From positions 1-45,569 of the forward strand of contig JAGWVT010000014.1 of the NCBI GenBank assembly GCA_018970765.1: a DNA stretch of 45,569 nucleotides, given 5' to 3'. Position numbers and translations under genes: made by a program. How positions within the stretch are numbered: the first letter of the stretch is position 1; the number at the start of each line of letters is the position of its first letter. Below are positions 1-45,569 of the stretch, piece after piece. Source of the stretch: Actinomycetales bacterium. Lineage in GTDB: Bacteria > Actinomycetota > Actinomycetes > S36-B12. The notes beneath the pieces were generated by a model. That model was given only the letters and a program-made list of their open reading frames with translations, did not search any database and had not been told where the DNA came from.

Positions 1-53
1 CCCACCATGCTTTGGGCCCGATGCTGCATGTATACCCACCCCCCAGAGAGCAA
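1..53. repeat. 53-bp tandem repeat unit at the left end
   Basis: This unit starts CCCACCATGC, then GATGCT, TATAC, a C6 run and AGAGAGCAA. It matches, with substitutions and a one-base shift of the internal blocks, two further 53-bp units at the right end (45464-45516 and 45517-45569). Joining the ends puts all three in uninterrupted tandem. Because 53 is not a multiple of three and the frame shifts between units, the constraint is on DNA and not on protein. Packaging site or tandem late promoters (a TATAC at nearly the same place in each unit) are both reasonable inferences. Confidence 0.85.
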
Positions 54-120
54 CAGGTCTTGCCAGTGGCGTGGCGCTACGGTAGGGTTGCGGGAGCCGC
101 AGTGACGGCAGAGGTGGCAT

Positions 121-501
121 ATGGGCGCAGTGAGGACGATGGGACGGCGACGGTTGGAGCGGGAGCGGCGCAACGCGCAACTGCAAAAAACATTGAGTTT
201 TTATTTTAACCGAGCACGGATTCGAGCAAACGAGGTGTTGGAGTTGCAGGGCCGCGTGCGTGAGTTGCAGGCGTTGCTAGCGGACCCAGAGGGAACGATT
301 CAGCGGGGGCTGAACGAGCGGTATCGGAACGACATGAGGCAGCGGGAGTTGGAGCACCATGCGTCATGGGACGCGGAAGTGGTGGTGCACAAGATGGCGG
401 CTGCGCGGTGGATGCGTGGGCAGGCGTCTGCGGTGGCGACGGTAGCGGGGGACTTGGCGGTGGCGGCAGAGATTGAGGCGTTGCCGTTGGTGCCCGAGTG
501 A
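121..501 (+). CDS. Small basic/coiled-coil protein, first gene of the late operon
   Basis: A protein of 126 residues with an Arg-rich N-terminus (RRRLERERR near residue 10), a predicted helical middle (VLELQGRVRELQALL) and an Ala/Val-rich end. I do not recognise a family. A GAGGTGG ribosome-binding site lies 4 bases before the ATG; an in-frame ATG at 139 is an alternative start. Its GTGA overlap with the next gene and position between the terminal repeats and terL suggest a packaging or DNA-binding role, but that is context only. The 67 bases between the terminal repeat and this gene hold no obvious promoter apart from the repeats themselves. Confidence 0.7.
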   Translation: MGAVRTMGRRRLERERRNAQLQKTLSFYFNRARIRANEVLELQGRVRELQALLADPEGTIQRGLNERYRNDMRQRELEHHASWDAEVVVHKMAAARWMRGQASAVATVAGDLAVAAEIEALPLVPE

Positions 502-824
502 AGCCGTGCGCGACGCCGTTGTGTGACGGAGAGGCCAAGCGGGCTGCGATGTGCCGGCGTTGTCGTGAGCGGGCTCGAGAGCAGACGCCTGAGAGGAAGG
601 CGTGGGCGACGAAGTACCGGAAGACGAAGAGGTACCGGGAGTTGCATCGGCGGGCGAGCCAGGACTACCGGGATGCAGGGAAGGTGCAGCGGGGGGAGTG
701 CGTGGATTGCGGCGGGGCGACGAACGACACGAGGGCGTTGCGGTGCTTGGCGTGTTATCGGGCGCGGGTGTTGCCGGCAGCGAGTCGGCGAGGGTTGATA
801 GCGATTCACGGGAGGCCGGTATGA
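498..824 (+). CDS. Small zinc-ribbon protein
   Basis: The 108-residue product starts at a GTG that overlaps the previous stop (GTGA). It has an N-terminal pair C4/C9 with C19-x2-C22 and a C-terminal pair C66-x2-C69 with C82-x2-C85, separated by a very basic, Tyr/Arg-rich helix (residues 38-62). This is a two-half zinc-binding layout resembling treble-clef or HNH-like phage proteins, but no catalytic His-Asn-His is visible, so a nuclease role is not supported. Tight coupling on both sides supports it being a real gene of the packaging-proximal operon. Confidence 0.65.
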   Translation: MKPCATPLCDGEAKRAAMCRRCRERAREQTPERKAWATKYRKTKRYRELHRRASQDYRDAGKVQRGECVDCGGATNDTRALRCLACYRARVLPAASRRGLIAIHGRPV

Positions 825-1135
825 GGGAGGAGTTGCTGGCGCTGAAGACGCGGCTGGAGCAGTTGCGCTGGGAGGGGAAGACGGACGAGGACATCGACGC
901 TGCGTACTGGACGGTGGATCGGGCGCTGGAGGGGCGCGGGTGGGGGACGCCGACTGCGGCGCTGGAGTACGGGCGCGAGGTGGTGGCGCGGTACGACCAG
1001 GCGTTGCGGAAGAAGGTGGAGTTGCAGACGCGAGCGCTGACGAAGGAGGAGCACGACGCGCTGCTGGCGTCGGATGCGCCGAAGTCGGTGTCGCGCGAGG
1101 ATTATGAGCGCATGATGCGGGAGGCGCAGGAATGA
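821..1135 (+). CDS. Hypothetical acidic helical protein
   Basis: The start is the ATG at 821, because a GGAGG lies 5 bases before it and it makes an ATGA overlap with the upstream stop; longer in-frame extensions have no such support. The product is 104 residues, charged and mostly helical. Its C-terminus (SREDYERMMREAQ) closely resembles a segment in the next gene product (SPEEYREMMRAQMEEA), suggesting a shared short binding motif or a diverged duplication. No family is recognised. Confidence 0.7.
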   Translation: MREELLALKTRLEQLRWEGKTDEDIDAAYWTVDRALEGRGWGTPTAALEYGREVVARYDQALRKKVELQTRALTKEEHDALLASDAPKSVSREDYERMMREAQE

Positions 1136-1497
1136 CTTGGTTTAAGAGTGTGTGGCGTCGGTTTTTCACTTGGGTTGCGTCATGGTTTGTAGAGCCGCCG
1201 CGTGAGCCGCCCAAGCCGCGTTGGGACGAGTCGGCGCAGGATTTGATCAGCCTTGCGCGCAGGGTGAAAGAGGCGCGATGGAAGGACATTCCAGATCCCA
1301 AGAGCGTTAACCACATTTCGCCGGAAGAGTACCGGGAGATGATGCGAGCGCAGATGGAAGAGGCGACTGATGAGTCGTTGCCGCCGCGTGTTCATCGCAG
1401 CGCCTCGTTTAGGCATTGCATGGATGCGGTAGAGCGCGACAGAAAGGCTGCAATGGAGGCGCAAAAACAGCCGCTGACGCTCAAGGTTCAGAAATGA
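1132..1497 (+). CDS. Hypothetical protein with amphipathic, Trp-rich N-terminus
   Basis: The product has 121 residues and starts by ATGA overlap with the upstream gene. Its first 20 residues are rich in Trp, Phe and basic residues (WFKSVWRRFFTWVASWF), which could be a membrane-associating amphipathic helix. The middle carries the PEEYREMMRAQ motif also seen at the end of the upstream protein. It abuts terL with another ATGA overlap, so it is translationally coupled to the packaging motor. Function unknown. Confidence 0.7.
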   Translation: MTWFKSVWRRFFTWVASWFVEPPREPPKPRWDESAQDLISLARRVKEARWKDIPDPKSVNHISPEEYREMMRAQMEEATDESLPPRVHRSASFRHCMDAVERDRKAAMEAQKQPLTLKVQK

Positions 1498-2999
1498 CCA
1501 AGGAAGAACTCGACCGCTTGATCGCCAAGATGACGCCGACTGAAAAGTCGGAGTTCTTTGCCTTGATTGCGGCTGAGAAGAAAGAGCCGGTGTTCAAGGA
1601 CGTGGCGTTCAAGGCGCAGACGGCGTTCTTGGAAGATCAGGCGCGCATGAAGGTGGTGTTGTGTACTCGCCGCTCGGGCAAGTCGTACGGCGCCGGCCTG
1701 ATGCTGATGCGCGATGCGTATGAGACACCCAACGTGTCGTGCTTGTACGTGGCGCTGACGCGAGCGTCCGCCAAGCGGATCATGTGGAAGGACGTGCTGA
1801 AGACGATTGATCGTGAGCAGGCGCTTGGGTGCCGGTTCAACGAGACTGAGTTGTCGGTGACGTTGCCCAACGGGAGCATGATCTACCTCCTTGGCATGGA
1901 CGCGGACGAGCAGGAAAAGGACAAGGCGCTCGGTCAGAAGTTCAAGAGCGTGGTGATCGACGAGGCGGCGTCCTACGGCGTGGATTTGCACGAGATGGTG
2001 TACGGCATCTTGAAGCCGGCGACGGCGGATTATCGCGGCACGATTGCGATGATCGGAACGCCGGGAAACATGAAGCGCGGGCTGTTCTACGACTTGACGA
2101 AGGGCCAGGTTCCCGGCGAGGCGGGTCGCTGGGAGAAGATGGGTTGGAGCGGCCATCGGTGGACGGCGTTTGATAATCCGCACATGGCGGACAAGTGGAA
2201 GGCAGAGATTGAGGATTTGAAGCTGGCAAACCCGCTGATTGAGGAAACGCCGCTGTTCCAGCAGCACTACCTCGGCAAGTGGGTGATCGACGACAGCAAC
2301 CTCGTGTACCGTTTTGACTACGAGAAGAACACGTTTGACGAGTTGCCGCCGATCACGAAGAAGGGGCGCTGGCACTATGTGCTGGGGATCGACCTCGGGT
2401 TCAACGATCCGACTGCGTGGGTGGTGTGCGCGTATCACGACAGCGACCGGACCCTGTATGTGCTCGGGGCGCACAAGAAGGAGAAGTGTGACATCACCGA
2501 GGTCGCGGACCAGACGCGGAAGCTGATGGGACGCTTTGACTTTGACCGGATTGTGATCGACAACGCGAACAAGCAGGCGGTCGAGGAGATGCGGCGTCGG
2601 CACGACATCCCGCTTGTGGGCGCAGAGAAGGCGGGCAAGGCCGACTTCATGGAACTGATGAACGGCGACTTTGTGAGCGCGCGGATCAAGCTGCACAAGA
2701 AGGCCGCTGCGCCGCTGATTGACGAGTACTCGCAACTGATCTGGGACGACCGGAGCCAGAGGCGCGAGGAGCATCCTGGGTGCGCCAACCACTGCACGGA
2801 TGCGGCGCTGTACGCATGGAGGCACTGCTACGCCTACCTGTCGGACATGAGGCAGGACAACGGGTTACGCTACGGCAAGAGCGAGGATGAGTGGATGCTG
2901 TTGCAGGAGGAGCAGGAGTTGGAGCGACTGCTGCAAGAGAAGCGGAACATGGAAGCGGAGATTGAGTTGTACGGCGATCCGCTGGATCGGCTGAATTGA
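1494..2999 (+). CDS. terL: Terminase large subunit (DNA-packaging ATPase/nuclease)
   Basis: A 501-residue motor that pumps DNA into the procapsid and cuts the concatemer. From the ATG at 1494 (ATGA overlap) the sequence shows a Walker A-like CTRRSGKS at residues 57-64, Walker B VVIDEA at 153-158, a coupling motif (MIGTPG) near 186-191, and the RNase H-like nuclease aspartates at D300 (GID), D356 (VIDNAN) and D436 (HCTDAA). This is the full ATPase-nuclease order of tailed-phage TerL. The longer upstream reading frame is rejected because the coupled ATG fits better. The small subunit is far away at 42667-43080, close only if the ends are joined. Confidence 0.97.
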   Translation: MTKEELDRLIAKMTPTEKSEFFALIAAEKKEPVFKDVAFKAQTAFLEDQARMKVVLCTRRSGKSYGAGLMLMRDAYETPNVSCLYVALTRASAKRIMWKDVLKTIDREQALGCRFNETELSVTLPNGSMIYLLGMDADEQEKDKALGQKFKSVVIDEAASYGVDLHEMVYGILKPATADYRGTIAMIGTPGNMKRGLFYDLTKGQVPGEAGRWEKMGWSGHRWTAFDNPHMADKWKAEIEDLKLANPLIEETPLFQQHYLGKWVIDDSNLVYRFDYEKNTFDELPPITKKGRWHYVLGIDLGFNDPTAWVVCAYHDSDRTLYVLGAHKKEKCDITEVADQTRKLMGRFDFDRIVIDNANKQAVEEMRRRHDIPLVGAEKAGKADFMELMNGDFVSARIKLHKKAAAPLIDEYSQLIWDDRSQRREEHPGCANHCTDAALYAWRHCYAYLSDMRQDNGLRYGKSEDEWMLLQEEQELERLLQEKRNMEAEIELYGDPLDRLN

Positions 3000-3074
3000 T
3001 GGGGCGTCGTCTAGATGGCAGGACAGCGGACTTTGACTCCGCGAACCTTGGTTCAAATCCAAGCGCCCCAACCA
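3000..3074 (+). tRNA. tRNA-Gln (anticodon UUG)
   Basis: The gene begins one base after the terL stop. It folds as a standard cloverleaf: acceptor TGGGGCG/CGCCCCA, 3-bp D stem GTC/GAC, anticodon stem GCGGA/TCCGC with loop CTTTGAC (anticodon TTG), and T stem CTTGG/CCAAG with TTCAAAT loop. Discriminator A is at 3071 and CCA is encoded at 3072-3074. It reads CAA, a codon likely to be minor in a GC-rich host. It must be processed out of the late polycistronic transcript. Confidence 0.96.
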
Positions 3075-3127
3075 GATCCTTGATTGTCAAGCAGTAGTCT
3101 TATACCGTCGCCGCGATTGGAGGCCGC

Positions 3128-3397
3128 TTGGATCAGCATCAGGTCGAGAAGTGGGTGGGGTTCATGCGTGAGCATGGACTGAAGAAGCTGTCCATCGGCG
3201 TCCTTGAGATTGAACTCGGTGCGCCTCCAGCGTCCCAATCAAAACCAGTGGAGCCTATGGCCCAGCAGGGTGCGTTTGAAGGTGGCGCCGAGTCCTATTG
3301 CGGTTGCGGTCACCAGTGGATTGAGCACAGTGACTCCGGTTGCCTGATGGGTTGCTCGCACGGGCTTTGCGTGAAGCAGGAGGCTATCCGTGAGTGA
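3128..3397 (+). CDS. Small Cys-rich protein
   Basis: The best start is the TTG at 3128, 4 bases after GGAGG; an internal ATG at 3170 is possible. The product is 89 residues with an N-terminal helical half and a C-terminal cluster CGCGHQWIEH...C..GC..GLC, with enough Cys/His for one or two metal sites. Such short Cys/His proteins are common in phage structural clusters, but no specific function is known to me. It overlaps the next gene by 8 bases. Confidence 0.65.
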   Translation: MDQHQVEKWVGFMREHGLKKLSIGVLEIELGAPPASQSKPVEPMAQQGAFEGGAESYCGCGHQWIEHSDSGCLMGCSHGLCVKQEAIRE

Positions 3398-3719
3398 CGA
3401 TGTGAAGCAGGGCGAGGACGCGATGACCGAAGAGGAGCAGGCGCGAGCCAACTCCCGCGAGCATCTGTGGCGCGCTGCGATGTGGGCCGGGTTTGCTCAC
3501 GCTGAAGAGGTGGTTGCGGCGCTCAAGGCTGGACAGCGACCGTGGTTCAACGAGCTTGCGCCCTTGAACGTCAACGAGCGCGTGTTCGTGATGACCCAGA
3601 TCTGCAAGTACTTCTTCCCTGAGATGACCGGCGAGAACGAGATCAAGGCCGTGAAGATGCTGGGAAAGCTCTACGGCGTGAAGCGCACGACGCGCATGGA
3701 GCGACGCTATGCCCATTGA
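3390..3719 (+). CDS. Hypothetical protein upstream of the portal
   Basis: A 109-residue protein starting at GTG 3390 with an AGGAGG site about 6 bases upstream. It is helical, with an acidic N-terminus, a middle part APLNVNERVFVMTQICKYFFP and a basic tail. It overlaps the portal start by 11 bases, indicating translational coupling. Position suggests a head-assembly or packaging accessory role. I do not recognise a family. Confidence 0.7.
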   Translation: MSDDVKQGEDAMTEEEQARANSREHLWRAAMWAGFAHAEEVVAALKAGQRPWFNELAPLNVNERVFVMTQICKYFFPEMTGENEIKAVKMLGKLYGVKRTTRMERRYAH

Positions 3720-5601
3720 ATTTCGGGACTTCACGATTGGCGGCGAACGCTCTGGTGTGCCGGAAAAGTTGCCGGACAACAAGGAGCGTCGTTGGTGGAT
3801 GCTCAAGGGTTCCGATGCCGCTGACGTGATCAGCGGGACGCTGAACCTGATCCGCGATGCGCAGTCGTTCCGGGCGACGCAGTGGATCGTGAGCGCACGT
3901 CTGTACGGCAACCTGGCGCCGACGACGCTGGCGGGCGTCTCGTTCAGCAAGATTGCGGCGCAGCAGCCGGCGCTGCGTGATCGCATCTCTTACAACCTCG
4001 TGCAGAGCGTGGTGGACACGGTGTGCGCCAAGGTGACGCGCAACCGGCCCAAGCCGCTGTTTCTCACGAGTGGCGGCGACTACAAGAAGCAGCGTGAAGC
4101 CAAGAAGATGAACGCCTTCTTGGATGGCGTCTTCTACGAGAACTCGACGCACGACATCGGCATGCAGGTGTTCCGCGACGCCTCTGTGTGGGGCGACGGC
4201 TTCATCCATGTGTTTGCCAAGGGCGACCGCGTTTGCCACGAGCGCGTGATGTCTAGCGAGATCTTCGTCGACGACGTGGAGTCGCTGTACGGCCAGCCGC
4301 GCCAGATGCACCGCGTGAAGCAGGTAGACCGTCAGGTGCTGTTCGACATGTTCCCTGACGACGCGGACGTGATTGGCGGCGCCAAGCCCTCGAGGACGGA
4401 GGAGGCCGGCCGCAGCATCGTGGCCGACATGATCACCGTGCGCGAGTCGTGGCATTTGCCCAGCGGTCCCGGCGCGGATGACGGCAAGCACTGCATCACC
4501 ATCGACGGCGCGGTGCTGGGCGAGATGGAGCCTTGGCCGCACTCGTTCTTCCCGTTTGCCCGCTGCCAGTGGTCGCCGCGTCTGTACGGTTACTGGGGCC
4601 AGGGTCTGGCGGAGCAGCTTCAGAACATCCAGTTGGAGATCAACAAGCTCCTGTGGGTGATCCAGCGCAGCTTCCACCTCGCCGGCTCGTTCAAGGTGTT
4701 CATCGAGAACGGCAGCAAGGTGGTCAAGGAGCATCTGAACAACGACGTGGGCAGCATCATCAACTACACTGGGACGCCGCCGCAGTATGTGGTGCCCCCG
4801 ATTGTGGCGCCCGAGGTGTTCAGCCACCTCCAGAACCTGATCAACAAGGGATACGAACAGGCCGGCGTGTCGCAGCTTGCGGCGTCGTCGCTGAAGCCGG
4901 AAGGCTTGAACAGCGGTCGCGCCATTCGCGAGTACAACGACATCCAGACGGATCGCCTGCACGTTCCGGCCAAGAGCTACGAGCAGATGTTCATGGACGT
5001 GGCGCGGCTGTCGATTGAGGTCGTGAAGATGATCGCCGCCGAGGACAAGGGCTATGAGGTCCGCGTCCCCGGTCGCAAGGCGGTCCAGATGATTGAGTGG
5101 AAGGACATCAAGCTGTCTGACGAGGACTATGTGATGCAGTGCTACCCCGTGTCGTCGCTGCCGAGCGACCCTGCGGGGCGATTGCAGACGATCCAAGAGT
5201 ACGCGCAGGCGGGCTTCCTGTCGCCGCGCCAGGCTCGCCGTCTGCTGGACTTCCCTGACCTTGATCAGGTGGAGTCGCTGGCGAATGCGGAAGAGGACTA
5301 CCTCACGATGGTCTTTGACAAGATTGTCGATGATGGCGACTACACCTCGCCGGACCCGTTGGACGACTTGCAGTTGTCGAAGCAGTTGTGCCTTGAGTAC
5401 TACGCCAAGGGAAAGGCGAACAACCTGCGCGAGGACCGGCTGGAGTTGCTGCGCCGCTACCTCGAGCAGATCAACGAGATTGAGCAGGCGATGATGCCGC
5501 CGCCTCCGATGCTTCCGATGCCGGGAGCGACCGGAGCGCCGCTGGCGCCGCCGATGCCGATGCAGGCTAGCGATCTTGTACCGAATGTCCCGGTACAGTA
5601 A
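3709..5601 (+). CDS. Portal protein
   Basis: A 630-residue protein expected to form the dodecameric ring through which TerL moves DNA. Evidence: its place right after terL and before a scaffold-like gene and the capsid gene; its length, typical for podovirus portals; and portal-like segments such as RARQWSP-like 'FARCQWSPRLYGYWGQGLAEQLQNIQ' region (split here for length: FARCQWSPRLYGYW then GQGLAEQLQNIQLEIN) in the middle, corresponding to the stem/wing transition, followed by LNSGRAIREYND. The C-terminus is Met/Pro-rich and probably disordered. Assignment is by context and remembered resemblance; confidence is high because no other gene fits. Confidence 0.9.
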   Translation: MPIEFRDFTIGGERSGVPEKLPDNKERRWWMLKGSDAADVISGTLNLIRDAQSFRATQWIVSARLYGNLAPTTLAGVSFSKIAAQQPALRDRISYNLVQSVVDTVCAKVTRNRPKPLFLTSGGDYKKQREAKKMNAFLDGVFYENSTHDIGMQVFRDASVWGDGFIHVFAKGDRVCHERVMSSEIFVDDVESLYGQPRQMHRVKQVDRQVLFDMFPDDADVIGGAKPSRTEEAGRSIVADMITVRESWHLPSGPGADDGKHCITIDGAVLGEMEPWPHSFFPFARCQWSPRLYGYWGQGLAEQLQNIQLEINKLLWVIQRSFHLAGSFKVFIENGSKVVKEHLNNDVGSIINYTGTPPQYVVPPIVAPEVFSHLQNLINKGYEQAGVSQLAASSLKPEGLNSGRAIREYNDIQTDRLHVPAKSYEQMFMDVARLSIEVVKMIAAEDKGYEVRVPGRKAVQMIEWKDIKLSDEDYVMQCYPVSSLPSDPAGRLQTIQEYAQAGFLSPRQARRLLDFPDLDQVESLANAEEDYLTMVFDKIVDDGDYTSPDPLDDLQLSKQLCLEYYAKGKANNLREDRLELLRRYLEQINEIEQAMMPPPPMLPMPGATGAPLAPPMPMQASDLVPNVPVQ

Positions 5602-5615
5602 CCAAGGAGTGACGC

Positions 5616-6503
5616 ATGGGAGTTGAAGGAGTGATGACGAACATGACCACCGGTACGGTGGGTGGTCCGGTGCCTACGCCTACGGCGGCAGAGGTTCTTG
5701 CACCGCAGCAGGAGGCCGCGCCGGTTGAGACGCCTGCGCCTGTGGAGGAGAAGCCTGCGCCGCCAAGGGCTGATCGCTTTGCGATGCTGGCACGCAAGGA
5801 GCAGGATCTTTACCGCAAGCAGCAGGCGGTGAAGCAGCAGCAGGCGGCTATTGCCGCTCAGGCCGAGCAGATCCGCGCGTTTGAGCAGGCCAAGAAGCAG
5901 GCGCTGCTGAATCCGCTCGACGCGCTGAAGCAGCTTGGCCTGACCTACGAACAGTTGACCGAGTATGTGCTGAACGACAACAAGCCGACGCCGAATGCCG
6001 AGGTGCAGTCGGTGCGTCAGGAGCTTGAGGAGTTCAAGCGCCAGGCTCGCGAGGAGCAGGAGCGCATTCTGGAGCAGCAGCGGGAGATGCAGACCCGCGA
6101 GCAGCAGCAGATCATTGAGCAGTTCCGCTCCGAGGTGAATGAGTACGTTGAACAGCACGCTGAGAATTATGAGTTGACAAACCTTTACGGTGGTGCTCAC
6201 CTTGTATCCGAGGTTATCGAAGAGCATTTCCGCCAGACCCAAAAGCTGCTGACGATTCCGGAAGCGGCGAAGCTGGTGGAGGAGCACTACGAAGACCTTG
6301 CTCGCAAGAGCCTAGCGACCAAGAAGTTTGCAGCGACACAGCAGAAAGCGGCCTCACCGCAGGAGACGGTGGCGGCGCCGGCACCCAGGATGGGTCCGAC
6401 GCTTTCCAACGACCTGACGGCGAGTGTGGCGGCGAGCCCGAAGTCACAGCGCACAGACGCTGATCGGATCGCGGCAGCACTTGCTCGGCTCGAGGGACGG
6501 TAA
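5616..6503 (+). CDS. Probable scaffolding protein
   Basis: A 295-residue protein with a Pro/Ala-rich N-terminus, a long Gln/Glu-rich coiled coil (about residues 50-190, with runs such as QQAVKQQQAAIAAQAEQ) and a low-complexity C-terminus ending in a basic helix. Between portal and capsid genes, this composition is the hallmark of a tailed-phage scaffold that directs procapsid assembly and is then released. A GGAG site precedes ATG 5616; an ATG at 5634 is an alternative. No protease motif is seen. Confidence 0.8.
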   Translation: MGVEGVMTNMTTGTVGGPVPTPTAAEVLAPQQEAAPVETPAPVEEKPAPPRADRFAMLARKEQDLYRKQQAVKQQQAAIAAQAEQIRAFEQAKKQALLNPLDALKQLGLTYEQLTEYVLNDNKPTPNAEVQSVRQELEEFKRQAREEQERILEQQREMQTREQQQIIEQFRSEVNEYVEQHAENYELTNLYGGAHLVSEVIEEHFRQTQKLLTIPEAAKLVEEHYEDLARKSLATKKFAATQQKAASPQETVAAPAPRMGPTLSNDLTASVAASPKSQRTDADRIAAALARLEGR

Positions 6504-6633
6504 CCGCGCGAACGGCAGCGACGCTAGAACGCACCCTTTAACAACCGACTGCTAACTCTCCGCTGGTAGCGCATGGCGCGCTCGACGCGGATTTGCGGAC
6601 GCGCATGAGGCGCTGTCTGCGGTAGGTACTCAC
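6504..6633 (+). promoter_or_regulatory. Intergenic leader before the capsid gene
   Basis: This 130-bp gap is long for such a packed operon. It holds several short GC-rich inverted repeats (for example AGCGC...GCGCT around 6566-6580) but no convincing -35/-10 pair. A structured leader or processing site that boosts capsid translation is plausible; I see no coding potential. Confidence 0.3.
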
Positions 6634-7920
6634 ATGGCTTGGCCTTCTGCTGGTACTCCCCCCACCCCGGCTCTTAATCAGGTCGGTGGCCCCTCGTTCT
6701 CGTTCGACCTTGGTGCGGCTAACGCGGCCCTCAAGGAGCTCTACGACGACCAGAAGATCGCGAACCTGGTCTACAAGAACAACCCGTTCCTCGCAATGGT
6801 TCCGAAGATGGAGGAGTTCGGCGGCAAGTATATGCCGATCCCCCTGATCGTGAACACCTCGCAGGGCCGCAGCGCCGGCTTCAGCTACGCGCAAGGCAAC
6901 CAGACCGCTGCTACGGTGGAGTCGTTCGCTCTGACCCGCGTTGCCAACTACAGCATCGCGCAGATCGACAACCAGACGATGCTCGCCAGCAAGACGGACA
7001 AGATGGCGTTCATCAACGGCGCGACCGTCGTGATCGACGGCGCGATCCGCGCCCTGACCAACTCGCTTGCCACGCAGCTTTTCCGCGATGGTTCGGGTGC
7101 GCTTAGCACCATCGGCAACATCAGCGGCCTGACGCCTGGCGTCGTGACGCTGGCGAACGCCTCGGACGTGGTGAACTTTGAGGTCAACATGACGCTGCGC
7201 GCGGTTTCGCCCGCTGGCGTTGACCGTGGCTCGTCGGGCTGGGTGATCGCCGTCAACCGCACGACCGGCGTTGTGACCGTTTCGGCCACCACGATGGGCA
7301 GCACCGCTGGTAACCCTGCCGCTTGGCAGATTGGTGACTCGCTCGTCGTGCAGGGCGATCAGGGTCTTGCGCTCAAGGGTCTTGCGGCGTGGGTTCCGAC
7401 GACTGCTCCGACGACCGGCGATAACTTCTTTGGCGTTGACCGCTCGGTGGACCCGACCCGCCTCGGCGGCGTGCGCTTCAACGGCTCGTCGGAGTCGATT
7501 GAGGAGGCCGTGATCGACGCCTCGCTCCTCGTCGCTCGTGAAGGCGGCACGCCGGACGTGTGCATTATGAACTTTGCCTCCTACGCCGCGCTTGAGAAGT
7601 CGCTCGGCGCGAAGGCGCAGTACATCTCGTTCGACGGGCCGGCGAAGCTCTACTACCCCGGCATCCTGATCAACGGCGCCGCTGGGCAGATCAAGGTCTT
7701 CCCTGACCGCTCCTGCCCCGCCAAGACCGCGTACCTCCTCCAGATGGACACCTGGAAGCTGTACTCGCTCGGGCCGGCGCCCCACATCGCCAAGTACGCG
7801 GACGGGCTCGAGATGCTCCGCGTGTACAACAGCGACGCCGCTGAGCTTCGCGTCGTCAGCTACGCCAACCTCGGCTGCAACGCCCCCGGCTTCAACGCCG
7901 TCGTGCAGCTCGGCGCCTAA
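6634..7920 (+). CDS. Major capsid protein
   Basis: A 428-residue protein, the expected shell subunit with an HK97-type fold. It follows the scaffold gene and is followed by a strong hairpin and small head genes, the usual order. The N-terminus contains ALKELYDDQKIANLVYKNNPFLAMVPK, here the region of residues 27-54, resembling the N-arm of coat proteins from uncultured podoviruses. The centre is rich in small beta-forming residues, and the C-terminus (SYANLGCNAPGFNAVVQLGA) is typical of a coat protein ending in a surface strand. Codon use is strongly C/G-ending, consistent with a very highly expressed gene. Fold is inferred, not shown. Confidence 0.88.
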   Translation: MAWPSAGTPPTPALNQVGGPSFSFDLGAANAALKELYDDQKIANLVYKNNPFLAMVPKMEEFGGKYMPIPLIVNTSQGRSAGFSYAQGNQTAATVESFALTRVANYSIAQIDNQTMLASKTDKMAFINGATVVIDGAIRALTNSLATQLFRDGSGALSTIGNISGLTPGVVTLANASDVVNFEVNMTLRAVSPAGVDRGSSGWVIAVNRTTGVVTVSATTMGSTAGNPAAWQIGDSLVVQGDQGLALKGLAAWVPTTAPTTGDNFFGVDRSVDPTRLGGVRFNGSSESIEEAVIDASLLVAREGGTPDVCIMNFASYAALEKSLGAKAQYISFDGPAKLYYPGILINGAAGQIKVFPDRSCPAKTAYLLQMDTWKLYSLGPAPHIAKYADGLEMLRVYNSDAAELRVVSYANLGCNAPGFNAVVQLGA

Positions 7921-7933
7921 CAACTCACTAGGC

Positions 7934-7969
7934 AAGGGGCGGCTCTGGCGTTCGCTGGAGTCGCCCTTT
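7934..7969 (+). terminator. Hairpin after the capsid gene, probable partial terminator
   Basis: Starting 13 bases after the capsid stop is a near-perfect stem of about 16 bp (arms AAGGGGCGGCTCTGGC and GCTGGAGTCGCCCTTT, G-T pairs allowed) with a 4-base loop; the distal arm ends in TTT. Downstream genes lack a clear promoter, so it probably reduces rather than stops transcription, or protects the 3' end of the capsid message. Confidence 0.7.
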
Positions 7970-7988
7970 GTCCTAACAGGAGGCCAAC

Positions 7989-8507
7989 ATGGCTAACCGT
8001 ACCTACAACCAGTTCGCAGGCACGCTTGAGCGCAAGGTCGTCAAGCTGTTCGCCAAGATCATCTACGACGCCGGCGCTCCCGTGCTGGTGACGCAGGAGA
8101 TCATCAACGCCGGAACGTCGCCGGTCACCGTCAATCCTTCGCAGGGCATTCAGTCGCTTGTGGATGATTCTGCTGGCGTTTTTACGCTTGTGCTTGGCGC
8201 CAACAATGGTGGCACGCAGACTGCCATCGGCAGCAGCACGACGCTGTTCACGACCGTGGGCGCAGGTGTTCCGACGTACGATCCGTACGTTCGGCTGCTT
8301 GATGCGCAGGTGTGCAGCGTTGGTTCGCTTGGCGGGTCGACCAACAACCCTATCAGCGCAATCGTGAGCGTTGATAACGTCAACGGTGCATCCGGCAATC
8401 CGTCGCTCCAGTTCACGCTGATTACGACCGGCGGCGCGGGCGTTGATCCGGCTGATGGCCAGATTGCTCTCGTCGAGATCACGCTGTCTAACACGACCGC
8501 GTACTAA
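7989..8507 (+). CDS. Probable head decoration or structural protein
   Basis: A 172-residue protein with AGGAGG 5 bases before its ATG. The N-terminal 30 residues are helical and basic (FAGTLERKVVKLFAKI); the rest is Gly/Thr/Ser/Val-rich with alternating hydrophobic residues, consistent with a beta-sandwich. Its position directly after the major capsid gene fits a decoration or minor head protein. Family not recognised. Confidence 0.7.
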   Translation: MANRTYNQFAGTLERKVVKLFAKIIYDAGAPVLVTQEIINAGTSPVTVNPSQGIQSLVDDSAGVFTLVLGANNGGTQTAIGSSTTLFTTVGAGVPTYDPYVRLLDAQVCSVGSLGGSTNNPISAIVSVDNVNGASGNPSLQFTLITTGGAGVDPADGQIALVEITLSNTTAY

Positions 8508-8519
8508 CCGGAGGCTGTC

Positions 8520-8798
8520 ATGGTTCACGATGACAAGGCTGCGGTTGCGATCATCCTTGGGAAGATGAAGCCCAAGGGCAAGCCCGAGATGAAGCCCGAG
8601 CACGGCGACGGCGAGGTGGGTCACGGTCACGCGATGAAGGCGTGCGCTGAGGACTTGCTGGAGTCGATCAAGGCGGGCGACGCTGACGGCGTGGCTGCTG
8701 CACTGATGTCGGCCTTCCACATTGCGGACGCGATGCCGCACATGGAGGGTGTGCACGAGGACATCGGTGAAGAGTCTGAGGACGAGAGCGAGTACTAG
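8520..8798 (+). CDS. Small acidic head-cluster protein
   Basis: A 92-residue protein with a Lys/Pro/His-rich linker (MKPKGKPEMKPEHGDGE), a compact helical part (CAEDLLESIKAGDADGVAAALMSAFHIAD) and a very acidic tail (EESEDESEY). Proteins with the EDLLxAIKxxDxxGVAxAL pattern are often encoded next to capsid genes, from memory, with no established role. A GGAGG precedes the ATG by 6 bases. Confidence 0.7.
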   Translation: MVHDDKAAVAIILGKMKPKGKPEMKPEHGDGEVGHGHAMKACAEDLLESIKAGDADGVAAALMSAFHIADAMPHMEGVHEDIGEESEDESEY

Positions 8799-8817
8799 GC
8801 TCTTGTGCTAGTGTGGT

Positions 8818-8848
8818 GGGGGCGCTCTGGTGTGAGCCAGGGCGTCCC
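8818..8848 (+). terminator. Intergenic hairpin between head and connector genes
   Basis: A 12-bp stem (GGGGCGCTCTGG with CCAGGGCGTCCC, one G-T and one T-G pair) and a 6-base loop. There is no T-run, so it is more likely an mRNA-processing or attenuating structure. It shares the GGCG/CTCTGG core with the hairpin after the capsid gene, suggesting a duplicated regulatory element. Confidence 0.5.
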
Positions 8849-8870
8849 TGCTACGCACTAGGAGGTCCGC

Positions 8871-9884
8871 ATGGCGATCTACCCGAAGATGAACCTTGAG
8901 CAGCTTCGGGTCGCCAGCCGCCAGCGTGCGGACATGGTCAACTCGACGTTTGTGTCGGACTCTGAGTTGAACAGCTACATCAACGCTTCGTACTATGAGT
9001 TGTACGACCTGTTGGTGCAGAAGTACGGCAACGACTACTACATGACGCAGTACTCGTTCCAGTTGCAGGGGAACGTGTCTCGGTACGACTTGCCGCCTGA
9101 CTTTTTCAAGTTGCTGGGCGTGGATTTGCAGATCAGCGCAGGCCCTGACGGGTATGTGTCGCTGCGTCCGTTCACGCTGGCAGAGCGCAACCGGTACTCC
9201 ACCGCCAACGTGCAAACGTGGATCGGTGTGACGAACCTGCGCTACCGGATCAGCGCCAACAAGCTTTGGTTTACGCCGTCGCCACAGACGGGGCAGACGA
9301 TCCGCATCTGGTACGTTCCTCGCCTTGCGCAGTTGATCGACGACACGACGCTGACTGTCGCTGGTCCGATTGCGGGTGACTACATCACCATTGGCGCAAC
9401 GACGCTGACCGCCGGAACGCAGTGGACGATTGGCGGCAACAATACGGCGACGGCTGCGAGCATCGCCTCTGCCATCAACGCGGCCAACATCGTGGATGTG
9501 TCGGCCACCAGCAACGGTCCCGTGGTGACGCTAGTGCAAGATGACCCTGCGGACCTGGCGCTGACCGTGGGCGGCTCAACGCCGCTCGGCGCTTCGACGC
9601 GGCTTCAGTTCTCGTCGTCGATTCTCAGCAACGGCTCGCAGGTCGCTGACGGCATCAGTGGCTGGCTTGAGTATGTTGTCACCGATGCGGCTATCAAGAT
9701 GATGCAGAAGGAGGAGTCCGACACGTCGGTGCTTCAACTGCAAAAGGCCGCGCTCATCAAGCGCATTGAGGCTGCTGCGGAGAACCGCGACGCCGGCTCG
9801 CCCGCGACGATTGCCGACGTGCAGTGGACGAACGGCACCTGGCCGTTTGGTAACGGGTTTGGCGGCGGCGGCGGTATCCCGTAA
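8871..9884 (+). CDS. Head-tail adaptor (gp4-like) with an inserted beta domain
   Basis: A 337-residue protein. The N-terminus (MNLEQLRVASRQRADM then a helical SELNSYINASYYELYDLL) and the late helix (WLEYVVTDAAIKMMQKEESD) resemble the helical core of podovirus gp4-type adaptors that dock under the portal. Between them, about residues 160-245, lies an independent Gly/Thr/Ala-rich beta unit (ITIGATTLTAG then TAASIASAINA) seen in other phage virion proteins. AGGAGG precedes the ATG. It overlaps the next gene by one base (TAATG). Confidence 0.75.
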   Translation: MAIYPKMNLEQLRVASRQRADMVNSTFVSDSELNSYINASYYELYDLLVQKYGNDYYMTQYSFQLQGNVSRYDLPPDFFKLLGVDLQISAGPDGYVSLRPFTLAERNRYSTANVQTWIGVTNLRYRISANKLWFTPSPQTGQTIRIWYVPRLAQLIDDTTLTVAGPIAGDYITIGATTLTAGTQWTIGGNNTATAASIASAINAANIVDVSATSNGPVVTLVQDDPADLALTVGGSTPLGASTRLQFSSSILSNGSQVADGISGWLEYVVTDAAIKMMQKEESDTSVLQLQKAALIKRIEAAAENRDAGSPATIADVQWTNGTWPFGNGFGGGGGIP

Positions 9885-11500
9885 TGCCGACCGTCAAGCA
9901 GCTCTCCCGCATCTTCAGTGACGACAACTCACTGAACCGCTTGCAGGATCAGCTTGCTTCCGCGTTGAACCCGATCTTGCGTAACGTGCAAGGCGACCTG
10001 AGCGGGCCGCTCGAGAGCCCCAGTGTCGTTGCGCTGCAAGGTCGAGCGGTGTCGTCGGTTGCCCCGGCGACCGGGAACGCGCTCATCTGGACCGGCTCGC
10101 AGTGGGCGCCTGGAACCGCAGGCGGCGGCGGCTTCATCACGAGCGTGCTGCCTCCACTGGTTGTTGTGTCCGGTGTGCTGTCGATCCCGCAGGCCAACGC
10201 AACCACTGACGGCTACCTGTCGGCGGCTGATTGGGTCACGTTCAACAGCAAGATCAGCGGCGTGACGGCGACATCGCCCCTGTCGGCTACCGGCACCTCG
10301 ACGCGCAACATCGCGTTGACGGGCGTCGTGGCAGCGGCAAACGGCGGCACGGGACTCTCGAGCCCGGGCACGGTTGGCTATGTGCTGACCAGCACTGGCA
10401 CCGGATGGACGAGTTCTGCCGTTCCCGGTGGCACGCCTAGCGGTCCCGCTGGTGGCGTGCTCGGCTACACTGCCAGCACCTATCCCAATCCCAACGGACT
10501 TGCGGCGGTAACCTTTGGCATCCCCGGCGAGGGACACATCCCTGTTCGCTATGGCGCGGACACGTTTGGCAATCCTGTCACGACGATTTTTCAGCAAGAT
10601 GACAGTGTTTATGTGCAGAACAACGTCAACCGCAGCATCGGGATGCGAGCCGGCAAGGCGCTGACGGGACAGTTTGGGACCAACGTCATCGGCGGCGACA
10701 TCACGCTCAAGGGCGGGATTGGCGCGACTAACTACTCCGGTGGCGGCGGTGGCGCAGCGTATCTGCTCGGCGGCGATGGTGGCGGCGGCAGCTGGCCTGG
10801 CGGCGCGGCGCTCGTGCAAGGCGGCATCGGTGCGTCAACTGATGGCGTTGGCGGCGCAGCAGAGGTCGTTGGCGGTACTGGGCAGGGCACGGGCGATGGC
10901 GGCGTAGCAAGGCTCAAGGGTGGCTTTGCGGGTCCGAGCGCAGCGGCTGGCGGGAATGCCTACGTCGAGGGCGGCAGTGGTGGCGCTGGTCGCAACGGTG
11001 GTGATGTCTACATCCTTGGTGGTGCTAACCAACTGACGAATGCTACCGGTGGCGATGTCACGATCCGAGGTGGCGACGGCACGACTGACGGCACCGTGTT
11101 TATCGGTGACACCGTTACGGCGGCTGTGAAGCTCGCGACAACGAGCATCAAGACGCACATCAACGGGCCGACACGCCTTACGCCCAAGGCTACGCAGACG
11201 ATTACGGCTGCGACTGATGACTTTGATCCGACGACAACCTACCTGCCGTTTGATGTCAGCGGAGGCAACTACACGCTGACCTCGACGCCGACCATATTGA
11301 CCGCCAACGCTGTAGCAGGGCAGATCGTGATCCTGCACAACATCGGCACCACCAACCACATCAAGGTTGATCGCGGCACTGGGCAGGCGTTGTCGCTTGC
11401 GGCTCCAACACAAACCATCAATCCCGGCGGCTCAATGGTGCTAGTGTTTGACGGTTCTTATTGGAACGAGATCGCGCACATCACGGCCACCAGCGTTTAG
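9884..11500 (+). CDS. Tail fibre/spike-like protein, Gly-rich
   Basis: A 538-residue protein. The N-terminal third has fibre-type repeats known from many phages and adhesins (TTDGYLSAADWVTFNSK; AANGGTGLSSPGTVGYVL). The middle (about 270-400) is a run of Gly-Gly turns spaced 8-15 residues apart (VIGGDITLKGG, YLLGGDGGGG, VVGGTGQGTGDGG), consistent with a beta-helix. The C-terminus is a small beta domain (TPTILTANAVAGQIVIL...GSYWNEI). Probably a trimeric fibre or spike that contacts the host; receptor unknown. Confidence 0.75.
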   Translation: MPTVKQLSRIFSDDNSLNRLQDQLASALNPILRNVQGDLSGPLESPSVVALQGRAVSSVAPATGNALIWTGSQWAPGTAGGGGFITSVLPPLVVVSGVLSIPQANATTDGYLSAADWVTFNSKISGVTATSPLSATGTSTRNIALTGVVAAANGGTGLSSPGTVGYVLTSTGTGWTSSAVPGGTPSGPAGGVLGYTASTYPNPNGLAAVTFGIPGEGHIPVRYGADTFGNPVTTIFQQDDSVYVQNNVNRSIGMRAGKALTGQFGTNVIGGDITLKGGIGATNYSGGGGGAAYLLGGDGGGGSWPGGAALVQGGIGASTDGVGGAAEVVGGTGQGTGDGGVARLKGGFAGPSAAAGGNAYVEGGSGGAGRNGGDVYILGGANQLTNATGGDVTIRGGDGTTDGTVFIGDTVTAAVKLATTSIKTHINGPTRLTPKATQTITAATDDFDPTTTYLPFDVSGGNYTLTSTPTILTANAVAGQIVILHNIGTTNHIKVDRGTGQALSLAAPTQTINPGGSMVLVFDGSYWNEIAHITATSV

Positions 11501-11509
11501 GAGTAGAGG

Positions 11510-12577
11510 ATGACGACGCCCAACATGAACCTGACCCTGCCGGTGGTGTCGCAGACGCCGGGACCGACGTGGGCTAGTGACATCAACGCCGACCTGTCGG
11601 TGATCGACGAGCACAACCACACGAGCGGCAAGGGCGCTCTGGTGCCCGTGGCTGGTCTGGACATCAACTCCGACCTTTCGCTCGCGACGCACGCGCTGAC
11701 CGATGTCACCAAGGCTGTGCTGCTGGATCAGCTTTTGGTGCTGACGGCTAATGCGGTGTATGCGGTAGGCGGCGACCTCTACTGGACAAATGGCAGCGGT
11801 CAAGCCGTACAGATCACCAGCGGAAATACGATTGCCGTTGGAGCCACCGGTAATATTGGCGGTCTACCTAGCGGCGTAGCCGCTGTTGATTATGATGATT
11901 TGGTTTTTGCTTATAGGTTTAAGGATTCTGTTGGAGCAAACGCCGGCATTGTTGTTGGGCCTGTTGTCTCAAACAGGGTGACAATTGACTCGGTCAGCAT
12001 TGATACCCCTGTCGGAGTTTCAACATATCAGCTGACGGTTGCGTCGGCGTTGCCTGTAAACACGTCGTTTTTGACTTGCACAAGCACCGGCCAGATTGGC
12101 TACACGTCGCAGACCAATGGCGTGACAAGGCCAATGTTGTCCGTGGTTGGTCAACAGATTTCCACGTTCACCAGCAATACCGTTACCGGCGCTGGCAACA
12201 TGTTGCTGCCGATTACGATTCAAACCACCGGTCGTCCGGTGTTTGTGGGTTTCACCAATGCGGTTGGCGATGCTCAAGCAAACACCATCTCGCTTGACGA
12301 CACGTCCGGCGCCAACTTTGTGAATGCTACCGTTGCTGTGGCGATCTCTAGCGCATCGCCTCCTCCTGGTTTTACTGCCGGCAACTATTTGAAAAACAAG
12401 ATTTCTGGATATGTTTCAGCTACATCGTCTCCTGTGCAGGTGCCTGCGTCATCGATCTCAGGGATTGTTGTTCTGCCAGCAGGAACCTATACGATGCAGT
12501 GTGTTTTAACTGCCCTAACCGGAACCGGATCGCCTCAGTTCAGCATGACCGGAAGTCTTTTTGCTTATGAGTTGTAG
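11510..12577 (+). CDS. Tail fibre protein
   Basis: A 355-residue protein. Its N-terminus (LPVVSQTPGPTWASDINADL then a SVIDEHNHTSGKG segment) is the familiar attachment segment of phage fibres. From about 11820 the base composition drops toward 50% GC with many T- or A-ending codons, unlike its neighbours, which suggests that the receptor-binding half was acquired separately. A GAGTAGAGG ribosome-binding region precedes the ATG. Confidence 0.75.
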   Translation: MTTPNMNLTLPVVSQTPGPTWASDINADLSVIDEHNHTSGKGALVPVAGLDINSDLSLATHALTDVTKAVLLDQLLVLTANAVYAVGGDLYWTNGSGQAVQITSGNTIAVGATGNIGGLPSGVAAVDYDDLVFAYRFKDSVGANAGIVVGPVVSNRVTIDSVSIDTPVGVSTYQLTVASALPVNTSFLTCTSTGQIGYTSQTNGVTRPMLSVVGQQISTFTSNTVTGAGNMLLPITIQTTGRPVFVGFTNAVGDAQANTISLDDTSGANFVNATVAVAISSASPPPGFTAGNYLKNKISGYVSATSSPVQVPASSISGIVVLPAGTYTMQCVLTALTGTGSPQFSMTGSLFAYEL

Positions 12578-12586
12578 GAGACAACG

Positions 12587-15500
12587 ATGCTCAACCGGCA
12601 GAACATCGTCGTCCCGCTTGCGCAGGGCGTAGACACCAAGAGCGATCCCAAGCAAGTTGAGGCCGGCAAGCTTCTTGAGCTTGAAAACGGCGTCTTTACC
12701 AAGTTGCGCTCCATCCAGAAACGCGATGGCACGGTGTCGCTCGGGCAGTCGGTGCTTGGCGGTACCGGCGCAACCATCAGTAACGGCGTCGGACTCGCGA
12801 CCTACGGCACTGAGTTGCTCGAGGCGGATGGCGAACGCCTTTACAGCTACGACAACGCCAACGACGGCTGGATTGACAAGGCCGCTTACGTTCCGGCGCT
12901 GGTTACTGCGTCGTCGGTCTGCAAGGACACCTACAACCAAACGCATGCGGATGGCGTGACCTCGGTTGGCGGGCTCCAGGCTTATGCATGGGAGGACTCG
13001 CAGACCGCCGGCTCAGTGCGATACGCAATCATCGACGGCGAGACTCGGCAGACCGTTGTGCCATCCACGCTGTTGTCGTCGCAGGCAAGCAAGCCTCGCG
13101 TTCTGACCAGCGACACGCACTTCCTGATCTACTACGTCAACACCGGACTCAACGCGCTGATGTTGGCGCAGATCCCGCTGTCTGCTCCGCTAGCTGCTCC
13201 GGTCATCACGCAGTTGACCGCCTTTGGCGCAAGCGACAGCGCCCTGTCGTCGTCGTCCGCCAACTACGATGCGTGCCTGTATGACGTGTCGTCGGCGCAG
13301 CGCCTTGTGCTGATTGCGTTCAACAACGCCAACGCGCAGACTACCGTGCGGCTTTACAACCTGTTTTTCCCTGCAACGCAAGTGTTCCAAGATGTGATTC
13401 CGTACATCTCACGATCCATTTGCGTGTTCCCTGCTAACACTTCATCGGCGGGAACGCAGGCCCCGGCCGTGGTGTATTCCACCGACTCAGGCTCTGCGCC
13501 CTACACGCAGACGATCCAATTTACCGCGTACAGCCCAAGCTGGATGTCGTCCACGTCTGGTGTCATCGCCACCGGCCTTGAGTACCAGCAGGCTCGAGCG
13601 ATCACGGCGGTCAACAATCAGCCTGACGGCACCATCGGCTTTGACGTGTTCTACGCTGATTGCGACACCTATCCTGCTCTGACGAACAAAGCGGTGGTGG
13701 ACTACACCTACACCGTCACTAGTAACAGCCTTTGGCAGCGTCGAGTGGCGCCGGTTGGCAAGGCGTTCCGGTACAACGAGCACACCTACGTTCCGGTTGT
13801 GTTCTTTCAGCCGAGCGTCACGGATGACTTTTCCATCTCCGGACCCAACGGCTACAGCGTATTCGGCACGATCCCGCTTCAGTCTTGTTACTTCCTGATG
13901 GATGGTGACGGCAAGATTGTAGCCAAGGCATTTTCTGGCTCGCTTGCCGCGAACACACCTTGTGCGTACACGCCTTCTGCCCTTGGGCAGATCACGTCGT
14001 TCAATACGACAACCGGCGTCGCAACGCTTGCTACTGCCGGTGACTACGCCAACTTCTCCGTTGGCATGGCGGTGCAGTCACGCACCAACGGCGTGCTGGA
14101 TTACGGCATCCTCAACCCATCCGGCCCTGGGTTTGTCAACGTCGCCTATGTCGTCGGCATCAATCCGGCGGGCACTGTGACGTTTTCCAATGCCCTTGGC
14201 GGGCCTGCTGGACAGGGCTTGTCGGATTGGACGATTGCGCCGTTCTGGGCAACGTCCAGCGCGTTGTCTGAGTTGAACGTCAATCTTGTGTCGGCTCCGC
14301 TCCTGCCTGCGCCTAGCAATCCGGTTGATGCTGAGTTCCGGTTTGCGATGATCGACCAAGTCGTGGTGCAGGGCGCAATCACTGAAACGCAGACCAACGT
14401 GTCGCAGGTGACGTTTGACCTGACTGCTCCGGAGTACGCCGTCAATCACGAGGTGCTTGCCGACAACCTGCATCTTTCCGGCGGCATCTTGCAGATGTAC
14501 GACGGCGCTGGAGTCGTCGAGCACAACTTCCATCTTTATCCGGTGTTCAACGCACGCTACGCAAATCCCGGCAGCATTGACGCTGGCGTCTACAACTACA
14601 CCGTTTGCTACGAGTGGGTGGATAACCAGGGCAACATCCACCAGAGTCAGCCGGCTCCGCCCATGCAGGTGACGTTGACGGCTAACGGTCGCGTGACGTT
14701 GGATATCCAGTACCTCGCGCAGACGGCGAAGGTGGGCTCAAGGCCCGTGCAGATCATCGTGTATCGCACCGGTAATGCTGCATCTGGCTTTGGCACGATC
14801 TTCTATCGACTGAGCAGTCTGACGGCACCCAACCTCAACAGCACGACGGGAACCTACTTCTCGTTCATCGATAATACGCCGGACAGTGCGCTGGCAAAGG
14901 TTGACTCAAGCGGCAACATCACCTCGTTTGCGCCGCAGCTCTACACGCAGTTTTTGAGCACCACTGCGCCGGCTGAGGTTGATAGCCAACCTGCGCCGCC
15001 TACGGGTCTTGTGCAGTTGCATCGCAACCGCCTCTGGGTGGTCGACAGCACCAATCCGCTGAACCTTTGGTACTCCAAGTTCACCGGCCCCTCGACGCCC
15101 GTCGCGTTCAATGATTCCTACGTCAAGACCGTCGACCCTCGTGGTGGTCCGATCACGGCGCTGGCAACCGTGGATGACAAGCTGCTTGTCTTCAAAAACA
15201 ACCAGATTTTCTACATCGTCGGCCAAGGCCCTGAGAACACCGGCATCAACAACGATCTGTCCGACTCCATCCTGATCACGACCGACGCCGGATGCGTTGA
15301 TCCGAGGTCGATTGTTGGCTCACCGGTTGGCATCCTGTTCAAGAGCCGCAAGGGCATCTATCTGATCGACCGCTCGCTGGCGGTGCAGTACATCGGCGCG
15401 TCTGTTGAGGCGTACAACGCGGAGACGATCACGTCGGCGGTGCTGGCCTCCAAGCGCAACCAGGTGCGCTTCACGCTCGGTTCGGGCATCACGCTGGTCT

Positions 15501-16057
15501 ACGACTACTTTGTCCAGCAGTGGGGCGTGTTCACCAACCAGAACGCTATCGACTCGCTGGTGTGGAACGGCGACATCATGCTGTTGCGCTCCAGCGGCAA
15601 GGTGCTGCGCGAGACTGAGGGCGTCTACACCGACGACGGCCAGCCAATCCGGTTGAAGCTTGCCACCTCGTGGTTCTCGTTTGCGAACGTGCAAGGCTTT
15701 CAGCGCGTGCGTCGCGCGCAACTGCTGGGCGGCTGGAAGAGCGAGCACGACTTGAACATCAGCGTGTGCGTCGACTTTGACGACACCGTCATCCAGCAGA
15801 TCACCGTCAATCCTGCTCCGGTGACCTACTTTGGCGGAAGTTCGCCGTATGGCGCCGGCCCGTATGGCGGGACGTTTCAGCTTTACCAGTGGCGCGTTGA
15901 CCTTGCGCGACAGAAGTGTCAGGCGGTAAAGTTCATCATCGAAGATGTCCCCTCAGTGACGGGCAGCGGTGAAGGTGTGAGCTTGTCGTCGCTGGCGTTT
16001 GAGGTTGGAGCCAAGCAGGGCCTCAACAAGGTGCCTGCATCCCAGATCGTCAGCTAG
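12587..16057 (+). CDS. Large tail nozzle/stabilisation protein
   Basis: A 1156-residue protein. Its start (NIVVPLAQGVDTKSDPKQV then GKLLELENGVFTKLRSIQKRDG) matches my recollection of the large tail-stabilising proteins of marine and freshwater podoviruses, which form the distal tube in place of separate gp12-like proteins. The rest is beta-rich with WxGD and GGSSPYGAGPYGG turns near the C-terminus. No catalytic motif is evident. Placement between fibres and ejection proteins supports the call. Confidence 0.75.
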   Translation: MLNRQNIVVPLAQGVDTKSDPKQVEAGKLLELENGVFTKLRSIQKRDGTVSLGQSVLGGTGATISNGVGLATYGTELLEADGERLYSYDNANDGWIDKAAYVPALVTASSVCKDTYNQTHADGVTSVGGLQAYAWEDSQTAGSVRYAIIDGETRQTVVPSTLLSSQASKPRVLTSDTHFLIYYVNTGLNALMLAQIPLSAPLAAPVITQLTAFGASDSALSSSSANYDACLYDVSSAQRLVLIAFNNANAQTTVRLYNLFFPATQVFQDVIPYISRSICVFPANTSSAGTQAPAVVYSTDSGSAPYTQTIQFTAYSPSWMSSTSGVIATGLEYQQARAITAVNNQPDGTIGFDVFYADCDTYPALTNKAVVDYTYTVTSNSLWQRRVAPVGKAFRYNEHTYVPVVFFQPSVTDDFSISGPNGYSVFGTIPLQSCYFLMDGDGKIVAKAFSGSLAANTPCAYTPSALGQITSFNTTTGVATLATAGDYANFSVGMAVQSRTNGVLDYGILNPSGPGFVNVAYVVGINPAGTVTFSNALGGPAGQGLSDWTIAPFWATSSALSELNVNLVSAPLLPAPSNPVDAEFRFAMIDQVVVQGAITETQTNVSQVTFDLTAPEYAVNHEVLADNLHLSGGILQMYDGAGVVEHNFHLYPVFNARYANPGSIDAGVYNYTVCYEWVDNQGNIHQSQPAPPMQVTLTANGRVTLDIQYLAQTAKVGSRPVQIIVYRTGNAASGFGTIFYRLSSLTAPNLNSTTGTYFSFIDNTPDSALAKVDSSGNITSFAPQLYTQFLSTTAPAEVDSQPAPPTGLVQLHRNRLWVVDSTNPLNLWYSKFTGPSTPVAFNDSYVKTVDPRGGPITALATVDDKLLVFKNNQIFYIVGQGPENTGINNDLSDSILITTDAGCVDPRSIVGSPVGILFKSRKGIYLIDRSLAVQYIGASVEAYNAETITSAVLASKRNQVRFTLGSGITLVYDYFVQQWGVFTNQNAIDSLVWNGDIMLLRSSGKVLRETEGVYTDDGQPIRLKLATSWFSFANVQGFQRVRRAQLLGGWKSEHDLNISVCVDFDDTVIQQITVNPAPVTYFGGSSPYGAGPYGGTFQLYQWRVDLARQKCQAVKFIIEDVPSVTGSGEGVSLSSLAFEVGAKQGLNKVPASQIVS

Positions 16058-16066
16058 GAGATTTGA

Positions 16067-17149
16067 ATGGACCCGTTGACCATTGCAGGGCTTGTGGCAT
16101 CTGGCGCTAGTTTGCTGCCGTCTGTCTATCAGGCGTTCAAGGGACAGCCTGAGTACATGGACCCCACGAGTCCTGAGTACCAGCGGCGGCTCGCGGCGCT
16201 CAGGAGCCAAGTTGGTGGACCGCAGACGGGGACAGCGTTTGCCGGTGCCGAGCGCGAGACGTTTGGCGCGCTTGGTGCGTCTAAGGGCGTCGGTGCAGAG
16301 CAGGCGGCGTTGGCGGATGCACTGCGAGCGCAGGCAGAGGGGCGCGGTCTTAGCCTCGCGCAGTTGCAGTATCGGCAGGCGCTTGAGGGCGCTCAGGCGG
16401 CGGCGGCATCGCAGCTTGCGTCCGCCCGAGGGTTGTCGCCCGCCCAGGCACAGCGGTTGATGCTTCAGCAGCAGGCGGGCATGCGGGCGCAAGCGGCGTC
16501 GCAGTCGGCGCAACTCCGGTTGCAGGAGCAGATGGCAGCACAGGCGGCGCTGGGCAACCTGCTCGGGCAGCGTCGGCAGCAGGAGCTTCTTGGCGGACAG
16601 CTTGCGGCGGGTCTGTACGGCACCGCTGGCGGGCTTGGGACGCAGCAGGCGATCTCGCAGGCTGAGTTGAACCAGCGCGCCCAGCAGATGGCGATGGGTC
16701 TTGGGCAGCAAGAGCAGGCGCGTGAGACTCAAGCTGCCGGTAGTCTTACCGGGGCTGGCGCTGCCTTTGGTCAAACGCTGATTCAAGCAGGCCGAAGGTC
16801 TGGCGATGCCGGGACTACTCCTGCGGTTGCGCCCGCGACCACTCCTGCGCGCGCTCGTGGCGGCGACGCTCCTCGCGAGGTTCCCGGCAAGGCCAAGTTC
16901 AAGGGCGACACGCGGTCCAACGACACGGTGCCGGCGCTTCTGAGCCCTGGCGAGATCGTGCTGCCTCGCAGCGTGGCGCAGGCTCCGGACGCCCCGGAGA
17001 AGTCCAAGAAGTTCGTTGAGGCGATCAAGAAGCAGAAGCGCCCGTCGCCCAAGGCGTACGCGCAGGCTCTTGCACGATTGGCAGAGCTCGAGTCGCGCAT
17101 GGATGCTATGGAGGCGCTGGCCGACCTTGAGGCCGAGGAAGAGGGCTAA
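16067..17149 (+). CDS. Internal virion/ejection protein A
   Basis: A 360-residue protein with a hydrophobic start (DPLTIAGLVASGASLLPSVY), a long Ala/Gln-rich helical body and a C-terminal segment GDTRSNDTVPALLSPGEIVLP, a motif I associate with phage ejection or internal-core proteins. It is the first of three such genes in a row, paralleling the three ejection proteins of other podoviruses. AGGAG precedes the ATG by 7 bases. Confidence 0.7.
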   Translation: MDPLTIAGLVASGASLLPSVYQAFKGQPEYMDPTSPEYQRRLAALRSQVGGPQTGTAFAGAERETFGALGASKGVGAEQAALADALRAQAEGRGLSLAQLQYRQALEGAQAAAASQLASARGLSPAQAQRLMLQQQAGMRAQAASQSAQLRLQEQMAAQAALGNLLGQRRQQELLGGQLAAGLYGTAGGLGTQQAISQAELNQRAQQMAMGLGQQEQARETQAAGSLTGAGAAFGQTLIQAGRRSGDAGTTPAVAPATTPARARGGDAPREVPGKAKFKGDTRSNDTVPALLSPGEIVLPRSVAQAPDAPEKSKKFVEAIKKQKRPSPKAYAQALARLAELESRMDAMEALADLEAEEEG

Positions 17150-17152
17150 CCG

Positions 17153-19168
17153 ATGAAGAAGCCATCGCTCCGGTTCCGCCAGGTCTTTGAGCATCCGACG
17201 CACTTCAAGGTGACCCGTCCTCTGGGGAACCCGATCAAGATCGCCAAGCAGGGCCTGTCGCCGGGGCTTATGGGGCGGCTGCGGAAGTTTGCGCAGGCCG
17301 GCGAGGTCACCGATCCGGTTGAGACTACCGGCGACGAGCGTGCGATTGATTTTGAGCAGCCTGCTACTGCCCCAACCATTCCTTTTGATGGTGCTCCTCG
17401 CGAACGATCCTTGGAGGAGATTGATCAGTCGTTGGCGTATTTGAAGGCGCTGGAAATGACGCAGAGCGCCGATGATGTGGCGCAGTTGGAAAAGATCAAA
17501 GCATCGGATGTGCAGCAAGCGCCGGTTGTTATCCCGGCTGCGCCGCCGATGGATGTTACTACTGTTCCTCGCGTGCGTATTTCCACGCCCGATGAGATGA
17601 TGGGATCGCCCGCGCCTACGACAACTACGCCAAAGACGCAGGCAGAACCTGAATCGGTGCCTGATCTTGAGATTCCTGCGCCTGCCGTCAAGGCGGAGTC
17701 TGATCTTGAGATTCCTGTGCCTGCTGTGGTCAAGCCAGAAGCCGCTGCTCCCGCGGCAGAAAAAACCAAGCCTGTTCCTGCGGAGCCAAGTCTTTTTGAA
17801 CGTGCGCTTAAGATGGTCAATTTTGATCTCGCCAAGTATGAGGCTGCATCGCCCAAGATGAAGCCGATCATCCGGCAGGCCGCGCAGGCTGCGTTTGCCG
17901 CGAAAGCGGTTGCGGATGCGGATGTTGCTGCGGCTGAGGCAGAGACTTCTGCGCTTGCTGATGAGCAAAAGGCGCAAAAGGAAGAGCTTGCGCGACTTCA
18001 AGAGAGCGCGAAAAGGTCGCGTGACATTCAAGAAAAAATCCTGAGCGAGTACGACTACCTCAAAGATCCAGCCTCTTACCTTGGCAGCATGAGTACGCTC
18101 GGGCAGATCGGTACCGCCATCTCGCTTGCGGCTGGAGCGTTTGCTTCCGGCATGACCGGGATGCCTAACTTTGCCCAGAAGATCTACGACAACGCGATTG
18201 AGCAGGACTTGCAGGCACAGAAGCGTCGTTCGGACTCGCTCTATCAGCGGCTCGTGAACGCCGGCAGCTCTGTTGAGAACGCTGAGAACATGGTGCGGGC
18301 GCAGTTGAAGTTGGTTGGCGCCGCCGAGCAGACTCGACGCGCTGCTGAGATTAAGCTGCCCCAGGTCAAAGCTAAGATTGAGGCCACAGCCGCCAAGTCG
18401 GCTTTAGATGCAGCCAACACTATGGAGCGCATCGCCAGAGATCAGGCCAAAGAGGCGCGTGAGTCGGCACTTGCGCCGCTGCGTGAGCGTAAGCTTAAGG
18501 CTGAAACCGTCATCGCTGAAGGAACGCCCGCGCGACTCAAGGAAGAGATGCGGCTGCGCCGTGAGAAGGCCGACCTTGATCGCGAACAGGCGGAACAAGC
18601 GCGTCAAGATCGGATTGCTGCTACAAAAGACAAGGAAGAGCAGAAACGTATCGCTCGGGGCCTGACGGTAGGAACGACCGAGCTTGAGCTTAAAAGCGAG
18701 ACGGGCAGCAAGGATGTCCGCGACAACATTGCCGCCCGAGAGCAAGCAATGATGTCAATCCTCAAGCTTGAGTCTCTTTTCAAGAAAGAGGGCTTGGGTA
18801 TTTACAAGCCGTTCTCTGATGCAAGGACTGAAGCAATTGAAGAGTTGTCTACGTTTATTGAGCAGTACCCTAAAGCCGCCGGCTTCAAGCGTGCAATCAG
18901 CCTGAGTGCCGCCAAGCAACTGAAAGAAGGCTTGCAAAACCCTGCTGGCGGCTTTGCATTCGTCAAAAAGATTCTTGGGGCTGATCCAACCGTCGCAATC
19001 ACCGGCATTCGCAAAGAGGTTCAGCGTTCCTATGCGGACCAGATCCGGTCAGTTGTTCGCAATCCTCAGTCCGATGTTGTAAATGACGCGATTTTGTCGG
19101 CGTATGCCAAAGCGGATCAAGAGATCAAGAAATATGAGATGATGCAGACGGCTGACGAGGAACTTTAG
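17153..19168 (+). CDS. Internal virion/ejection protein B
   Basis: A 671-residue protein with a structured N-terminus (VFEHPTHFKVTRPLGNPI), a Pro/Thr/Val-rich linker (about 120-215, containing near repeats SDLEIP.PAV), and a long charged coiled coil (about 260-480). A hydrophobic stretch SLAAGAFASGMTGM occurs near residue 330. The composition matches channel-forming ejection proteins. Only 3 bases separate it from the previous stop. Confidence 0.7.
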   Translation: MKKPSLRFRQVFEHPTHFKVTRPLGNPIKIAKQGLSPGLMGRLRKFAQAGEVTDPVETTGDERAIDFEQPATAPTIPFDGAPRERSLEEIDQSLAYLKALEMTQSADDVAQLEKIKASDVQQAPVVIPAAPPMDVTTVPRVRISTPDEMMGSPAPTTTTPKTQAEPESVPDLEIPAPAVKAESDLEIPVPAVVKPEAAAPAAEKTKPVPAEPSLFERALKMVNFDLAKYEAASPKMKPIIRQAAQAAFAAKAVADADVAAAEAETSALADEQKAQKEELARLQESAKRSRDIQEKILSEYDYLKDPASYLGSMSTLGQIGTAISLAAGAFASGMTGMPNFAQKIYDNAIEQDLQAQKRRSDSLYQRLVNAGSSVENAENMVRAQLKLVGAAEQTRRAAEIKLPQVKAKIEATAAKSALDAANTMERIARDQAKEARESALAPLRERKLKAETVIAEGTPARLKEEMRLRREKADLDREQAEQARQDRIAATKDKEEQKRIARGLTVGTTELELKSETGSKDVRDNIAAREQAMMSILKLESLFKKEGLGIYKPFSDARTEAIEELSTFIEQYPKAAGFKRAISLSAAKQLKEGLQNPAGGFAFVKKILGADPTVAITGIRKEVQRSYADQIRSVVRNPQSDVVNDAILSAYAKADQEIKKYEMMQTADEEL

Positions 19169-19186
19169 GCCAAGGAGCGCAGGGCA

Positions 19187-22100
19187 ATGGCTGATCCGAG
19201 TCAGTATTTTGTGCTCAACTCGGGCGACGTTCACGTCGTCAAGCCTGAGAACATTGAAGAGGCCAAGCGTCGTGGCCTGGTGCCGGCCACCGAGGAGCAG
19301 CGGCGTCAGTACGACTTGGTGCAAGAGGCCAAGAAAGACCCTTTCGGCGCGGTCAAGGCGGGAGCGCAGGCGCTGGGTGAGGGCGTTGTTGGCATGGTTG
19401 GATTGCCTACGGCGGCATTCGGCCTGACGCCAAGCATCCCTGCATTGGTTGAGAAGTATGTTCCGGAGTCAATCAAGCAGGCCGCAATAGAGCAGTTTGG
19501 TGAAGCGGGCGCTGCACGCGCTGCCGAAGTCGGAGAGGCTCCGTCGTTGGCTGAGTTGTCTGAGGCCAAGCGCATGCAGATGTTGCGAGGACTAGAAGGC
19601 GTGACGCCTACGCTGCCTCGCATCCAGCAGGAACTTGGTCTTCGCACTGCTGAGGAGATCAAGGCTGAGGCTCAAGCGTTCCCTGTCCCTCGCGCTATCG
19701 GCACTGTTGCCAGCTTTTTTGTCGGTCCTGCTGTAAGCAAGCTGCTCAAGACAACGGCAACCAAGGTTGTGCCTGTCCTGGCGGCTGAAGAGACGCTTAA
19801 GACTACGGGCGCGCTGTCTGACGCGGTTACCAAGGCTGTTGGGCTTGATGCTAAGAACGCTGCATACAGGGCTGCGGAATCGGAACTTGCCGCCGCACAG
19901 GCAACACGCGATGCGGTACAGATCGCGGCCAAGCAGGCGGCGTTTGATGAGGCTGCCGCATCAGCGGGCATAGCCGCTGACGATGCCGCCAAGTTGCGAA
20001 TGGCTCTCCTTGCGGAAGCCGACACTGTTCCAGCAGAGCTTGCTCCGTTGGTGACCAAGGAAGTTCAAGCAGCCAGCAAAACGGCGCTGAAGTCTGCCGA
20101 GCGGATGTCGCTAGAAGAGTCGCAGCGGCTGCTGGCTAACGTGCCCAAGTCGCAGCGAGCCGTCGCTGATCGCATCAAGTCGTTGCAGGAAGCGACGATC
20201 AGCAGCCCCGCGATCACGTCCAAGATCGGGACTGACGCCGCCAAGGCGATTGAGCAGTCTGCGCTGGCTCGCTTGCAGCGCGCACCCGGATTCAGCACCG
20301 CGCTGGCTGAGGCTGATGTGGCAGCGGCCAAGTTGGCGGATGATGCTGCCGTTGGCGCTGAAAAGCTTGTTACGGCAGAACGCCTTAAGCAAGCAAACGA
20401 GAGCCTTGCAACGCTGAAGGTCCGGCAGGAGTTGACCGCCAAGGCTATCGGTCTTGGTCTGGGTCGCTCTGCTGAGATGATGATGTTCGGCCTCCAAGGC
20501 GTTGCCAACGAGATGGCGTTGGGCGATCCGGCTCTGGTGGCTGAGAGCGCGTATGCTACGCTTGGCTTTGACGCCGGCCTGGGCGCTGGATTTGGCTTGG
20601 CTGAGGCATTGGCGCCACCGACTCTGCGTGCTGGTCTGCGTGCCGCCAAGGCCACCGGTAACAAGATCAAAGATGTGGTTGGCAAAGTATACCCGGAGAT
20701 CGCGTCGTTCATTACGGGCGCAGAGCCCGAAACGATCCGCGCGGTTATGGATGCCAAGGAGGATCTTGCCGCCAAGGGTTTGCGTCGCGTAATTGAGGAA
20801 TCTACGCCGATGCCAGTGCGGCCTGCTATGCCGCCTGAGATTGCGCCTCCGGTGGTTCCTCCTCCTGTTCCCAAGCCGCCGCCGATGGGCAAGCCGGTAA
20901 TGCCGCCTCCCGTGCCGAGGTCGGAGATGCCGCCTCCGGTTCCTCGTCCGTACATTCCCACGTCGCTTGAGCCGGTTGCTGTTGCTGGCACTCCGTTGAA
21001 GCCTGTTGATTACGACGCCGTTGCGCGTGAACTTCGCGGCGCTCTTGAGCAGGATATTCGGCAGATTGCTGCTCCTAAAAAAGGCGGGCTGCTTTACGAC
21101 GCCAATACTGAGTGGCGCAAGGTGCAGATCAATCAGACCATTCGTAATCGGCTTCAGAAGCAGACGGATGAGATGGTCAACGCTCTATACGAAAGCAAGA
21201 TGGGAGAGCCGTTGACGTTTGCCGACGAGGCGTTTCTCGCACAGATTGAGTCTGGGGAGTTCATTAATACTCCATACAGAAACGCGCTCAAGGATTTGAT
21301 CGGTCGCGTCAAGTCGGCAAGGCAGGTTGCCAAGACTTACGGCATGACGGGAGAGATGGTTCCATCCGCTCAAGAGGCTGCGTACAAGGTTAATCGAACC
21401 TTGGAGGGGCTTGAGGATCGTCTGACGGCGTTTGAAGCCGCCAACCCAACGCCAGAGCAAATCTTCCAAGAGATGAAGTGGGTTGACCAAGAGCTGTTTT
21501 ACAAGCGCAAGGAGGGAGCGGTTTTTGCGAAAGAACTGGCGTTGTTGCCGCGCCAGGTCAACGCGGCGTACGGTTCCTTGAAGCAAGACTTTAAGAACAT
21601 GGTGCTGAACAAAGACCTCTGGGGAGATGCAGCCGTTCTTGAGAGCGAGTGGAAGGCAGATGCCCGCCGGTATTACGCAGGGCTTAAAAACCTTAAGAAG
21701 GCCGCGCCCAAGTTGGTTGACATTATTGACGATCCTGTAACCGGCTTGCCGACCGAGTTGATTGTAGACGCCAAAAAACTTAAGTCTATTGTCAAGAACA
21801 TTAACGCTGATGAGTCGGCTCGGTTTAGGGATGCGCTCGGGCAGTATTTTGAGGGGCGTCGCGCACTTGTTGATCGCATTGTATCTGTCTCTGACTATGT
21901 AAAGGCTAATGTTGACAAGGGCGCAGTTGTAGACCGCATGGCCGCGACTGAGCGTGCGTATGATCGCGCCATCCAGAATGCGGTTAACGATGCGTCTAAT
22001 GCCGCAATTGAAGAGTCCAATGCGCTTGCCGCTGGCATGACCAAGGATCAGATCAAAGCCGCAAGAAAAGCCAAGATTGAAGAGATCAAGGCTGTGTATG

Positions 22101-23335
22101 CCCAGCAGAAGGCAGATCGACAGATGGAGGTCGAGGAGCTTCGTGGCGCATATGCTGAAGCCAAAGAGGCGCGTCGTGCCGAGGTTGAGCAGATAAAGTC
22201 TGCTTTTGAGGAGGCTAAGGAGGCGCAAAAGATTGAGTTTGAAGCCGCCAAAGAAGCACGAGCCGCAGACATCTTGGCTGCTAAACAAACGTTTGAGCAA
22301 CAGGTAAAGGCCCGTGATGAGATTGTTGCGGCATTGAAGGAAGAGTACTCCAAGGCCACGGCGGCACGACAACAGCAGATTGTTGAGCAGATTAATCTGT
22401 TGCGTTCTGCGTCAACGAGCGGATCATTGGCGTCTGTGATCAAGTTTGCGGTTAAGGCTGGCGCTCCGGTCTTGGGCGGCGCAACTCTTGGCCCGCTGGG
22501 TGCGCTTGGTGGTGCGGCCCTGAGTGCTGCATCATCTCCTGTTACTACCGCCAAGACGCTTGCAAAGCTGAACAAGGCGATGATCACGGTCAGCGACAAA
22601 GTTGGTGGCGTTGCCAACATGCTGACCGGAACGGGTGCGGTGGCCGTCAAGACGGGCGAGGCGCTTGGAAGTTTTGCCACGCGCAAGAAGTTGGATGAGG
22701 AGTACAAGAAAGTCGAGCGTCGCGTGCGTGAACTCACCGCCGACAACGATGCGCTGATGGATCAGCAGGACGCCATGCTTGCCAATCTCGCAGACGACGC
22801 CCCTAATATCGCGGACGCCACCAAGACCGTAAACGCTACGGCGCTTCAATACCTCACAAGCAAGAAGCCGCAGCCGCCCGCAACCTTGGCCCCGATGCAG
22901 TTGATCGCCTGGGAACCGGTGGACGCTGACAAGCGCAAGTTCCTGCGGATCACTGATGCCGTTATGAACCCGCTTGAGACGTTGGAGTTGGCAGGCAAGG
23001 GTGCGCTCCTTCCCGAGCAGATCGACGCCTTGAACGCGGTGTATCCGTCGCTCATGGCGGACGTGCGATCCAAGTTGCTTGAGCGTATTGAGCAGACCGG
23101 CAAGGTGCCCGAGAAGCATCGGATGATGGTGTCCATGCTGCTTGGCAAGGACATCGACGGGCGGATGCAGGCGGCAAAGATTGTCCCGGCTCAGTCGGTC
23201 TACGGCCAGCAGCGCCAGGTGGACGCGCAGAAGCAGGCCCAAGCGCAGATGCCTATGACTCGAGCGCAGCGGCTGAACCTTGCGGAGCGTGCAGAGTACG
23301 AAGGATCGGCACGTCGGAATGCACAGTTGAAGTAG
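19187..23335 (+). CDS. Giant internal virion/ejection protein C
   Basis: The largest product, 1382 residues. The first 30 residues (SQYFVLNSGDVHVVKPENIEE) form a small folded part seen at the start of phage internal proteins; Ala-rich helices and a hydrophobic FVGPAVSKLL segment follow. A Pro-rich hinge (PPPVPKPPPMGKP) sits near residues 550-590, then a 300-residue highly charged coiled coil (EVEELRGAYAEAKEARRAEVE...). A Gly/Ala-rich hydrophobic stretch (GAPVLGGATLGPLGALGGAA) lies around residue 1095. No transglycosylase motif is visible. Likely forms the trans-envelope conduit. Confidence 0.72.
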   Translation: MADPSQYFVLNSGDVHVVKPENIEEAKRRGLVPATEEQRRQYDLVQEAKKDPFGAVKAGAQALGEGVVGMVGLPTAAFGLTPSIPALVEKYVPESIKQAAIEQFGEAGAARAAEVGEAPSLAELSEAKRMQMLRGLEGVTPTLPRIQQELGLRTAEEIKAEAQAFPVPRAIGTVASFFVGPAVSKLLKTTATKVVPVLAAEETLKTTGALSDAVTKAVGLDAKNAAYRAAESELAAAQATRDAVQIAAKQAAFDEAAASAGIAADDAAKLRMALLAEADTVPAELAPLVTKEVQAASKTALKSAERMSLEESQRLLANVPKSQRAVADRIKSLQEATISSPAITSKIGTDAAKAIEQSALARLQRAPGFSTALAEADVAAAKLADDAAVGAEKLVTAERLKQANESLATLKVRQELTAKAIGLGLGRSAEMMMFGLQGVANEMALGDPALVAESAYATLGFDAGLGAGFGLAEALAPPTLRAGLRAAKATGNKIKDVVGKVYPEIASFITGAEPETIRAVMDAKEDLAAKGLRRVIEESTPMPVRPAMPPEIAPPVVPPPVPKPPPMGKPVMPPPVPRSEMPPPVPRPYIPTSLEPVAVAGTPLKPVDYDAVARELRGALEQDIRQIAAPKKGGLLYDANTEWRKVQINQTIRNRLQKQTDEMVNALYESKMGEPLTFADEAFLAQIESGEFINTPYRNALKDLIGRVKSARQVAKTYGMTGEMVPSAQEAAYKVNRTLEGLEDRLTAFEAANPTPEQIFQEMKWVDQELFYKRKEGAVFAKELALLPRQVNAAYGSLKQDFKNMVLNKDLWGDAAVLESEWKADARRYYAGLKNLKKAAPKLVDIIDDPVTGLPTELIVDAKKLKSIVKNINADESARFRDALGQYFEGRRALVDRIVSVSDYVKANVDKGAVVDRMAATERAYDRAIQNAVNDASNAAIEESNALAAGMTKDQIKAARKAKIEEIKAVYAQQKADRQMEVEELRGAYAEAKEARRAEVEQIKSAFEEAKEAQKIEFEAAKEARAADILAAKQTFEQQVKARDEIVAALKEEYSKATAARQQQIVEQINLLRSASTSGSLASVIKFAVKAGAPVLGGATLGPLGALGGAALSAASSPVTTAKTLAKLNKAMITVSDKVGGVANMLTGTGAVAVKTGEALGSFATRKKLDEEYKKVERRVRELTADNDALMDQQDAMLANLADDAPNIADATKTVNATALQYLTSKKPQPPATLAPMQLIAWEPVDADKRKFLRITDAVMNPLETLELAGKGALLPEQIDALNAVYPSLMADVRSKLLERIEQTGKVPEKHRMMVSMLLGKDIDGRMQAAKIVPAQSVYGQQRQVDAQKQAQAQMPMTRAQRLNLAERAEYEGSARRNAQLK

Positions 23336-23428
23336 AAAACGGAGTCGGATAACGTGTGCTCGCCCTCAGTGACGGCACACCAGCAGGTGGTCATCAACTA
23401 GGCCCGAGTGGCCGTTACGGAGAGGCTC

Positions 23429-23986
23429 ATGCCCTACAAGTCGCAAGCGCAGCGTCGTCTGTTCCACTGGCTCGTTGGTCAAGGAAAGCTGGCCCCTGAG
23501 ACTGCCCACGAGTACGACGTGGCGTCCAAGGGGAAGAAGCTGCCCGAGTACGTTGGCGCCAAGAAGAAGGCGTTTGGCGGTCAGGTTGAGGCGAAGAGCG
23601 GCACGCGCTGCCCTGCCTGCGACTACGCGCTGGACGCGATCCCGGTAGCGATGGATGCCGGCGAGGGTTGCCCGCGCTGTGGCTACGGCGACGCCAAGGA
23701 CGTGCCGCAGAAGGCGCGCGGTGGCGAGATGATGCCGAAGCAGGGCGACGAGGTCATGGAGCCGACGACCTACCGCGCTCGGGGCGGCGAGATGCAGTGT
23801 GCGCACTGCGGCAGCGTCTCCTTTGTCCCGCTGAAGGCGATGGGCGGCGAGGTGGGTGGCCCGCTGCACGGCGACATGAAGGAGCTCTACCCGTCGAAGA
23901 AGTCTGGTGGCGCGACCCTGGACGACGGCAAGATCCATCCGTTTGGCAAGCTGTTTGCCTCGGCGCTCAAGCGCGGGAGGGGCTAA
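23429..23986 (+). CDS. Conserved phage protein with zinc ribbons
   Basis: A 185-residue protein starting at ATG 23429 after GGAGAGG. It opens with PYKSQAQRRLFHWLVGQG and HEYDVASKGKKLPE, a widespread phage segment of unknown function. A zinc ribbon follows (CPAC...CPRCG) and a CAHCG knuckle, separated by Gly-rich ARGGEM repeats. The 93 bases upstream contain a GTGTGC...GCACAC inverted repeat but no promoter I trust. Probably a minor virion protein. Confidence 0.75.
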   Translation: MPYKSQAQRRLFHWLVGQGKLAPETAHEYDVASKGKKLPEYVGAKKKAFGGQVEAKSGTRCPACDYALDAIPVAMDAGEGCPRCGYGDAKDVPQKARGGEMMPKQGDEVMEPTTYRARGGEMQCAHCGSVSFVPLKAMGGEVGGPLHGDMKELYPSKKSGGATLDDGKIHPFGKLFASALKRGRG

Positions 23987-24349
23987 ATGCCGCTGCGTAA
24001 CTTTACCGCCAAGCTGGTTGGCGCGACCGATGGAAGCCTCGCGAGCGATTGGTTCCCGATTGGGGAGATGCTGAAGTTCAGCGCGATCTCCAACGTGGCC
24101 GGCGACAACACGGCTGCGGGGACCGTGACGTTCCAGGTGTCGAACGACACGTCGAACGGCGGCGGCTCCATGATGAGCTTCACGCCGACGATCAGCGCGA
24201 CGCTGGCCTCGCCGCAGATCACGGTGGCGGGCAACACGACGCTGATCACCAGCGTGACGGACATCTGCTTCCAGTGGATGCGGATCGTCTACACGCGCTC
24301 GGCGGGCACTGGCGGCGTCCTGACGGTCACCGTTTCCGGTCACGACTAG
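23987..24349 (+). CDS. Small beta-rich structural protein
   Basis: A 120-residue protein whose ATG follows the previous stop directly. It is rich in Thr, Ser, Val and Gly with alternating hydrophobics (GTVTFQVSNDTSNGG; VLTVTVSGHD), consistent with a single beta-sandwich domain as in small decoration or fibre-tip proteins. It sits between virion genes and the lysis cassette. Confidence 0.65.
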   Translation: MPLRNFTAKLVGATDGSLASDWFPIGEMLKFSAISNVAGDNTAAGTVTFQVSNDTSNGGGSMMSFTPTISATLASPQITVAGNTTLITSVTDICFQWMRIVYTRSAGTGGVLTVTVSGHD

Positions 24350-24359
24350 CGAGGTTGCC

Positions 24360-24911
24360 ATGCCGGCGATGACGATGGATTGTCCTGCGTGCTGGGGCAA
24401 GAAGAAGACTTGCGCCAAGTGCAAGGGCGCCGGCAAGGTGCCTGACCGCTACCTCTCGCCCAACTTCAAGCTGTCTGAACTTGTGGGCAGCAATACGGCG
24501 AAGGCCAAGGGGCTTGCGAACGATCCGACGCCTGAGATTGAGGAGGCGCTGGAGGATCTCTGCAAGGAGGCCCTCGAGCCGATCCGCGCCCTCGTCGGCC
24601 CGCTCAAGGTGAACAGCGGCTACCGTAGCGAGGCGGTCAACAAGTCGGTGGGCGGGAACAAGGCGAGCGCGCACTGCCACGGCCACGCGGCGGATGTCGT
24701 GCCGCTCAAGTGCACTTGGAAGGAGGCGATGGACAAGGTGGTCGCCTCTGAGATTGAGCTTGACCAGTTGATCTATGAGCACACTTGGCTGCACGTCGGC
24801 CATGTGCATCCGAAGACGGGCGACAAGCGCGGTGACGTGCTGGCGATGTTCAAGAAGAACGGCAAGCCAACGTACGAAGAGTACGACCCTGACGACGAAA
24901 GGATCGCGTGA
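24360..24911 (+). CDS. Endolysin: M15-type peptidase with an N-terminal zinc ribbon
   Basis: A 183-residue protein. Residues 30-175 form an M15 (D-Ala-D-Ala carboxypeptidase-like) zinc peptidase: LSPNFKLSEL, substrate-loop SGYRS at 86-90, metal ligands in SAHCHGHAAD (H105, D112) and WLHVGH (H145 or H148). It should cut the peptide part of peptidoglycan at lysis. Unusually, residues 8-25 carry a DnaJ-like knuckle CPAC...CAKCKGAGK (C8, C11, C18, C21) fused in front. Neighbouring membrane-protein genes support a lysis cassette. Confidence 0.88.
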   Translation: MPAMTMDCPACWGKKKTCAKCKGAGKVPDRYLSPNFKLSELVGSNTAKAKGLANDPTPEIEEALEDLCKEALEPIRALVGPLKVNSGYRSEAVNKSVGGNKASAHCHGHAADVVPLKCTWKEAMDKVVASEIELDQLIYEHTWLHVGHVHPKTGDKRGDVLAMFKKNGKPTYEEYDPDDERIA

Positions 24912-25249
24912 TGGACAGCGAGATCGTTGCGTGGGCAGGGCTTGCGACCTCGGCTGGCTCCGTTGTGGTGGCGGTGTTGAAGGCGCGCGATTGGGTTGAG
25001 AGCGTGGCGCTGGCAGCGTTGAAGTCCGGCGCCGGTCGAGCGGCCGTGGCCGAGGTGCTCCACGAGCGACAGTCGAGGGCCGAGGACAAGATGGACGCCT
25101 TGGCGAAGTCGCTTGAGAGCGTGGCCGACAGGCTGGAGACGCGGATTGAGGCGCTGGCGACTCGCATGGAGGCGCGACTCGACCGCCTCGACCGGGACAC
25201 GCATGCCATCGACGTGCGGTTGAGCGTGATTGAGAGCGCCGACAAGTGA
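24911..25249 (+). CDS. Membrane-anchored coiled-coil protein, holin candidate
   Basis: A 112-residue protein starting at ATG 24911, which overlaps the endolysin stop (TGATG). One hydrophobic stretch (VAWAGLATSAGSVVVAVL, residues 6-23) is followed by a long charged coiled coil (about 55-110). This fits phage lysis-cassette membrane proteins, but holin function cannot be proven from sequence. It overlaps the next gene by GTGA. Confidence 0.6.
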   Translation: MDSEIVAWAGLATSAGSVVVAVLKARDWVESVALAALKSGAGRAAVAEVLHERQSRAEDKMDALAKSLESVADRLETRIEALATRMEARLDRLDRDTHAIDVRLSVIESADK

Positions 25250-25932
25250 GCGACGCGGGACGCCCAGCGTGCAAAATGCACGAGGGAATGTCCTTTACGG
25301 AGTTCCTGGCGGCTGGTCGCGAGGACTGCGTTTACGACTTTGGCGATGCAGGATCTCGCACGTTCAACGTGTCGATGGATGACGATGTTGTGGAGAAGAA
25401 GATGGGACATCACGCCAAGAAGACGCCGACGCCCGAGCCTGAGCACAAGTCTGAGCCAGAGCCGGCGCCGACCGCGACGACGATCACGATGCCGCCGATT
25501 GTGGGGCAGATGACGGCCAGTGTGGGCGTGCCTGACAACGCGATTGCCGACGTGAAGAGTCTCGTGCCGGCGAGCGGCGATGCCAGCATGACGACGGTCG
25601 CGCTCGCGGTTGTCGGCGTGGCGGGCGGCGGTGCGGCGATCAAGCTTTACCAGAACATGGTGAAGAGCAAGCACGACCAGAAGATGAAGGAACTGGAGAT
25701 CGAAGAGCGGCGCACCGAGAAGCAGGACGACAAGCACCAGGCTTGCGCGGCGGAGCGGGTGGCGCTCGAGGCCAAGGTCGCGGCGCTGGGTGCGAAGGTG
25801 GAAGAGCTTGCTGCCAAGCAGCCCTCGACGGGTTCGTCGTTTGATTTGGGCGACTTCGATCCGGAGGAAATTGAGGAGCGGCTGAAGAAGATTGAGGCGG
25901 CGCTGAAGCCGGCGAAGGGGAAGAAGCGATGA
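25246..25932 (+). CDS. Membrane protein of the lysis region, function unknown
   Basis: A 228-residue protein starting at GTG 25246. It has a folded N-terminal part (EGMSFTEFLAAGREDCVYDFG), a Pro/Glu/Lys linker (residues 55-80), one transmembrane segment (TTVALAVVGVAGGGAAI, about 120-136) and a charged coiled-coil tail. It could be a virion protein of the injection machinery or a lysis regulator. Confidence 0.6.
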   Translation: MSDAGRPACKMHEGMSFTEFLAAGREDCVYDFGDAGSRTFNVSMDDDVVEKKMGHHAKKTPTPEPEHKSEPEPAPTATTITMPPIVGQMTASVGVPDNAIADVKSLVPASGDASMTTVALAVVGVAGGGAAIKLYQNMVKSKHDQKMKELEIEERRTEKQDDKHQACAAERVALEAKVAALGAKVEELAAKQPSTGSSFDLGDFDPEEIEERLKKIEAALKPAKGKKR

Positions 25933-26162
25933 CGCCTGAGCAGAAGTTGGAGCACGTTCTTGCGTTCCTTGGAGCGCTCGTGCCGCTGATGTCGGCGCTG
26001 GCCTCGCTGATCAATCATGTCGTGCGCGAGAAGCAGGCGAAGGGCGAGGACGTGTCGTCGGTGCTGCTCCAGGGCGGCGCGCTTCTGAACGTGGGAGCGA
26101 TCAACCTCGACAAGGCCGTGCAGCTCGCCAACCTCGCGAAGGAGAGGCGCCGTGCGAAGTAA
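25929..26162 (+). CDS. Small membrane protein, alternative holin candidate
   Basis: A 77-residue protein coupled by ATGA. A hydrophobic helix spans about residues 9-30 (LAFLGALVPLMSALASLINHVV), followed by an amphipathic, basic C-terminus (LAKERRRAK). Size and charge pattern are compatible with a holin or a holin partner; only position supports this. Confidence 0.6.
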   Translation: MTPEQKLEHVLAFLGALVPLMSALASLINHVVREKQAKGEDVSSVLLQGGALLNVGAINLDKAVQLANLAKERRRAK

Positions 26163-26448
26163 TCTGATGTGGCTGCTGATGTTTCTCGGGGCGTTCTTTG
26201 CGCCGCTGCTCAAGCTTTTTCAAGGTCGCGGGCACCGGGACGCGGAAGTCGAAAAAAAGGGCGAGGCGCTCAAGGCGAAGGTGGCCGAGGTCAAGGCCGA
26301 GCGGGACGCGCGCAAGGAGGCGACGGATGCTGCCGTGGCACAAGTGGATGAAGCCGCTCAGGTGGAGGCCAAGCGCGATCCTGTGGCTGTCGCTAATGAT
26401 CTTATTTGGGACGCCAAGGGCGGTGGCGATCCCGTCACCAAGGGATGA
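26152..26448 (+). CDS. Candidate inner-membrane spanin (Rz-like)
   Basis: A 98-residue protein starting at GTG 26152. An N-terminal signal anchor (LMWLLMFLGAFFAPLLKLF) is followed by a charged coiled coil (EKKGEALKAKVAEVKAERDARK), the layout of i-spanins that span the periplasm. The downstream reading frame at 26327 begins inside it, as in Rz/Rz1 pairs. No spanin-specific motif exists to confirm it. Confidence 0.55.
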   Translation: MRSNLMWLLMFLGAFFAPLLKLFQGRGHRDAEVEKKGEALKAKVAEVKAERDARKEATDAAVAQVDEAAQVEAKRDPVAVANDLIWDAKGGGDPVTKG

Positions 26449-26818
26449 GGCTCCCTGCCGGAACGAGGCGGATGGTCGCGTCTCGTGCAGCGGCGAGGGT
26501 TTCAAGGTGCTGACTGATTTGGTGATCCAGCACCGCGCGCGGGCCGACAAGTGTGAGATCAAGCTGGGGGACGCCGTGAAGACGCAGCAGGAGTCGGACG
26601 GGTTGTTGGCGCAGTGCCAGACCTCACTGACGACGATCCCGCCGTGCCCGCCTCCTAAATCGCCGGCAATGGCCCTGCTGGGCCTCGGAGCGGGCGTGCT
26701 TGGGTCTTTCCTCATCTCAGGTGCGTTCGTCGCTCCTGTGCCCGATAGCGCCCGTTTCCCGGTGGCTCTCGTTGGCATGAGCCTGATCGGCGGCGGCGTC
26801 GTGCTGGTGTGGCCGTAG
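26327..26818 (+). CDS. Nested/overlapping membrane protein, possible spanin partner
   Basis: A 163-residue protein starting at ATG 26327, 6 bases after AAGGAGG and 122 bases inside the previous gene in another frame. It has a signal-like segment (PSAILWLSLMILFGTPRAVA), a 70-residue periplasmic-type region with four Cys, and two C-terminal hydrophobic helices (ALLGLGAGVLGSFLISGAFV and a second ending at VVLVW). A classical lipobox is absent, so an o-spanin call is weak; two C-terminal membrane segments are unusual for one. Confidence 0.6.
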   Translation: MLPWHKWMKPLRWRPSAILWLSLMILFGTPRAVAIPSPRDEAPCRNEADGRVSCSGEGFKVLTDLVIQHRARADKCEIKLGDAVKTQQESDGLLAQCQTSLTTIPPCPPPKSPAMALLGLGAGVLGSFLISGAFVAPVPDSARFPVALVGMSLIGGGVVLVWP

Positions 26819-26827
26819 GAGGAAGCG

Positions 26828-27250
26828 ATGGCGAACGTCCCAACCAACAAGCGGCTGTACGAACAGATCAAGAGCAAGATCAAGGATCGGTACTCGACGT
26901 GGCCCTCGGCGTACGCAAGCGCTGCGCTGGTTAAGGAGTACAAGGCCGCTGGCGGCAAGTACCGCACGATGGCTCGGGGCGGGCTGACCAAGTGGTTTGA
27001 GGAGAAGTGGGTCGACCTGTCACGCCCCAAGCCTGGTGGCGGCTACGAGGAGTGCGGTCGCAGCGAGGCCAAGGGCGAGGACTATCCCAAGTGCGTGCCG
27101 GCGGCGAAGGCTGCGTCGATGACGGCGAGCGAGCGTCGCAGCGCGATCAAGCGCAAGCGCGAGGCTCAGGGCGGGCGGCTGCACCGCGAGGCGGTTCACG
27201 TCAAGACGTTTGCGGATGCGCTGAAGCGTAGAAAGAAGCCCGCACCGTAA
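26828..27250 (+). CDS. Conserved basic phage protein (DUF5872-like)
   Basis: A 140-residue protein with AGGAGG before its ATG. It contains STWPSAYASAALVKEYKAAGGKY, GGLTKWFEEKWVDLSRPK and GGGYEECGRS, a combination I associate with the DUF5872 family found in phages and giant viruses; family name is from memory. The C-terminus is Lys/Arg-rich, suggesting nucleic-acid contact. It is the last gene of the plus-strand late operon. Confidence 0.7.
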   Translation: MANVPTNKRLYEQIKSKIKDRYSTWPSAYASAALVKEYKAAGGKYRTMARGGLTKWFEEKWVDLSRPKPGGGYEECGRSEAKGEDYPKCVPAAKAASMTASERRSAIKRKREAQGGRLHREAVHVKTFADALKRRKKPAP

Positions 27251-27302
27251 ACCGCAGGCCGCGAAATGCGACCTGTCTCCCCGGCACTCACGATGCGGGC
27301 TT
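27236..27302. repeat. Inverted repeat where the two operons converge
   Basis: Arms AAGCCCGCA (27236-27244) and TGCGGGCTT (27294-27302) are perfect 9-bp complements separated by 49 bases. They flank the gap between the end of the rightward late operon and tRNA-Leu. The loop is long and no T-run follows, so a bidirectional terminator is only a suggestion. Confidence 0.35.
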
Positions 27303-27304
27303 AC

Positions 27305-27392
27305 TGGTAGGCGCGGTCGGAGTTGAACCGACAATTCCTCAAGAGGAAACAGGTTTTGAGTCTGCCGTGTATCCCAGTTCCACCACGCGCCC
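27305..27392 (-). tRNA. tRNA-Leu (anticodon CAA)
   Basis: On the minus strand: acceptor GGGCGCG/CGCGCCT (first pair G-T), D stem GTG/CAC, anticodon loop CTCAAAA, long variable arm with stem TTCCT/AGGAA as expected for a class II tRNA, and a perfect T stem GTCGG/CCGAC. The anticodon stem has one A-C mismatch and a G-T pair, so folding is slightly weak. CCA is encoded at 27305-27307. It reads UUG, a Leu codon used often in this genome. Confidence 0.93.
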
Positions 27393-27397
27393 GTGAT

Positions 27398-27703
27398 CTA
27401 CTTGCCGCGCTTGCGTTCAATCTTGTTGAGTTGCGACAGCGCCCACCGACGACCAGCGGTGCCGCCCCAGAGGCGCCAAGCGATGCTGGCCGCGCTGGAC
27501 TTGTCGTCCTTGGGATCAACGCTGTGACGGGCAAAGAACGACTTCATGCGCTTCAGCGTAGACTCGCTCATGCCCTTGCCGTTGGCGAGGTCGCGTGCGC
27601 GTGCGACTCCAACCTCAGTACCGCCGCGACCATGCTTCTTGCGGTCCTCGAGCGCCTTGCGAGCGATCTGCTGAACAACTGACGGCGGCTTAGGGTTTTC
27701 CAT
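27398..27703 (-). CDS. Conserved small phage protein (R/K-rich, DNA-associated?)
   Basis: A 101-residue protein starting at the ATG ending at 27703 with AAAGGAG 7 bases upstream; a longer frame to 27886 is only the shadow of the methyltransferase. Segments VGVARARDLANGKGMSESTL, RMKSFFARH and SSAASIAWRLWGGTAGRRWA resemble a domain also found at the ends of phage portal- or protease-related proteins (from memory). It overlaps the methyltransferase C-terminus by 14 bases, so the two are co-translated. Confidence 0.75.
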   Translation of the reverse strand: MENPKPPSVVQQIARKALEDRKKHGRGGTEVGVARARDLANGKGMSESTLKRMKSFFARHSVDPKDDKSSAASIAWRLWGGTAGRRWALSQLNKIERKRGK

Positions 27704-29570
27704 CGGCAGACTCCTTTGGCGCAGCATACACGGCGGCGAGGTTGTTGGCGATCCAGTTGGCGACGTTGACGGTAACAGCGTTGCCGAGTTGCCGGTAGCG
27801 GGGCGCGTCTGCCATCTGGATGCGCTTGCCGGTCTTGTCGATGCCCTCTGATGTCCAGTTGCGCGGGAAACCCTGCAAAAACTCACACTCCCTGACGGTC
27901 AAACGCCTCACAACTGACTTGCCCGACGCAAACGTTGAAGATGCATCGCGCAGTAATTCTTTGCATGGTATGGCTTCAAACACCCTGACACACTGCATGA
28001 CTTGATCGGATTGTTCTCCGACTCCAATCGAGCAGGCACAAAGCCGTTGTCCTTGACCATCAGTGGATTGCCCCATTTCTGGAACCGTTGATAGTGAAGG
28101 TCGCAGTACCCAAGCCCCTTTTGACGCCGACCGCAGATCGCGCAGGACTTGGCTGGCCTGTGCTCCCGGTTGTGACAGCCTCTGCAAATACGTTGCAAGT
28201 TGCAACGCTCGTTGTTCATGTGGTTGCCATCGACATGATGGACATCCCTTGCGCCCGTCCTGCCACATTTCACGCACAAACCTGATGGCACCAGCTTCCT
28301 TGCTTTCGCGTGCGTAGCCGACCAGCTCATAGCAGCGGACTCCTTGCTTGCAAAACCCGCTGCCATGCAACGCCTGTTGCAGTATTTCCTCTTCAAAAAA
28401 TGAAGCAAGGACTCCAAATCCCCACTCGGTAAACGCTTCCGCTCCAATGCTGTTGAGCAAGTCTCGCAGTGCTTTAACGGCGTCGGTTTCCTTGGCATCG
28501 GCATAGCCACCAATGGTATCAGAAGGCGAACCATTGGTCAATGCCACCGCCAACGTCTGGTGAGTACGCACCGGAGGCTCGCCTCCGGTATCGGCGTTGC
28601 TCATGCCTAGCGAACCTCTCGGCCCCTCCTGCCAATTGAAGGCGACCGCTCCCATGCCGACGCCATCTCGTCCGCCACTTTGGGCACGCAACGAGTTAGC
28701 GGTTCCGTCTTGTCTGTATTCTAGCGTTCTCTCCCCCTCGCGTCCTCGCACTTCCAGCGTGTATGGAATGGCCGTAAACCCATCCGCCCGCGAATAATCG
28801 TGATTGGTTGTCTCCAAGCACGCGGCCTTGGGCGGGACGTGCGTGGCTACGAGGTTGTAGTGCTCGTCACCGGCTGGCCCCCCCCCCTTGGCCCACTTGC
28901 TGGTGACTGCGCCACTTGTTCTAGGGCTGTAGCCAGCGCCAGCGGCAGTTCCTTCCCGCGCTTTTCGGCCCTTCGGAGTATCCCCGCCGCCGCTTTCGCG
29001 GAAAGCCAATACCTGCTCGGCGCGTTCGCCTCCAAAATCTGCGACAAGGAACACTCGACGACGACGCTGGGCGACTCCGAAGAAGCGGCTGTCCAAGACT
29101 CGCCACGCAAGGTCAGTCGCCCCGATGTCTGCCAACGCTTGGAGGACAGCAGCAAAGTCTCGGCCTTGATTGCTTGAGAAGGCTCCTGGGACGTTTTCCC
29201 AGATGGCGAAGTCTGGCTTGCCGTGCTGGGCGCGAAGTTCGCGAATAATTCTAACTGCCTCATGGAAGAGCCCGCTCCTTTCGCCGGCAAGGCCAGCACG
29301 TTTGCCCGCAACGCTGAGATCCTGGCAGGGCGAGCCAAAGGTCACCACGTCCACCGGCTCGAGGTTGTGTGCGCCGATCTGGCACACGTCGTCGTGCAGC
29401 TTGGCGTCAGGGAACCGGAGGCGCAGGACCGATTGCGCTTTCTGGTCGATCTCGCACGCCCAGGTGGTTTTGAATCCGGCACGCTCAAAGCCAAGATCAA
29501 AGCCGCCGATGCCGGCGAACAGGGAGCCGATGGTTTTGCCTATTGGTGGCGCAACCACAGTGTCAGGCAT
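27690..29570 (-). CDS. DNA C5-cytosine methyltransferase
   Basis: Counting from the ATG ending at 29570 (AAGGA 6 bases upstream) the 626-residue enzyme has motif I FAGIGGFDLG (18-27), catalytic PCQ (81-83), ENV (125-127), motif VIII QRRRR (168-172), motif IX RRLTVRECEFLQGFP from 555, and motif X YRQLGNAV. All catalytic motifs are intact. The frame is open upstream to 29717, adding a possible 49-residue extension. The long stretch between the target-recognition region and motif IX is shared, in another frame, with an HNH gene. Poly-G runs of 10 (28878-28887) and 9 (29582-29590) lie in or just before it. Likely protects phage DNA from host restriction. Confidence 0.92.
   Translation of the reverse strand: MPDTVVAPPIGKTIGSLFAGIGGFDLGFERAGFKTTWACEIDQKAQSVLRLRFPDAKLHDDVCQIGAHNLEPVDVVTFGSPCQDLSVAGKRAGLAGERSGLFHEAVRIIRELRAQHGKPDFAIWENVPGAFSSNQGRDFAAVLQALADIGATDLAWRVLDSRFFGVAQRRRRVFLVADFGGERAEQVLAFRESGGGDTPKGRKAREGTAAGAGYSPRTSGAVTSKWAKGGGPAGDEHYNLVATHVPPKAACLETTNHDYSRADGFTAIPYTLEVRGREGERTLEYRQDGTANSLRAQSGGRDGVGMGAVAFNWQEGPRGSLGMSNADTGGEPPVRTHQTLAVALTNGSPSDTIGGYADAKETDAVKALRDLLNSIGAEAFTEWGFGVLASFFEEEILQQALHGSGFCKQGVRCYELVGYARESKEAGAIRFVREMWQDGRKGCPSCRWQPHEQRALQLATYLQRLSQPGAQASQVLRDLRSASKGAWVLRPSLSTVPEMGQSTDGQGQRLCACSIGVGEQSDQVMQCVRVFEAIPCKELLRDASSTFASGKSVVRRLTVRECEFLQGFPRNWTSEGIDKTGKRIQMADAPRYRQLGNAVTVNVANWIANNLAAVYAAPKESADGKP
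27908..28534 (-). CDS. HNH endonuclease nested out of frame in the methyltransferase gene
   Basis: A protein of up to 208 residues on the same strand as, but in a different frame from, the methyltransferase. It shows an N-terminal zinc finger (C23, C26, C52, C56), then the HNH core CVKCG...DVHHVDGN..NN..CNLQ..CRGCHNREH (C87, C90, H99, H100, N108, C117, C120, H121), and two further C/H fingers at 131-147 and 180-198. GGTGG lies 8 bases before the ATG ending at 28534, and equally before an in-frame ATG ending at 28498 (MPRKPTP), which may be the true start. In two hand-counted stretches (38 codons) its GC3 is 24/38 against 13/38 for the overlapping methyltransferase frame, so this frame looks like the older coding frame here. 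Confidence 0.85.
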   Translation of the reverse strand: MVRLLIPLVAMPMPRKPTPLKHCETCSTALERKRLPSGDLESLLHFLKRKYCNRRCMAAGFASKESAAMSWSATHAKARKLVPSGLCVKCGRTGARDVHHVDGNHMNNERCNLQRICRGCHNREHRPAKSCAICGRRQKGLGYCDLHYQRFQKWGNPLMVKDNGFVPARLESENNPIKSCSVSGCLKPYHAKNYCAMHLQRLRRASQL

Positions 29571-29718
29571 CAGACATCCTTGGGGGGGGGTATGTAGAAC
29601 AACTGCTGCGTGAGCTGCGTTGTCGCGAGCCAGCGTATGACATGGATCTCCCGGTGACCTGTTCTGCCGATTGATCGGCGCGGTGATCTGAAACAAGTCG
29701 TACGGGATGGGCTTCATG

Positions 29719-29892
29719 TTACTTGCGCGTCCGCAACCGCTCGCGCACGGCGTCTGCCACCCAGCGGGAGATGGTCTTGGCGTCGTCGCCTGCCGCCTGC
29801 TTCAGCGCCTCGCGCTCCATGTCGTTGAGGTCGTACAGCACGATGCGCCGCTTGTACGCGGGCCGCGATCCGGTCTTCTGCTTGCCACCCAT
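29719..29892 (-). CDS. Ribbon-helix-helix regulator
   Basis: A 57-residue protein starting at the ATG ending at 29892, 5 bases after GGAGG; longer extensions have no ribosome-binding site. The part RRIVLYDLNDMEREALKQAA then KTISRWVADAVRERLR matches the strand-helix-helix pattern of Arc/CopG-type DNA-binding dimers. As the promoter-proximal gene before the methyltransferase, it may autoregulate that operon. Assigned by pattern only. Confidence 0.75.
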   Translation of the reverse strand: MGGKQKTGSRPAYKRRIVLYDLNDMEREALKQAAGDDAKTISRWVADAVRERLRTRK

Positions 29893-30015
29893 ATGCACCT
29901 CCAAAAGGCACGCACCGGAACGGGTCCACTCAGCATGATGCCGAGGTTTCGCAAGCCGCAACCCGTCCGGTGAGTGATGCCGTCCGAGCACCATTGCCCG
30001 ACTCGACACTCCCGC

Positions 30016-30045
30016 CTTATAGCGTCACCAACGACGCCACGTCAA
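30016..30045 (-). promoter_or_regulatory. Sigma70-type promoter of the methyltransferase operon
   Basis: On the minus strand: -35 TTGACG (30045-30040), 18-bp spacer, -10 TATAAG (30021-30016), giving a start near 30008. It immediately follows the terminator of the ssb operon and faces the ribbon-helix-helix gene, with a leader of about 115 bases in which I see no other gene. Confidence 0.75.
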
Positions 30046-30046
30046 C

Positions 30047-30084
30047 AGGAAAAGAGAAGGGCGCCCCGGTTGCCCGAGACGCCC
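30047..30084 (-). terminator. Rho-independent terminator of the recombination operon
   Basis: On the minus strand an 11-bp stem (GGGCGTCTCGG with CCGGGGCGCCC, two T-G pairs) and a GCAA tetraloop, followed by TTCTCTTTTCCT. It lies about 23 bases after the ssb stop and just upstream of the next promoter. Confidence 0.85.
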
Positions 30085-30106
30085 CTCGTCGTGCGCTTGT
30101 GCTGGT

Positions 30107-30469
30107 CTAGAACGGATCGATGTCGTCGGCCGGCGCGGGGCGGGAGCCAAACTGGCTGTTGCCCTGGGGCTCGCCGGTCTGGAACGCCTGCACGCTGTGA
30201 GCGTTCATCTCGAGCGAGGTGCCCTTCTGGCCCTTGGACTCATACTCGCGCAGCTCGATCTCGCCGGACGCGGCCACGAGCGAGCCCTTCTTCACGTACT
30301 GCTCGACGAAGTCGGCGGTCTTGCCCCACGCGGTGATGCGCACCCAGGTTGTCGGCTTGTCGCGCCCCTTGCTGACAGGGATTGAGAACCCCACCGCCTT
30401 GCCGTTGGCCTTGCGCTCCGGGTCCTTTGCCAGCTTGCCCACCACCGTACCGCTAAACGATCCAGCCAT
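30107..30469 (-). CDS. ssb: Single-stranded DNA-binding protein
   Basis: A 120-residue OB-fold protein: SGTVVGKLAKDPERK, VGFSIPVSKGRDKPTTW, VRITAWGKTADFVEQYVKKG and VAASGEIELREY follow the SSB core strands, and the protein ends in the acidic tip DDIDPF that recruits partner proteins. It is shorter than bacterial SSB, as usual for phages. It is the last gene of the leftward recombination operon, alongside Bet and the nuclease, and should coat replication and recombination intermediates. Confidence 0.93.
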   Translation of the reverse strand: MAGSFSGTVVGKLAKDPERKANGKAVGFSIPVSKGRDKPTTWVRITAWGKTADFVEQYVKKGSLVAASGEIELREYESKGQKGTSLEMNAHSVQAFQTGEPQGNSQFGSRPAPADDIDPF

Positions 30470-30488
30470 GTCTCACTCCACGCAGCCT

Positions 30489-30680
30489 CTATTGGCCGCT
30501 TTTAGCCGGCGTTGTGCCGGCATCCTTGAGGCCCGCCGCTTCCTTGATCCAGTGCGGCAGGCGGTCATATTCCCATCGGTGCAGCGCGCCCAAGCGGCGC
30601 AGTTCACTCATCGCTTCCGGCTTGTGCATCTGGCTCGCCAGCTCGCACAGCCTTGCATACACAAGCTTGCTCTCGTCCAT
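30489..30680 (-). CDS. Small helical protein next to ssb
   Basis: A 63-residue protein from the ATG ending at 30680, which overlaps the upstream stop (TGATG). Helical pattern SKLVYARLCELASQMHKPEAM, then SELRRLGALHRWEYDRLPHWI. No family recognised. The longer frame to 30866 is a shadow of the upstream gene. Confidence 0.6.
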   Translation of the reverse strand: MDESKLVYARLCELASQMHKPEAMSELRRLGALHRWEYDRLPHWIKEAAGLKDAGTTPAKSGQ

Positions 30681-30976
30681 CACTGACGACCTCGCGCAGC
30701 AGCCGCTCCGCTGCCAGTAGCTCGCGCCTGGGTGCCCCGCGTCGTTGCGCCCGCACCCACTGTTGAGCGGCCTTCCAAAGTCGACTGTGCATTGGAGGGA
30801 CCACAGTACCACACCGCCTTGCGCTTGTTCCACTTTTCCGGCTTGCGCCCAGGGCAGGGCTTCCAAGTGGCCGGATCGTAGCCCTCAGTGACGGCGGGCT
30901 CAGGGAACACATAGTCCAGCGTGGCCTCGCCTACGATGACGCCTAGCGCGACTGCGGTCAGGACGGCTCGGAACAT
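30680..30976 (-). CDS. Small protein with N-terminal membrane segment
   Basis: A 98-residue protein with GGAGG 7 bases before its ATG. A hydrophobic segment (AVLTAVALGVIVGEATL) is followed by a segment with KPCPGRKPEKWNKRKAVWYC. The last 40 residues (TRGTQARATGSGAAAARG) look like translated noise, and another frame over the same bases (30789-30604) reads a more protein-like LWKAAQQWVRAQ...LLAAERLL helix, so the true boundary or a frameshift is uncertain. Confidence 0.5.
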   Translation of the reverse strand: MFRAVLTAVALGVIVGEATLDYVFPEPAVTEGYDPATWKPCPGRKPEKWNKRKAVWYCGPSNAQSTLEGRSTVGAGATTRGTQARATGSGAAAARGRQ

Positions 30977-31095
30977 TGGCGAACCTCCTCCAGTAGTCGG
31001 CGGATTTCGTTCAGCAGGGCCCGCACAGTGATGGCATCCGGGCCGATCCGCGTTTCGTAGGCTTCCTCGATGCGCTCCAGTTCTTCCTCGGTCAC
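30958..31095 (-). CDS. Very small acidic helical protein
   Basis: A 45-residue product starting at a GTG overlapping the upstream stop (GTGA). Sequence features: MTEEELERIEEAYETRIG, then VRALLNEIRRLLEEVRQ, clearly a helical pair. The upstream gene's final codons (PEDKP) contain GAGG, which serves as ribosome-binding site. It overlaps the next gene by 19 bases. Confidence 0.65.
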   Translation of the reverse strand: MTEEELERIEEAYETRIGPDAITVRALLNEIRRLLEEVRQCSEPS

Positions 31096-31493
31096 GGCTT
31101 GTCCTCGGGCACCGGCAGGTCGTCGATCAACTCAGCAAGGTTCTTGATGTCGGTCCTCGTTGTTTCGTTGTCCTTTGACCATCCATAGAACGCAAAAACT
31201 TCCTTTGCCGCCGCGTGGCGCATCGCCTCGGCTCCTCGCTTGTAAGCCTTGATGGCGTCCCACTTCCATGTCCCGCGCAACCGCTCGATCTCGGCCCGCG
31301 CTTCGTCGCGTTCGCGCTCCATCTTTGCGTAGGACACCGACATCGCATCACAAGTCGTGCAAACAGACACCGGCTCCGCGAGCGCGGCGTCGATGCGCTG
31401 CCGGAGTTCGCAGCACGTCCCGCTCCAGCACCACTTCGACAACAAACCCCGCGCCTCCGCGAGCAGCGCCCGCAGTTTTTCGACCTCGGTCAC
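31092..31493 (-). CDS. Coiled-coil protein of the GA-M/PEDKP paralogue family
   Basis: A 133-residue protein from a GTG that overlaps the upstream stop. It has four Cys (WCWSGTCC...CTTC), a heptad region (AKMERERDEARAEIERLRG), the motif AYKRGAEAMRHAAAKE, and ends LPVPEDKP. The last two features recur in plus-strand genes at 40219, 40548 and partly 40924, so this gene belongs to a dispersed paralogue set. Function unknown. Confidence 0.7.
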   Translation of the reverse strand: MTEVEKLRALLAEARGLLSKWCWSGTCCELRQRIDAALAEPVSVCTTCDAMSVSYAKMERERDEARAEIERLRGTWKWDAIKAYKRGAEAMRHAAAKEVFAFYGWSKDNETTRTDIKNLAELIDDLPVPEDKP

Positions 31494-31828
31494 GGCTCGC
31501 CTACCTGCATCTGCATGACCCGATCCGACATGGCATTGCGCTGGCGGCGCATCTCCTCTTCGATCACGCCCTGCGGCATCACGTCATCCGGCCAGCGGAT
31601 CACGCGGGCGATCATGTCGCGCACCTGGATGGATCGCTGACGCAGGCGCAGGTTCTCGGCGGCGAGGTACTGCGCGAGGTCAAGCGCCTCCTCGAGCGCC
31701 ATCTGGTTCCAATCGTAGGCGTCGCGATGCTCCAAGCCGCGCCCGTAAGTCTCGCGGCCCTTGCGGCGACGCTGGGCGATCAGCCCGTCGAAGTGGAGTT
31801 CCGCGTCGGTGCGCGCTCTGTTGATCAC
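31490..31828 (-). CDS. MazG-like helical protein (putative nucleotide pyrophosphohydrolase)
   Basis: A 112-residue protein from a GTG in GTGA overlap. The core RRRKGRETYGRGLEHRD then WNQMALEEALDLAQYLAAENLRL resembles the E-E-x-x-D helices of all-alpha NTP pyrophosphohydrolases (KG..TYG...EE..D...Y). Only part of the metal-ligand set is obvious, so enzymatic activity is uncertain; it may be a related structural fold. Confidence 0.55.
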   Translation of the reverse strand: MINRARTDAELHFDGLIAQRRRKGRETYGRGLEHRDAYDWNQMALEEALDLAQYLAAENLRLRQRSIQVRDMIARVIRWPDDVMPQGVIEEEMRRQRNAMSDRVMQMQVGEP

Positions 31829-32103
31829 TTGCCGCCCCGCTTGAACTTCTTGAGGTTCTCAGGCGTGCGCGCCTCGGGCATGAGGTAGCTGAAGCGGCGG
31901 TGCGTGTTGAGGACGCCGGTCACGGGGCAGGGCTTTGCTTGGGCCTTGGCACCGGGCTTGGGGCCGCGCATCTTGGTGGGCTCGCTGACGGCATCTGCGG
32001 GCGCCTCGCGCACCATCGCGCTGACCTGGCGTCGCACCTCGGCGTCGATCACGTTCTTGAGGGCGGTCTGGAACTGGTTCATCACAACGCTAATCTCATC
32101 CAT
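31825..32103 (-). CDS. Conserved small basic protein
   Basis: A 92-residue protein. The N-terminal helix (VMNQFQTALKNVIDAEVRRQV) is followed by a basic linker and KPCPVTGVLNTHRRFSYLMPE, a segment I have seen in other phage proteins without function. Its basic charge suggests DNA or RNA contact. Overlaps neighbours on both sides. Confidence 0.65.
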   Translation of the reverse strand: MDEISVVMNQFQTALKNVIDAEVRRQVSAMVREAPADAVSEPTKMRGPKPGAKAQAKPCPVTGVLNTHRRFSYLMPEARTPENLKKFKRGGK

Positions 32104-32305
32104 GTCGCTTCTCTTTCTTGCGAAGGCTTCTCGTGGGCTCCGTCGCTAGGTGCCGCTCACCCTTGAGCGGCTTGTTCTTGAGGGCCTCGCGCTTGGCGAG
32201 GGTTCGTTCGCAAACTCCGCACATGGTGCGGTTGGGAGCGATGGGATTACCGTCGCAGGCCACGCGCGCTGGACAGGTGTCCCAGATGGCGCGGTAGCGG
32301 CTCAT
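32096..32305 (-). CDS. Small zinc-finger protein
   Basis: A 69-residue protein with C11, C17 and C29-x2-C32 (CPARVAC...MCGVCERTL), then a very basic tail (SLRKKEKRHG). The layout fits one zinc site plus a nucleic-acid-binding tail. It overlaps the next start by 8 bases. Confidence 0.65.
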   Translation of the reverse strand: MSRYRAIWDTCPARVACDGNPIAPNRTMCGVCERTLAKREALKNKPLKGERHLATEPTRSLRKKEKRHG

Positions 32306-32634
32306 TTCGCGGTCATGCGGGCGAGCACGTCAGCCATGATCAGCCGCGCGATCTTTTGGGCGTCGGTGGGCTTGGGCTTGGCAGATCTCTTGGCCTTGGG
32401 CGCGGCCGGCGTCGGCTTGCACTGGATCTCGGGCGGCGGCGCGATGCGGTAGACCCAACTGTCGCCAACGTATTTCTTCTCGATGGTGAACCCGCCGTGC
32501 TTCTTGTCGCGCAGCTGGCGCATGAGCGACGACACGCTGTCGAGCTTGCCGCCGGTCATGGTGGCGACGTAGTCCAACGTGTGGAACTGGTGGTCGAGCA
32601 TCAGCTTGCGAACACGGTCGATCAGCCTGTCCAT
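32302..32634 (-). CDS. Putative winged-helix DNA-binding protein
   Basis: A 110-residue protein from the ATG ending at 32634; the longer frame is a shadow of the nuclease gene. Residues 1-65 (LIDRVRKLMLDHQFHTLDYV, then DSVSSLMRQLRDKKHGGF and SWVYRI) follow a helix-helix-turn-helix-wing order. A Lys/Pro-rich linker precedes a C-terminal helix (DAQKIARLIMADVLARM). Could regulate the leftward operon. Confidence 0.65.
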   Translation of the reverse strand: MDRLIDRVRKLMLDHQFHTLDYVATMTGGKLDSVSSLMRQLRDKKHGGFTIEKKYVGDSWVYRIAPPPEIQCKPTPAAPKAKRSAKPKPTDAQKIARLIMADVLARMTAK

Positions 32635-33773
32635 CACTCCACCTCCCGGTAAGCGTCCACGGTCGTCACGCGAGTCGCGCCCGCTGCGCGTAGCTCGCTC
32701 ATCACGTCGTCGATCTTCTGCTTGAGTTCTCGGCCCTTGAGACCCTGGGCCTTGAGTTCGCGCTCGATCCCGGCCTTGCTGACGACGATCTTGGGCTCGA
32801 GGGCCCGCTCGGCGCCGGCCATGCTGATGATGGCGATGCCCAGAGCGTTGGCATCTCCGTTGAGATTGATCGACTCGCGGTCCACGCCGACGCGGACCCA
32901 ACGCTTGCCAGTGGGGAGCCGGATGCCCTCGGCCATCTTGTTGGCGGCGTACAGCTTCAACGAGCCCTCAAGCTGCTCGCACGCAGCTTGCACCTGGCGC
33001 AGCTTCATCAGAAGCGCCCCGGCGTTGTCGTCGGTGATCTCCAGCTTCACGGGCTCAGGAGGCGCGATGGCGGTCGTCGCGGCGTTGGTCGTGGGGCAGA
33101 CGGCGACGGCGCGGCAGCGGTGACAGTGCGAGCCCTGCTGCGGGAGCGCAGTAGGCACAGCGTCAACGAGCCGCTTCACCTCGTGGGCGACCGCGTCAAT
33201 CTCAAATGCGTCCAGCGTGTGCGACGTGGAGGTGACGCCGTTGGGCGTGATGCGAACCACGTGGATCGTCACACTGTCGATTCGGTGCGCGCGAGCGACC
33301 ATCAAGGCGTAGAGACGCAGTTGCCAGTTGTCGTTGGCGTCGGCGGGACCGGCGCCGAAACCGCTGGTCGTCTTCCAGTCGATGATCTCTGCGTGATCGT
33401 CGCCAATCGCCAGGGCGTCGATGGTGCCGGGGATCTCAGTGGTGCTCACCTGATAGCCGCGACCGACGTTGGTGCCGATGAAGCGTGCGGCGTCGCGCTG
33501 CACGTCATAGGCATAAGCGGCCTCGGCCGTCCACTCATCGACCGACAGCGGCGAGGTGCTCCACCACTGCTGCCATTCGTGGAACAGGTCGCGCGCGTCG
33601 TCGGTGTGTAGCTCGACCTTGCGCCCGATCAGCATGCTTTCGATGGCGGCATGAACCTCGGTGCCGATCAGCATGGCATCGCTGGGCGGCAGCGCGGGCG
33701 GCGCCTGCACGTCCTCGCGTGCCCACCACTGGCACCTGCGGAGGACCGGGAGCGTTGAGCCGGTGATCTTCAC
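32634..33773 (-). CDS. RecB/Cas4-like PD-(D/E)XK nuclease with probable Fe-S cluster
   Basis: A 379-residue protein. Nuclease motifs: H41 in GTEVHAAIE, D119 in GTIDAL, and D132-W-K134 in EIIDWKTT, with a later QLRLYAL helix as in RecB-family exonucleases. C14 near the N-terminus plus C217-x2-C220-x5-C226 reproduces the AddB/Cas4 four-cysteine iron-sulphur arrangement. Residues 240-379 form an additional helical domain. Next to Bet and SSB it should be the exonuclease that makes 3' tails for annealing. Confidence 0.85.
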   Translation of the reverse strand: MKITGSTLPVLRRCQWWAREDVQAPPALPPSDAMLIGTEVHAAIESMLIGRKVELHTDDARDLFHEWQQWWSTSPLSVDEWTAEAAYAYDVQRDAARFIGTNVGRGYQVSTTEIPGTIDALAIGDDHAEIIDWKTTSGFGAGPADANDNWQLRLYALMVARAHRIDSVTIHVVRITPNGVTSTSHTLDAFEIDAVAHEVKRLVDAVPTALPQQGSHCHRCRAVAVCPTTNAATTAIAPPEPVKLEITDDNAGALLMKLRQVQAACEQLEGSLKLYAANKMAEGIRLPTGKRWVRVGVDRESINLNGDANALGIAIISMAGAERALEPKIVVSKAGIERELKAQGLKGRELKQKIDDVMSELRAAGATRVTTVDAYREVE

Positions 33774-33973
33774 GACAGAACCTCGTGGCGGTGAGCCTCA
33801 AGAAACGCCTTGAACAGAGGCGCAAGGTCATCGGCGGGCATGGAAATCTCAGCGGTTGACCCACACTTGCCACACGCGAATGAAAACCCGTTCTCGGTCA
33901 TGTACCTGCCGACGTGCGCCATGCCAAGCGGATCAGGAGTGGCGGGCCTCACCTTGACAAATCGCTTGGACAT
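33770..33973 (-). CDS. Small zinc-knuckle protein
   Basis: A 67-residue protein that overlaps the Bet stop by one base. It has an extended basic N-terminus, FACGKCGSTAEI as a single CxxC knuckle, and a C-terminal helix (LAPLFKAFLEAHRHEVL). Coupled between Bet and the nuclease; function unknown. Confidence 0.65.
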   Translation of the reverse strand: MSKRFVKVRPATPDPLGMAHVGRYMTENGFSFACGKCGSTAEISMPADDLAPLFKAFLEAHRHEVLS

Positions 33974-34704
33974 TACGCGACCTCCTGGCGGCGAGCGTTG
34001 TAGCGGGTGCGGAGGTCCGCCTGCTCCTGTGTGCTCAGGTGCTCCTTGGCGGCGCTGATGTTGCCGGCGACGCGCTTGAGCGCGTCCAGCGTGCTGGCCT
34101 CTGCGATGGCGTTGACGGCGGCGGTGTACGCGGCGCTGACGGTGGAGACGGTGGGGAACTCGATGCCGTCATCCTGCGGCTGCACGACGACGACGGGGCG
34201 CTCGACAGGACGCTCGTCACGCTGGGCCTGATCCATCTCCTCGGCGGCGTACAGGCCGGACAGGTCGCTGCTGAATGCGCGTCGCAGGGCTCGAGCCTCG
34301 GCGCACTTCGCGAGCATCACGCGGGGCATCTTCTTCCAGATGGGGCTGCTACCGCGGTACTCCTCGTAGAACGCGGACTCCTCCACGTCGAACCAGGTGC
34401 CGTTGACGAACTTCTTGACGCTGACGAACGCGGCGACGAGGTTCTTCTGGTCGTCGTATTCGTAGCGAGTGGCGCCGGGGGCGTAGCAGTTGGTGCGTTC
34501 AGCGATGGCCCTCAGACCGTCGATGCTGACGATGATGCCCTGCGGCGTGTAGTAGACCTGCTTGGTGAACGGGTCGAGGTTGCGGCTGCGGCAGACCTGG
34601 AGGAACAGCGCGAGCTGCGCGTCGTTCGCTCCACGGGCGACGGTCTGCTTGATGGTGTCGATCTGCTCGCGCGAAAAGTTTGACGTGGTGATGGCGGTGG
34701 TCAT
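33973..34704 (-). CDS. bet: Bet-type single-strand annealing protein
   Basis: A 243-residue recombinase. Signature segments of the Bet (Red-beta) family are present: QLALFLQVCRSRNLDPFTKQ then VYYTPQGIIVSIDGLRAIAE and RTNCYAPGA, followed by WKKMPRVMLAKCAEARALRR. It anneals complementary single strands during recombination and concatemer formation, working with the nuclease and SSB of the same operon. The C-terminal 70 residues are a linker and a small helical domain likely for partner binding. Confidence 0.93.
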   Translation of the reverse strand: MTTAITTSNFSREQIDTIKQTVARGANDAQLALFLQVCRSRNLDPFTKQVYYTPQGIIVSIDGLRAIAERTNCYAPGATRYEYDDQKNLVAAFVSVKKFVNGTWFDVEESAFYEEYRGSSPIWKKMPRVMLAKCAEARALRRAFSSDLSGLYAAEEMDQAQRDERPVERPVVVVQPQDDGIEFPTVSTVSAAYTAAVNAIAEASTLDALKRVAGNISAAKEHLSTQEQADLRTRYNARRQEVA

Positions 34705-34712
34705 CTGTGTCC

Positions 34713-34943
34713 TCAGTTCAGATTGCTGCGGTTGGCGGCGTCGATGGTCAGGTCGTGCAGGAGAACCCGGCGGGAAAGGCAGGCGTGGCCGTAGCGGCAG
34801 ACGAAACCCGCAAACTCCTCCTCGTCCATGTCGCCGTCGTAGCGGGCCTGCGCCGCCTGCAACAACTGGATGCCGCGCAGTTGCTCCTCGCGCTTGGCCT
34901 GCTCCAACACGCCGTCCGGGTCGATGGCGGAAACCTTACGCAT
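34713..34943 (-). CDS. Small hypothetical protein upstream of bet
   Basis: A 76-residue protein with features EQAKREEQLRGIQLLQAAQA, an acidic DGDMDEEEFAGF patch and two Cys. It is predicted mostly helical. Overlaps the first operon gene by 8 bases. No family recognised. Confidence 0.65.
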   Translation of the reverse strand: MRKVSAIDPDGVLEQAKREEQLRGIQLLQAAQARYDGDMDEEEFAGFVCRYGHACLSRRVLLHDLTIDAANRSNLN

Positions 34944-35100
34944 CGTTCACCTCGCTCTCGAGGATGGAGCGGAGTTCGCGCGCCCACTTGAGCGCCATCT
35001 CGCCCACGAGGTTCGGGTGCTCGTCCGCCTGCCGGATCATCAGATCGGCTACCAACGTAGCCAAGGCGTTCTTGCGGGTTTCGCGTTGCTGCTCGGTCAC
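34936..35100 (-). CDS. First gene of the leftward operon, 54-residue helical protein
   Basis: Starts at the GTG ending at 35100, 7 bases after AAGGAG. Sequence features: TEQQRETRKNALATLVADLM, then VGEMALKWARELRSILESEV. It is the promoter-proximal gene, about 30 bases from the predicted transcription start, and could be an early regulator or host-takeover peptide, but nothing identifies it. Confidence 0.7.
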   Translation of the reverse strand: MTEQQRETRKNALATLVADLMIRQADEHPNLVGEMALKWARELRSILESEVNDA

Positions 35101-35136
35101 TGTGTCTCTCCTTGGTCGCTCACTGCGACGGGATGC

Positions 35137-35165
35137 ACTCTAGCCATGTCCGCTTGTCGCGTCAA
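35137..35165 (-). promoter_or_regulatory. Sigma70-type early leftward promoter
   Basis: On the minus strand: -35 TTGACG (35165-35160), 17-bp spacer, -10 TAGAGT (35142-35137). A perfect inverted repeat, CCATGTC (35144-35150) and GACATGG (35174-35180), brackets the -35 box and could be an operator for the divergent Cro-like regulator. On the plus strand, TTGACG (35245-35250) with a weak TGTACC (35267-35272) is a poor candidate promoter for that regulator. Confidence 0.75.
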
Positions 35166-35292
35166 AATAAATCGACATGGTGGACGCAAGTGCTTGATTT
35201 TGCGGGCATCCATGCCGTCGAGATCTAAAGGCGTCACGCCACACTTGACGACGGCGGCTGCGCTGGTGTACCTCGCCGGCAGGAGGTCATGC

Positions 35293-35514
35293 ATGACGCT
35301 GGCAGAGTGGATCAAGCGGGAGCGGTCGTCGCAGAGCGAGGTGGCTCGCCGCCTGGGCGTGAAGCGCCAAGCTGTGCAGCAGTGGTGCGCCAAGACGACG
35401 ACGCCGACGCTCTACTACGCGCTGGCGCTGTGCGCGATCACTGGAGGCGAGGTGCCGCCGGACTCGTGGCTGGACGCCAAGGAGCGTGCGGCGTTGCGGG
35501 GCCTGACGGCGTGA
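35293..35514 (+). CDS. Cro/YdaS-like helix-turn-helix regulator
   Basis: A 73-residue protein starting at ATG 35293, 6 bases after AGGAGG (the ATG at 35289 is out of frame). It opens MTLAEWIKRERSSQSEVARR and continues LGVKRQAVQQWCAKTTTPTL, a standard helix-turn-helix with the turn around residue 22-25. It is divergent from the recombination operon, the typical place for an early switch protein. No partner repressor or integrase is present, so it need not imply lysogeny. Confidence 0.85.
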   Translation: MTLAEWIKRERSSQSEVARRLGVKRQAVQQWCAKTTTPTLYYALALCAITGGEVPPDSWLDAKERAALRGLTA

Positions 35515-35687
35515 CGGTCCTCGAGGTCGTGCTCGCGGTCGTGGCCGTGGCGCTGTGGCTTGCGATGATACGGTTGCACGCCGAGGTCGTGGTGCTGCGC
35601 CGGGAACGCGATGACATGGCGCGTCACATGAAGGCGCTCACAACCGTGTACCGCAGAGGAGTTGACAAGCGCGGCGACCATCGGTAG
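35511..35687 (+). CDS. Small single-span membrane protein
   Basis: A 58-residue protein from a GTG in GTGA overlap with the regulator. One membrane helix (VLEVVLAVVAVALWLAMI) is followed by a charged coiled coil (LHAEVVVLRRERDDMARHM). The longer frame from 35289 is a shadow. Its 3' end contains the -35 box of the next promoter. Might be a superinfection-exclusion or membrane-signalling protein; unproven. Confidence 0.65.
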   Translation: MTVLEVVLAVVAVALWLAMIRLHAEVVVLRRERDDMARHMKALTTVYRRGVDKRGDHR

Positions 35688-35690
35688 TCT
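35662..35690 (+). promoter_or_regulatory. Sigma70-type promoter of the replication operon
   Basis: -35 TTGACA (35662-35667), 17-bp spacer, -10 TAGTCT (35685-35690). The predicted start near 35697 leaves a leader of about 145 bases before the initiator gene. The -35 and following AAGC, and the AGTCTGC around the -10, recur in the putative promoter at 39992. Confidence 0.75.
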
Positions 35691-35757
35691 GCTCTCGCTT
35701 GACCCGCTGTAGCCGCAGCGGCTCCTCATAGTCTCAGGGCGAACCCCCCACGCCCCG

Positions 35758-35797
35758 GAGAGCGTGTTCGATGGCGGCTACCATCGGATGCGCTCTC
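35758..35797 (+). promoter_or_regulatory. Structured 5' leader upstream of the replication initiator
   Basis: Nested perfect stems: outer GAGAGCG/CGCTCTC and inner CGATGG/CCATCG around a 6-base loop, each separated by 4-base internal loops. It is followed by TGTCTTTTGG. A smaller stem, CCGCTG/CAGCGG, precedes it at 35704-35721. Candidate attenuator, terminator or small RNA. Confidence 0.6.
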
Positions 35798-35842
35798 TGT
35801 CTTTTGGTGACCCATGCATCACGTTCAACGCTGGAGGCTCTT

Positions 35843-36742
35843 ATGAGTCTCCCTTGGATCAGGATCTACAACGACCTGCCGGATCATCCCAAGAGTGACC
35901 ACTTGGCGGCACTGCTCAACGAGCCTCGCGCCTGGACTCACGTTGTTGAGTTGTGGCTCTGGGTGTCTCGCGTGCGCCCGGATGGGAGCCTGACGGGCCT
36001 GCATCCGGTCGTCATCGCCCGTCGAGCCGGCTGGGGCGGCGATCCGATTACGTTCGTTGACGCCATGCGTCAGGCAGGATTTATCGACGGCGACCAGATC
36101 CACGCATGGGTGGAATATCAGGGCGCGCACGCAAAAAAGCTGGAAAAAGATCGCACCCGCATCCGTCAACTACGCGACACAAATAAAAATGTCGCCGCGA
36201 CACTCCCTGCGACACCCTCCGCGACAGTCGTCGCGACACTCCCTGCGAGCGTCGCGGGGAGCGTCCCCCCGTTAGAGGAGATGAGAGGAGAAGAGAAGAT
36301 AAAGAACAACAACCTTGCGCTTTTCGAAAATCGAAAAGACGCGGCGCCGGTCGAGGAGGTCAAGCCCCGTCGAGGACGCCCGCCGAAGGACAAGTCCCCG
36401 GAGGCTGAGGCCGAGCGCGTGGCTGAGAAGGCAGACGGCGACCGCTGGATGGACGCCGCTCGCAAGCTCACCGGCCTGACCGCCGACGAGCTTCGCTGGA
36501 ACACCGGGGCGTGGATGGGCTTCCGGAGGCAGCGCAAGGCGCGGGGCATGGATCAACTCATGCGGGCGCTCGAGGGCCTGGAAGCCGATGCTTTCGCCAA
36601 GACCGCCGGCCTTGGCTACCTCGTCAGCGACAACGGGATCACCAAGGGCCTCGCCAAGTGGAACAAGGGCGCATCGGGCGTCCATGTCAGCCGTACGGTT
36701 CACGTCGTTGGCAACGGCGAGTCGTTCGACAAGTTTCTTTAG
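35843..36742 (+). CDS. Replication initiator (replisome organiser-like)
   Basis: A 299-residue protein starting at ATG 35843 after GGAGG; the 24-codon extension to 35771 would be translated from the leader stem-loop and is rejected. The N-terminus (LPWIRIYNDLPDHPKSDHLA, RAGWGGDPITFVDAMRQAGF) resembles winged-helix phage replication proteins. A low-complexity linker (ATLPATPSATVVATLP) encodes origin-like DNA iterons. The C-terminal half is helical and basic. Followed by a DnaC-like loader, as in lambda-type O/P modules. Confidence 0.8.
   Translation: MSLPWIRIYNDLPDHPKSDHLAALLNEPRAWTHVVELWLWVSRVRPDGSLTGLHPVVIARRAGWGGDPITFVDAMRQAGFIDGDQIHAWVEYQGAHAKKLEKDRTRIRQLRDTNKNVAATLPATPSATVVATLPASVAGSVPPLEEMRGEEKIKNNNLALFENRKDAAPVEEVKPRRGRPPKDKSPEAEAERVAEKADGDRWMDAARKLTGLTADELRWNTGAWMGFRRQRKARGMDQLMRALEGLEADAFAKTAGLGYLVSDNGITKGLAKWNKGASGVHVSRTVHVVGNGESFDKFL
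36174..36338. other. Candidate replication origin inside the initiator gene
   Basis: GCGACA occurs at 36174, 36197, 36209, 36221 and 36233, the last four exactly 12 bp apart, with a fifth degenerate GCGAGC at 36245. Next come a purine-only-like, AT-richer stretch (about 36274-36312) and a perfect palindrome, CTTTTCGA/TCGAAAAG (36320-36338). Iterons, an asymmetric unwinding tract and a palindrome within the initiator coding region mirror lambda-type origins. No functional proof. Confidence 0.65.
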
Positions 36743-36751
36743 GAGGCAGAG

Positions 36752-37633
36752 ATGCGTAAACTTTCAGTGATGGACGAAAAGACCCTGCAAGGATTTAAGG
36801 ACCGTGCGACCGTGGCGCTGGACATCATCAAGTCCACGAGGCGCAACGACTGCCCGCGTTGCCCGAGCGCCGACAGCGAGGTCGCGGCTGCTTGCACCTC
36901 CAAGCTTGACCCGGACACCGAAACGCATGGCTTTGGCGACGGCCCGATGTGCAAGCACGTTGAGGAGAAGGCTCGCCAAGCGGCCGACGAGGAACTGACC
37001 AAGCGCCGAGCCTACCGGATGAAGCACGCGGGCGTCCCTGACCCGGAGATGATTAAGTACCTCGCCCCGCTGCGCACGATGCCTCGCCCGCCTCGTTCAT
37101 GGTTCGGTCCCGATCAGGGCCAGCGCACCGGCTCCGAGCAGATCATCGAAGGCGTTGAGTCTTGGATCGCCTACCCCGGATGCCACACCCTGCTCATCGT
37201 TGGCGACGTGGGCTGCGGCAAGAGCACCGCCGCTGCTTGGGCGGTCGCCTGCACGCAGGACAATGCCCTGTGGCTGTCGGCACGCATGGTGGACGACCTC
37301 GACCGCTGGAAGACCGTGAGCGAGCTAGCGTACCGCGTGGGCCTCCTCGTGATCGACGATCTGGGCACCGAGCGCGTGACCGAGAGCGGATGGGGAACCG
37401 AGACACTTGGCTCCCTGTGGGTGGACCGCATCGACTCCTGCAAGCGAACCCTCGTGACGACCAACTTAGGGCCAGAGGGGATCATCAAGCGGTACGGCGA
37501 CCGGCTGCGCTCGCGGCTCAACCGGCGCCCCCAGGCGGGCTTCATCGAAGGTGGTGCGACCGATCTTCGTCGGCTCAAGCGGGACTACCAGCAGCGCATC
37601 GGTGAGGCGCGGGACTTTCGAGGGCAGCGATGA
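36752..37633 (+). CDS. DnaC-like helicase loader (AAA+ ATPase)
   Basis: A 293-residue protein. Residues 130-270 form the AAA+ core: Walker A GDVGCGKST (151-159), Walker B LLVIDDLG (198-205), sensor-1 TTN (236-238) and an arginine-finger region RYGDRLRSRL (247-256). The N-terminal part carries C34, C37, C48 and C67, likely a zinc site. It should load the host DnaB-type helicase at the origin, since no helicase gene is visible. AGGAGG precedes the ATG. Confidence 0.9.
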   Translation: MRKLSVMDEKTLQGFKDRATVALDIIKSTRRNDCPRCPSADSEVAAACTSKLDPDTETHGFGDGPMCKHVEEKARQAADEELTKRRAYRMKHAGVPDPEMIKYLAPLRTMPRPPRSWFGPDQGQRTGSEQIIEGVESWIAYPGCHTLLIVGDVGCGKSTAAAWAVACTQDNALWLSARMVDDLDRWKTVSELAYRVGLLVIDDLGTERVTESGWGTETLGSLWVDRIDSCKRTLVTTNLGPEGIIKRYGDRLRSRLNRRPQAGFIEGGATDLRRLKRDYQQRIGEARDFRGQR

Positions 37634-37860
37634 CCGAGGCTGAGATCGCGGAACTGGAGGCCGAGTTGCGCTTGCACAAAGAGGAGCGGTTGCGCCTCCG
37701 AGCGCTGGAGATGCGCCTCTCGCGGGAGTTGGAAACGACCAAGGCTAAGTTGTCTGAGGCGCTGGACTTCGCGGAAGAGGGCTGGGCGTACGTCGACGAG
37801 TTCTACAAGGCCAAGTGGGATTACGCGGGGCGACTTGCCGCCTTGCGAGGGCAGCGATGA
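37630..37860 (+). CDS. Small coiled-coil protein
   Basis: A 76-residue protein coupled by ATGA to the loader. Almost the whole length is a charged heptad helix (ELEAELRLHKEERLRLRALE, then LSRELETTKAKLSEALDF), ending FYKAKWDYAGRLAALRG. May be an accessory to the loader or a small scaffold. No family recognised. Confidence 0.65.
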   Translation: MTEAEIAELEAELRLHKEERLRLRALEMRLSRELETTKAKLSEALDFAEEGWAYVDEFYKAKWDYAGRLAALRGQR

Positions 37861-38087
37861 CCGACACGGGATGGGAGCGATGGAACGACGTGCGCGAGAT
37901 GCCGGCGCAGGAGCAGTCGGAGATGGCCGACGCCTGCATTGAGCACCTCAAGCGCAAGCCGCAGGCGGCATTCAAACTGAGGACTTACGGCGGCAAGCTG
38001 TTCCTCGCCGTGCGCGGTGACGACGGTACGATCTGGGCGTGGCAAACGGACATCCGAGCAGAGAGGCTTGTTTATGCTGACCAGTGA
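37857..38087 (+). CDS. Hypothetical protein
   Basis: A 76-residue protein from the ATG at 37857 (ATGA). Helical N-terminus (AQEQSEMADACIEHLKRKP), then a strand-rich end (FKLRTYGGKLFLAVRGDDGT; IWAWQTDIRAERLVYAD). Looks like a compact alpha/beta domain. Overlaps the next gene by 14 bases. Confidence 0.65.
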   Translation: MTDTGWERWNDVREMPAQEQSEMADACIEHLKRKPQAAFKLRTYGGKLFLAVRGDDGTIWAWQTDIRAERLVYADQ

Positions 38088-38970
38088 GCAGATTGCGGAG
38101 TTGAAGGCGAAGATCAACGGGCGTCGGGTTGTGGCGAGCATCAGCGGCGGCAAAGACTCCGCTGCGATGAGTTTGTACCTGACCGAGCTGGGGATCGAGC
38201 ACGACCGCGTGTTCATGGACACGGGTTGGGAGCACGACCTGACCTACGCCTACCTGCGCGGGCCGCTGACCGAGAAACTGGGGCCGATCACTTGGTTGGA
38301 GCCCAAGCGCAAGATGGAAGAGTTGGTGCTGCACAAGGGGATGTTCCCTTCGCGCCAGCGTCGGTACTGCACACAGGAACTTAAGGTGTTTCCGATGAAG
38401 CATCACATCAAAGCCCTACAGGACCGAGGCGACGACGTTGTGAATACCGTTGGCATTCGGGCCGGTGAATCCGAGGCGCGATCCAAGATGCCCGAGTGGG
38501 AGTGGCAAGATGGGTTCGATTGCGAGGTTTGGCGTCCGCTCATTCGGTGGAGCGAGCAGGACGTGATTGACATCCACAAGCGCCACGGGTTGACGCCAAA
38601 TCCGCTTTACTTGCAAGGGGCCGAACGTGTTGGGTGTTGGCCTTGCATTTACGCTCGCAAAGAAGAGGTGCGACTGATTGCCATGATTGACCCGGCACGC
38701 ATCGACCGTGTGCGCGAGCTTGAGCGTTTGGTTTCTCTGAAGGCTCACGACAGGGCTGCTGCTAAGGGCGAGGTTCTTGATAACAATCCCTCTTGGTTCC
38801 AGGCTCGAAATGGCGGGACGGGCGAGTGCTGGCCCATCGATACCGTGGTGCAGTGGAGCAAGACATCGCGTGGCGGCAAGCAGTTTGAGTTGTTCGCCGC
38901 TGCCGAGCGTGACGCAGGATGCATGAGGTGGGGCCTGTGCGAAACTCAGGTGGAGAAGAAGGATGAGTAG
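38074..38970 (+). CDS. PAPS-reductase-family ATP-pyrophosphatase
   Basis: A 298-residue protein from ATG 38074. PP-loop VVASISGGKDSAAM (19-32, SGGKDS at 24-29) and IEHDRVFMDTGWEHDLTYAY define the adenylating core shared by PAPS reductases, DndC-like and thiolation enzymes. Cysteines C99 (RRYCTQELK), C188-x2-C191 (GCWPC) and a C-terminal C283/C289 could hold an iron-sulphur cluster. The true substrate (sulphate assimilation, DNA or tRNA sulphuration) is unknown. Its place among replication genes hints at a nucleic-acid role. Confidence 0.8.
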   Translation: MLTSEQIAELKAKINGRRVVASISGGKDSAAMSLYLTELGIEHDRVFMDTGWEHDLTYAYLRGPLTEKLGPITWLEPKRKMEELVLHKGMFPSRQRRYCTQELKVFPMKHHIKALQDRGDDVVNTVGIRAGESEARSKMPEWEWQDGFDCEVWRPLIRWSEQDVIDIHKRHGLTPNPLYLQGAERVGCWPCIYARKEEVRLIAMIDPARIDRVRELERLVSLKAHDRAAAKGEVLDNNPSWFQARNGGTGECWPIDTVVQWSKTSRGGKQFELFAAAERDAGCMRWGLCETQVEKKDE

Positions 38971-39373
38971 CCACAAGCCGACGTGTGCATCATGGGGCTA
39001 CAATCCTTGCGATTGCGGCTCGCTGACGTTTGAAGTCCCCGTGAAGCTAATCTCCGAGGCCAACCAGCGCGAGCATTGGGCGATCAAGAACAAGCGCAAG
39101 AAGGCGCAGCAGCGGGCCGTGGAGTTGACCTGGCTCGCCGGCCGCTACCGTGTCGCGCCTCCGGTGTGCATCACGCTCACCCGCGTCGGCGTGCGTCGGC
39201 TGGACCCGGACAACCTCGCGGGCAGCTGCAAGCACGTCCAGGACGCGCTCGCCAAGTGCATCGGCGTGGACGACGGCGACTTCCGCAAGGTCCGGTGGAT
39301 TTACGAGCAGCGCAAGGGCTCGCCCAAGCAGTACCTGCTTGAGGTCTGCATCCAGCCACTGGAGGCCCCGTGA
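38963..39373 (+). CDS. rusA: RusA-like Holliday junction resolvase
   Basis: A 136-residue protein. The RusA signature is present: RRLDPDNLAGSCKHVQDALA then CIGVDDGDFRKV, with acidic residues D81, D83, D94, D103 and D104 as candidate metal ligands and K90. Preceded by a Cys-rich CASWGYNPCDCGS N-terminus, which is not part of the usual domain. It should resolve branched DNA from Bet/SSB recombination before packaging. Confidence 0.85.
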   Translation: MSSHKPTCASWGYNPCDCGSLTFEVPVKLISEANQREHWAIKNKRKKAQQRAVELTWLAGRYRVAPPVCITLTRVGVRRLDPDNLAGSCKHVQDALAKCIGVDDGDFRKVRWIYEQRKGSPKQYLLEVCIQPLEAP

Positions 39374-39543
39374 CCGGCTACCGCTACGACGACGCGGTCG
39401 TCGCCTTGGTGCGCTCCGGTGTCGCAACGATTGATGCGCTGCGTCGAGAGTGCAACATCCCCGGCGGGACGATGAAGATCATCATGCGACGACTGTTGAG
39501 AACCGGACAGATCCGCATGGTGACGAAGGGTTGGTACGCCTAA
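39370..39543 (+). CDS. Small winged-helix-like protein (57 residues)
   Basis: Starts at GTG 39370 (GTGA overlap) and ends at 39543. Helices AVVALVRSGVATIDALRREC, then GGTMKIIMRRLLRTG, and a short hairpin QIRMVTKGWYA follow a minimal helix-turn-helix-wing layout. Likely a DNA-binding regulator; otherwise unrecognised. Confidence 0.65.
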   Translation: MTGYRYDDAVVALVRSGVATIDALRRECNIPGGTMKIIMRRLLRTGQIRMVTKGWYA

Positions 39544-39761
39544 TGTTGCGTGATGGACACTACCTGTGCTGGGCCTGCCGGCGTCGCTTGGGCAAGGAGA
39601 ACCAGACGGGGTACTGCGCCGGATGCGTAGGAAGGGCCTGCCCTTGCGTTATGGCGTCATCGGGATGCCCCGGACGGGTCCATGCCGCTTCCCGGTCCCG
39701 AGTGTGCTCTGCGCACGATAGCGGCCTTCGCCGGAAGATGTTGAGTATCGAACATGACTAG
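39543..39761 (+). CDS. Small multi-cysteine zinc protein
   Basis: A 72-residue protein whose ATG overlaps the previous stop (TAATG). Eight cysteines in pairs (CWAC, CAGC, CPC, C...C) with basic residues between, compatible with two zinc sites. Function unknown; one of many such proteins here. Confidence 0.6.
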   Translation: MLRDGHYLCWACRRRLGKENQTGYCAGCVGRACPCVMASSGCPGRVHAASRSRVCSAHDSGLRRKMLSIEHD

Positions 39762-39957
39762 GCCGGCGACCGACGATCCCGGCCACGGCTCTCCTGGCCG
39801 CGCCCGTAAACGGATCGAGGCGCTGCTCCGAGAAGCATGGGGCGTGCGCGAGGTCGACGGCGGCTGGCTCATCCGCGCCCCGATGGATCAGCACTGGCAA
39901 CTCTGGCTCCGTCTCGACAAGGAGTGGGCCGCGATGGAGAAGTGGAAAGCTGAGTAG
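39754..39957 (+). CDS. Small hypothetical protein
   Basis: A 67-residue protein overlapping the previous gene by 8 bases. Pattern RARKRIEALLREAWGVREVD then GGWLIRAPMDQHWQLWLRLD suggests a helix followed by a beta hairpin with many Trp. It ends the first half of the plus-strand early run, before a 90-bp gap with promoter-like DNA. Confidence 0.6.
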   Translation: MTRPATDDPGHGSPGRARKRIEALLREAWGVREVDGGWLIRAPMDQHWQLWLRLDKEWAAMEKWKAE

Positions 39958-39983
39958 TTACCGCAGCATGCAAAATAAATCCT

Positions 39984-40021
39984 CTAGGATGTTGACAAGC
40001 CATCCTAGACCGTGGCAGTCT
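39984..40021 (+). promoter_or_regulatory. Putative promoter with operator-like inverted repeat
   Basis: -35 TTGACA (39992-39997), 18-bp spacer, weak -10 CAGTCT (40016-40021). A perfect inverted repeat, CTAGGATG (39984-39991) and CATCCTAG (40001-40008), encloses the -35 box, so a repressor bound there would block it. The gap upstream contains an A/T-rich CAAAATAAAT. Confidence 0.5.
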
Positions 40022-40046
40022 GCCCAAACCGTGCCCGTGAGGCCGG

Positions 40047-40229
40047 ATGGAGACTTCGATGCAGTGCGACTCGTGCGACGCGACGGCCGAGAAGACCTAC
40101 CACACCTACCACCACCGCCTGATGCGCTGGGTCGACGTGCCCGCTTGCGCGGCCTGCGCCGAGCACAACGGCATGACCGAGGAGCCTGAGATCAACGGCT
40201 GCATCTGCGAGGTGTGCCGTGTCGACTAG
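40047..40229 (+). CDS. Small three-knuckle zinc protein
   Basis: A 60-residue protein with CDSC (7-10), CAAC (34-37) and CICEVC (52-57). Spacing suggests one or two zinc ribbons. The start could also be ATG 40059. First gene after the putative 39992 promoter. Confidence 0.6.
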   Translation: METSMQCDSCDATAEKTYHTYHHRLMRWVDVPACAACAEHNGMTEEPEINGCICEVCRVD

Positions 40230-40551
40230 CCGCGTCAAGCCGTGCCCCGTCCACATGTTCCTGAGCAACGACTGCCTGCCATGCTTCAAGGCGCTCTGTG
40301 AGGAGTTGAACGGCCGCATCGACCAAGCGGACGCGGAGCGCGGCCAGTTGACCACTGAGGTGCAGCGGCTCACGCAGGAGTTGGAGACCGCCAACGGGTC
40401 GCGCCTGAGCGTCGAGCGTGCCGCCTACAAGCGCGGAGCCCACGATATGCGCCACGAGATCGCCCGCGAGATCCAGCGCCTCCTCGACATCAACAAAATC
40501 ATCTGCGCATCCGACGTGCGCGTCGTTCCCCTGCCCGAGGACAAGCCATGA
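40219..40551 (+). CDS. Coiled-coil protein of the GA-M/PEDKP paralogue family
   Basis: A 110-residue protein from GTG 40219. Cys pairs near the N-terminus (CPVH...DCLPC), a heptad region (ADAERGQLTTEVQRLTQELE), then ERAAYKRGAHDMRHEIARE and the end VVPLPEDKP. The same last two elements occur in the minus-strand gene at 31092-31493 and in the next gene. GAGG within the PEDKP codons is placed to serve as the ribosome-binding site of the next gene. Confidence 0.7.
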   Translation: MSTSRVKPCPVHMFLSNDCLPCFKALCEELNGRIDQADAERGQLTTEVQRLTQELETANGSRLSVERAAYKRGAHDMRHEIAREIQRLLDINKIICASDVRVVPLPEDKP

Positions 40552-40751
40552 CGACCGACGAAAGCAAGCTCGACTTTGCCGCAAGAATGCAGCGCGAACG
40601 AGACGAGGCGAAGGCTGAAGTCGCGGCGGCGTTCCGGCGTGGCGCAGAGGCCATGCGTGAGTCCATCGTCCGCTATGCTCACGACGACTGCGGTTTTCAT
40701 GCGATGGCGTCTTCCATCAAGCGCATCCCTGTGCCCGAGGACAAGCCATGA
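40548..40751 (+). CDS. Short member of the GA-M/PEDKP paralogue family
   Basis: A 67-residue protein coupled by ATGA. Features: MQRERDEAKAEVAAAFRRGA, EAMRESIVRY, and the end IKRIPVPEDKP. It is a shortened version of its neighbours and shows how the family is built from a heptad, a GA-x2-M helix and a conserved end. Confidence 0.7.
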   Translation: MTTDESKLDFAARMQRERDEAKAEVAAAFRRGAEAMRESIVRYAHDDCGFHAMASSIKRIPVPEDKP

Positions 40752-40924
40752 CCGAGACCGAGATGAAGACCAAGTTGGAGCACGCGGAGGAGCAGACGCA
40801 CCTGTGGCGCGTGGAGGCGTACGACTACGCGCACCAGATAGCCCGACTGCGCAGCCAAGTCGCGCGCCTGGAGGCCGAGTTGAACCTCGCGCAGGCCAAG
40901 CTCGCCCTCGCAGGAGCCCGGTAA
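40748..40924 (+). CDS. Small coiled-coil protein (58 residues)
   Basis: Starts at ATG 40748 (ATGA overlap) behind the GAGG of the PEDKP codons and ends at 40924. Highly charged helix (TEMKTKLEHAEEQTHLWRVE, then HQIARLRSQVARLEAELNLA). May be a broken-off heptad domain of the same paralogue family lacking the GA-M and PEDKP parts. Confidence 0.65.
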   Translation: MTETEMKTKLEHAEEQTHLWRVEAYDYAHQIARLRSQVARLEAELNLAQAKLALAGAR

Positions 40925-41127
40925 TGACCGACAAGGAGCGCATTCACCGTTGGATTACGCAGGCGGACCTTGAGCGGATGCTTGATGACGCATTCGCCAA
41001 GGGCGCGGAGGCTATGCAAGCCGTAGTGGTTGACGGGTTGTTTTGCGGCGACCAAAAATGCCCTGACTGCGACGCAGAGGAGGCTAACTACGTTCGCGTG
41101 CTGCCGCTCCCCAGGAGGCCCGCATGA
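40924..41127 (+). CDS. Diverged member of the GA-M paralogue family with CxxC
   Basis: A 67-residue protein whose ATG overlaps the previous stop (TAATG). Contains LERMLDDAFAKGAEAMQAVV, a CGDQKCPDC metal-type cluster, and ends VRVLPLPRRPA, a changed form of the PLPEDKP ending. Supports repeated duplication of this small gene. Confidence 0.65.
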   Translation: MTDKERIHRWITQADLERMLDDAFAKGAEAMQAVVVDGLFCGDQKCPDCDAEEANYVRVLPLPRRPA

Positions 41128-41687
41128 GCGACCAGCAGGAGCAGGAGCAGGAGCAGCCGATCATTCCCAAGGGCGCCAAGGTCATCGACACCAAGGAGTC
41201 TCTGGAACTGACCGACAAGATCCACCGGCTGGTCAGGCGCTTCTCGCGTGAGCTTGCGGAGCTTGTGGCGCAGGAGATCGGCGCGAGAGCGGTCAAAGTG
41301 CACAAGAAGCGCGGCCCTCCCAAGGGCCAGCCGATGCCACGGAGCCCGTGCCCTCTGTGCAAGAAAAACCCAAATTCGGGCCGGTGCTATGGCTTTATTT
41401 GCAAGGACTGCCGTGCGGGAAAGCCCATCGCCCACAGGCAAAAGGTCAAAGAGGTCTTTCGGGGACACGAGTACAAGAAAAAGGACCGCCTGGGGAAGGA
41501 CTTTGAGGTCAAAGTACCTGTTCCCAAGCACATCCCGCTCGCGCCCAAGCCTGTCGAGGTCGAGGACGTGGAACCGAGCTTCCTTGACACGCTCGTAGAA
41601 GTCATACAGATTGCCAAGCCGGCGGAAACACCGCCACCGGCCAGTAAGCCCCCGCCGAGTGACGACGGGATGGATTTTTTCACATGA
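41124..41687 (+). CDS. Zinc-ribbon protein
   Basis: A 187-residue protein coupled by ATGA. A helical N-terminal half (TDKIHRLVRRFSRELAELVA) is followed by basic KKRGPPKG, a zinc ribbon CPLC...C...CKDC (about 76-96), and an acidic, Pro-rich tail ending DDGMDFF. The layout recalls phage proteins with a nucleic-acid-binding core and a protein-recruiting tail. Unrecognised. Confidence 0.65.
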   Translation: MSDQQEQEQEQPIIPKGAKVIDTKESLELTDKIHRLVRRFSRELAELVAQEIGARAVKVHKKRGPPKGQPMPRSPCPLCKKNPNSGRCYGFICKDCRAGKPIAHRQKVKEVFRGHEYKKKDRLGKDFEVKVPVPKHIPLAPKPVEVEDVEPSFLDTLVEVIQIAKPAETPPPASKPPPSDDGMDFFT

Positions 41688-42163
41688 GCGAGCGGAACTA
41701 CAGCATCGTCGAGGGCCTGGGGGACGCAAGATCCCTCATCTTCGCGACCTGGTTGAAGTCCTACCAGAACAGCTCGCTTTTCGCGAAAGGCGTCCCTCGC
41801 GAGACGTTTTTCGCCCAGCATCACAAGGTCATCGAACGCATCCTTGAGCGCGCCGAGGTCCGCCTCGCCGTGCTGCCAGATGACCCGTCTGTCGTTTTTG
41901 GCTGGTCGGTTACCGAGCCGTGCCAGCGAATTAGTATCGTGGACCGTGATGCGGGCATCGTGCGCGTAACCCCGGAGTCGGTTGTCCATTACGTTTATGT
42001 GAAGCCGGATTTTCGCAGGTACGGCATCGCCAAAGCCCTCCTCGCGCACGTTGCCGGCGAGCCCTGGCGCTACTCGCACTCCACCTACATCCTCCGCGAT
42101 CTCAGGGAGAACAAGGTCATCCCTGATACCGTCATCTATGACCCATACGAGGCTTTCCGATGA
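41684..42163 (+). CDS. GNAT-family acetyltransferase
   Basis: A 159-residue protein coupled by ATGA. Motif A is clear: VVHYVYVKPDFRRYGIAKAL, with the acetyl-CoA-binding R-x-x-G-x-A at 111-116. The N-terminal half (FATWLKSYQNSSLFAKGVPR) resembles phage-encoded GNAT proteins. Substrate unknown; it could modify host or virion protein late in the early phase, just before terS. Confidence 0.78.
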   Translation: MSERNYSIVEGLGDARSLIFATWLKSYQNSSLFAKGVPRETFFAQHHKVIERILERAEVRLAVLPDDPSVVFGWSVTEPCQRISIVDRDAGIVRVTPESVVHYVYVKPDFRRYGIAKALLAHVAGEPWRYSHSTYILRDLRENKVIPDTVIYDPYEAFR

Positions 42164-42366
42164 GTGAGATTGACGAAATCAAGCAGCAGTACGCTCAGAA
42201 ATGCGCCCAGCTTGGCGACTTGGTCGTCCAGCAGCGCCGACTCCACTCCGCCGCCGAGCACGTCATCCGCGAGATCGAACAACTGGAACAGGATGCGCGG
42301 CAACTCGCTACCACAACCGCAGAACCTACCAACAACTCCCCCGTTGCTGGTACTCAGGAGCCCTAA
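42160..42366 (+). CDS. Small coiled-coil protein
   Basis: A 68-residue protein coupled by ATGA. The first 50 residues form a charged helix (QQYAQKCAQLGDLVVQQRRL, then VIREIEQLEQDARQL), followed by a Thr/Asn/Pro-rich tail. Unrecognised. Confidence 0.65.
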   Translation: MSEIDEIKQQYAQKCAQLGDLVVQQRRLHSAAEHVIREIEQLEQDARQLATTTAEPTNNSPVAGTQEP

Positions 42367-42636
42367 ATGTCCAAGGACACCAAGGAAGTCATCCCCGGCA
42401 AGGAAGCCATCCACTCCGTTCGCATCCGCACCGGAGGCGTCCACTACACCGGCGCTCGCATCATCACTACCCTTACCATCGATCCCGCCGCCCAGAACCT
42501 TACCGGCTCTAACGTGGTCGTCTGCTCCGACATCCGCTTCCATCCCGCCGGTATCGCCTTCACCGCCGTTCCCTCCGAGAACGCCGGCTCGCACGTCATC
42601 CCCTATGCCAACATCGAGGTCATCAACCTCGCCTAA
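42367..42636 (+). CDS. Small beta-rich protein
   Basis: An 89-residue protein whose ATG follows the previous stop directly, 6 bases after CAGGAG. Alternating hydrophobics (IHSVRIRTGGVHYTG; RIITTLTIDPAA; VIPYANIEVINLA) indicate a beta-barrel or sandwich. Codons become mostly C-ending, differing from the adjacent terS, so it may have a separate history. Confidence 0.65.
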   Translation: MSKDTKEVIPGKEAIHSVRIRTGGVHYTGARIITTLTIDPAAQNLTGSNVVVCSDIRFHPAGIAFTAVPSENAGSHVIPYANIEVINLA

Positions 42637-42666
42637 CGCACTGCGTTACGGCTACCAAGGTGCGCC

Positions 42667-43080
42667 TTGAACCGCAAATCTGACGCACTCACTTTGAAAC
42701 AGGAAAAATTCCTAGAGGAGTACCTCAAGGACAAAAACGGCTTCCAGGCCGCGATCCGTGCCGGTTATTCGCCCAACACCGCGAAAAATGCCGCTGCGCA
42801 TAATCTGCAAAACGCGATCATCGCCTCTAGGATCGACGCCGCAAATCGCAAATCCATTCAACGGGCGGAGGTCGATGCCGCTTTTGTTATTCGCGAACTA
42901 AAGAGGGTCGCGGAGCAGGAAGATGTCGCGCAGTCGACAAAAGTGCGCGCCCTGGAGCTCATCGCCAAGCATCTCGGGATGCTGGAAGACCGCGTTAGCG
43001 TCAAGGTGGACGGCCTTACGTCAGAGCAGCGCGCGGAGCGGGTTGCGATACTCCTCGAGCGGGTCAAGTCGCGCGAATAA
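42667..43080 (+). CDS. terS: Terminase small subunit
   Basis: A 137-residue protein, starting at TTG 42667 after AAGGTG. The N-terminus LTLKQEKFLEEYLKDKNGFQ then AAIRAGYSPNTAKNAAAHNL is the helix-turn-helix DNA-recognition domain of Terminase_2-type small subunits; the middle (AAFVIRELKRVAEQED) and end form the oligomerising helices. It should recognise the packaging site and recruit TerL. Repeated motifs begin at its stop codon. Confidence 0.92.
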   Translation: MNRKSDALTLKQEKFLEEYLKDKNGFQAAIRAGYSPNTAKNAAAHNLQNAIIASRIDAANRKSIQRAEVDAAFVIRELKRVAEQEDVAQSTKVRALELIAKHLGMLEDRVSVKVDGLTSEQRAERVAILLERVKSRE

Positions 43081-43434
43081 GTGCGACGGGATGCAGGCTG
43101 CGCGTCTGACTTGGAAAGTGCGCGACTGAAAGAGACAGAGATCTCTGTACGAGCCCGCGCGCGATCCCAGAATTACCTCTAGTGCGTAGACACAGTCAAG
43201 GGGGGAGAAGTACTTGTGTGTAACCGGCCGGAATCAGGCCGCCAAAAAGTGCGCTATGTCTATGCGTGGACTAAAAAGTGCGCCTCTTGTGGTAGCAAAA
43301 GTGCGATCAAAATGAGAAAAACGCACTCCCTGTGTGGGTCTTCCACTGCCAGTTAATGTATGGATAGAGTAAAAACTGCGCCCGTCCGCTACTGGCGCGG
43401 CCTTTAGCGGATTGTGCGCCGCAACAAAAGTGCG
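43077..43434. repeat. Noncoding block with repeated A-tract + GTGCG motifs
   Basis: Within 43081-43448, which has no gene, A-tract plus GTGCG occurs at 43077 (AATAAGTGCG), 43115, 43244, 43273, 43297 and 43426, with an inverted copy (CGCACT after AAAAA) at 43317-43327 and a variant AAAAACTGCG at 43371. A perfect 14-bp palindrome, ACAGAGATCTCTGT, lies at 43135-43148. Candidate TerS (pac) binding array, iterons or operator array. Confidence 0.8.
43341..43370 (+). promoter_or_regulatory. Putative promoter before gene 43449
   Basis: TTCCAC (43341-43346), 18-bp spacer, TAGAGT (43365-43370). The -10 equals that of the early leftward promoter; the -35 is weak. GTGCG repeats lie on both sides, so binding there could control it. 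Confidence 0.4.
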
Positions 43435-43448
43435 TTTAGGAGGCTCCG

Positions 43449-43688
43449 ATGCACTGGACCGACGACGACGGCGACGACGTGAGCGAGGCTATCGCGCGGA
43501 TGCGCGCGGCCGTGGCGTGTCTCGAGGGCGACCTAGCTGCCAAGCGCGCGAGGCCGGCGACCCGTCGTGCCCTGGATGCCGCGATGTCGGCCTTGCTCGC
43601 CCTGGACGACGTGTATTTCGAGGATGAGGCGGGCGGGCCGGTACCGGAAGCGTGGCGTCGTGCGCGTGAGCTGCTACGCAAGGCGTAA
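43449..43688 (+). CDS. Small acidic helical protein
   Basis: A 79-residue protein with TTAGGAGG before its ATG. Features: DVSEAIARMRAAVACLEGDL, then RRALDAAMSALLALDDVYFE and a basic C-terminal helix. It is isolated between the repeat block and a convergent minus-strand operon. Unrecognised. Confidence 0.7.
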   Translation: MHWTDDDGDDVSEAIARMRAAVACLEGDLAAKRARPATRRALDAAMSALLALDDVYFEDEAGGPVPEAWRRARELLRKA

Positions 43689-43717
43689 AAAAGGCCCCGG
43701 CCCTAAGACCGGAGCCC
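43687..43717 (-). terminator. Rho-independent terminator of the minus-strand small-gene operon
   Basis: On the minus strand an 8-bp stem (GGCTCCGG with CCGGGGCC, one T-G pair) with an 8-base loop, followed by TTTTTT. It lies just beyond the stop of the last minus-strand gene and overlaps the end of gene 43449. Confidence 0.85.
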
Positions 43718-43738
43718 GTAAGGTGCGAGCGGGGTAGG

Positions 43739-43849
43739 CTAGGTGTCCTCCTTGGCGGCGTCGGCGCACGGCTGGCAGACAGGAACCAGGCTCATATCCT
43801 CTTCGACGTGCGTCGTGGCGGGCTCGGTCTCGCAGTAGCGGCAACTCAT
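43739..43849 (-). CDS. 36-residue zinc-finger protein
   Basis: From the ATG ending at 43849 (ATGA overlap) the product reads MSCRYCETEPATTH...VPVCQPCADAAKEDT: two CxxC pairs 19 residues apart, a minimal zinc ribbon. Last gene of the operon before the terminator. Confidence 0.65.
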   Translation of the reverse strand: MSCRYCETEPATTHVEEDMSLVPVCQPCADAAKEDT

Positions 43850-44034
43850 CGTGCTTCCCATTCACGGATCACGTCCGCAAAAATGCGCCGGTCCCGGCGC
43901 GTGTTGGTTGTCCACTGTGCGCGCACCAGGGCGCGGGCCTCTAGGCGTGCGCTGCAACTCTCGCACACTGCGCAACCCTCGCGGATAAACTGCGCGGGCT
44001 CCTCGGCGCATCGGTCGCAGGGATGATCGGTCAC
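43846..44034 (-). CDS. Small zinc-finger protein
   Basis: A 62-residue protein from the GTG ending at 44034 (GTGA overlap). CDRC and CAVCESC supply zinc ligands near the N-terminus; a basic helix (ARALVRAQWTTNTRRDRRIF) follows. Similar in plan to its two neighbours. The longer frame to 44064 lacks support. Confidence 0.65.
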   Translation of the reverse strand: MTDHPCDRCAEEPAQFIREGCAVCESCSARLEARALVRAQWTTNTRRDRRIFADVIREWEAR

Positions 44035-44189
44035 TTGAGCCCCCAGATGTAGCAGCGCTCGCACGTCAACCCGTAGGGCGAAACGTGCACTAGGTCGCGG
44101 TCAGATAGGAATTGCGCGCGACAACGGATGCACGCGCCCCAATGGGCCGGATGCGCGCCGTTAAGCGCTTTCCAAATAGGTTTCAGCAT
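44031..44189 (-). CDS. 52-residue zinc-finger protein
   Basis: From the ATG ending at 44189, 5 bases after AAGGGG. Features: MLKPIWKALNGAHPAHWGAC then CIRC and CERC pairs and the end YIWGLK. Its leader carries the GCCCG hairpin directly before the ribosome-binding site. Confidence 0.65.
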   Translation of the reverse strand: MLKPIWKALNGAHPAHWGACIRCRAQFLSDRDLVHVSPYGLTCERCYIWGLK

Positions 44190-44200
44190 ATCTACCCCTT

Positions 44201-44263
44201 GCCCGTCACGCGGGCGGCAAGCGCGGAATGCGCTCGGGAAGACCGGTGCCGCAGGCGCACCGG
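44201..44263 (-). promoter_or_regulatory. Hairpin leader of gene 44031-44189
   Basis: Two stems: CCGGTGC/GCACCGG (44243-44263, 7-base loop) and GCCCG/CGGGC (44201-44215, 5-base loop) which ends immediately before the AAGGGG ribosome-binding site. The same arrangement precedes gene 44280-44555. Possibly controls translation. Confidence 0.6.
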
Positions 44264-44279
44264 CAGACCCGAAAGCACT

Positions 44280-44555
44280 CTAGCGGTTGGTATCGTTCGG
44301 CACCTCGAACATTGCGCCGTCGCCTAGAACGAAGGCATACCCGCAAGGGATTGCGCCGCCGCGCCACGTGCCGGACCAACCCATGTGCTCTGCCATCGCC
44401 AGCGCCGCCGCTCGGTGATTCTGCTCGGAGTTTAACTCGTATCGGTATGGGTAGTAGTGTCGCAGGCCGCTTTCGGTCGTCGCGCTGATGCGCGAGCCCC
44501 GCGTGTTGGTCGGGCCGTGATACTTAGTCGTGATTGCTTGCCGCATGAATTCCAT
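44280..44555 (-). CDS. Conserved phage protein of unknown function
   Basis: A 91-residue protein with GAGGTG before its ATG. QAITTKYHGPTNTRGSRISA, NSEQNHRAAALAMAEHMGW and GGAIPCGYAFVLGDG form a combination I recall from many environmental phages, without assigned role. An in-frame ATG ending at 44546 is possible. Confidence 0.75.
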   Translation of the reverse strand: MEFMRQAITTKYHGPTNTRGSRISATTESGLRHYYPYRYELNSEQNHRAAALAMAEHMGWSGTWRGGAIPCGYAFVLGDGAMFEVPNDTNR

Positions 44556-44565
44556 GTTTCACCTC

Positions 44566-44649
44566 GCCCGTTACGCGGGCCATCCGGGTTAGGTCCCGGT
44601 GTCAGTGTCCCTCACGGGGCGCTCACACCGGAACGCGGCAAGAGCCGCG
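44566..44649 (-). promoter_or_regulatory. Hairpin leader of gene 44280-44555
   Basis: GCCCG/CGGGC (44566-44580) abuts the GAGGTG ribosome-binding site. Upstream is an extended stem (44596-44631): CCGGTGT/ACACCGG, one C-C mismatch, then AGTGTCCC/GGGGCGCT and a TCAC loop; and a third stem, CGCGGC/GCCGCG with loop AAGA (44634-44649). Confidence 0.65.
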
Positions 44650-44659
44650 CCCGGACGTG

Positions 44660-44896
44660 CTACCGCTTGCCCTCCCACCAGCCGTCGTGCCCCACCCACC
44701 AGGCGCCGTCCTCGAAAACGCGCTGCGCGTCGTACCGGTGATCCTCGCGCGTCTCGCGGTCCTCGCAGTTGCACCCGCTGTGGTCCGCGAATTCCACGTC
44801 GTGCCCGATGGTGCGCGACAGGAGCCTCGCGTATTGCCGCGCCTGTGCGTCGGTCACGTTCCCCAGGTTGTCCCTCCTGACGTAATAGATAGCCAT
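44660..44896 (-). CDS. Small Trp- and acidic-rich protein
   Basis: A 78-residue protein with AGGAGG before its ATG. AIYYVRRDNLGNVTDAQARQ, then HDVEFADHSGCNCEDRETRE and the Trp-rich end WWVGHDGWWEG. Unrecognised; possibly an anti-host protein, by position only. Confidence 0.7.
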   Translation of the reverse strand: MAIYYVRRDNLGNVTDAQARQYARLLSRTIGHDVEFADHSGCNCEDRETREDHRYDAQRVFEDGAWWVGHDGWWEGKR

Positions 44897-45025
44897 TTAC
44901 CGCCTCCTGTGCAGCGCGCTATGCGCCGCGTTGATTGACTTGTCTTGTGCCGTCCACACGCACGCCGTCCACGCGGCAAGCTCTGCCGTCAGCACGATCA
45001 GTGCCAGTGCCGTTAGGCGTGTCAC
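44897..45025 (-). CDS. 42-residue membrane peptide
   Basis: From the GTG ending at 45025 (GTGA overlap). A hydrophobic helix (LTALALIVLTAELAAWTACV) is followed by a short basic end (HSALHRRR). Its last codons contain AGGAGG for the next gene. Confidence 0.6.
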   Translation of the reverse strand: MTRLTALALIVLTAELAAWTACVWTAQDKSINAAHSALHRRR

Positions 45026-45180
45026 GACAGCACCGCCCGCCGCACGGGATGCGCCGTCGTGTCCGCCGCCACGCGCTCAAAAATGCGGGTATACTCTTTC
45101 GCCGTCATGCGTCCCGTCCGGAGCTGCTCAAAAGCTTCCCGCAGGATCGCCGCCCCGTCCTCTCGCGTCAGTGTTTGCAC
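45022..45180 (-). CDS. First gene of the minus-strand small-gene operon (52 residues)
   Basis: From the GTG ending at 45180 after GGAG. Features: LTREDGAAILREAFEQLRTG, then MTAKEYTRIFERVAADTTAH, a charged helical protein. Starts about 33 bases after the predicted transcription start. Unrecognised. Confidence 0.65.
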   Translation of the reverse strand: MQTLTREDGAAILREAFEQLRTGRMTAKEYTRIFERVAADTTAHPVRRAVLS

Positions 45181-45219
45181 TGGTCTACTCCGCCGCAGCA
45201 CCGTGCTGCGATGTGGGCT

Positions 45220-45248
45220 ATCCTAGTGGTGTGGTGCCACGCTGTCAA
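45220..45248 (-). promoter_or_regulatory. Sigma70-type promoter of the minus-strand small-gene operon
   Basis: On the minus strand: perfect -35 TTGACA (45248-45243), 17-bp spacer, -10 TAGGAT (45225-45220). Start near 45213. Divergent from whatever transcribes the terminal repeats and late operon. Confidence 0.8.
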
Positions 45249-45262
45249 GCAACCATTTTCGG

Positions 45263-45538
45263 GTGACACCTAAGCCCTCGAAAACACTGCGAACCGTGCG
45301 CGACGAAACTAGGGCGCGGCTCCGATGCCAGGGCGCGGGACGTGCGACGCTGGCGGTCAGGGTCGTGCGGCAGGTGCGCCGTGCGCGGTACCCCGGCGGC
45401 AGGCGATGCCCGTCGTGCCGCGATGCGTCAAGCCAGGCCTCGAGCCCTACCCCTACCCCCCCCCCCACCATGCGCGCGCGGGATTACTTCAATATATATA
45501 CACCCCCCAGAGAGTACCCACCATGCTTGGTGGCGTGA
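45263..45538 (+). CDS. Doubtful reading frame running into the terminal repeats
   Basis: A 91-codon frame from GTG 45263 without a ribosome-binding site. The first 60 residues are Arg-rich with a CPSC pair (TVRDETRARLRC, RYPGGRRCPSC) and mostly G/C-ending codons, so they might be real; the rest translates the poly-C tract and 53-bp units and looks like noise. Confidence 0.25.
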   Translation: MTPKPSKTLRTVRDETRARLRCQGAGRATLAVRVVRQVRRARYPGGRRCPSCRDASSQASSPTPTPPPTMRARDYFNIYTPPREYPPCLVA

Positions 45539-45569
45539 TGCTACGCTTATACTACCCCCCACAGAGCAA
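45464..45569. repeat. Two 53-bp tandem repeat units at the right end
   Basis: Units 45464-45516 and 45517-45569, each 53 bp, start CCCACCATGC and end with a TATAC, C6, (A)AGAG block. With unit 1-53 they make three tandem copies across the joined ends. An 11-C run (45456-45466) runs into the first unit. Each unit has a TATAC/TATACT that could act as a -10 box. Confidence 0.85.

Follow-up and report, generated by a model that had tools for sequence, protein, structure and literature searches.

An HNH nuclease gene, probably mobile, nested out of frame in phage C5-cytosine methyltransferase genes whose own frame stays open

We describe an HNH nuclease gene that lies wholly inside a C5-cytosine DNA methyltransferase gene, on the same strand and in a different frame, in a phage contig of 45,569 nucleotides (the window, by which we mean the whole stretch of DNA analysed). 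Both frames are open and are maintained so, and the phase between them is fixed across a family of such loci. In our opinion the arrangement is probably best explained by a mobile, and probably homing, HNH gene that is expressed by internal initiation, occupies the linker preceding motif IX and leaves the frame of its host open.

The contig is identified as phage by matches to terminase, portal and major head protein, and it was binned into a 2.96 Mb assembly. It also carries a tRNA-Leu (CAA, 27305-27392, minus strand) and a tRNA-Gln (TTG, 3000-3074, plus strand). The methyltransferase gene (27690..29717, minus strand) encodes 675 amino acids with no stop through the insert and matches PF00145 (1.1e-56). 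The motifs GSPCQ, ENV, QRRRR and RYRQLGN are all intact in its translation, and the catalytic and C-terminal motifs of a C5-cytosine methyltransferase are found together in this single ORF. Motifs IX-X, at residues 601-665 (27723..27917, minus strand), come after the insert, match both PHROG and Pfam models and are predicted with pLDDT mostly above 90. As a separate observation, the plus strand has a run of ten C at 28878-28887, that is, ten G in the methyltransferase gene, within the codons for KGGGP. In one relative (L003) the frame shifts at the corresponding run of G, and in two others (L001, L002) it shifts nearby; slippage, phase variation or assembly error could each account for these changes.

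An earlier note on this DNA had reported two long same-strand frames overlapping at 27908-28534, and both ORFs are indeed there, on the minus strand. However, the 627 nt (208 amino acids) of the second frame, which begins at methyltransferase codon position 2, is only a mechanical ORF, since homology and a start-site signal put the real start at ATG 28504. The probable coding sequence of the nuclease, in frame +1 of the methyltransferase, is therefore 27908..28504 (minus strand), 597 nt for 198 amino acids. Its HNH core, D-V-H-H...N...N-L...C..C-H...H, was located at 28160..28246 (minus strand) from an alignment of relatives, in which H89, N102, L103, C107, C110, H111 and H115 are invariant across 59 HNH proteins, 53 of them matching PF01844. 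The window protein has the conserved HNH residues and the zinc-binding Cys pairs; on its own it falls below the Pfam threshold, yet it matches HNH PHROGs. Its structure is predicted with a pLDDT of 93. A Foldseek search of this model against the PDB gave no significant match, and at the level of sequence the PDB yielded a weak similarity to an IscB HNH region (E=1.7e-4). Across the whole overlap the HNH frame has a GC3 of 63% and the methyltransferase frame one of 49%, compared with 65-75% in the methyltransferase flanks; a count over 38 codons in the earlier note (24/38 versus 13/38) agrees with these values.

The openness of the methyltransferase frame is not a matter of chance. When synonymous codons of the window HNH gene were permuted with its protein and codon usage held constant, the methyltransferase frame was free of stops in 0 of 20,000 permutations (10.0 stops expected, none seen). 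In the reverse permutation, with the methyltransferase protein held and its codons shuffled, the HNH frame was stop-free 48 times in 20,000, and the third frame across the overlap contains 7 stops. The proposal that both frames are kept is upheld, and the accompanying chance estimate of 1 in 10,000 proves conservative. Over 61 distinct genes of the family, one stop is observed in the methyltransferase frame where 488 are expected when the synonymous codons of each gene are permuted among themselves (or 663 if the codon usage of the flanks is applied), and this sole stop is the natural end of one methyltransferase ORF (L039). The other same-strand frame of the same 61 genes behaves as a null (423 stops, 404 expected), and so does the corresponding frame of free-standing HNH or zinc-finger relatives, with 304 stops against 347 expected in a tally that takes in one embedded gene (L092, 0 against 10). 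Because these two controls behave as null, HNH composition does not account for the openness.

To reach relatives in the contig collections, an alignment of three HNH proteins was required as query; the window protein as the only query found nothing there. A search of phage records with the HNH protein led to Staphylococcus phage CUB-EPI_14 and to Komagataeibacter phages, and in CUB-EPI_14, an isolate phage, the match falls under an annotated DNA-cytosine methyltransferase. Searching IMG/VR with the methyltransferase instead yielded a gene (L007) invaded at the matching place. The three-protein alignment gave 75 loci in IMG/VR and 9 in genomes, and full-length members of the genome set came from Peptococcaceae, Dokdonella, Acidobacteriia, Virgibacillus, Methylococcaceae and Treponema. 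After near-duplicates and partial, zinc-finger-only matches were dropped, 64 distinct loci from IMG/VR, GTDB genomes and named phages were left, with hosts that span several phyla. Wherever the HNH is full-length, a shift of two bases on from its frame gives a stop-free frame that belongs to a longer ORF. PF00145 is matched by 58 of the 64 host ORFs, the remainder being mostly truncated at contig ends or broken. What had been an unverified impression, that similar inserts occur in other phage methyltransferases, is borne out by these loci and by a comparable published case (PMC11855218).

A profile search over the collected loci found 76 near-complete HNH domains (at least 90 model positions), duplicates counted, and at every one of them the methyltransferase frame is open and in one common phase. 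The case that would speak against the joint maintenance of the frames, a methyltransferase frame interrupted over the overlap while the HNH frame is intact, was looked for and occurs in none of the 76, which supports the earlier suggestion that the enzyme tolerates an insert of about 200 residues. None of these domains is free-standing, in a set that comes from pattern-based scans, which divergent or free-standing members may escape. Komagataeibacter phage phiKX1 was considered as a free-standing HNH and rejected, its HNH being embedded in a methyltransferase-like ORF.

Some host genes are not intact, since in about six relatives the methyltransferase is broken directly downstream of the overlap, at RRLTPL. 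In L060, L074, L083, L084, L088 and probably L063 the methyltransferase frame ends exactly at this motif, past the HNH overlap, and where the sequence was traced LECERLQG resumes within a few bases, either past a stop or in a different frame. This suggests a second break or insertion hot spot within the motif; Rfam intron models have no match there. L060 has an extra zinc-finger ORF (5946-6560) downstream. L088 has a second HNH domain of the family (4228-4665, plus strand) upstream of the first, with the corresponding frame likewise open, and possibly holds two hidden nucleases in one methyltransferase region. Further, L110 retains a 47-amino-acid remnant of the HNH reading frame (4980-5120, plus strand) within an open ORF of 545 amino acids, a candidate for a decayed copy whose host frame has outlived the nuclease.

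The HNH gene appears to have signals of its own at both ends. A start codon stands exactly 12 codons ahead of the first conserved Cys in 53 of 61 loci. In the window a Shine-Dalgarno-like GGTGG (28507..28511, minus strand) lies directly upstream of ATG 28504 and 8 nt before a second ATG at 28498; its predicted pairing with the anti-Shine-Dalgarno sequence, -6.0 kcal/mol, is moderate. The family mean is -6.7 kcal/mol, against -3.7 kcal/mol for other ATGs of the same methyltransferase genes (p=5.6e-11). At the other end, the HNH stop TGA (27908..27910, minus strand) is formed from the V-R codons GTG AGG of the methyltransferase motif VVRRL. Of the 48 loci that have the motif, 30 have the HNH stop at an identical position within the V-R-R-L-T codons, and there the HNH ending S-E-D-stop is the out-of-frame reading of V-R-R-L-T; the window stop comes three codons earlier.

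The insert occupies a variable linker before motif IX or X, and methyltransferases that lack it, for which the earlier note had proposed a search, do exist at 60-75% methyltransferase identity. The four closest relatives of the window methyltransferase (72-75% identity over the best segment) are without it. So are Staphylococcus phages IME-SA4 (methyltransferase 75% identical) and SpP (60%) when compared with CUB-EPI_14, and Salmonella phage MET_P1_001_43 when compared with phiKX1. The existence of such relatives favours the view, already put forward, of invasion by an endonuclease gene that left the methyltransferase unbroken. The tree of the HNH and that of the methyltransferase each reject the other, with log-likelihood differences of 555 and 1059, in a whole-tree test that is strict and to whose conflict alignment error contributes. 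Individual pairs point in both directions: L069 and L071 share 93% of their HNH and 56% of their methyltransferase, while L049 and L095 share 68% of the methyltransferase and 47% of the HNH. HNH identities still correlate with methyltransferase identities (Spearman 0.59), so the gene does not move constantly. Its distribution is patchy and its tree conflicts with that of the host gene, as for a homing endonuclease, and the comparison fits horizontal movement of the HNH gene between methyltransferases.

The mechanism that we propose would be as follows. A mobile HNH gene, with zinc fingers around a beta-beta-alpha-metal core, would insert between the target-recognition region and motif IX in a phase that lets the methyltransferase frame cross it without a stop. 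The nuclease would be translated from its own internal start and would usually end on a stop within the conserved VRRLT codons, while the methyltransferase would be translated through the insert and gain about 200, mostly unstructured residues in a permissive loop. The nuclease would cut insert-free methyltransferase genes near VRRLT and spread by homing. On the strength of the sequences we infer that the nuclease and the methyltransferase are both produced, the latter being active in its enlarged form, and that cleavage and homing take this course.

What the methyltransferase makes of the insert is a further matter. AlphaFold2 predicts the two cores of the window enzyme (residues 60-240 and 601-665) with pLDDT above 90 and gives low confidence over residues 242-596, most of the insert being below 50. 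The exception within this region is a helical stretch at about residues 411-439, with pLDDT of about 70-77. Methyltransferase residues 413-439 are encoded together with the first zinc-finger region of the HNH protein (28401..28481, minus strand), and in this dual-coded stretch the methyltransferase frame retains its Trp and Phe through a third-base bias. The T that yields Trp is present in 54 of 58 loci where 22 are expected; among GC-rich loci it is retained in 24 of 26 despite variation of the HNH residue (N, S, R, D, G); the CGT that yields Phe is present in 41 of 58 loci, 10 being expected. Both columns fall within the predicted helical stretch. It is possible that there is selection on the residues of this helix, or that a DNA element lies there. 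We entertain, with appreciable doubt, the reading that this widespread phage gene family exists as overprinted pairs only, with a homing nuclease in a fixed alternate frame, equipped with a start signal of its own and a stop in the host motif, and a host frame selected for openness and for the F..W residues. If true, it would mean that a selfish element and the enzyme which hosts it are durably encoded together.

One may go further and suppose that the insert is a selected part of the methyltransferase, for instance a helical element with an effect on target recognition, that both frames are selected for their sequence and that the HNH gene is no longer mainly selfish. The Trp and Phe columns and their place in the helix speak for such a durable dual function, but the DNA-level element just mentioned could account for them. 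Over all contexts the third-base bias is modest, and testing gene by gene gives a weak result (p=0.003; control, 0.026). The greater part of the insert has no confident structure, and many methyltransferases do without it. In distant pairs, moreover, synonymous conservation of the HNH gene is no higher than that of the single-coding N-terminus, and for this reason most of the insert seems to be tolerated, not selected. We therefore consider this extension unlikely.

HNH nucleases do act as restriction enzymes beside C5-methyltransferases, and in the collected loci the two are always together; hence it could be argued that the pair is a compact restriction-modification system in which the HNH enzyme is matched to the enclosing methyltransferase. 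A matched pair should be co-inherited, and the trees conflict instead. In addition, the HNH gene is found in quite different methyltransferase subfamilies, and the majority of relatives of these methyltransferases have no HNH gene, which makes this account very improbable. Even less credit can be given to removal of the insert from RNA or protein as an undescribed intron or intein, with the open frame incidental. Group I introns commonly carry homing HNH genes, but no Rfam intron matched the window region up to E=1, nor any at gathering score in 12 relatives; an intein profile is absent from the window methyltransferase protein and intein models are matched by 1 of 64 host ORFs. The start, its signal and the stop of the HNH gene lie at the edges of the insert and so leave little room for splicing parts, and an insert that is spliced out would put no selection on the host frame to stay open. 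Although the assembly behind the window is of metagenome type, with 238 contigs, an assembly artefact or chance overlap can be dismissed, since 64 distinct loci show the arrangement, some of them in isolate phages such as CUB-EPI_14, and chance openness is refuted by the permutations (0/20,000) and by the single stop in place of 488.

A mobile, probably homing, HNH gene in an open host frame stays our preferred reading. Homing genes normally do the host gene no harm because an intron or intein carries them. The loci described here point to a third way, which bypasses both: the gene is unspliced and the host frame merely open. Given 64 loci, a start signal that can be measured and controls that lack the insert, an odd mycobacteriophage case becomes a general and testable mode of persistence of mobile elements, and the family offers a large natural set in which to measure dual-coding constraint. 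There is also a practical consequence for annotation. Many phage methyltransferases harbour an unannotated nuclease, and an apparent conserved methyltransferase domain, LRxLRxxIGEEAFxxWG..., is largely the HNH gene read out of frame.

The principle has already been published for mycobacteriophages, as the ShiLan domain, an HNH hidden in their methylases (Gosselin 2023 PMC9957025; Arsenault 2025 PMC11855218). Both cases have an out-of-frame HNH with flanking zinc fingers in a phage methylase whose frame is open, both are patchily spread, and in neither was an intron or intein found. Nevertheless, the C5-methyltransferase family is a separate lineage. Its host enzyme in the window is of the PF00145 C5 type, whereas ShiLan gp65 has a DPPY motif, and the window HNH is read from methyltransferase codon position 2, that of ShiLan from position 3. 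The two HNH proteins are only remotely similar (hhalign probability 63%, 27% identity over 109 columns). A start-site signal is seen in the C5 family and none is reported for ShiLan; stop avoidance is very strong in the former, while ShiLan alone gives a weak effect in the like direction (P=0.019). The hosts of the C5 family, from several phyla, are far wider. Our literature search, with subscription papers and preprints mostly outside it, found no account of the C5 family. A second published methylase with an ORF for an HNH or DNA-binding protein in another frame, Pacc40 gp60 (PMC11855218), we liken to the window arrangement by its published description alone. Phage HNH homing endonucleases, of the I-HmuI type or free-standing (PF01844, PHROGs 1271 and 7545), share with the window protein a zinc-binding HNH core, a sporadic presence and a site adjoining a conserved motif of the host gene, but the window HNH has no intron and is nested in the alternate frame of an open coding sequence. 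Finally, phage C5-cytosine methyltransferases (PF00145, PHROG 116) have in common with the window enzyme all catalytic motifs and motifs IX-X, but the window enzyme has about 200 added residues before motif IX, which are the HNH gene read out of frame.

Follow-up and report, generated by a model that had tools for sequence, protein, structure and literature searches.

Origins of replication that lie inside the gene of their own initiator have already been described in lambda and Stx phages (PMC7466680), in phage SPP1 (PMC6316719) and in RepA_N plasmids (PMC5703833). In SPP1, oriL is located in gene 38, where direct repeats and an AT-rich unwinding element lie inside the initiator gene, and gp39 is the loader (PMC6316719). 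The Rep boxes of plasmid pSK41 are central in rep, and the ori-encoded linker is dispensable, the protein tolerating its deletion (PMC5703833). There are also precedents for a binding domain that co-varies with the origin, both in RepA_N-type chimeras, of which pPR9 represents a swap of the N-domain together with the origin of a Rep whose N- and C-domains are DnaD-like (PMC5703833), and in the PLE satellites of ICP1, where the N-domain of the RepA_N initiator co-varies with the iteron origin and the C-domain is conserved (PMC8263062). In Stx phages, extra iterons lengthen the linker of the O protein (PMC7466680).

The DNA considered here (the window) is a contig of 45,569 nucleotides (45.6 kb), one of 238 in its assembly, which carries genes for a terminase, a portal, a major head protein, an exonuclease, a RecT-like protein and a cytosine methyltransferase. 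We infer that replication of this phage very probably starts in the linker-coding stretch of its initiator gene, between the two domains of the protein (Table 1). An earlier note on this DNA had proposed such an intragenic origin, and the present analysis supports it: an initiator-type gene contains an iteron array, an adjoining AT-richer tract and a palindrome, a gene for a helicase loader is the next gene, and the iteron sequence correlates with the N-terminal domain. An in-frame ATG at 35771, upstream of the start of the initiator gene at 35843, is a possible alternative start. The DNA of the region has no match in the phage collection, and Rfam places no RNA family at the site. Elsewhere on the contig, a PAPS-reductase-like gene lies downstream of the loader gene (38017-38970), a cytosine-5 methyltransferase of 675 aa is encoded on the minus strand (27690-29717), and there are two tRNA genes, for Gln (ttg) and Leu (caa), at 3000-3074 and 27305-27392.

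Table 1. Features of the initiator and loader genes and of the candidate origin (window coordinates).
Feature	Position	Strand	Basis
Initiator gene, 299 aa	35843..36742	+	phrog_9474 replication initiation protein, E 7.8e-25
N-terminal domain (residues 1-105), predicted to bind DNA and to be winged-helix-like	35843..36157	+	AlphaFold model, VIA-align
Outlying iteron copy GCGACAC	36174..36180	+	sequence match
Inverted half-site TGTCGC (GCGACA on the minus strand)	36190..36195	-	read directly
12-bp iteron array, four GCGACA units (36197/36209/36221/36233) and degenerate GCGAGC at 36245	36195..36250	+	TRF
Low-GC purine tract with a period of 5 bp; candidate for the unwinding element	36273..36302	+	lag-5 matches, GC
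Palindrome CTTTTCGA-AAA-TCGAAAAG, 8-bp arms and 3-nt loop	36320..36338	.	compensatory pair change in L004/L005
Helical C-terminal domain (residues 186-280), presumably the half in contact with loader or helicase	36398..36682	+	full-length model; function inferred
DnaC-like helicase loader gene	36752..37633	+	phrog_50, E 1.7e-22

As in the ori of lambda and Stx phages in gene O, the iterons, the AT-rich purine tract and the palindrome of the window lie inside the initiator gene, ahead of the loader gene. The description 'lambda-like' in the earlier note therefore holds for the layout, that is, for the order of the elements and their place within the gene of the initiator, which precedes that of the loader, and does not extend to the protein, in which no similarity to lambda O is detected; hhalign gives the N-domain a probability of 0.1 against lambda O, P22 gp18 and 80alpha, and there is no Pfam match (E 0.1). 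The iterons of lambda are spaced by about 20-24 bp and those of the window by 12 bp. The lambda palindrome (39163-39188) has 10 of 11 arm pairs and the loop TGGC.

The iteron starts given in the earlier note (36174, 36197, 36209, 36221 and 36233) are all correct, and its purine tract, palindrome and ATxx peptide were each located as claimed. The array, for which TRF reports a span of 36195-36248 and a score of 59, contains only four good iterons. In 1000 codon shuffles of the gene, it was never equalled (lag 12, windows of 22-42 bp). Because the GCGACAC heptamer occurs in this GC-rich phage about as often as expected (17 occurrences in the whole window, 14.5 expected), the signal is the array and not the heptamer. 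From the iterons, the linker peptide acquires the four-residue repeat ATLP ATPS ATVV ATLP ASVA. The purine tract has a GC content of 40%, compared with 63% for the gene, and a 5-bp periodicity, a feature absent from the earlier note, with 20 of 25 lag-5 matches, a score that neither 300 codon shuffles nor 300 synonymous shuffles attained.

Initiators frequently autoregulate, and the repeats might instead be an operator through which the initiator regulates its own operon, with replication starting elsewhere. The sites do sit in an early operon, and an operator and an origin cannot be told apart by sequence itself; however, the sites are 330-400 bp into the coding sequence, away from the gene start, and a periodic tract of low GC and then a hairpin come after them, as in lambda, which makes an operator unlikely. 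The GC skew along the contig has no switch at the candidate origin and is uninformative. The cumulative AT skew has its global minimum at 36057, some 120 bp upstream of the first iteron, which is compatible with an origin here but confounded by a switch of gene strand nearby.

The AlphaFold model of the N-terminal domain (residues 1-101) has a pLDDT of 89.9. Its best rows in VIA-align are all weak (5kbj, Z 4.9; 4pt7, 4.8; 4pta, 4.3), as are those of DnaD N-domains (2v79, Z 4.0; 2vn2, 3.7); the profile of the domain has no match among PDB sequences, and Foldseek returns no row for the model at E 0.001. We take 5kbj, 4pt7 and 4pta to be RepA_N-type plasmid initiators (PMC5703833), the VIA-align rows themselves saying only Rep-DNA complex and initiator. 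In fold, the N-terminal domain thus appears weakly to be nearest to DnaD and RepA_N initiators. In the full-length model, which is based on a shallow alignment, residues 117-181 are under pLDDT 50 and are predicted to be disordered, as expected of a linker in which the DNA can dictate the peptide.

The window and pSK41 Rep are alike in that origin DNA, or candidate origin DNA, occupies the linker-coding stretch of the initiator gene, and the best structural rows, 5kbj, 4pt7 and 4pta, point weakly in the same direction. Unlike in the RepA_N plasmids, the gene in the window is that of a phage and is accompanied by a gene for a DnaC-like loader. Pfam does not detect the RepA_N domain (PF06970) in the initiator, and an initial look for RepA_N within a single family was negative. 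The RepA_N genes compared have intragenic repeats at 23- and 15-bp lags, and 0/9 have a tract of 5- or 6-bp period. As described, the SPP1 gp38/oriL system resembles the window in placing an origin, or candidate origin, inside the initiator gene and in having a loader. The origin of PLE is intergenic, whereas the candidate origin of the window is intragenic.

In the proposed mechanism, the N-terminal domain would bind the GCGACA iterons, with roughly one 12-bp unit per helical turn, and the low-GC tract of 5-bp period beside them would melt. The host replicative helicase would then be delivered to the melted tract by the C-terminal domain together with the DnaC-like loader, and the palindrome may also belong to the origin, perhaps serving in priming or in loading on a specific strand.

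Close relatives of the initiator are found in viral contigs: L002/L003 (95%), L004 (80%) and L005 (66%). Between the window and L002, synonymous differences occur in 1 of 62 codons in residues 106-168 and in 46 of 202 elsewhere (Fisher 2e-5), and between the window and L004, in 4 of 60 and 40 of 171 (p 0.004), the flanks having about 22-24% synonymous changes in both comparisons. These codon counts show selection in the linker-coding stretch apparently acting on the DNA and not on the peptide. The earlier note had named relatives that keep the peptide without the iterons as the outcome that would count against an origin; the opposite was found, the DNA being conserved beyond the need of the peptide. 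L004 has one additional 12-bp unit and hence one additional ATLP in its protein, so that extra iterons lengthen the linker as in Stx O (PMC7466680). The palindrome in both L004 and L005 is CTTTTTGA-AAA-TCAAAAAG, in which both arms are altered and pairing is retained, at the cost of an Arg-to-Gln change; this double change is one event common to the two relatives.

The N-domain of L005 is 58% and its C-domain 82% identical to that of the window. Its repeats are TCACTGGTGAG-TCACTAGTGAG units, which have nothing in common with the iterons of the window, and its C-terminal half and palindrome match those of L004. Judged from these identities, L005 is a natural chimera, in which another N-terminal domain with its own iterons is joined to a near-identical C-terminal half. 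Natural domain swaps of this type show how origin specificity evolves.

A search with an alignment of the N-domain (A3) yielded 19 genomic loci and 58 on viral contigs, which, together with named phages, were reduced to 59 non-redundant genes (<85% identity). In the linkers of these genes, iterons, tract and hairpins recur in a fixed order. The iterons have many different sequences and are often 11 bp apart. On average, 14.0 6-mers recur per member, compared with 7.3 in codon shuffles, and the recurrence is individually significant in 39/59 members and not in the rest (p 0.05; here and below, p-values of the survey are optimistic, because the 85% filter and cluster counts were the only corrections for kinship). 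The sharing of iteron 6-mers rises with N-domain identity, also among pairs whose C-domains are less than 30% identical (0.03, 0.03, 0.11 and 0.28 in bins up to 80%). It follows that the iteron sequence is probably tied to, and inherited with, the N-terminal domain and not the C-domain, as far as a correlation can indicate.

The tandem tract has a period of 5 in 36 members and 6 in 9. A lag-5/6 score of at least 17/25 is reached by 90% of members, compared with 2.9% of the 174 ORFs that adjoin them in the same loci (Mann-Whitney 1e-27), and the tract, which starts at a median of nt 442 in the gene, is found in 16/20 N-domain clusters. Its letters vary: 21 of the 53 scored tracts are purine-rich, 20 are A/C-rich and 12 are other, with units in different phages such as AGAGT/AGACC, ACCTA, ACCCA, ACAGT, TTAGAT, CGTCTC and GCTGTT. 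The GC content of the tract is below that of its own gene in 51/59 members, and in 23/59 the tract coincides with the 40 bp of lowest GC in the gene (about 8% expected). Hairpins after the tract have a density of 8.05/kb versus 0.96/kb for stems of at least 6, and 1.91/kb versus 0.06/kb for stems of at least 8. A TRRN tetraloop is found in 17/27 versus 11/328 hairpins, but 14 of the 17 are confined to two C-domain clusters, which tempers any general preference; the loop in the window is AAA. Beyond the survey set, the tract is present in the genome loci L106, L107 (close to the surveyed L080) and L109. The distant relatives L110-L113, of the replisome-organizer kind, are without a 5/6-bp tract, and the layout is therefore not universal.

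These comparisons bear on two further explanations. If phages swap initiator halves at this point, the repeats could be products of slippage and exchange at a recombination joint with no role as an origin, as the exchange in L005 and the different copy number in L004 might suggest; however, the iteron sequence co-varies with the N-domain and not with the C-domain, the tract is in the same place across the 16 clusters, and slippage does not produce frozen synonymous sites, so that this explanation is very unlikely. The idea that a low-complexity linker was selected for flexibility, with the DNA repeats as a by-product, draws on the predicted disorder and on 12-bp units that encode a four-residue repeat, but has next to no probability and is contradicted by the almost frozen synonymous sites and the failure of synonymous shuffles to yield the tract, and the periods in most relatives (5, often 11) are not multiples of 3 and their linker peptides are unrelated.

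The locus is therefore best read as an intragenic iteron origin of a known kind, to which is added a family-wide short-period tract that was not found in the lambda, P22, TP901-1 and RepA_N genes compared. Lambda O has no tract of 5- or 6-bp period (14/25, chance level), nor was one found in P22 gp18 and TP901-1 Rep, and 80alpha gp20 has a weak 3/6-bp tract. No description of the short-period tract was found in the open-licence literature, where absence is weak evidence. We tentatively suggest, at slightly less than an even chance, that the tract is a dedicated origin element that conserves repeat length and not base sequence, for example as a register along which initiator or loader could bind single strands in an ordered way. 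If so, a period-conserved tract would explain many low-complexity linkers in phage replication proteins (RVDQSRVDQ, NLTIPNLT, VAVAVA, PSPSPS). The DnaD recognition element (paired TnnT; PMC10201434) was rejected as the meaning of the tract, since TnnT is not above composition in any tract class. The intragenic-origin reading provides a phage group, in which no experimentally mapped origin was found, with a testable one, and offers a DNA-level explanation for the low-complexity linkers of these initiators, and a sequence rule (iterons, then a tract of 5/6-bp period, then a hairpin, within the initiator linker) that predicts origins straight from sequence.

Several relatives have additional features. 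A C-tract hairpin (CCCCC, short gap, CCCCC, loop, GGGGG), encoding peptides such as TPLPPKGG, recurs after the tract in L007, L015, L022, L026, L029, L091, L098 and L109, and also in P22 gene 18 (L104). In L043, L060, L062 and L067, and also in L092, the initiator contains an in-frame fusion of an HNH-nuclease-like domain (RDGDxCRYCGxxVxW..GGTYDxxDPxG..CRxCN) between the N-domain and the iterons, just upstream of the candidate origin; the fusion may have arisen by homing or may be a nuclease directed at origins, resembling Odn of ICP1 (PMC8263062). L020 (1132-2157), in a genome of the class of the window's host, encodes an initiator of different appearance, in which GTGCACACC repeats precede a (GGTGAA)n tract (GEGEGEGE), and this iterons-then-tract layout with an unlike protein is possibly convergent. 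Finally, a relative in Stenotrophomonas maltophilia (L144, NZ_CP090425.1, 2471-3388) has a CCGTCTCCGAAT-type 6-bp tract in its initiator; the 42-kb replicon is listed as a plasmid, carries NinB and DnaB, and is probably a phage-plasmid.

Follow-up and report, generated by a model that had tools for sequence, protein, structure and literature searches.

The window analysed here is a single contig of 45,569 nucleotides, taken whole from a 3-Mb assembly of 238 contigs. It begins and ends inside a tandem repeat, and the question that this locus raises is what such a repeat does between the two terminase genes of a phage. The first-pass annotation had favoured packaging sites recognised by TerS, of the lambda cosB R-site kind, and had given tandem late promoters as the alternative.

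A 53-bp repeat across the joined contig ends

The three units of the repeat and the two terminase genes are located as follows.

45464 to 45516, plus strand: unit 1, with a CCAT box from 45468, TATATATAC containing TATAC at 45497-45501, C6 and AGAGAGTA
45517 to 45569, plus strand: unit 2, with a CCAT box from 45521, the putative operator GTGATGCTAC, TATACT at 45548-45553, C6 and ACAGAG
1 to 53, plus strand: unit 3, with CCAT at 5-8, TATACC at 31-36, C6 at 39-44 and AGAGAG at 45-50
42667 to 43080, plus strand: terS (PF03592, Terminase_2)
1494 to 2999, plus strand: terL

All three 53-bp units share an identical CCCACCATGC, and when periods of 20-200 were scanned, period 53 starting at 45464 and crossing the junction gave the best tandem signal in the contig (z = 6.1), so the units reported initially are real. 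Their pairwise identities are low, at 24, 32 and 22 of 53 positions, with the identity concentrated in blocks. These blocks do follow one another in the order originally described, but C6-AGAG is not present in every unit, as unit 2 reads CCCCCC-ACAGAG, and TATAC recurs at only roughly the same place, starting at unit positions 34, 32 and 31. Likewise, the array does lie between terS and terL, but it does not immediately adjoin terS as had been thought.

It had also been proposed that the period is exact only if the two contig ends are adjacent. It can be seen that unit 3 matches the last 53 bases of the contig best at offset 0 (32/53), compared with a mean of 13.7 (sd 3.1) at other offsets and a maximum of 27 elsewhere on the right end, and the period is indeed exact only with the ends joined. 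Four IMG/VR loci with TerL 95-98% identical (L004, L005, L006 and L010) run unbroken from the terS side through the array into the first late gene; we conclude that the contig ends are contiguous in nature.

The exact 10-mer CCCACCATGC has no further copy in the window, and across the 3-Mb assembly there was no further match to CCCACCATGC-N15..27-TATAC, nor was the strict block found in its remainder. As the block has no other copy in the assembly, we abandoned the idea that C6/AGAG copies host rRNA promoters, with the reservation that the assembly lacks a 16S gene. The RpoD of the assembly is nearest to those of Candidatus Nanopelagicales and other actinobacteria, and the assembly is regarded as a putative host only.

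A TerL scan of IMG/VR yielded 39 relatives. The best TerL match among deposited phages was about 28% identical, a similarity search of the region against deposited phages returned nothing, and neither a set of 84,980 species genomes nor 58 related genomes yielded a relative by TerL. The phage group is known only from uncultured phages, and all of the comparisons made here therefore rest on IMG/VR fragments, from related loci that are not independent of each other. For some of these (L006, L009, L010, L019, L028, L031, L033 and L041) the terL match falls into two segments some 700-800 bp apart, covering residues about 1-460 and 442-527, which may reflect an intron or an inserted gene.

Layout, spacing and copy number of the units

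The repeat is not confined to this contig: units were found in 20 loci, and in about 20 relative loci they share the same order: a box resembling CCATCGTTCT comes first, then a spacer that varies freely in sequence, then TATAC, a run of C and AGAGAGTA-like bases. The distance from CCAT to TATAC is 25-29 bp in 36 of the 37 units in the 20 loci, even though the spacer sequences are unrelated, and the lone exception (43 bp, in L011) is outside the array. Unit 1 is the most conserved, being present, with a CCAT-to-TATAC distance of 26-29 bp, in the relatives that have a TerL identity of 71% or more and contigs spanning the site; it is this unit in particular, with its TATATATAC, that the distant relatives (TerL 71-79%) retain. 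When the blocks were sought under relaxed settings in the window and 384 kb of relatives, 46 of 47 matches lay between terS and terL on the strand of the late operon, against about 10 scattered matches in local shuffles, the blocks having been defined on the same sequences in which they were counted. Outside the phage group, nine block matches in IMG/VR were isolated and had no array.

TATAC, which is close to TATAAT and would serve as the -10 element, is found in nearly all units and is followed by a discriminator of 6-8 nt and a purine. Some units of relatives (L014, L015) have a sequence near TTGACA at the right distance for a -35 element; in unit 1 a CCATCGTTCT-like box replaces it, at a fixed distance upstream of the -10. 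Judged on sequence, this combination of near-fixed spacing, free spacer and uniform downstream direction is the signature of a bipartite promoter. The reading as tandem late promoters, which the first-pass annotation had ranked second, is thus well supported by the relatives, and it is strengthened by an interleaved operator that had been missed earlier. A generic sigma70 scan found no promoter in window positions 1-1600 and, since unit 1 and its homologues are without a TTGACA-like -35, the units would need a special factor; no sigma70 region-4 protein or phage sigma factor was found on the contig.

The number of units varies. L004, L006 and L010 carry two, the change being one clean 52-bp indel between TATAC and TATAC, and unit number therefore differs by exactly one between phages with TerL 95-98% identical. 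This indicates that the array gains and loses whole units.

We also asked whether the array could be a replication origin, in which the AT-rich TATATATA in unit 1 would be the melting element and the units would be repeated initiator sites. Unit 1 nearly always has TATATATAC, and the units look iteron-like at first sight, but their copy number drops to one or two, bipartite spacing is not an iteron trait, and the array points strictly in the direction of the late genes. Since there is also a lambda-ori-like cluster of 12-bp repeats at 36195-36248, within the gene for a replication-initiation protein (35771-36742), we regard an origin in the array as highly improbable. The 12-bp repeats adjoin a purine-rich stretch and are a candidate for a lambda-like origin in their own right.

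A palindrome interleaved with the putative promoters

A palindrome, GTRRYRYYAC (GTAGCGCTAC, GTGACGCCAC), is interleaved with the units, lying either between them or within them. Three of its four occurrences in the window fall in the array region, and these three are listed here with the signals around them.

45535 to 45544, no strand assigned: palindrome GTGATGCTAC, in the spacer of unit 2
71 to 80, no strand assigned: palindrome GTGGCGCTAC, in the spacer of the last promoter
45231 to 45240, no strand assigned: palindrome GTGGTGCCAC, in the spacer of the leftward promoter
45220 to 45248, minus strand: putative leftward promoter TTGACA-17-TAGGAT, sigma70-type, with the putative operator in its spacer
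43692 to 43717, minus strand: terminator-like hairpin and T-run that would end the leftward transcript
34870 to 35514, plus strand: HTH_3 protein with a C-terminal HTH, the sole candidate regulator seen for the palindrome and only putatively linked to it

In 19 relatives the palindrome has a density of 0.62/kb inside the terS-terL interval and 0.035/kb outside it (40 against 4 sites, an 18-fold difference). Eleven of the 40 sites lie in or against a strong promoter (TTG-16..18-.A, at least 9/12), compared with 2.5% of random positions in the same intervals; the corresponding P of about 2e-9 assumes independence and, as the loci are related, is optimistic. The palindrome is absent from unit 1 and is not recognisable in unit 3. 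Its position also varies. In some phages it occupies the spacer, a position from which a bound protein should repress, while in others it is found immediately upstream of the -35, from where such a protein could activate. A wide pattern (TTGAC-N1..16-GTAGCGCTAC) was discarded as too loose, with contigs scattered among the matches listed.

The leftward promoter has homologues with the palindrome in L003, L004, L006, L012, L014, L015 and L036, and it heads a run of small ORFs that ends at the terminator-like hairpin. The terS operon and this leftward operon converge on 43692-43717, so that the rightward late operon appears to begin at the array.

The putative last promoter and the leader hairpin

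Between the array and the first late gene are two further features.

60 to 88, plus strand: putative last rightward promoter TTGCCA-17-TAGGGT, sigma70-like, with a predicted start at about 95
96 to 109, plus strand: hairpin GCCG-CAGTGA-CGGC, where the late mRNA is predicted to have its 5' end, immediately ahead of the Shine-Dalgarno sequence of ORF 121-501

In the window the TTGCCA of the last promoter only approximates a TTGACA -35. At the same site, L020, L023, L027 and L031 have TTGACA or TTGACG, a 16-17 bp spacer and a palindrome directly upstream. The hairpin has a loop of CAGTGA or CAGTAA, and its stems covary, differing between phages yet remaining complementary (GCCG, GCGG, TGCGG, CCGTCG, TCCGTCG). 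In the window and relatives (431 kb) there are 22 such hairpins on the plus (late) strand and 0 on the minus strand, and in most relatives having both elements the -10 of the last promoter lies 6-7 nt upstream of the hairpin, which fixes the register and predicted start site of this promoter. Further examples of the leader hairpin are at L023:4106, L011:2544 and L031:440, and a similar hairpin lies within the late operon at L219:11307 and L218:9776. The CAGUGA loop is reminiscent of the loop of the iron-responsive element. A search of Rfam found no known RNA in the leader and only two tRNAs in the window; these phage tRNA genes are at 3000-3071, directly after terL, and at 27308-27392.

A hairpin-anchored start is a property of the last promoter alone and, together with the lack of a canonical -35 in unit 1, it might suggest that the shared blocks are only the site of a phage regulator (an operator or insulator), with transcription starting solely at 60-88. 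The fixed spacing of the box, the 6-8 nt that separate TATAC from a conserved purine start and the correctly placed TTGACA of some copies (L014, L015) all fit promoters, and we consider a regulator site without promoters distinctly unlikely.

The array and DNA packaging

The units lie in tandem between terS and terL and this contig ends inside the array, which would fit TerS recognition sites (pac, or cosB R-site-like) at or next to a physical genome end. The contigs of several relatives also begin or end in or near the array (L018, L020, L022, L024, L028, L029, L216 and L009/L203), and contig ends of relatives are overrepresented at or close to the array and leader, where about 8/21 of left ends fall. 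However, the break points differ, over some 300 bp, where cos would give one, and the contigs of other relatives run through the array. We suggest that the differing break points reflect assembly trouble with C-runs and variable copy number. The right end of L203 and the left end of L009, from one sample, are 2 nt apart at the leader hairpin and do not overlap; a physical end at the hairpin was set aside because other contigs break elsewhere.

The form of the units also argues against packaging sites. Lambda cosB has an IHF site and three R sites, of which R2 has the opposite orientation to R3 and R1 (PMC4669245), whereas all units of the array have the same orientation and consist of two boxes and a free spacer. 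Some lambda-like phages have a simple cosB, so that the orientation of the units only lowers the case for a packaging role. In addition, the parts of the array are accounted for by promoter and operator signals, and terS is 2.4 kb away, past the leftward operon. A better candidate for a TerS site is found at the 3' end of terS itself.

42940 to 43434, plus strand: AAAGTGCG repeated six times in direct orientation, starting within terS and reaching the following gene, a rival candidate TerS or packaging site

In 12 relatives AAAGTGCG occurs near the terS end in 38 forward and 0 reverse copies (4.0/kb, compared with 0.08/kb elsewhere), but in the most distant relatives the copy within terS is the sole one retained. 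The pac site is inside terS in P22, and in SPP1 it flanks the cut (PMC9611059). The AAAGTGCG cluster may possibly be a TerS or packaging site, or else a set of operators. We conclude that the favoured reading of the first pass is not supported, that packaging sites in the array are unlikely, and that the search for such a site shifts from the array to the terS 3' repeats.

A model for late transcription

Taking these observations together, we think it probable that the repeat consists of phage promoters in tandem from which the 27-kb late operon is transcribed, and that a phage regulator acts on the interleaved palindrome. In this model each unit would be one promoter. The conserved box (CCATCGTTCT to CCATGTTTGACA) would cover the -35 region, and a spacer free in sequence but almost constant in length would separate it from TATAC, the -10; a C-rich discriminator would follow, with transcription starting at the conserved AGAGAGTA. 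The operon would carry the head, packaging and virion genes, and the sigma70-like promoter at 60-88 would be its last promoter, immediately ahead of the first late gene. Binding of a phage regulator to GTRRYRYYAC would switch the rightward set and the leftward promoter (45248-45220) jointly, much as in a divergent control region of the lambda type. GC-rich discriminators reduce the stability of open complexes at mycobacterial promoters and with mycobacterial RNAP (PMC10232725); the C-rich discriminator would similarly be expected to make open complexes unstable and leave the units dependent on activation or supercoiling. Recombination between copies would add or remove whole units, and this could tune late expression.

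More tentatively, the array may represent an undescribed class of late promoter in a group without a cultured relative. In such promoters a CCATCGTTCT box would substitute for the -35, the discriminator would be C6 and the start AGAGAGTA; they would be served by a putative phage factor and arranged in a recombining array whose unit number sets late expression. The locus provides a map of how late genes may be controlled in an uncultured phage group, one that can be tested, and its natural series of one to three promoter units could be used to ask how promoter copy number tunes a late operon.

Comparison with known systems

Arrays of this kind are known, but the particular promoter elements are without a match in the deposited phage records searched. 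The array resembles the lambda cosB R sites and SPP1-type pac in having repeated sites in the terS-terL interval; it differs from them in its single orientation, bipartite units, free spacer and interleaved operators, and in that no single terminus was found among contig ends.

T4 middle promoters depend on an activator and have a box where the -35 would normally be. The units are similar in that a non-TTGACA box at about -40 to -31 stands at a fixed spacing from a normal-looking -10, and dissimilar in that the sequence of the box is unrelated, the units are in tandem and change copy number unit by unit, the discriminator is C-rich and the activator is putative.

In a divergent operator region of the lambda type, repressor sites overlap sigma70 promoters. 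The array, unlike such a region, controls by our model two operons, the late and packaging one and a small leftward one, and not an integration or immunity region (no tyrosine integrase was found on the contig), its promoters are themselves tandem repeats and its regulator is only a candidate. Like a lambda-type region, it has a palindromic operator repeated in or beside opposing sigma70-type promoters in one intergenic region, with the palindromes overlapping the promoters and concentrated in the control region.
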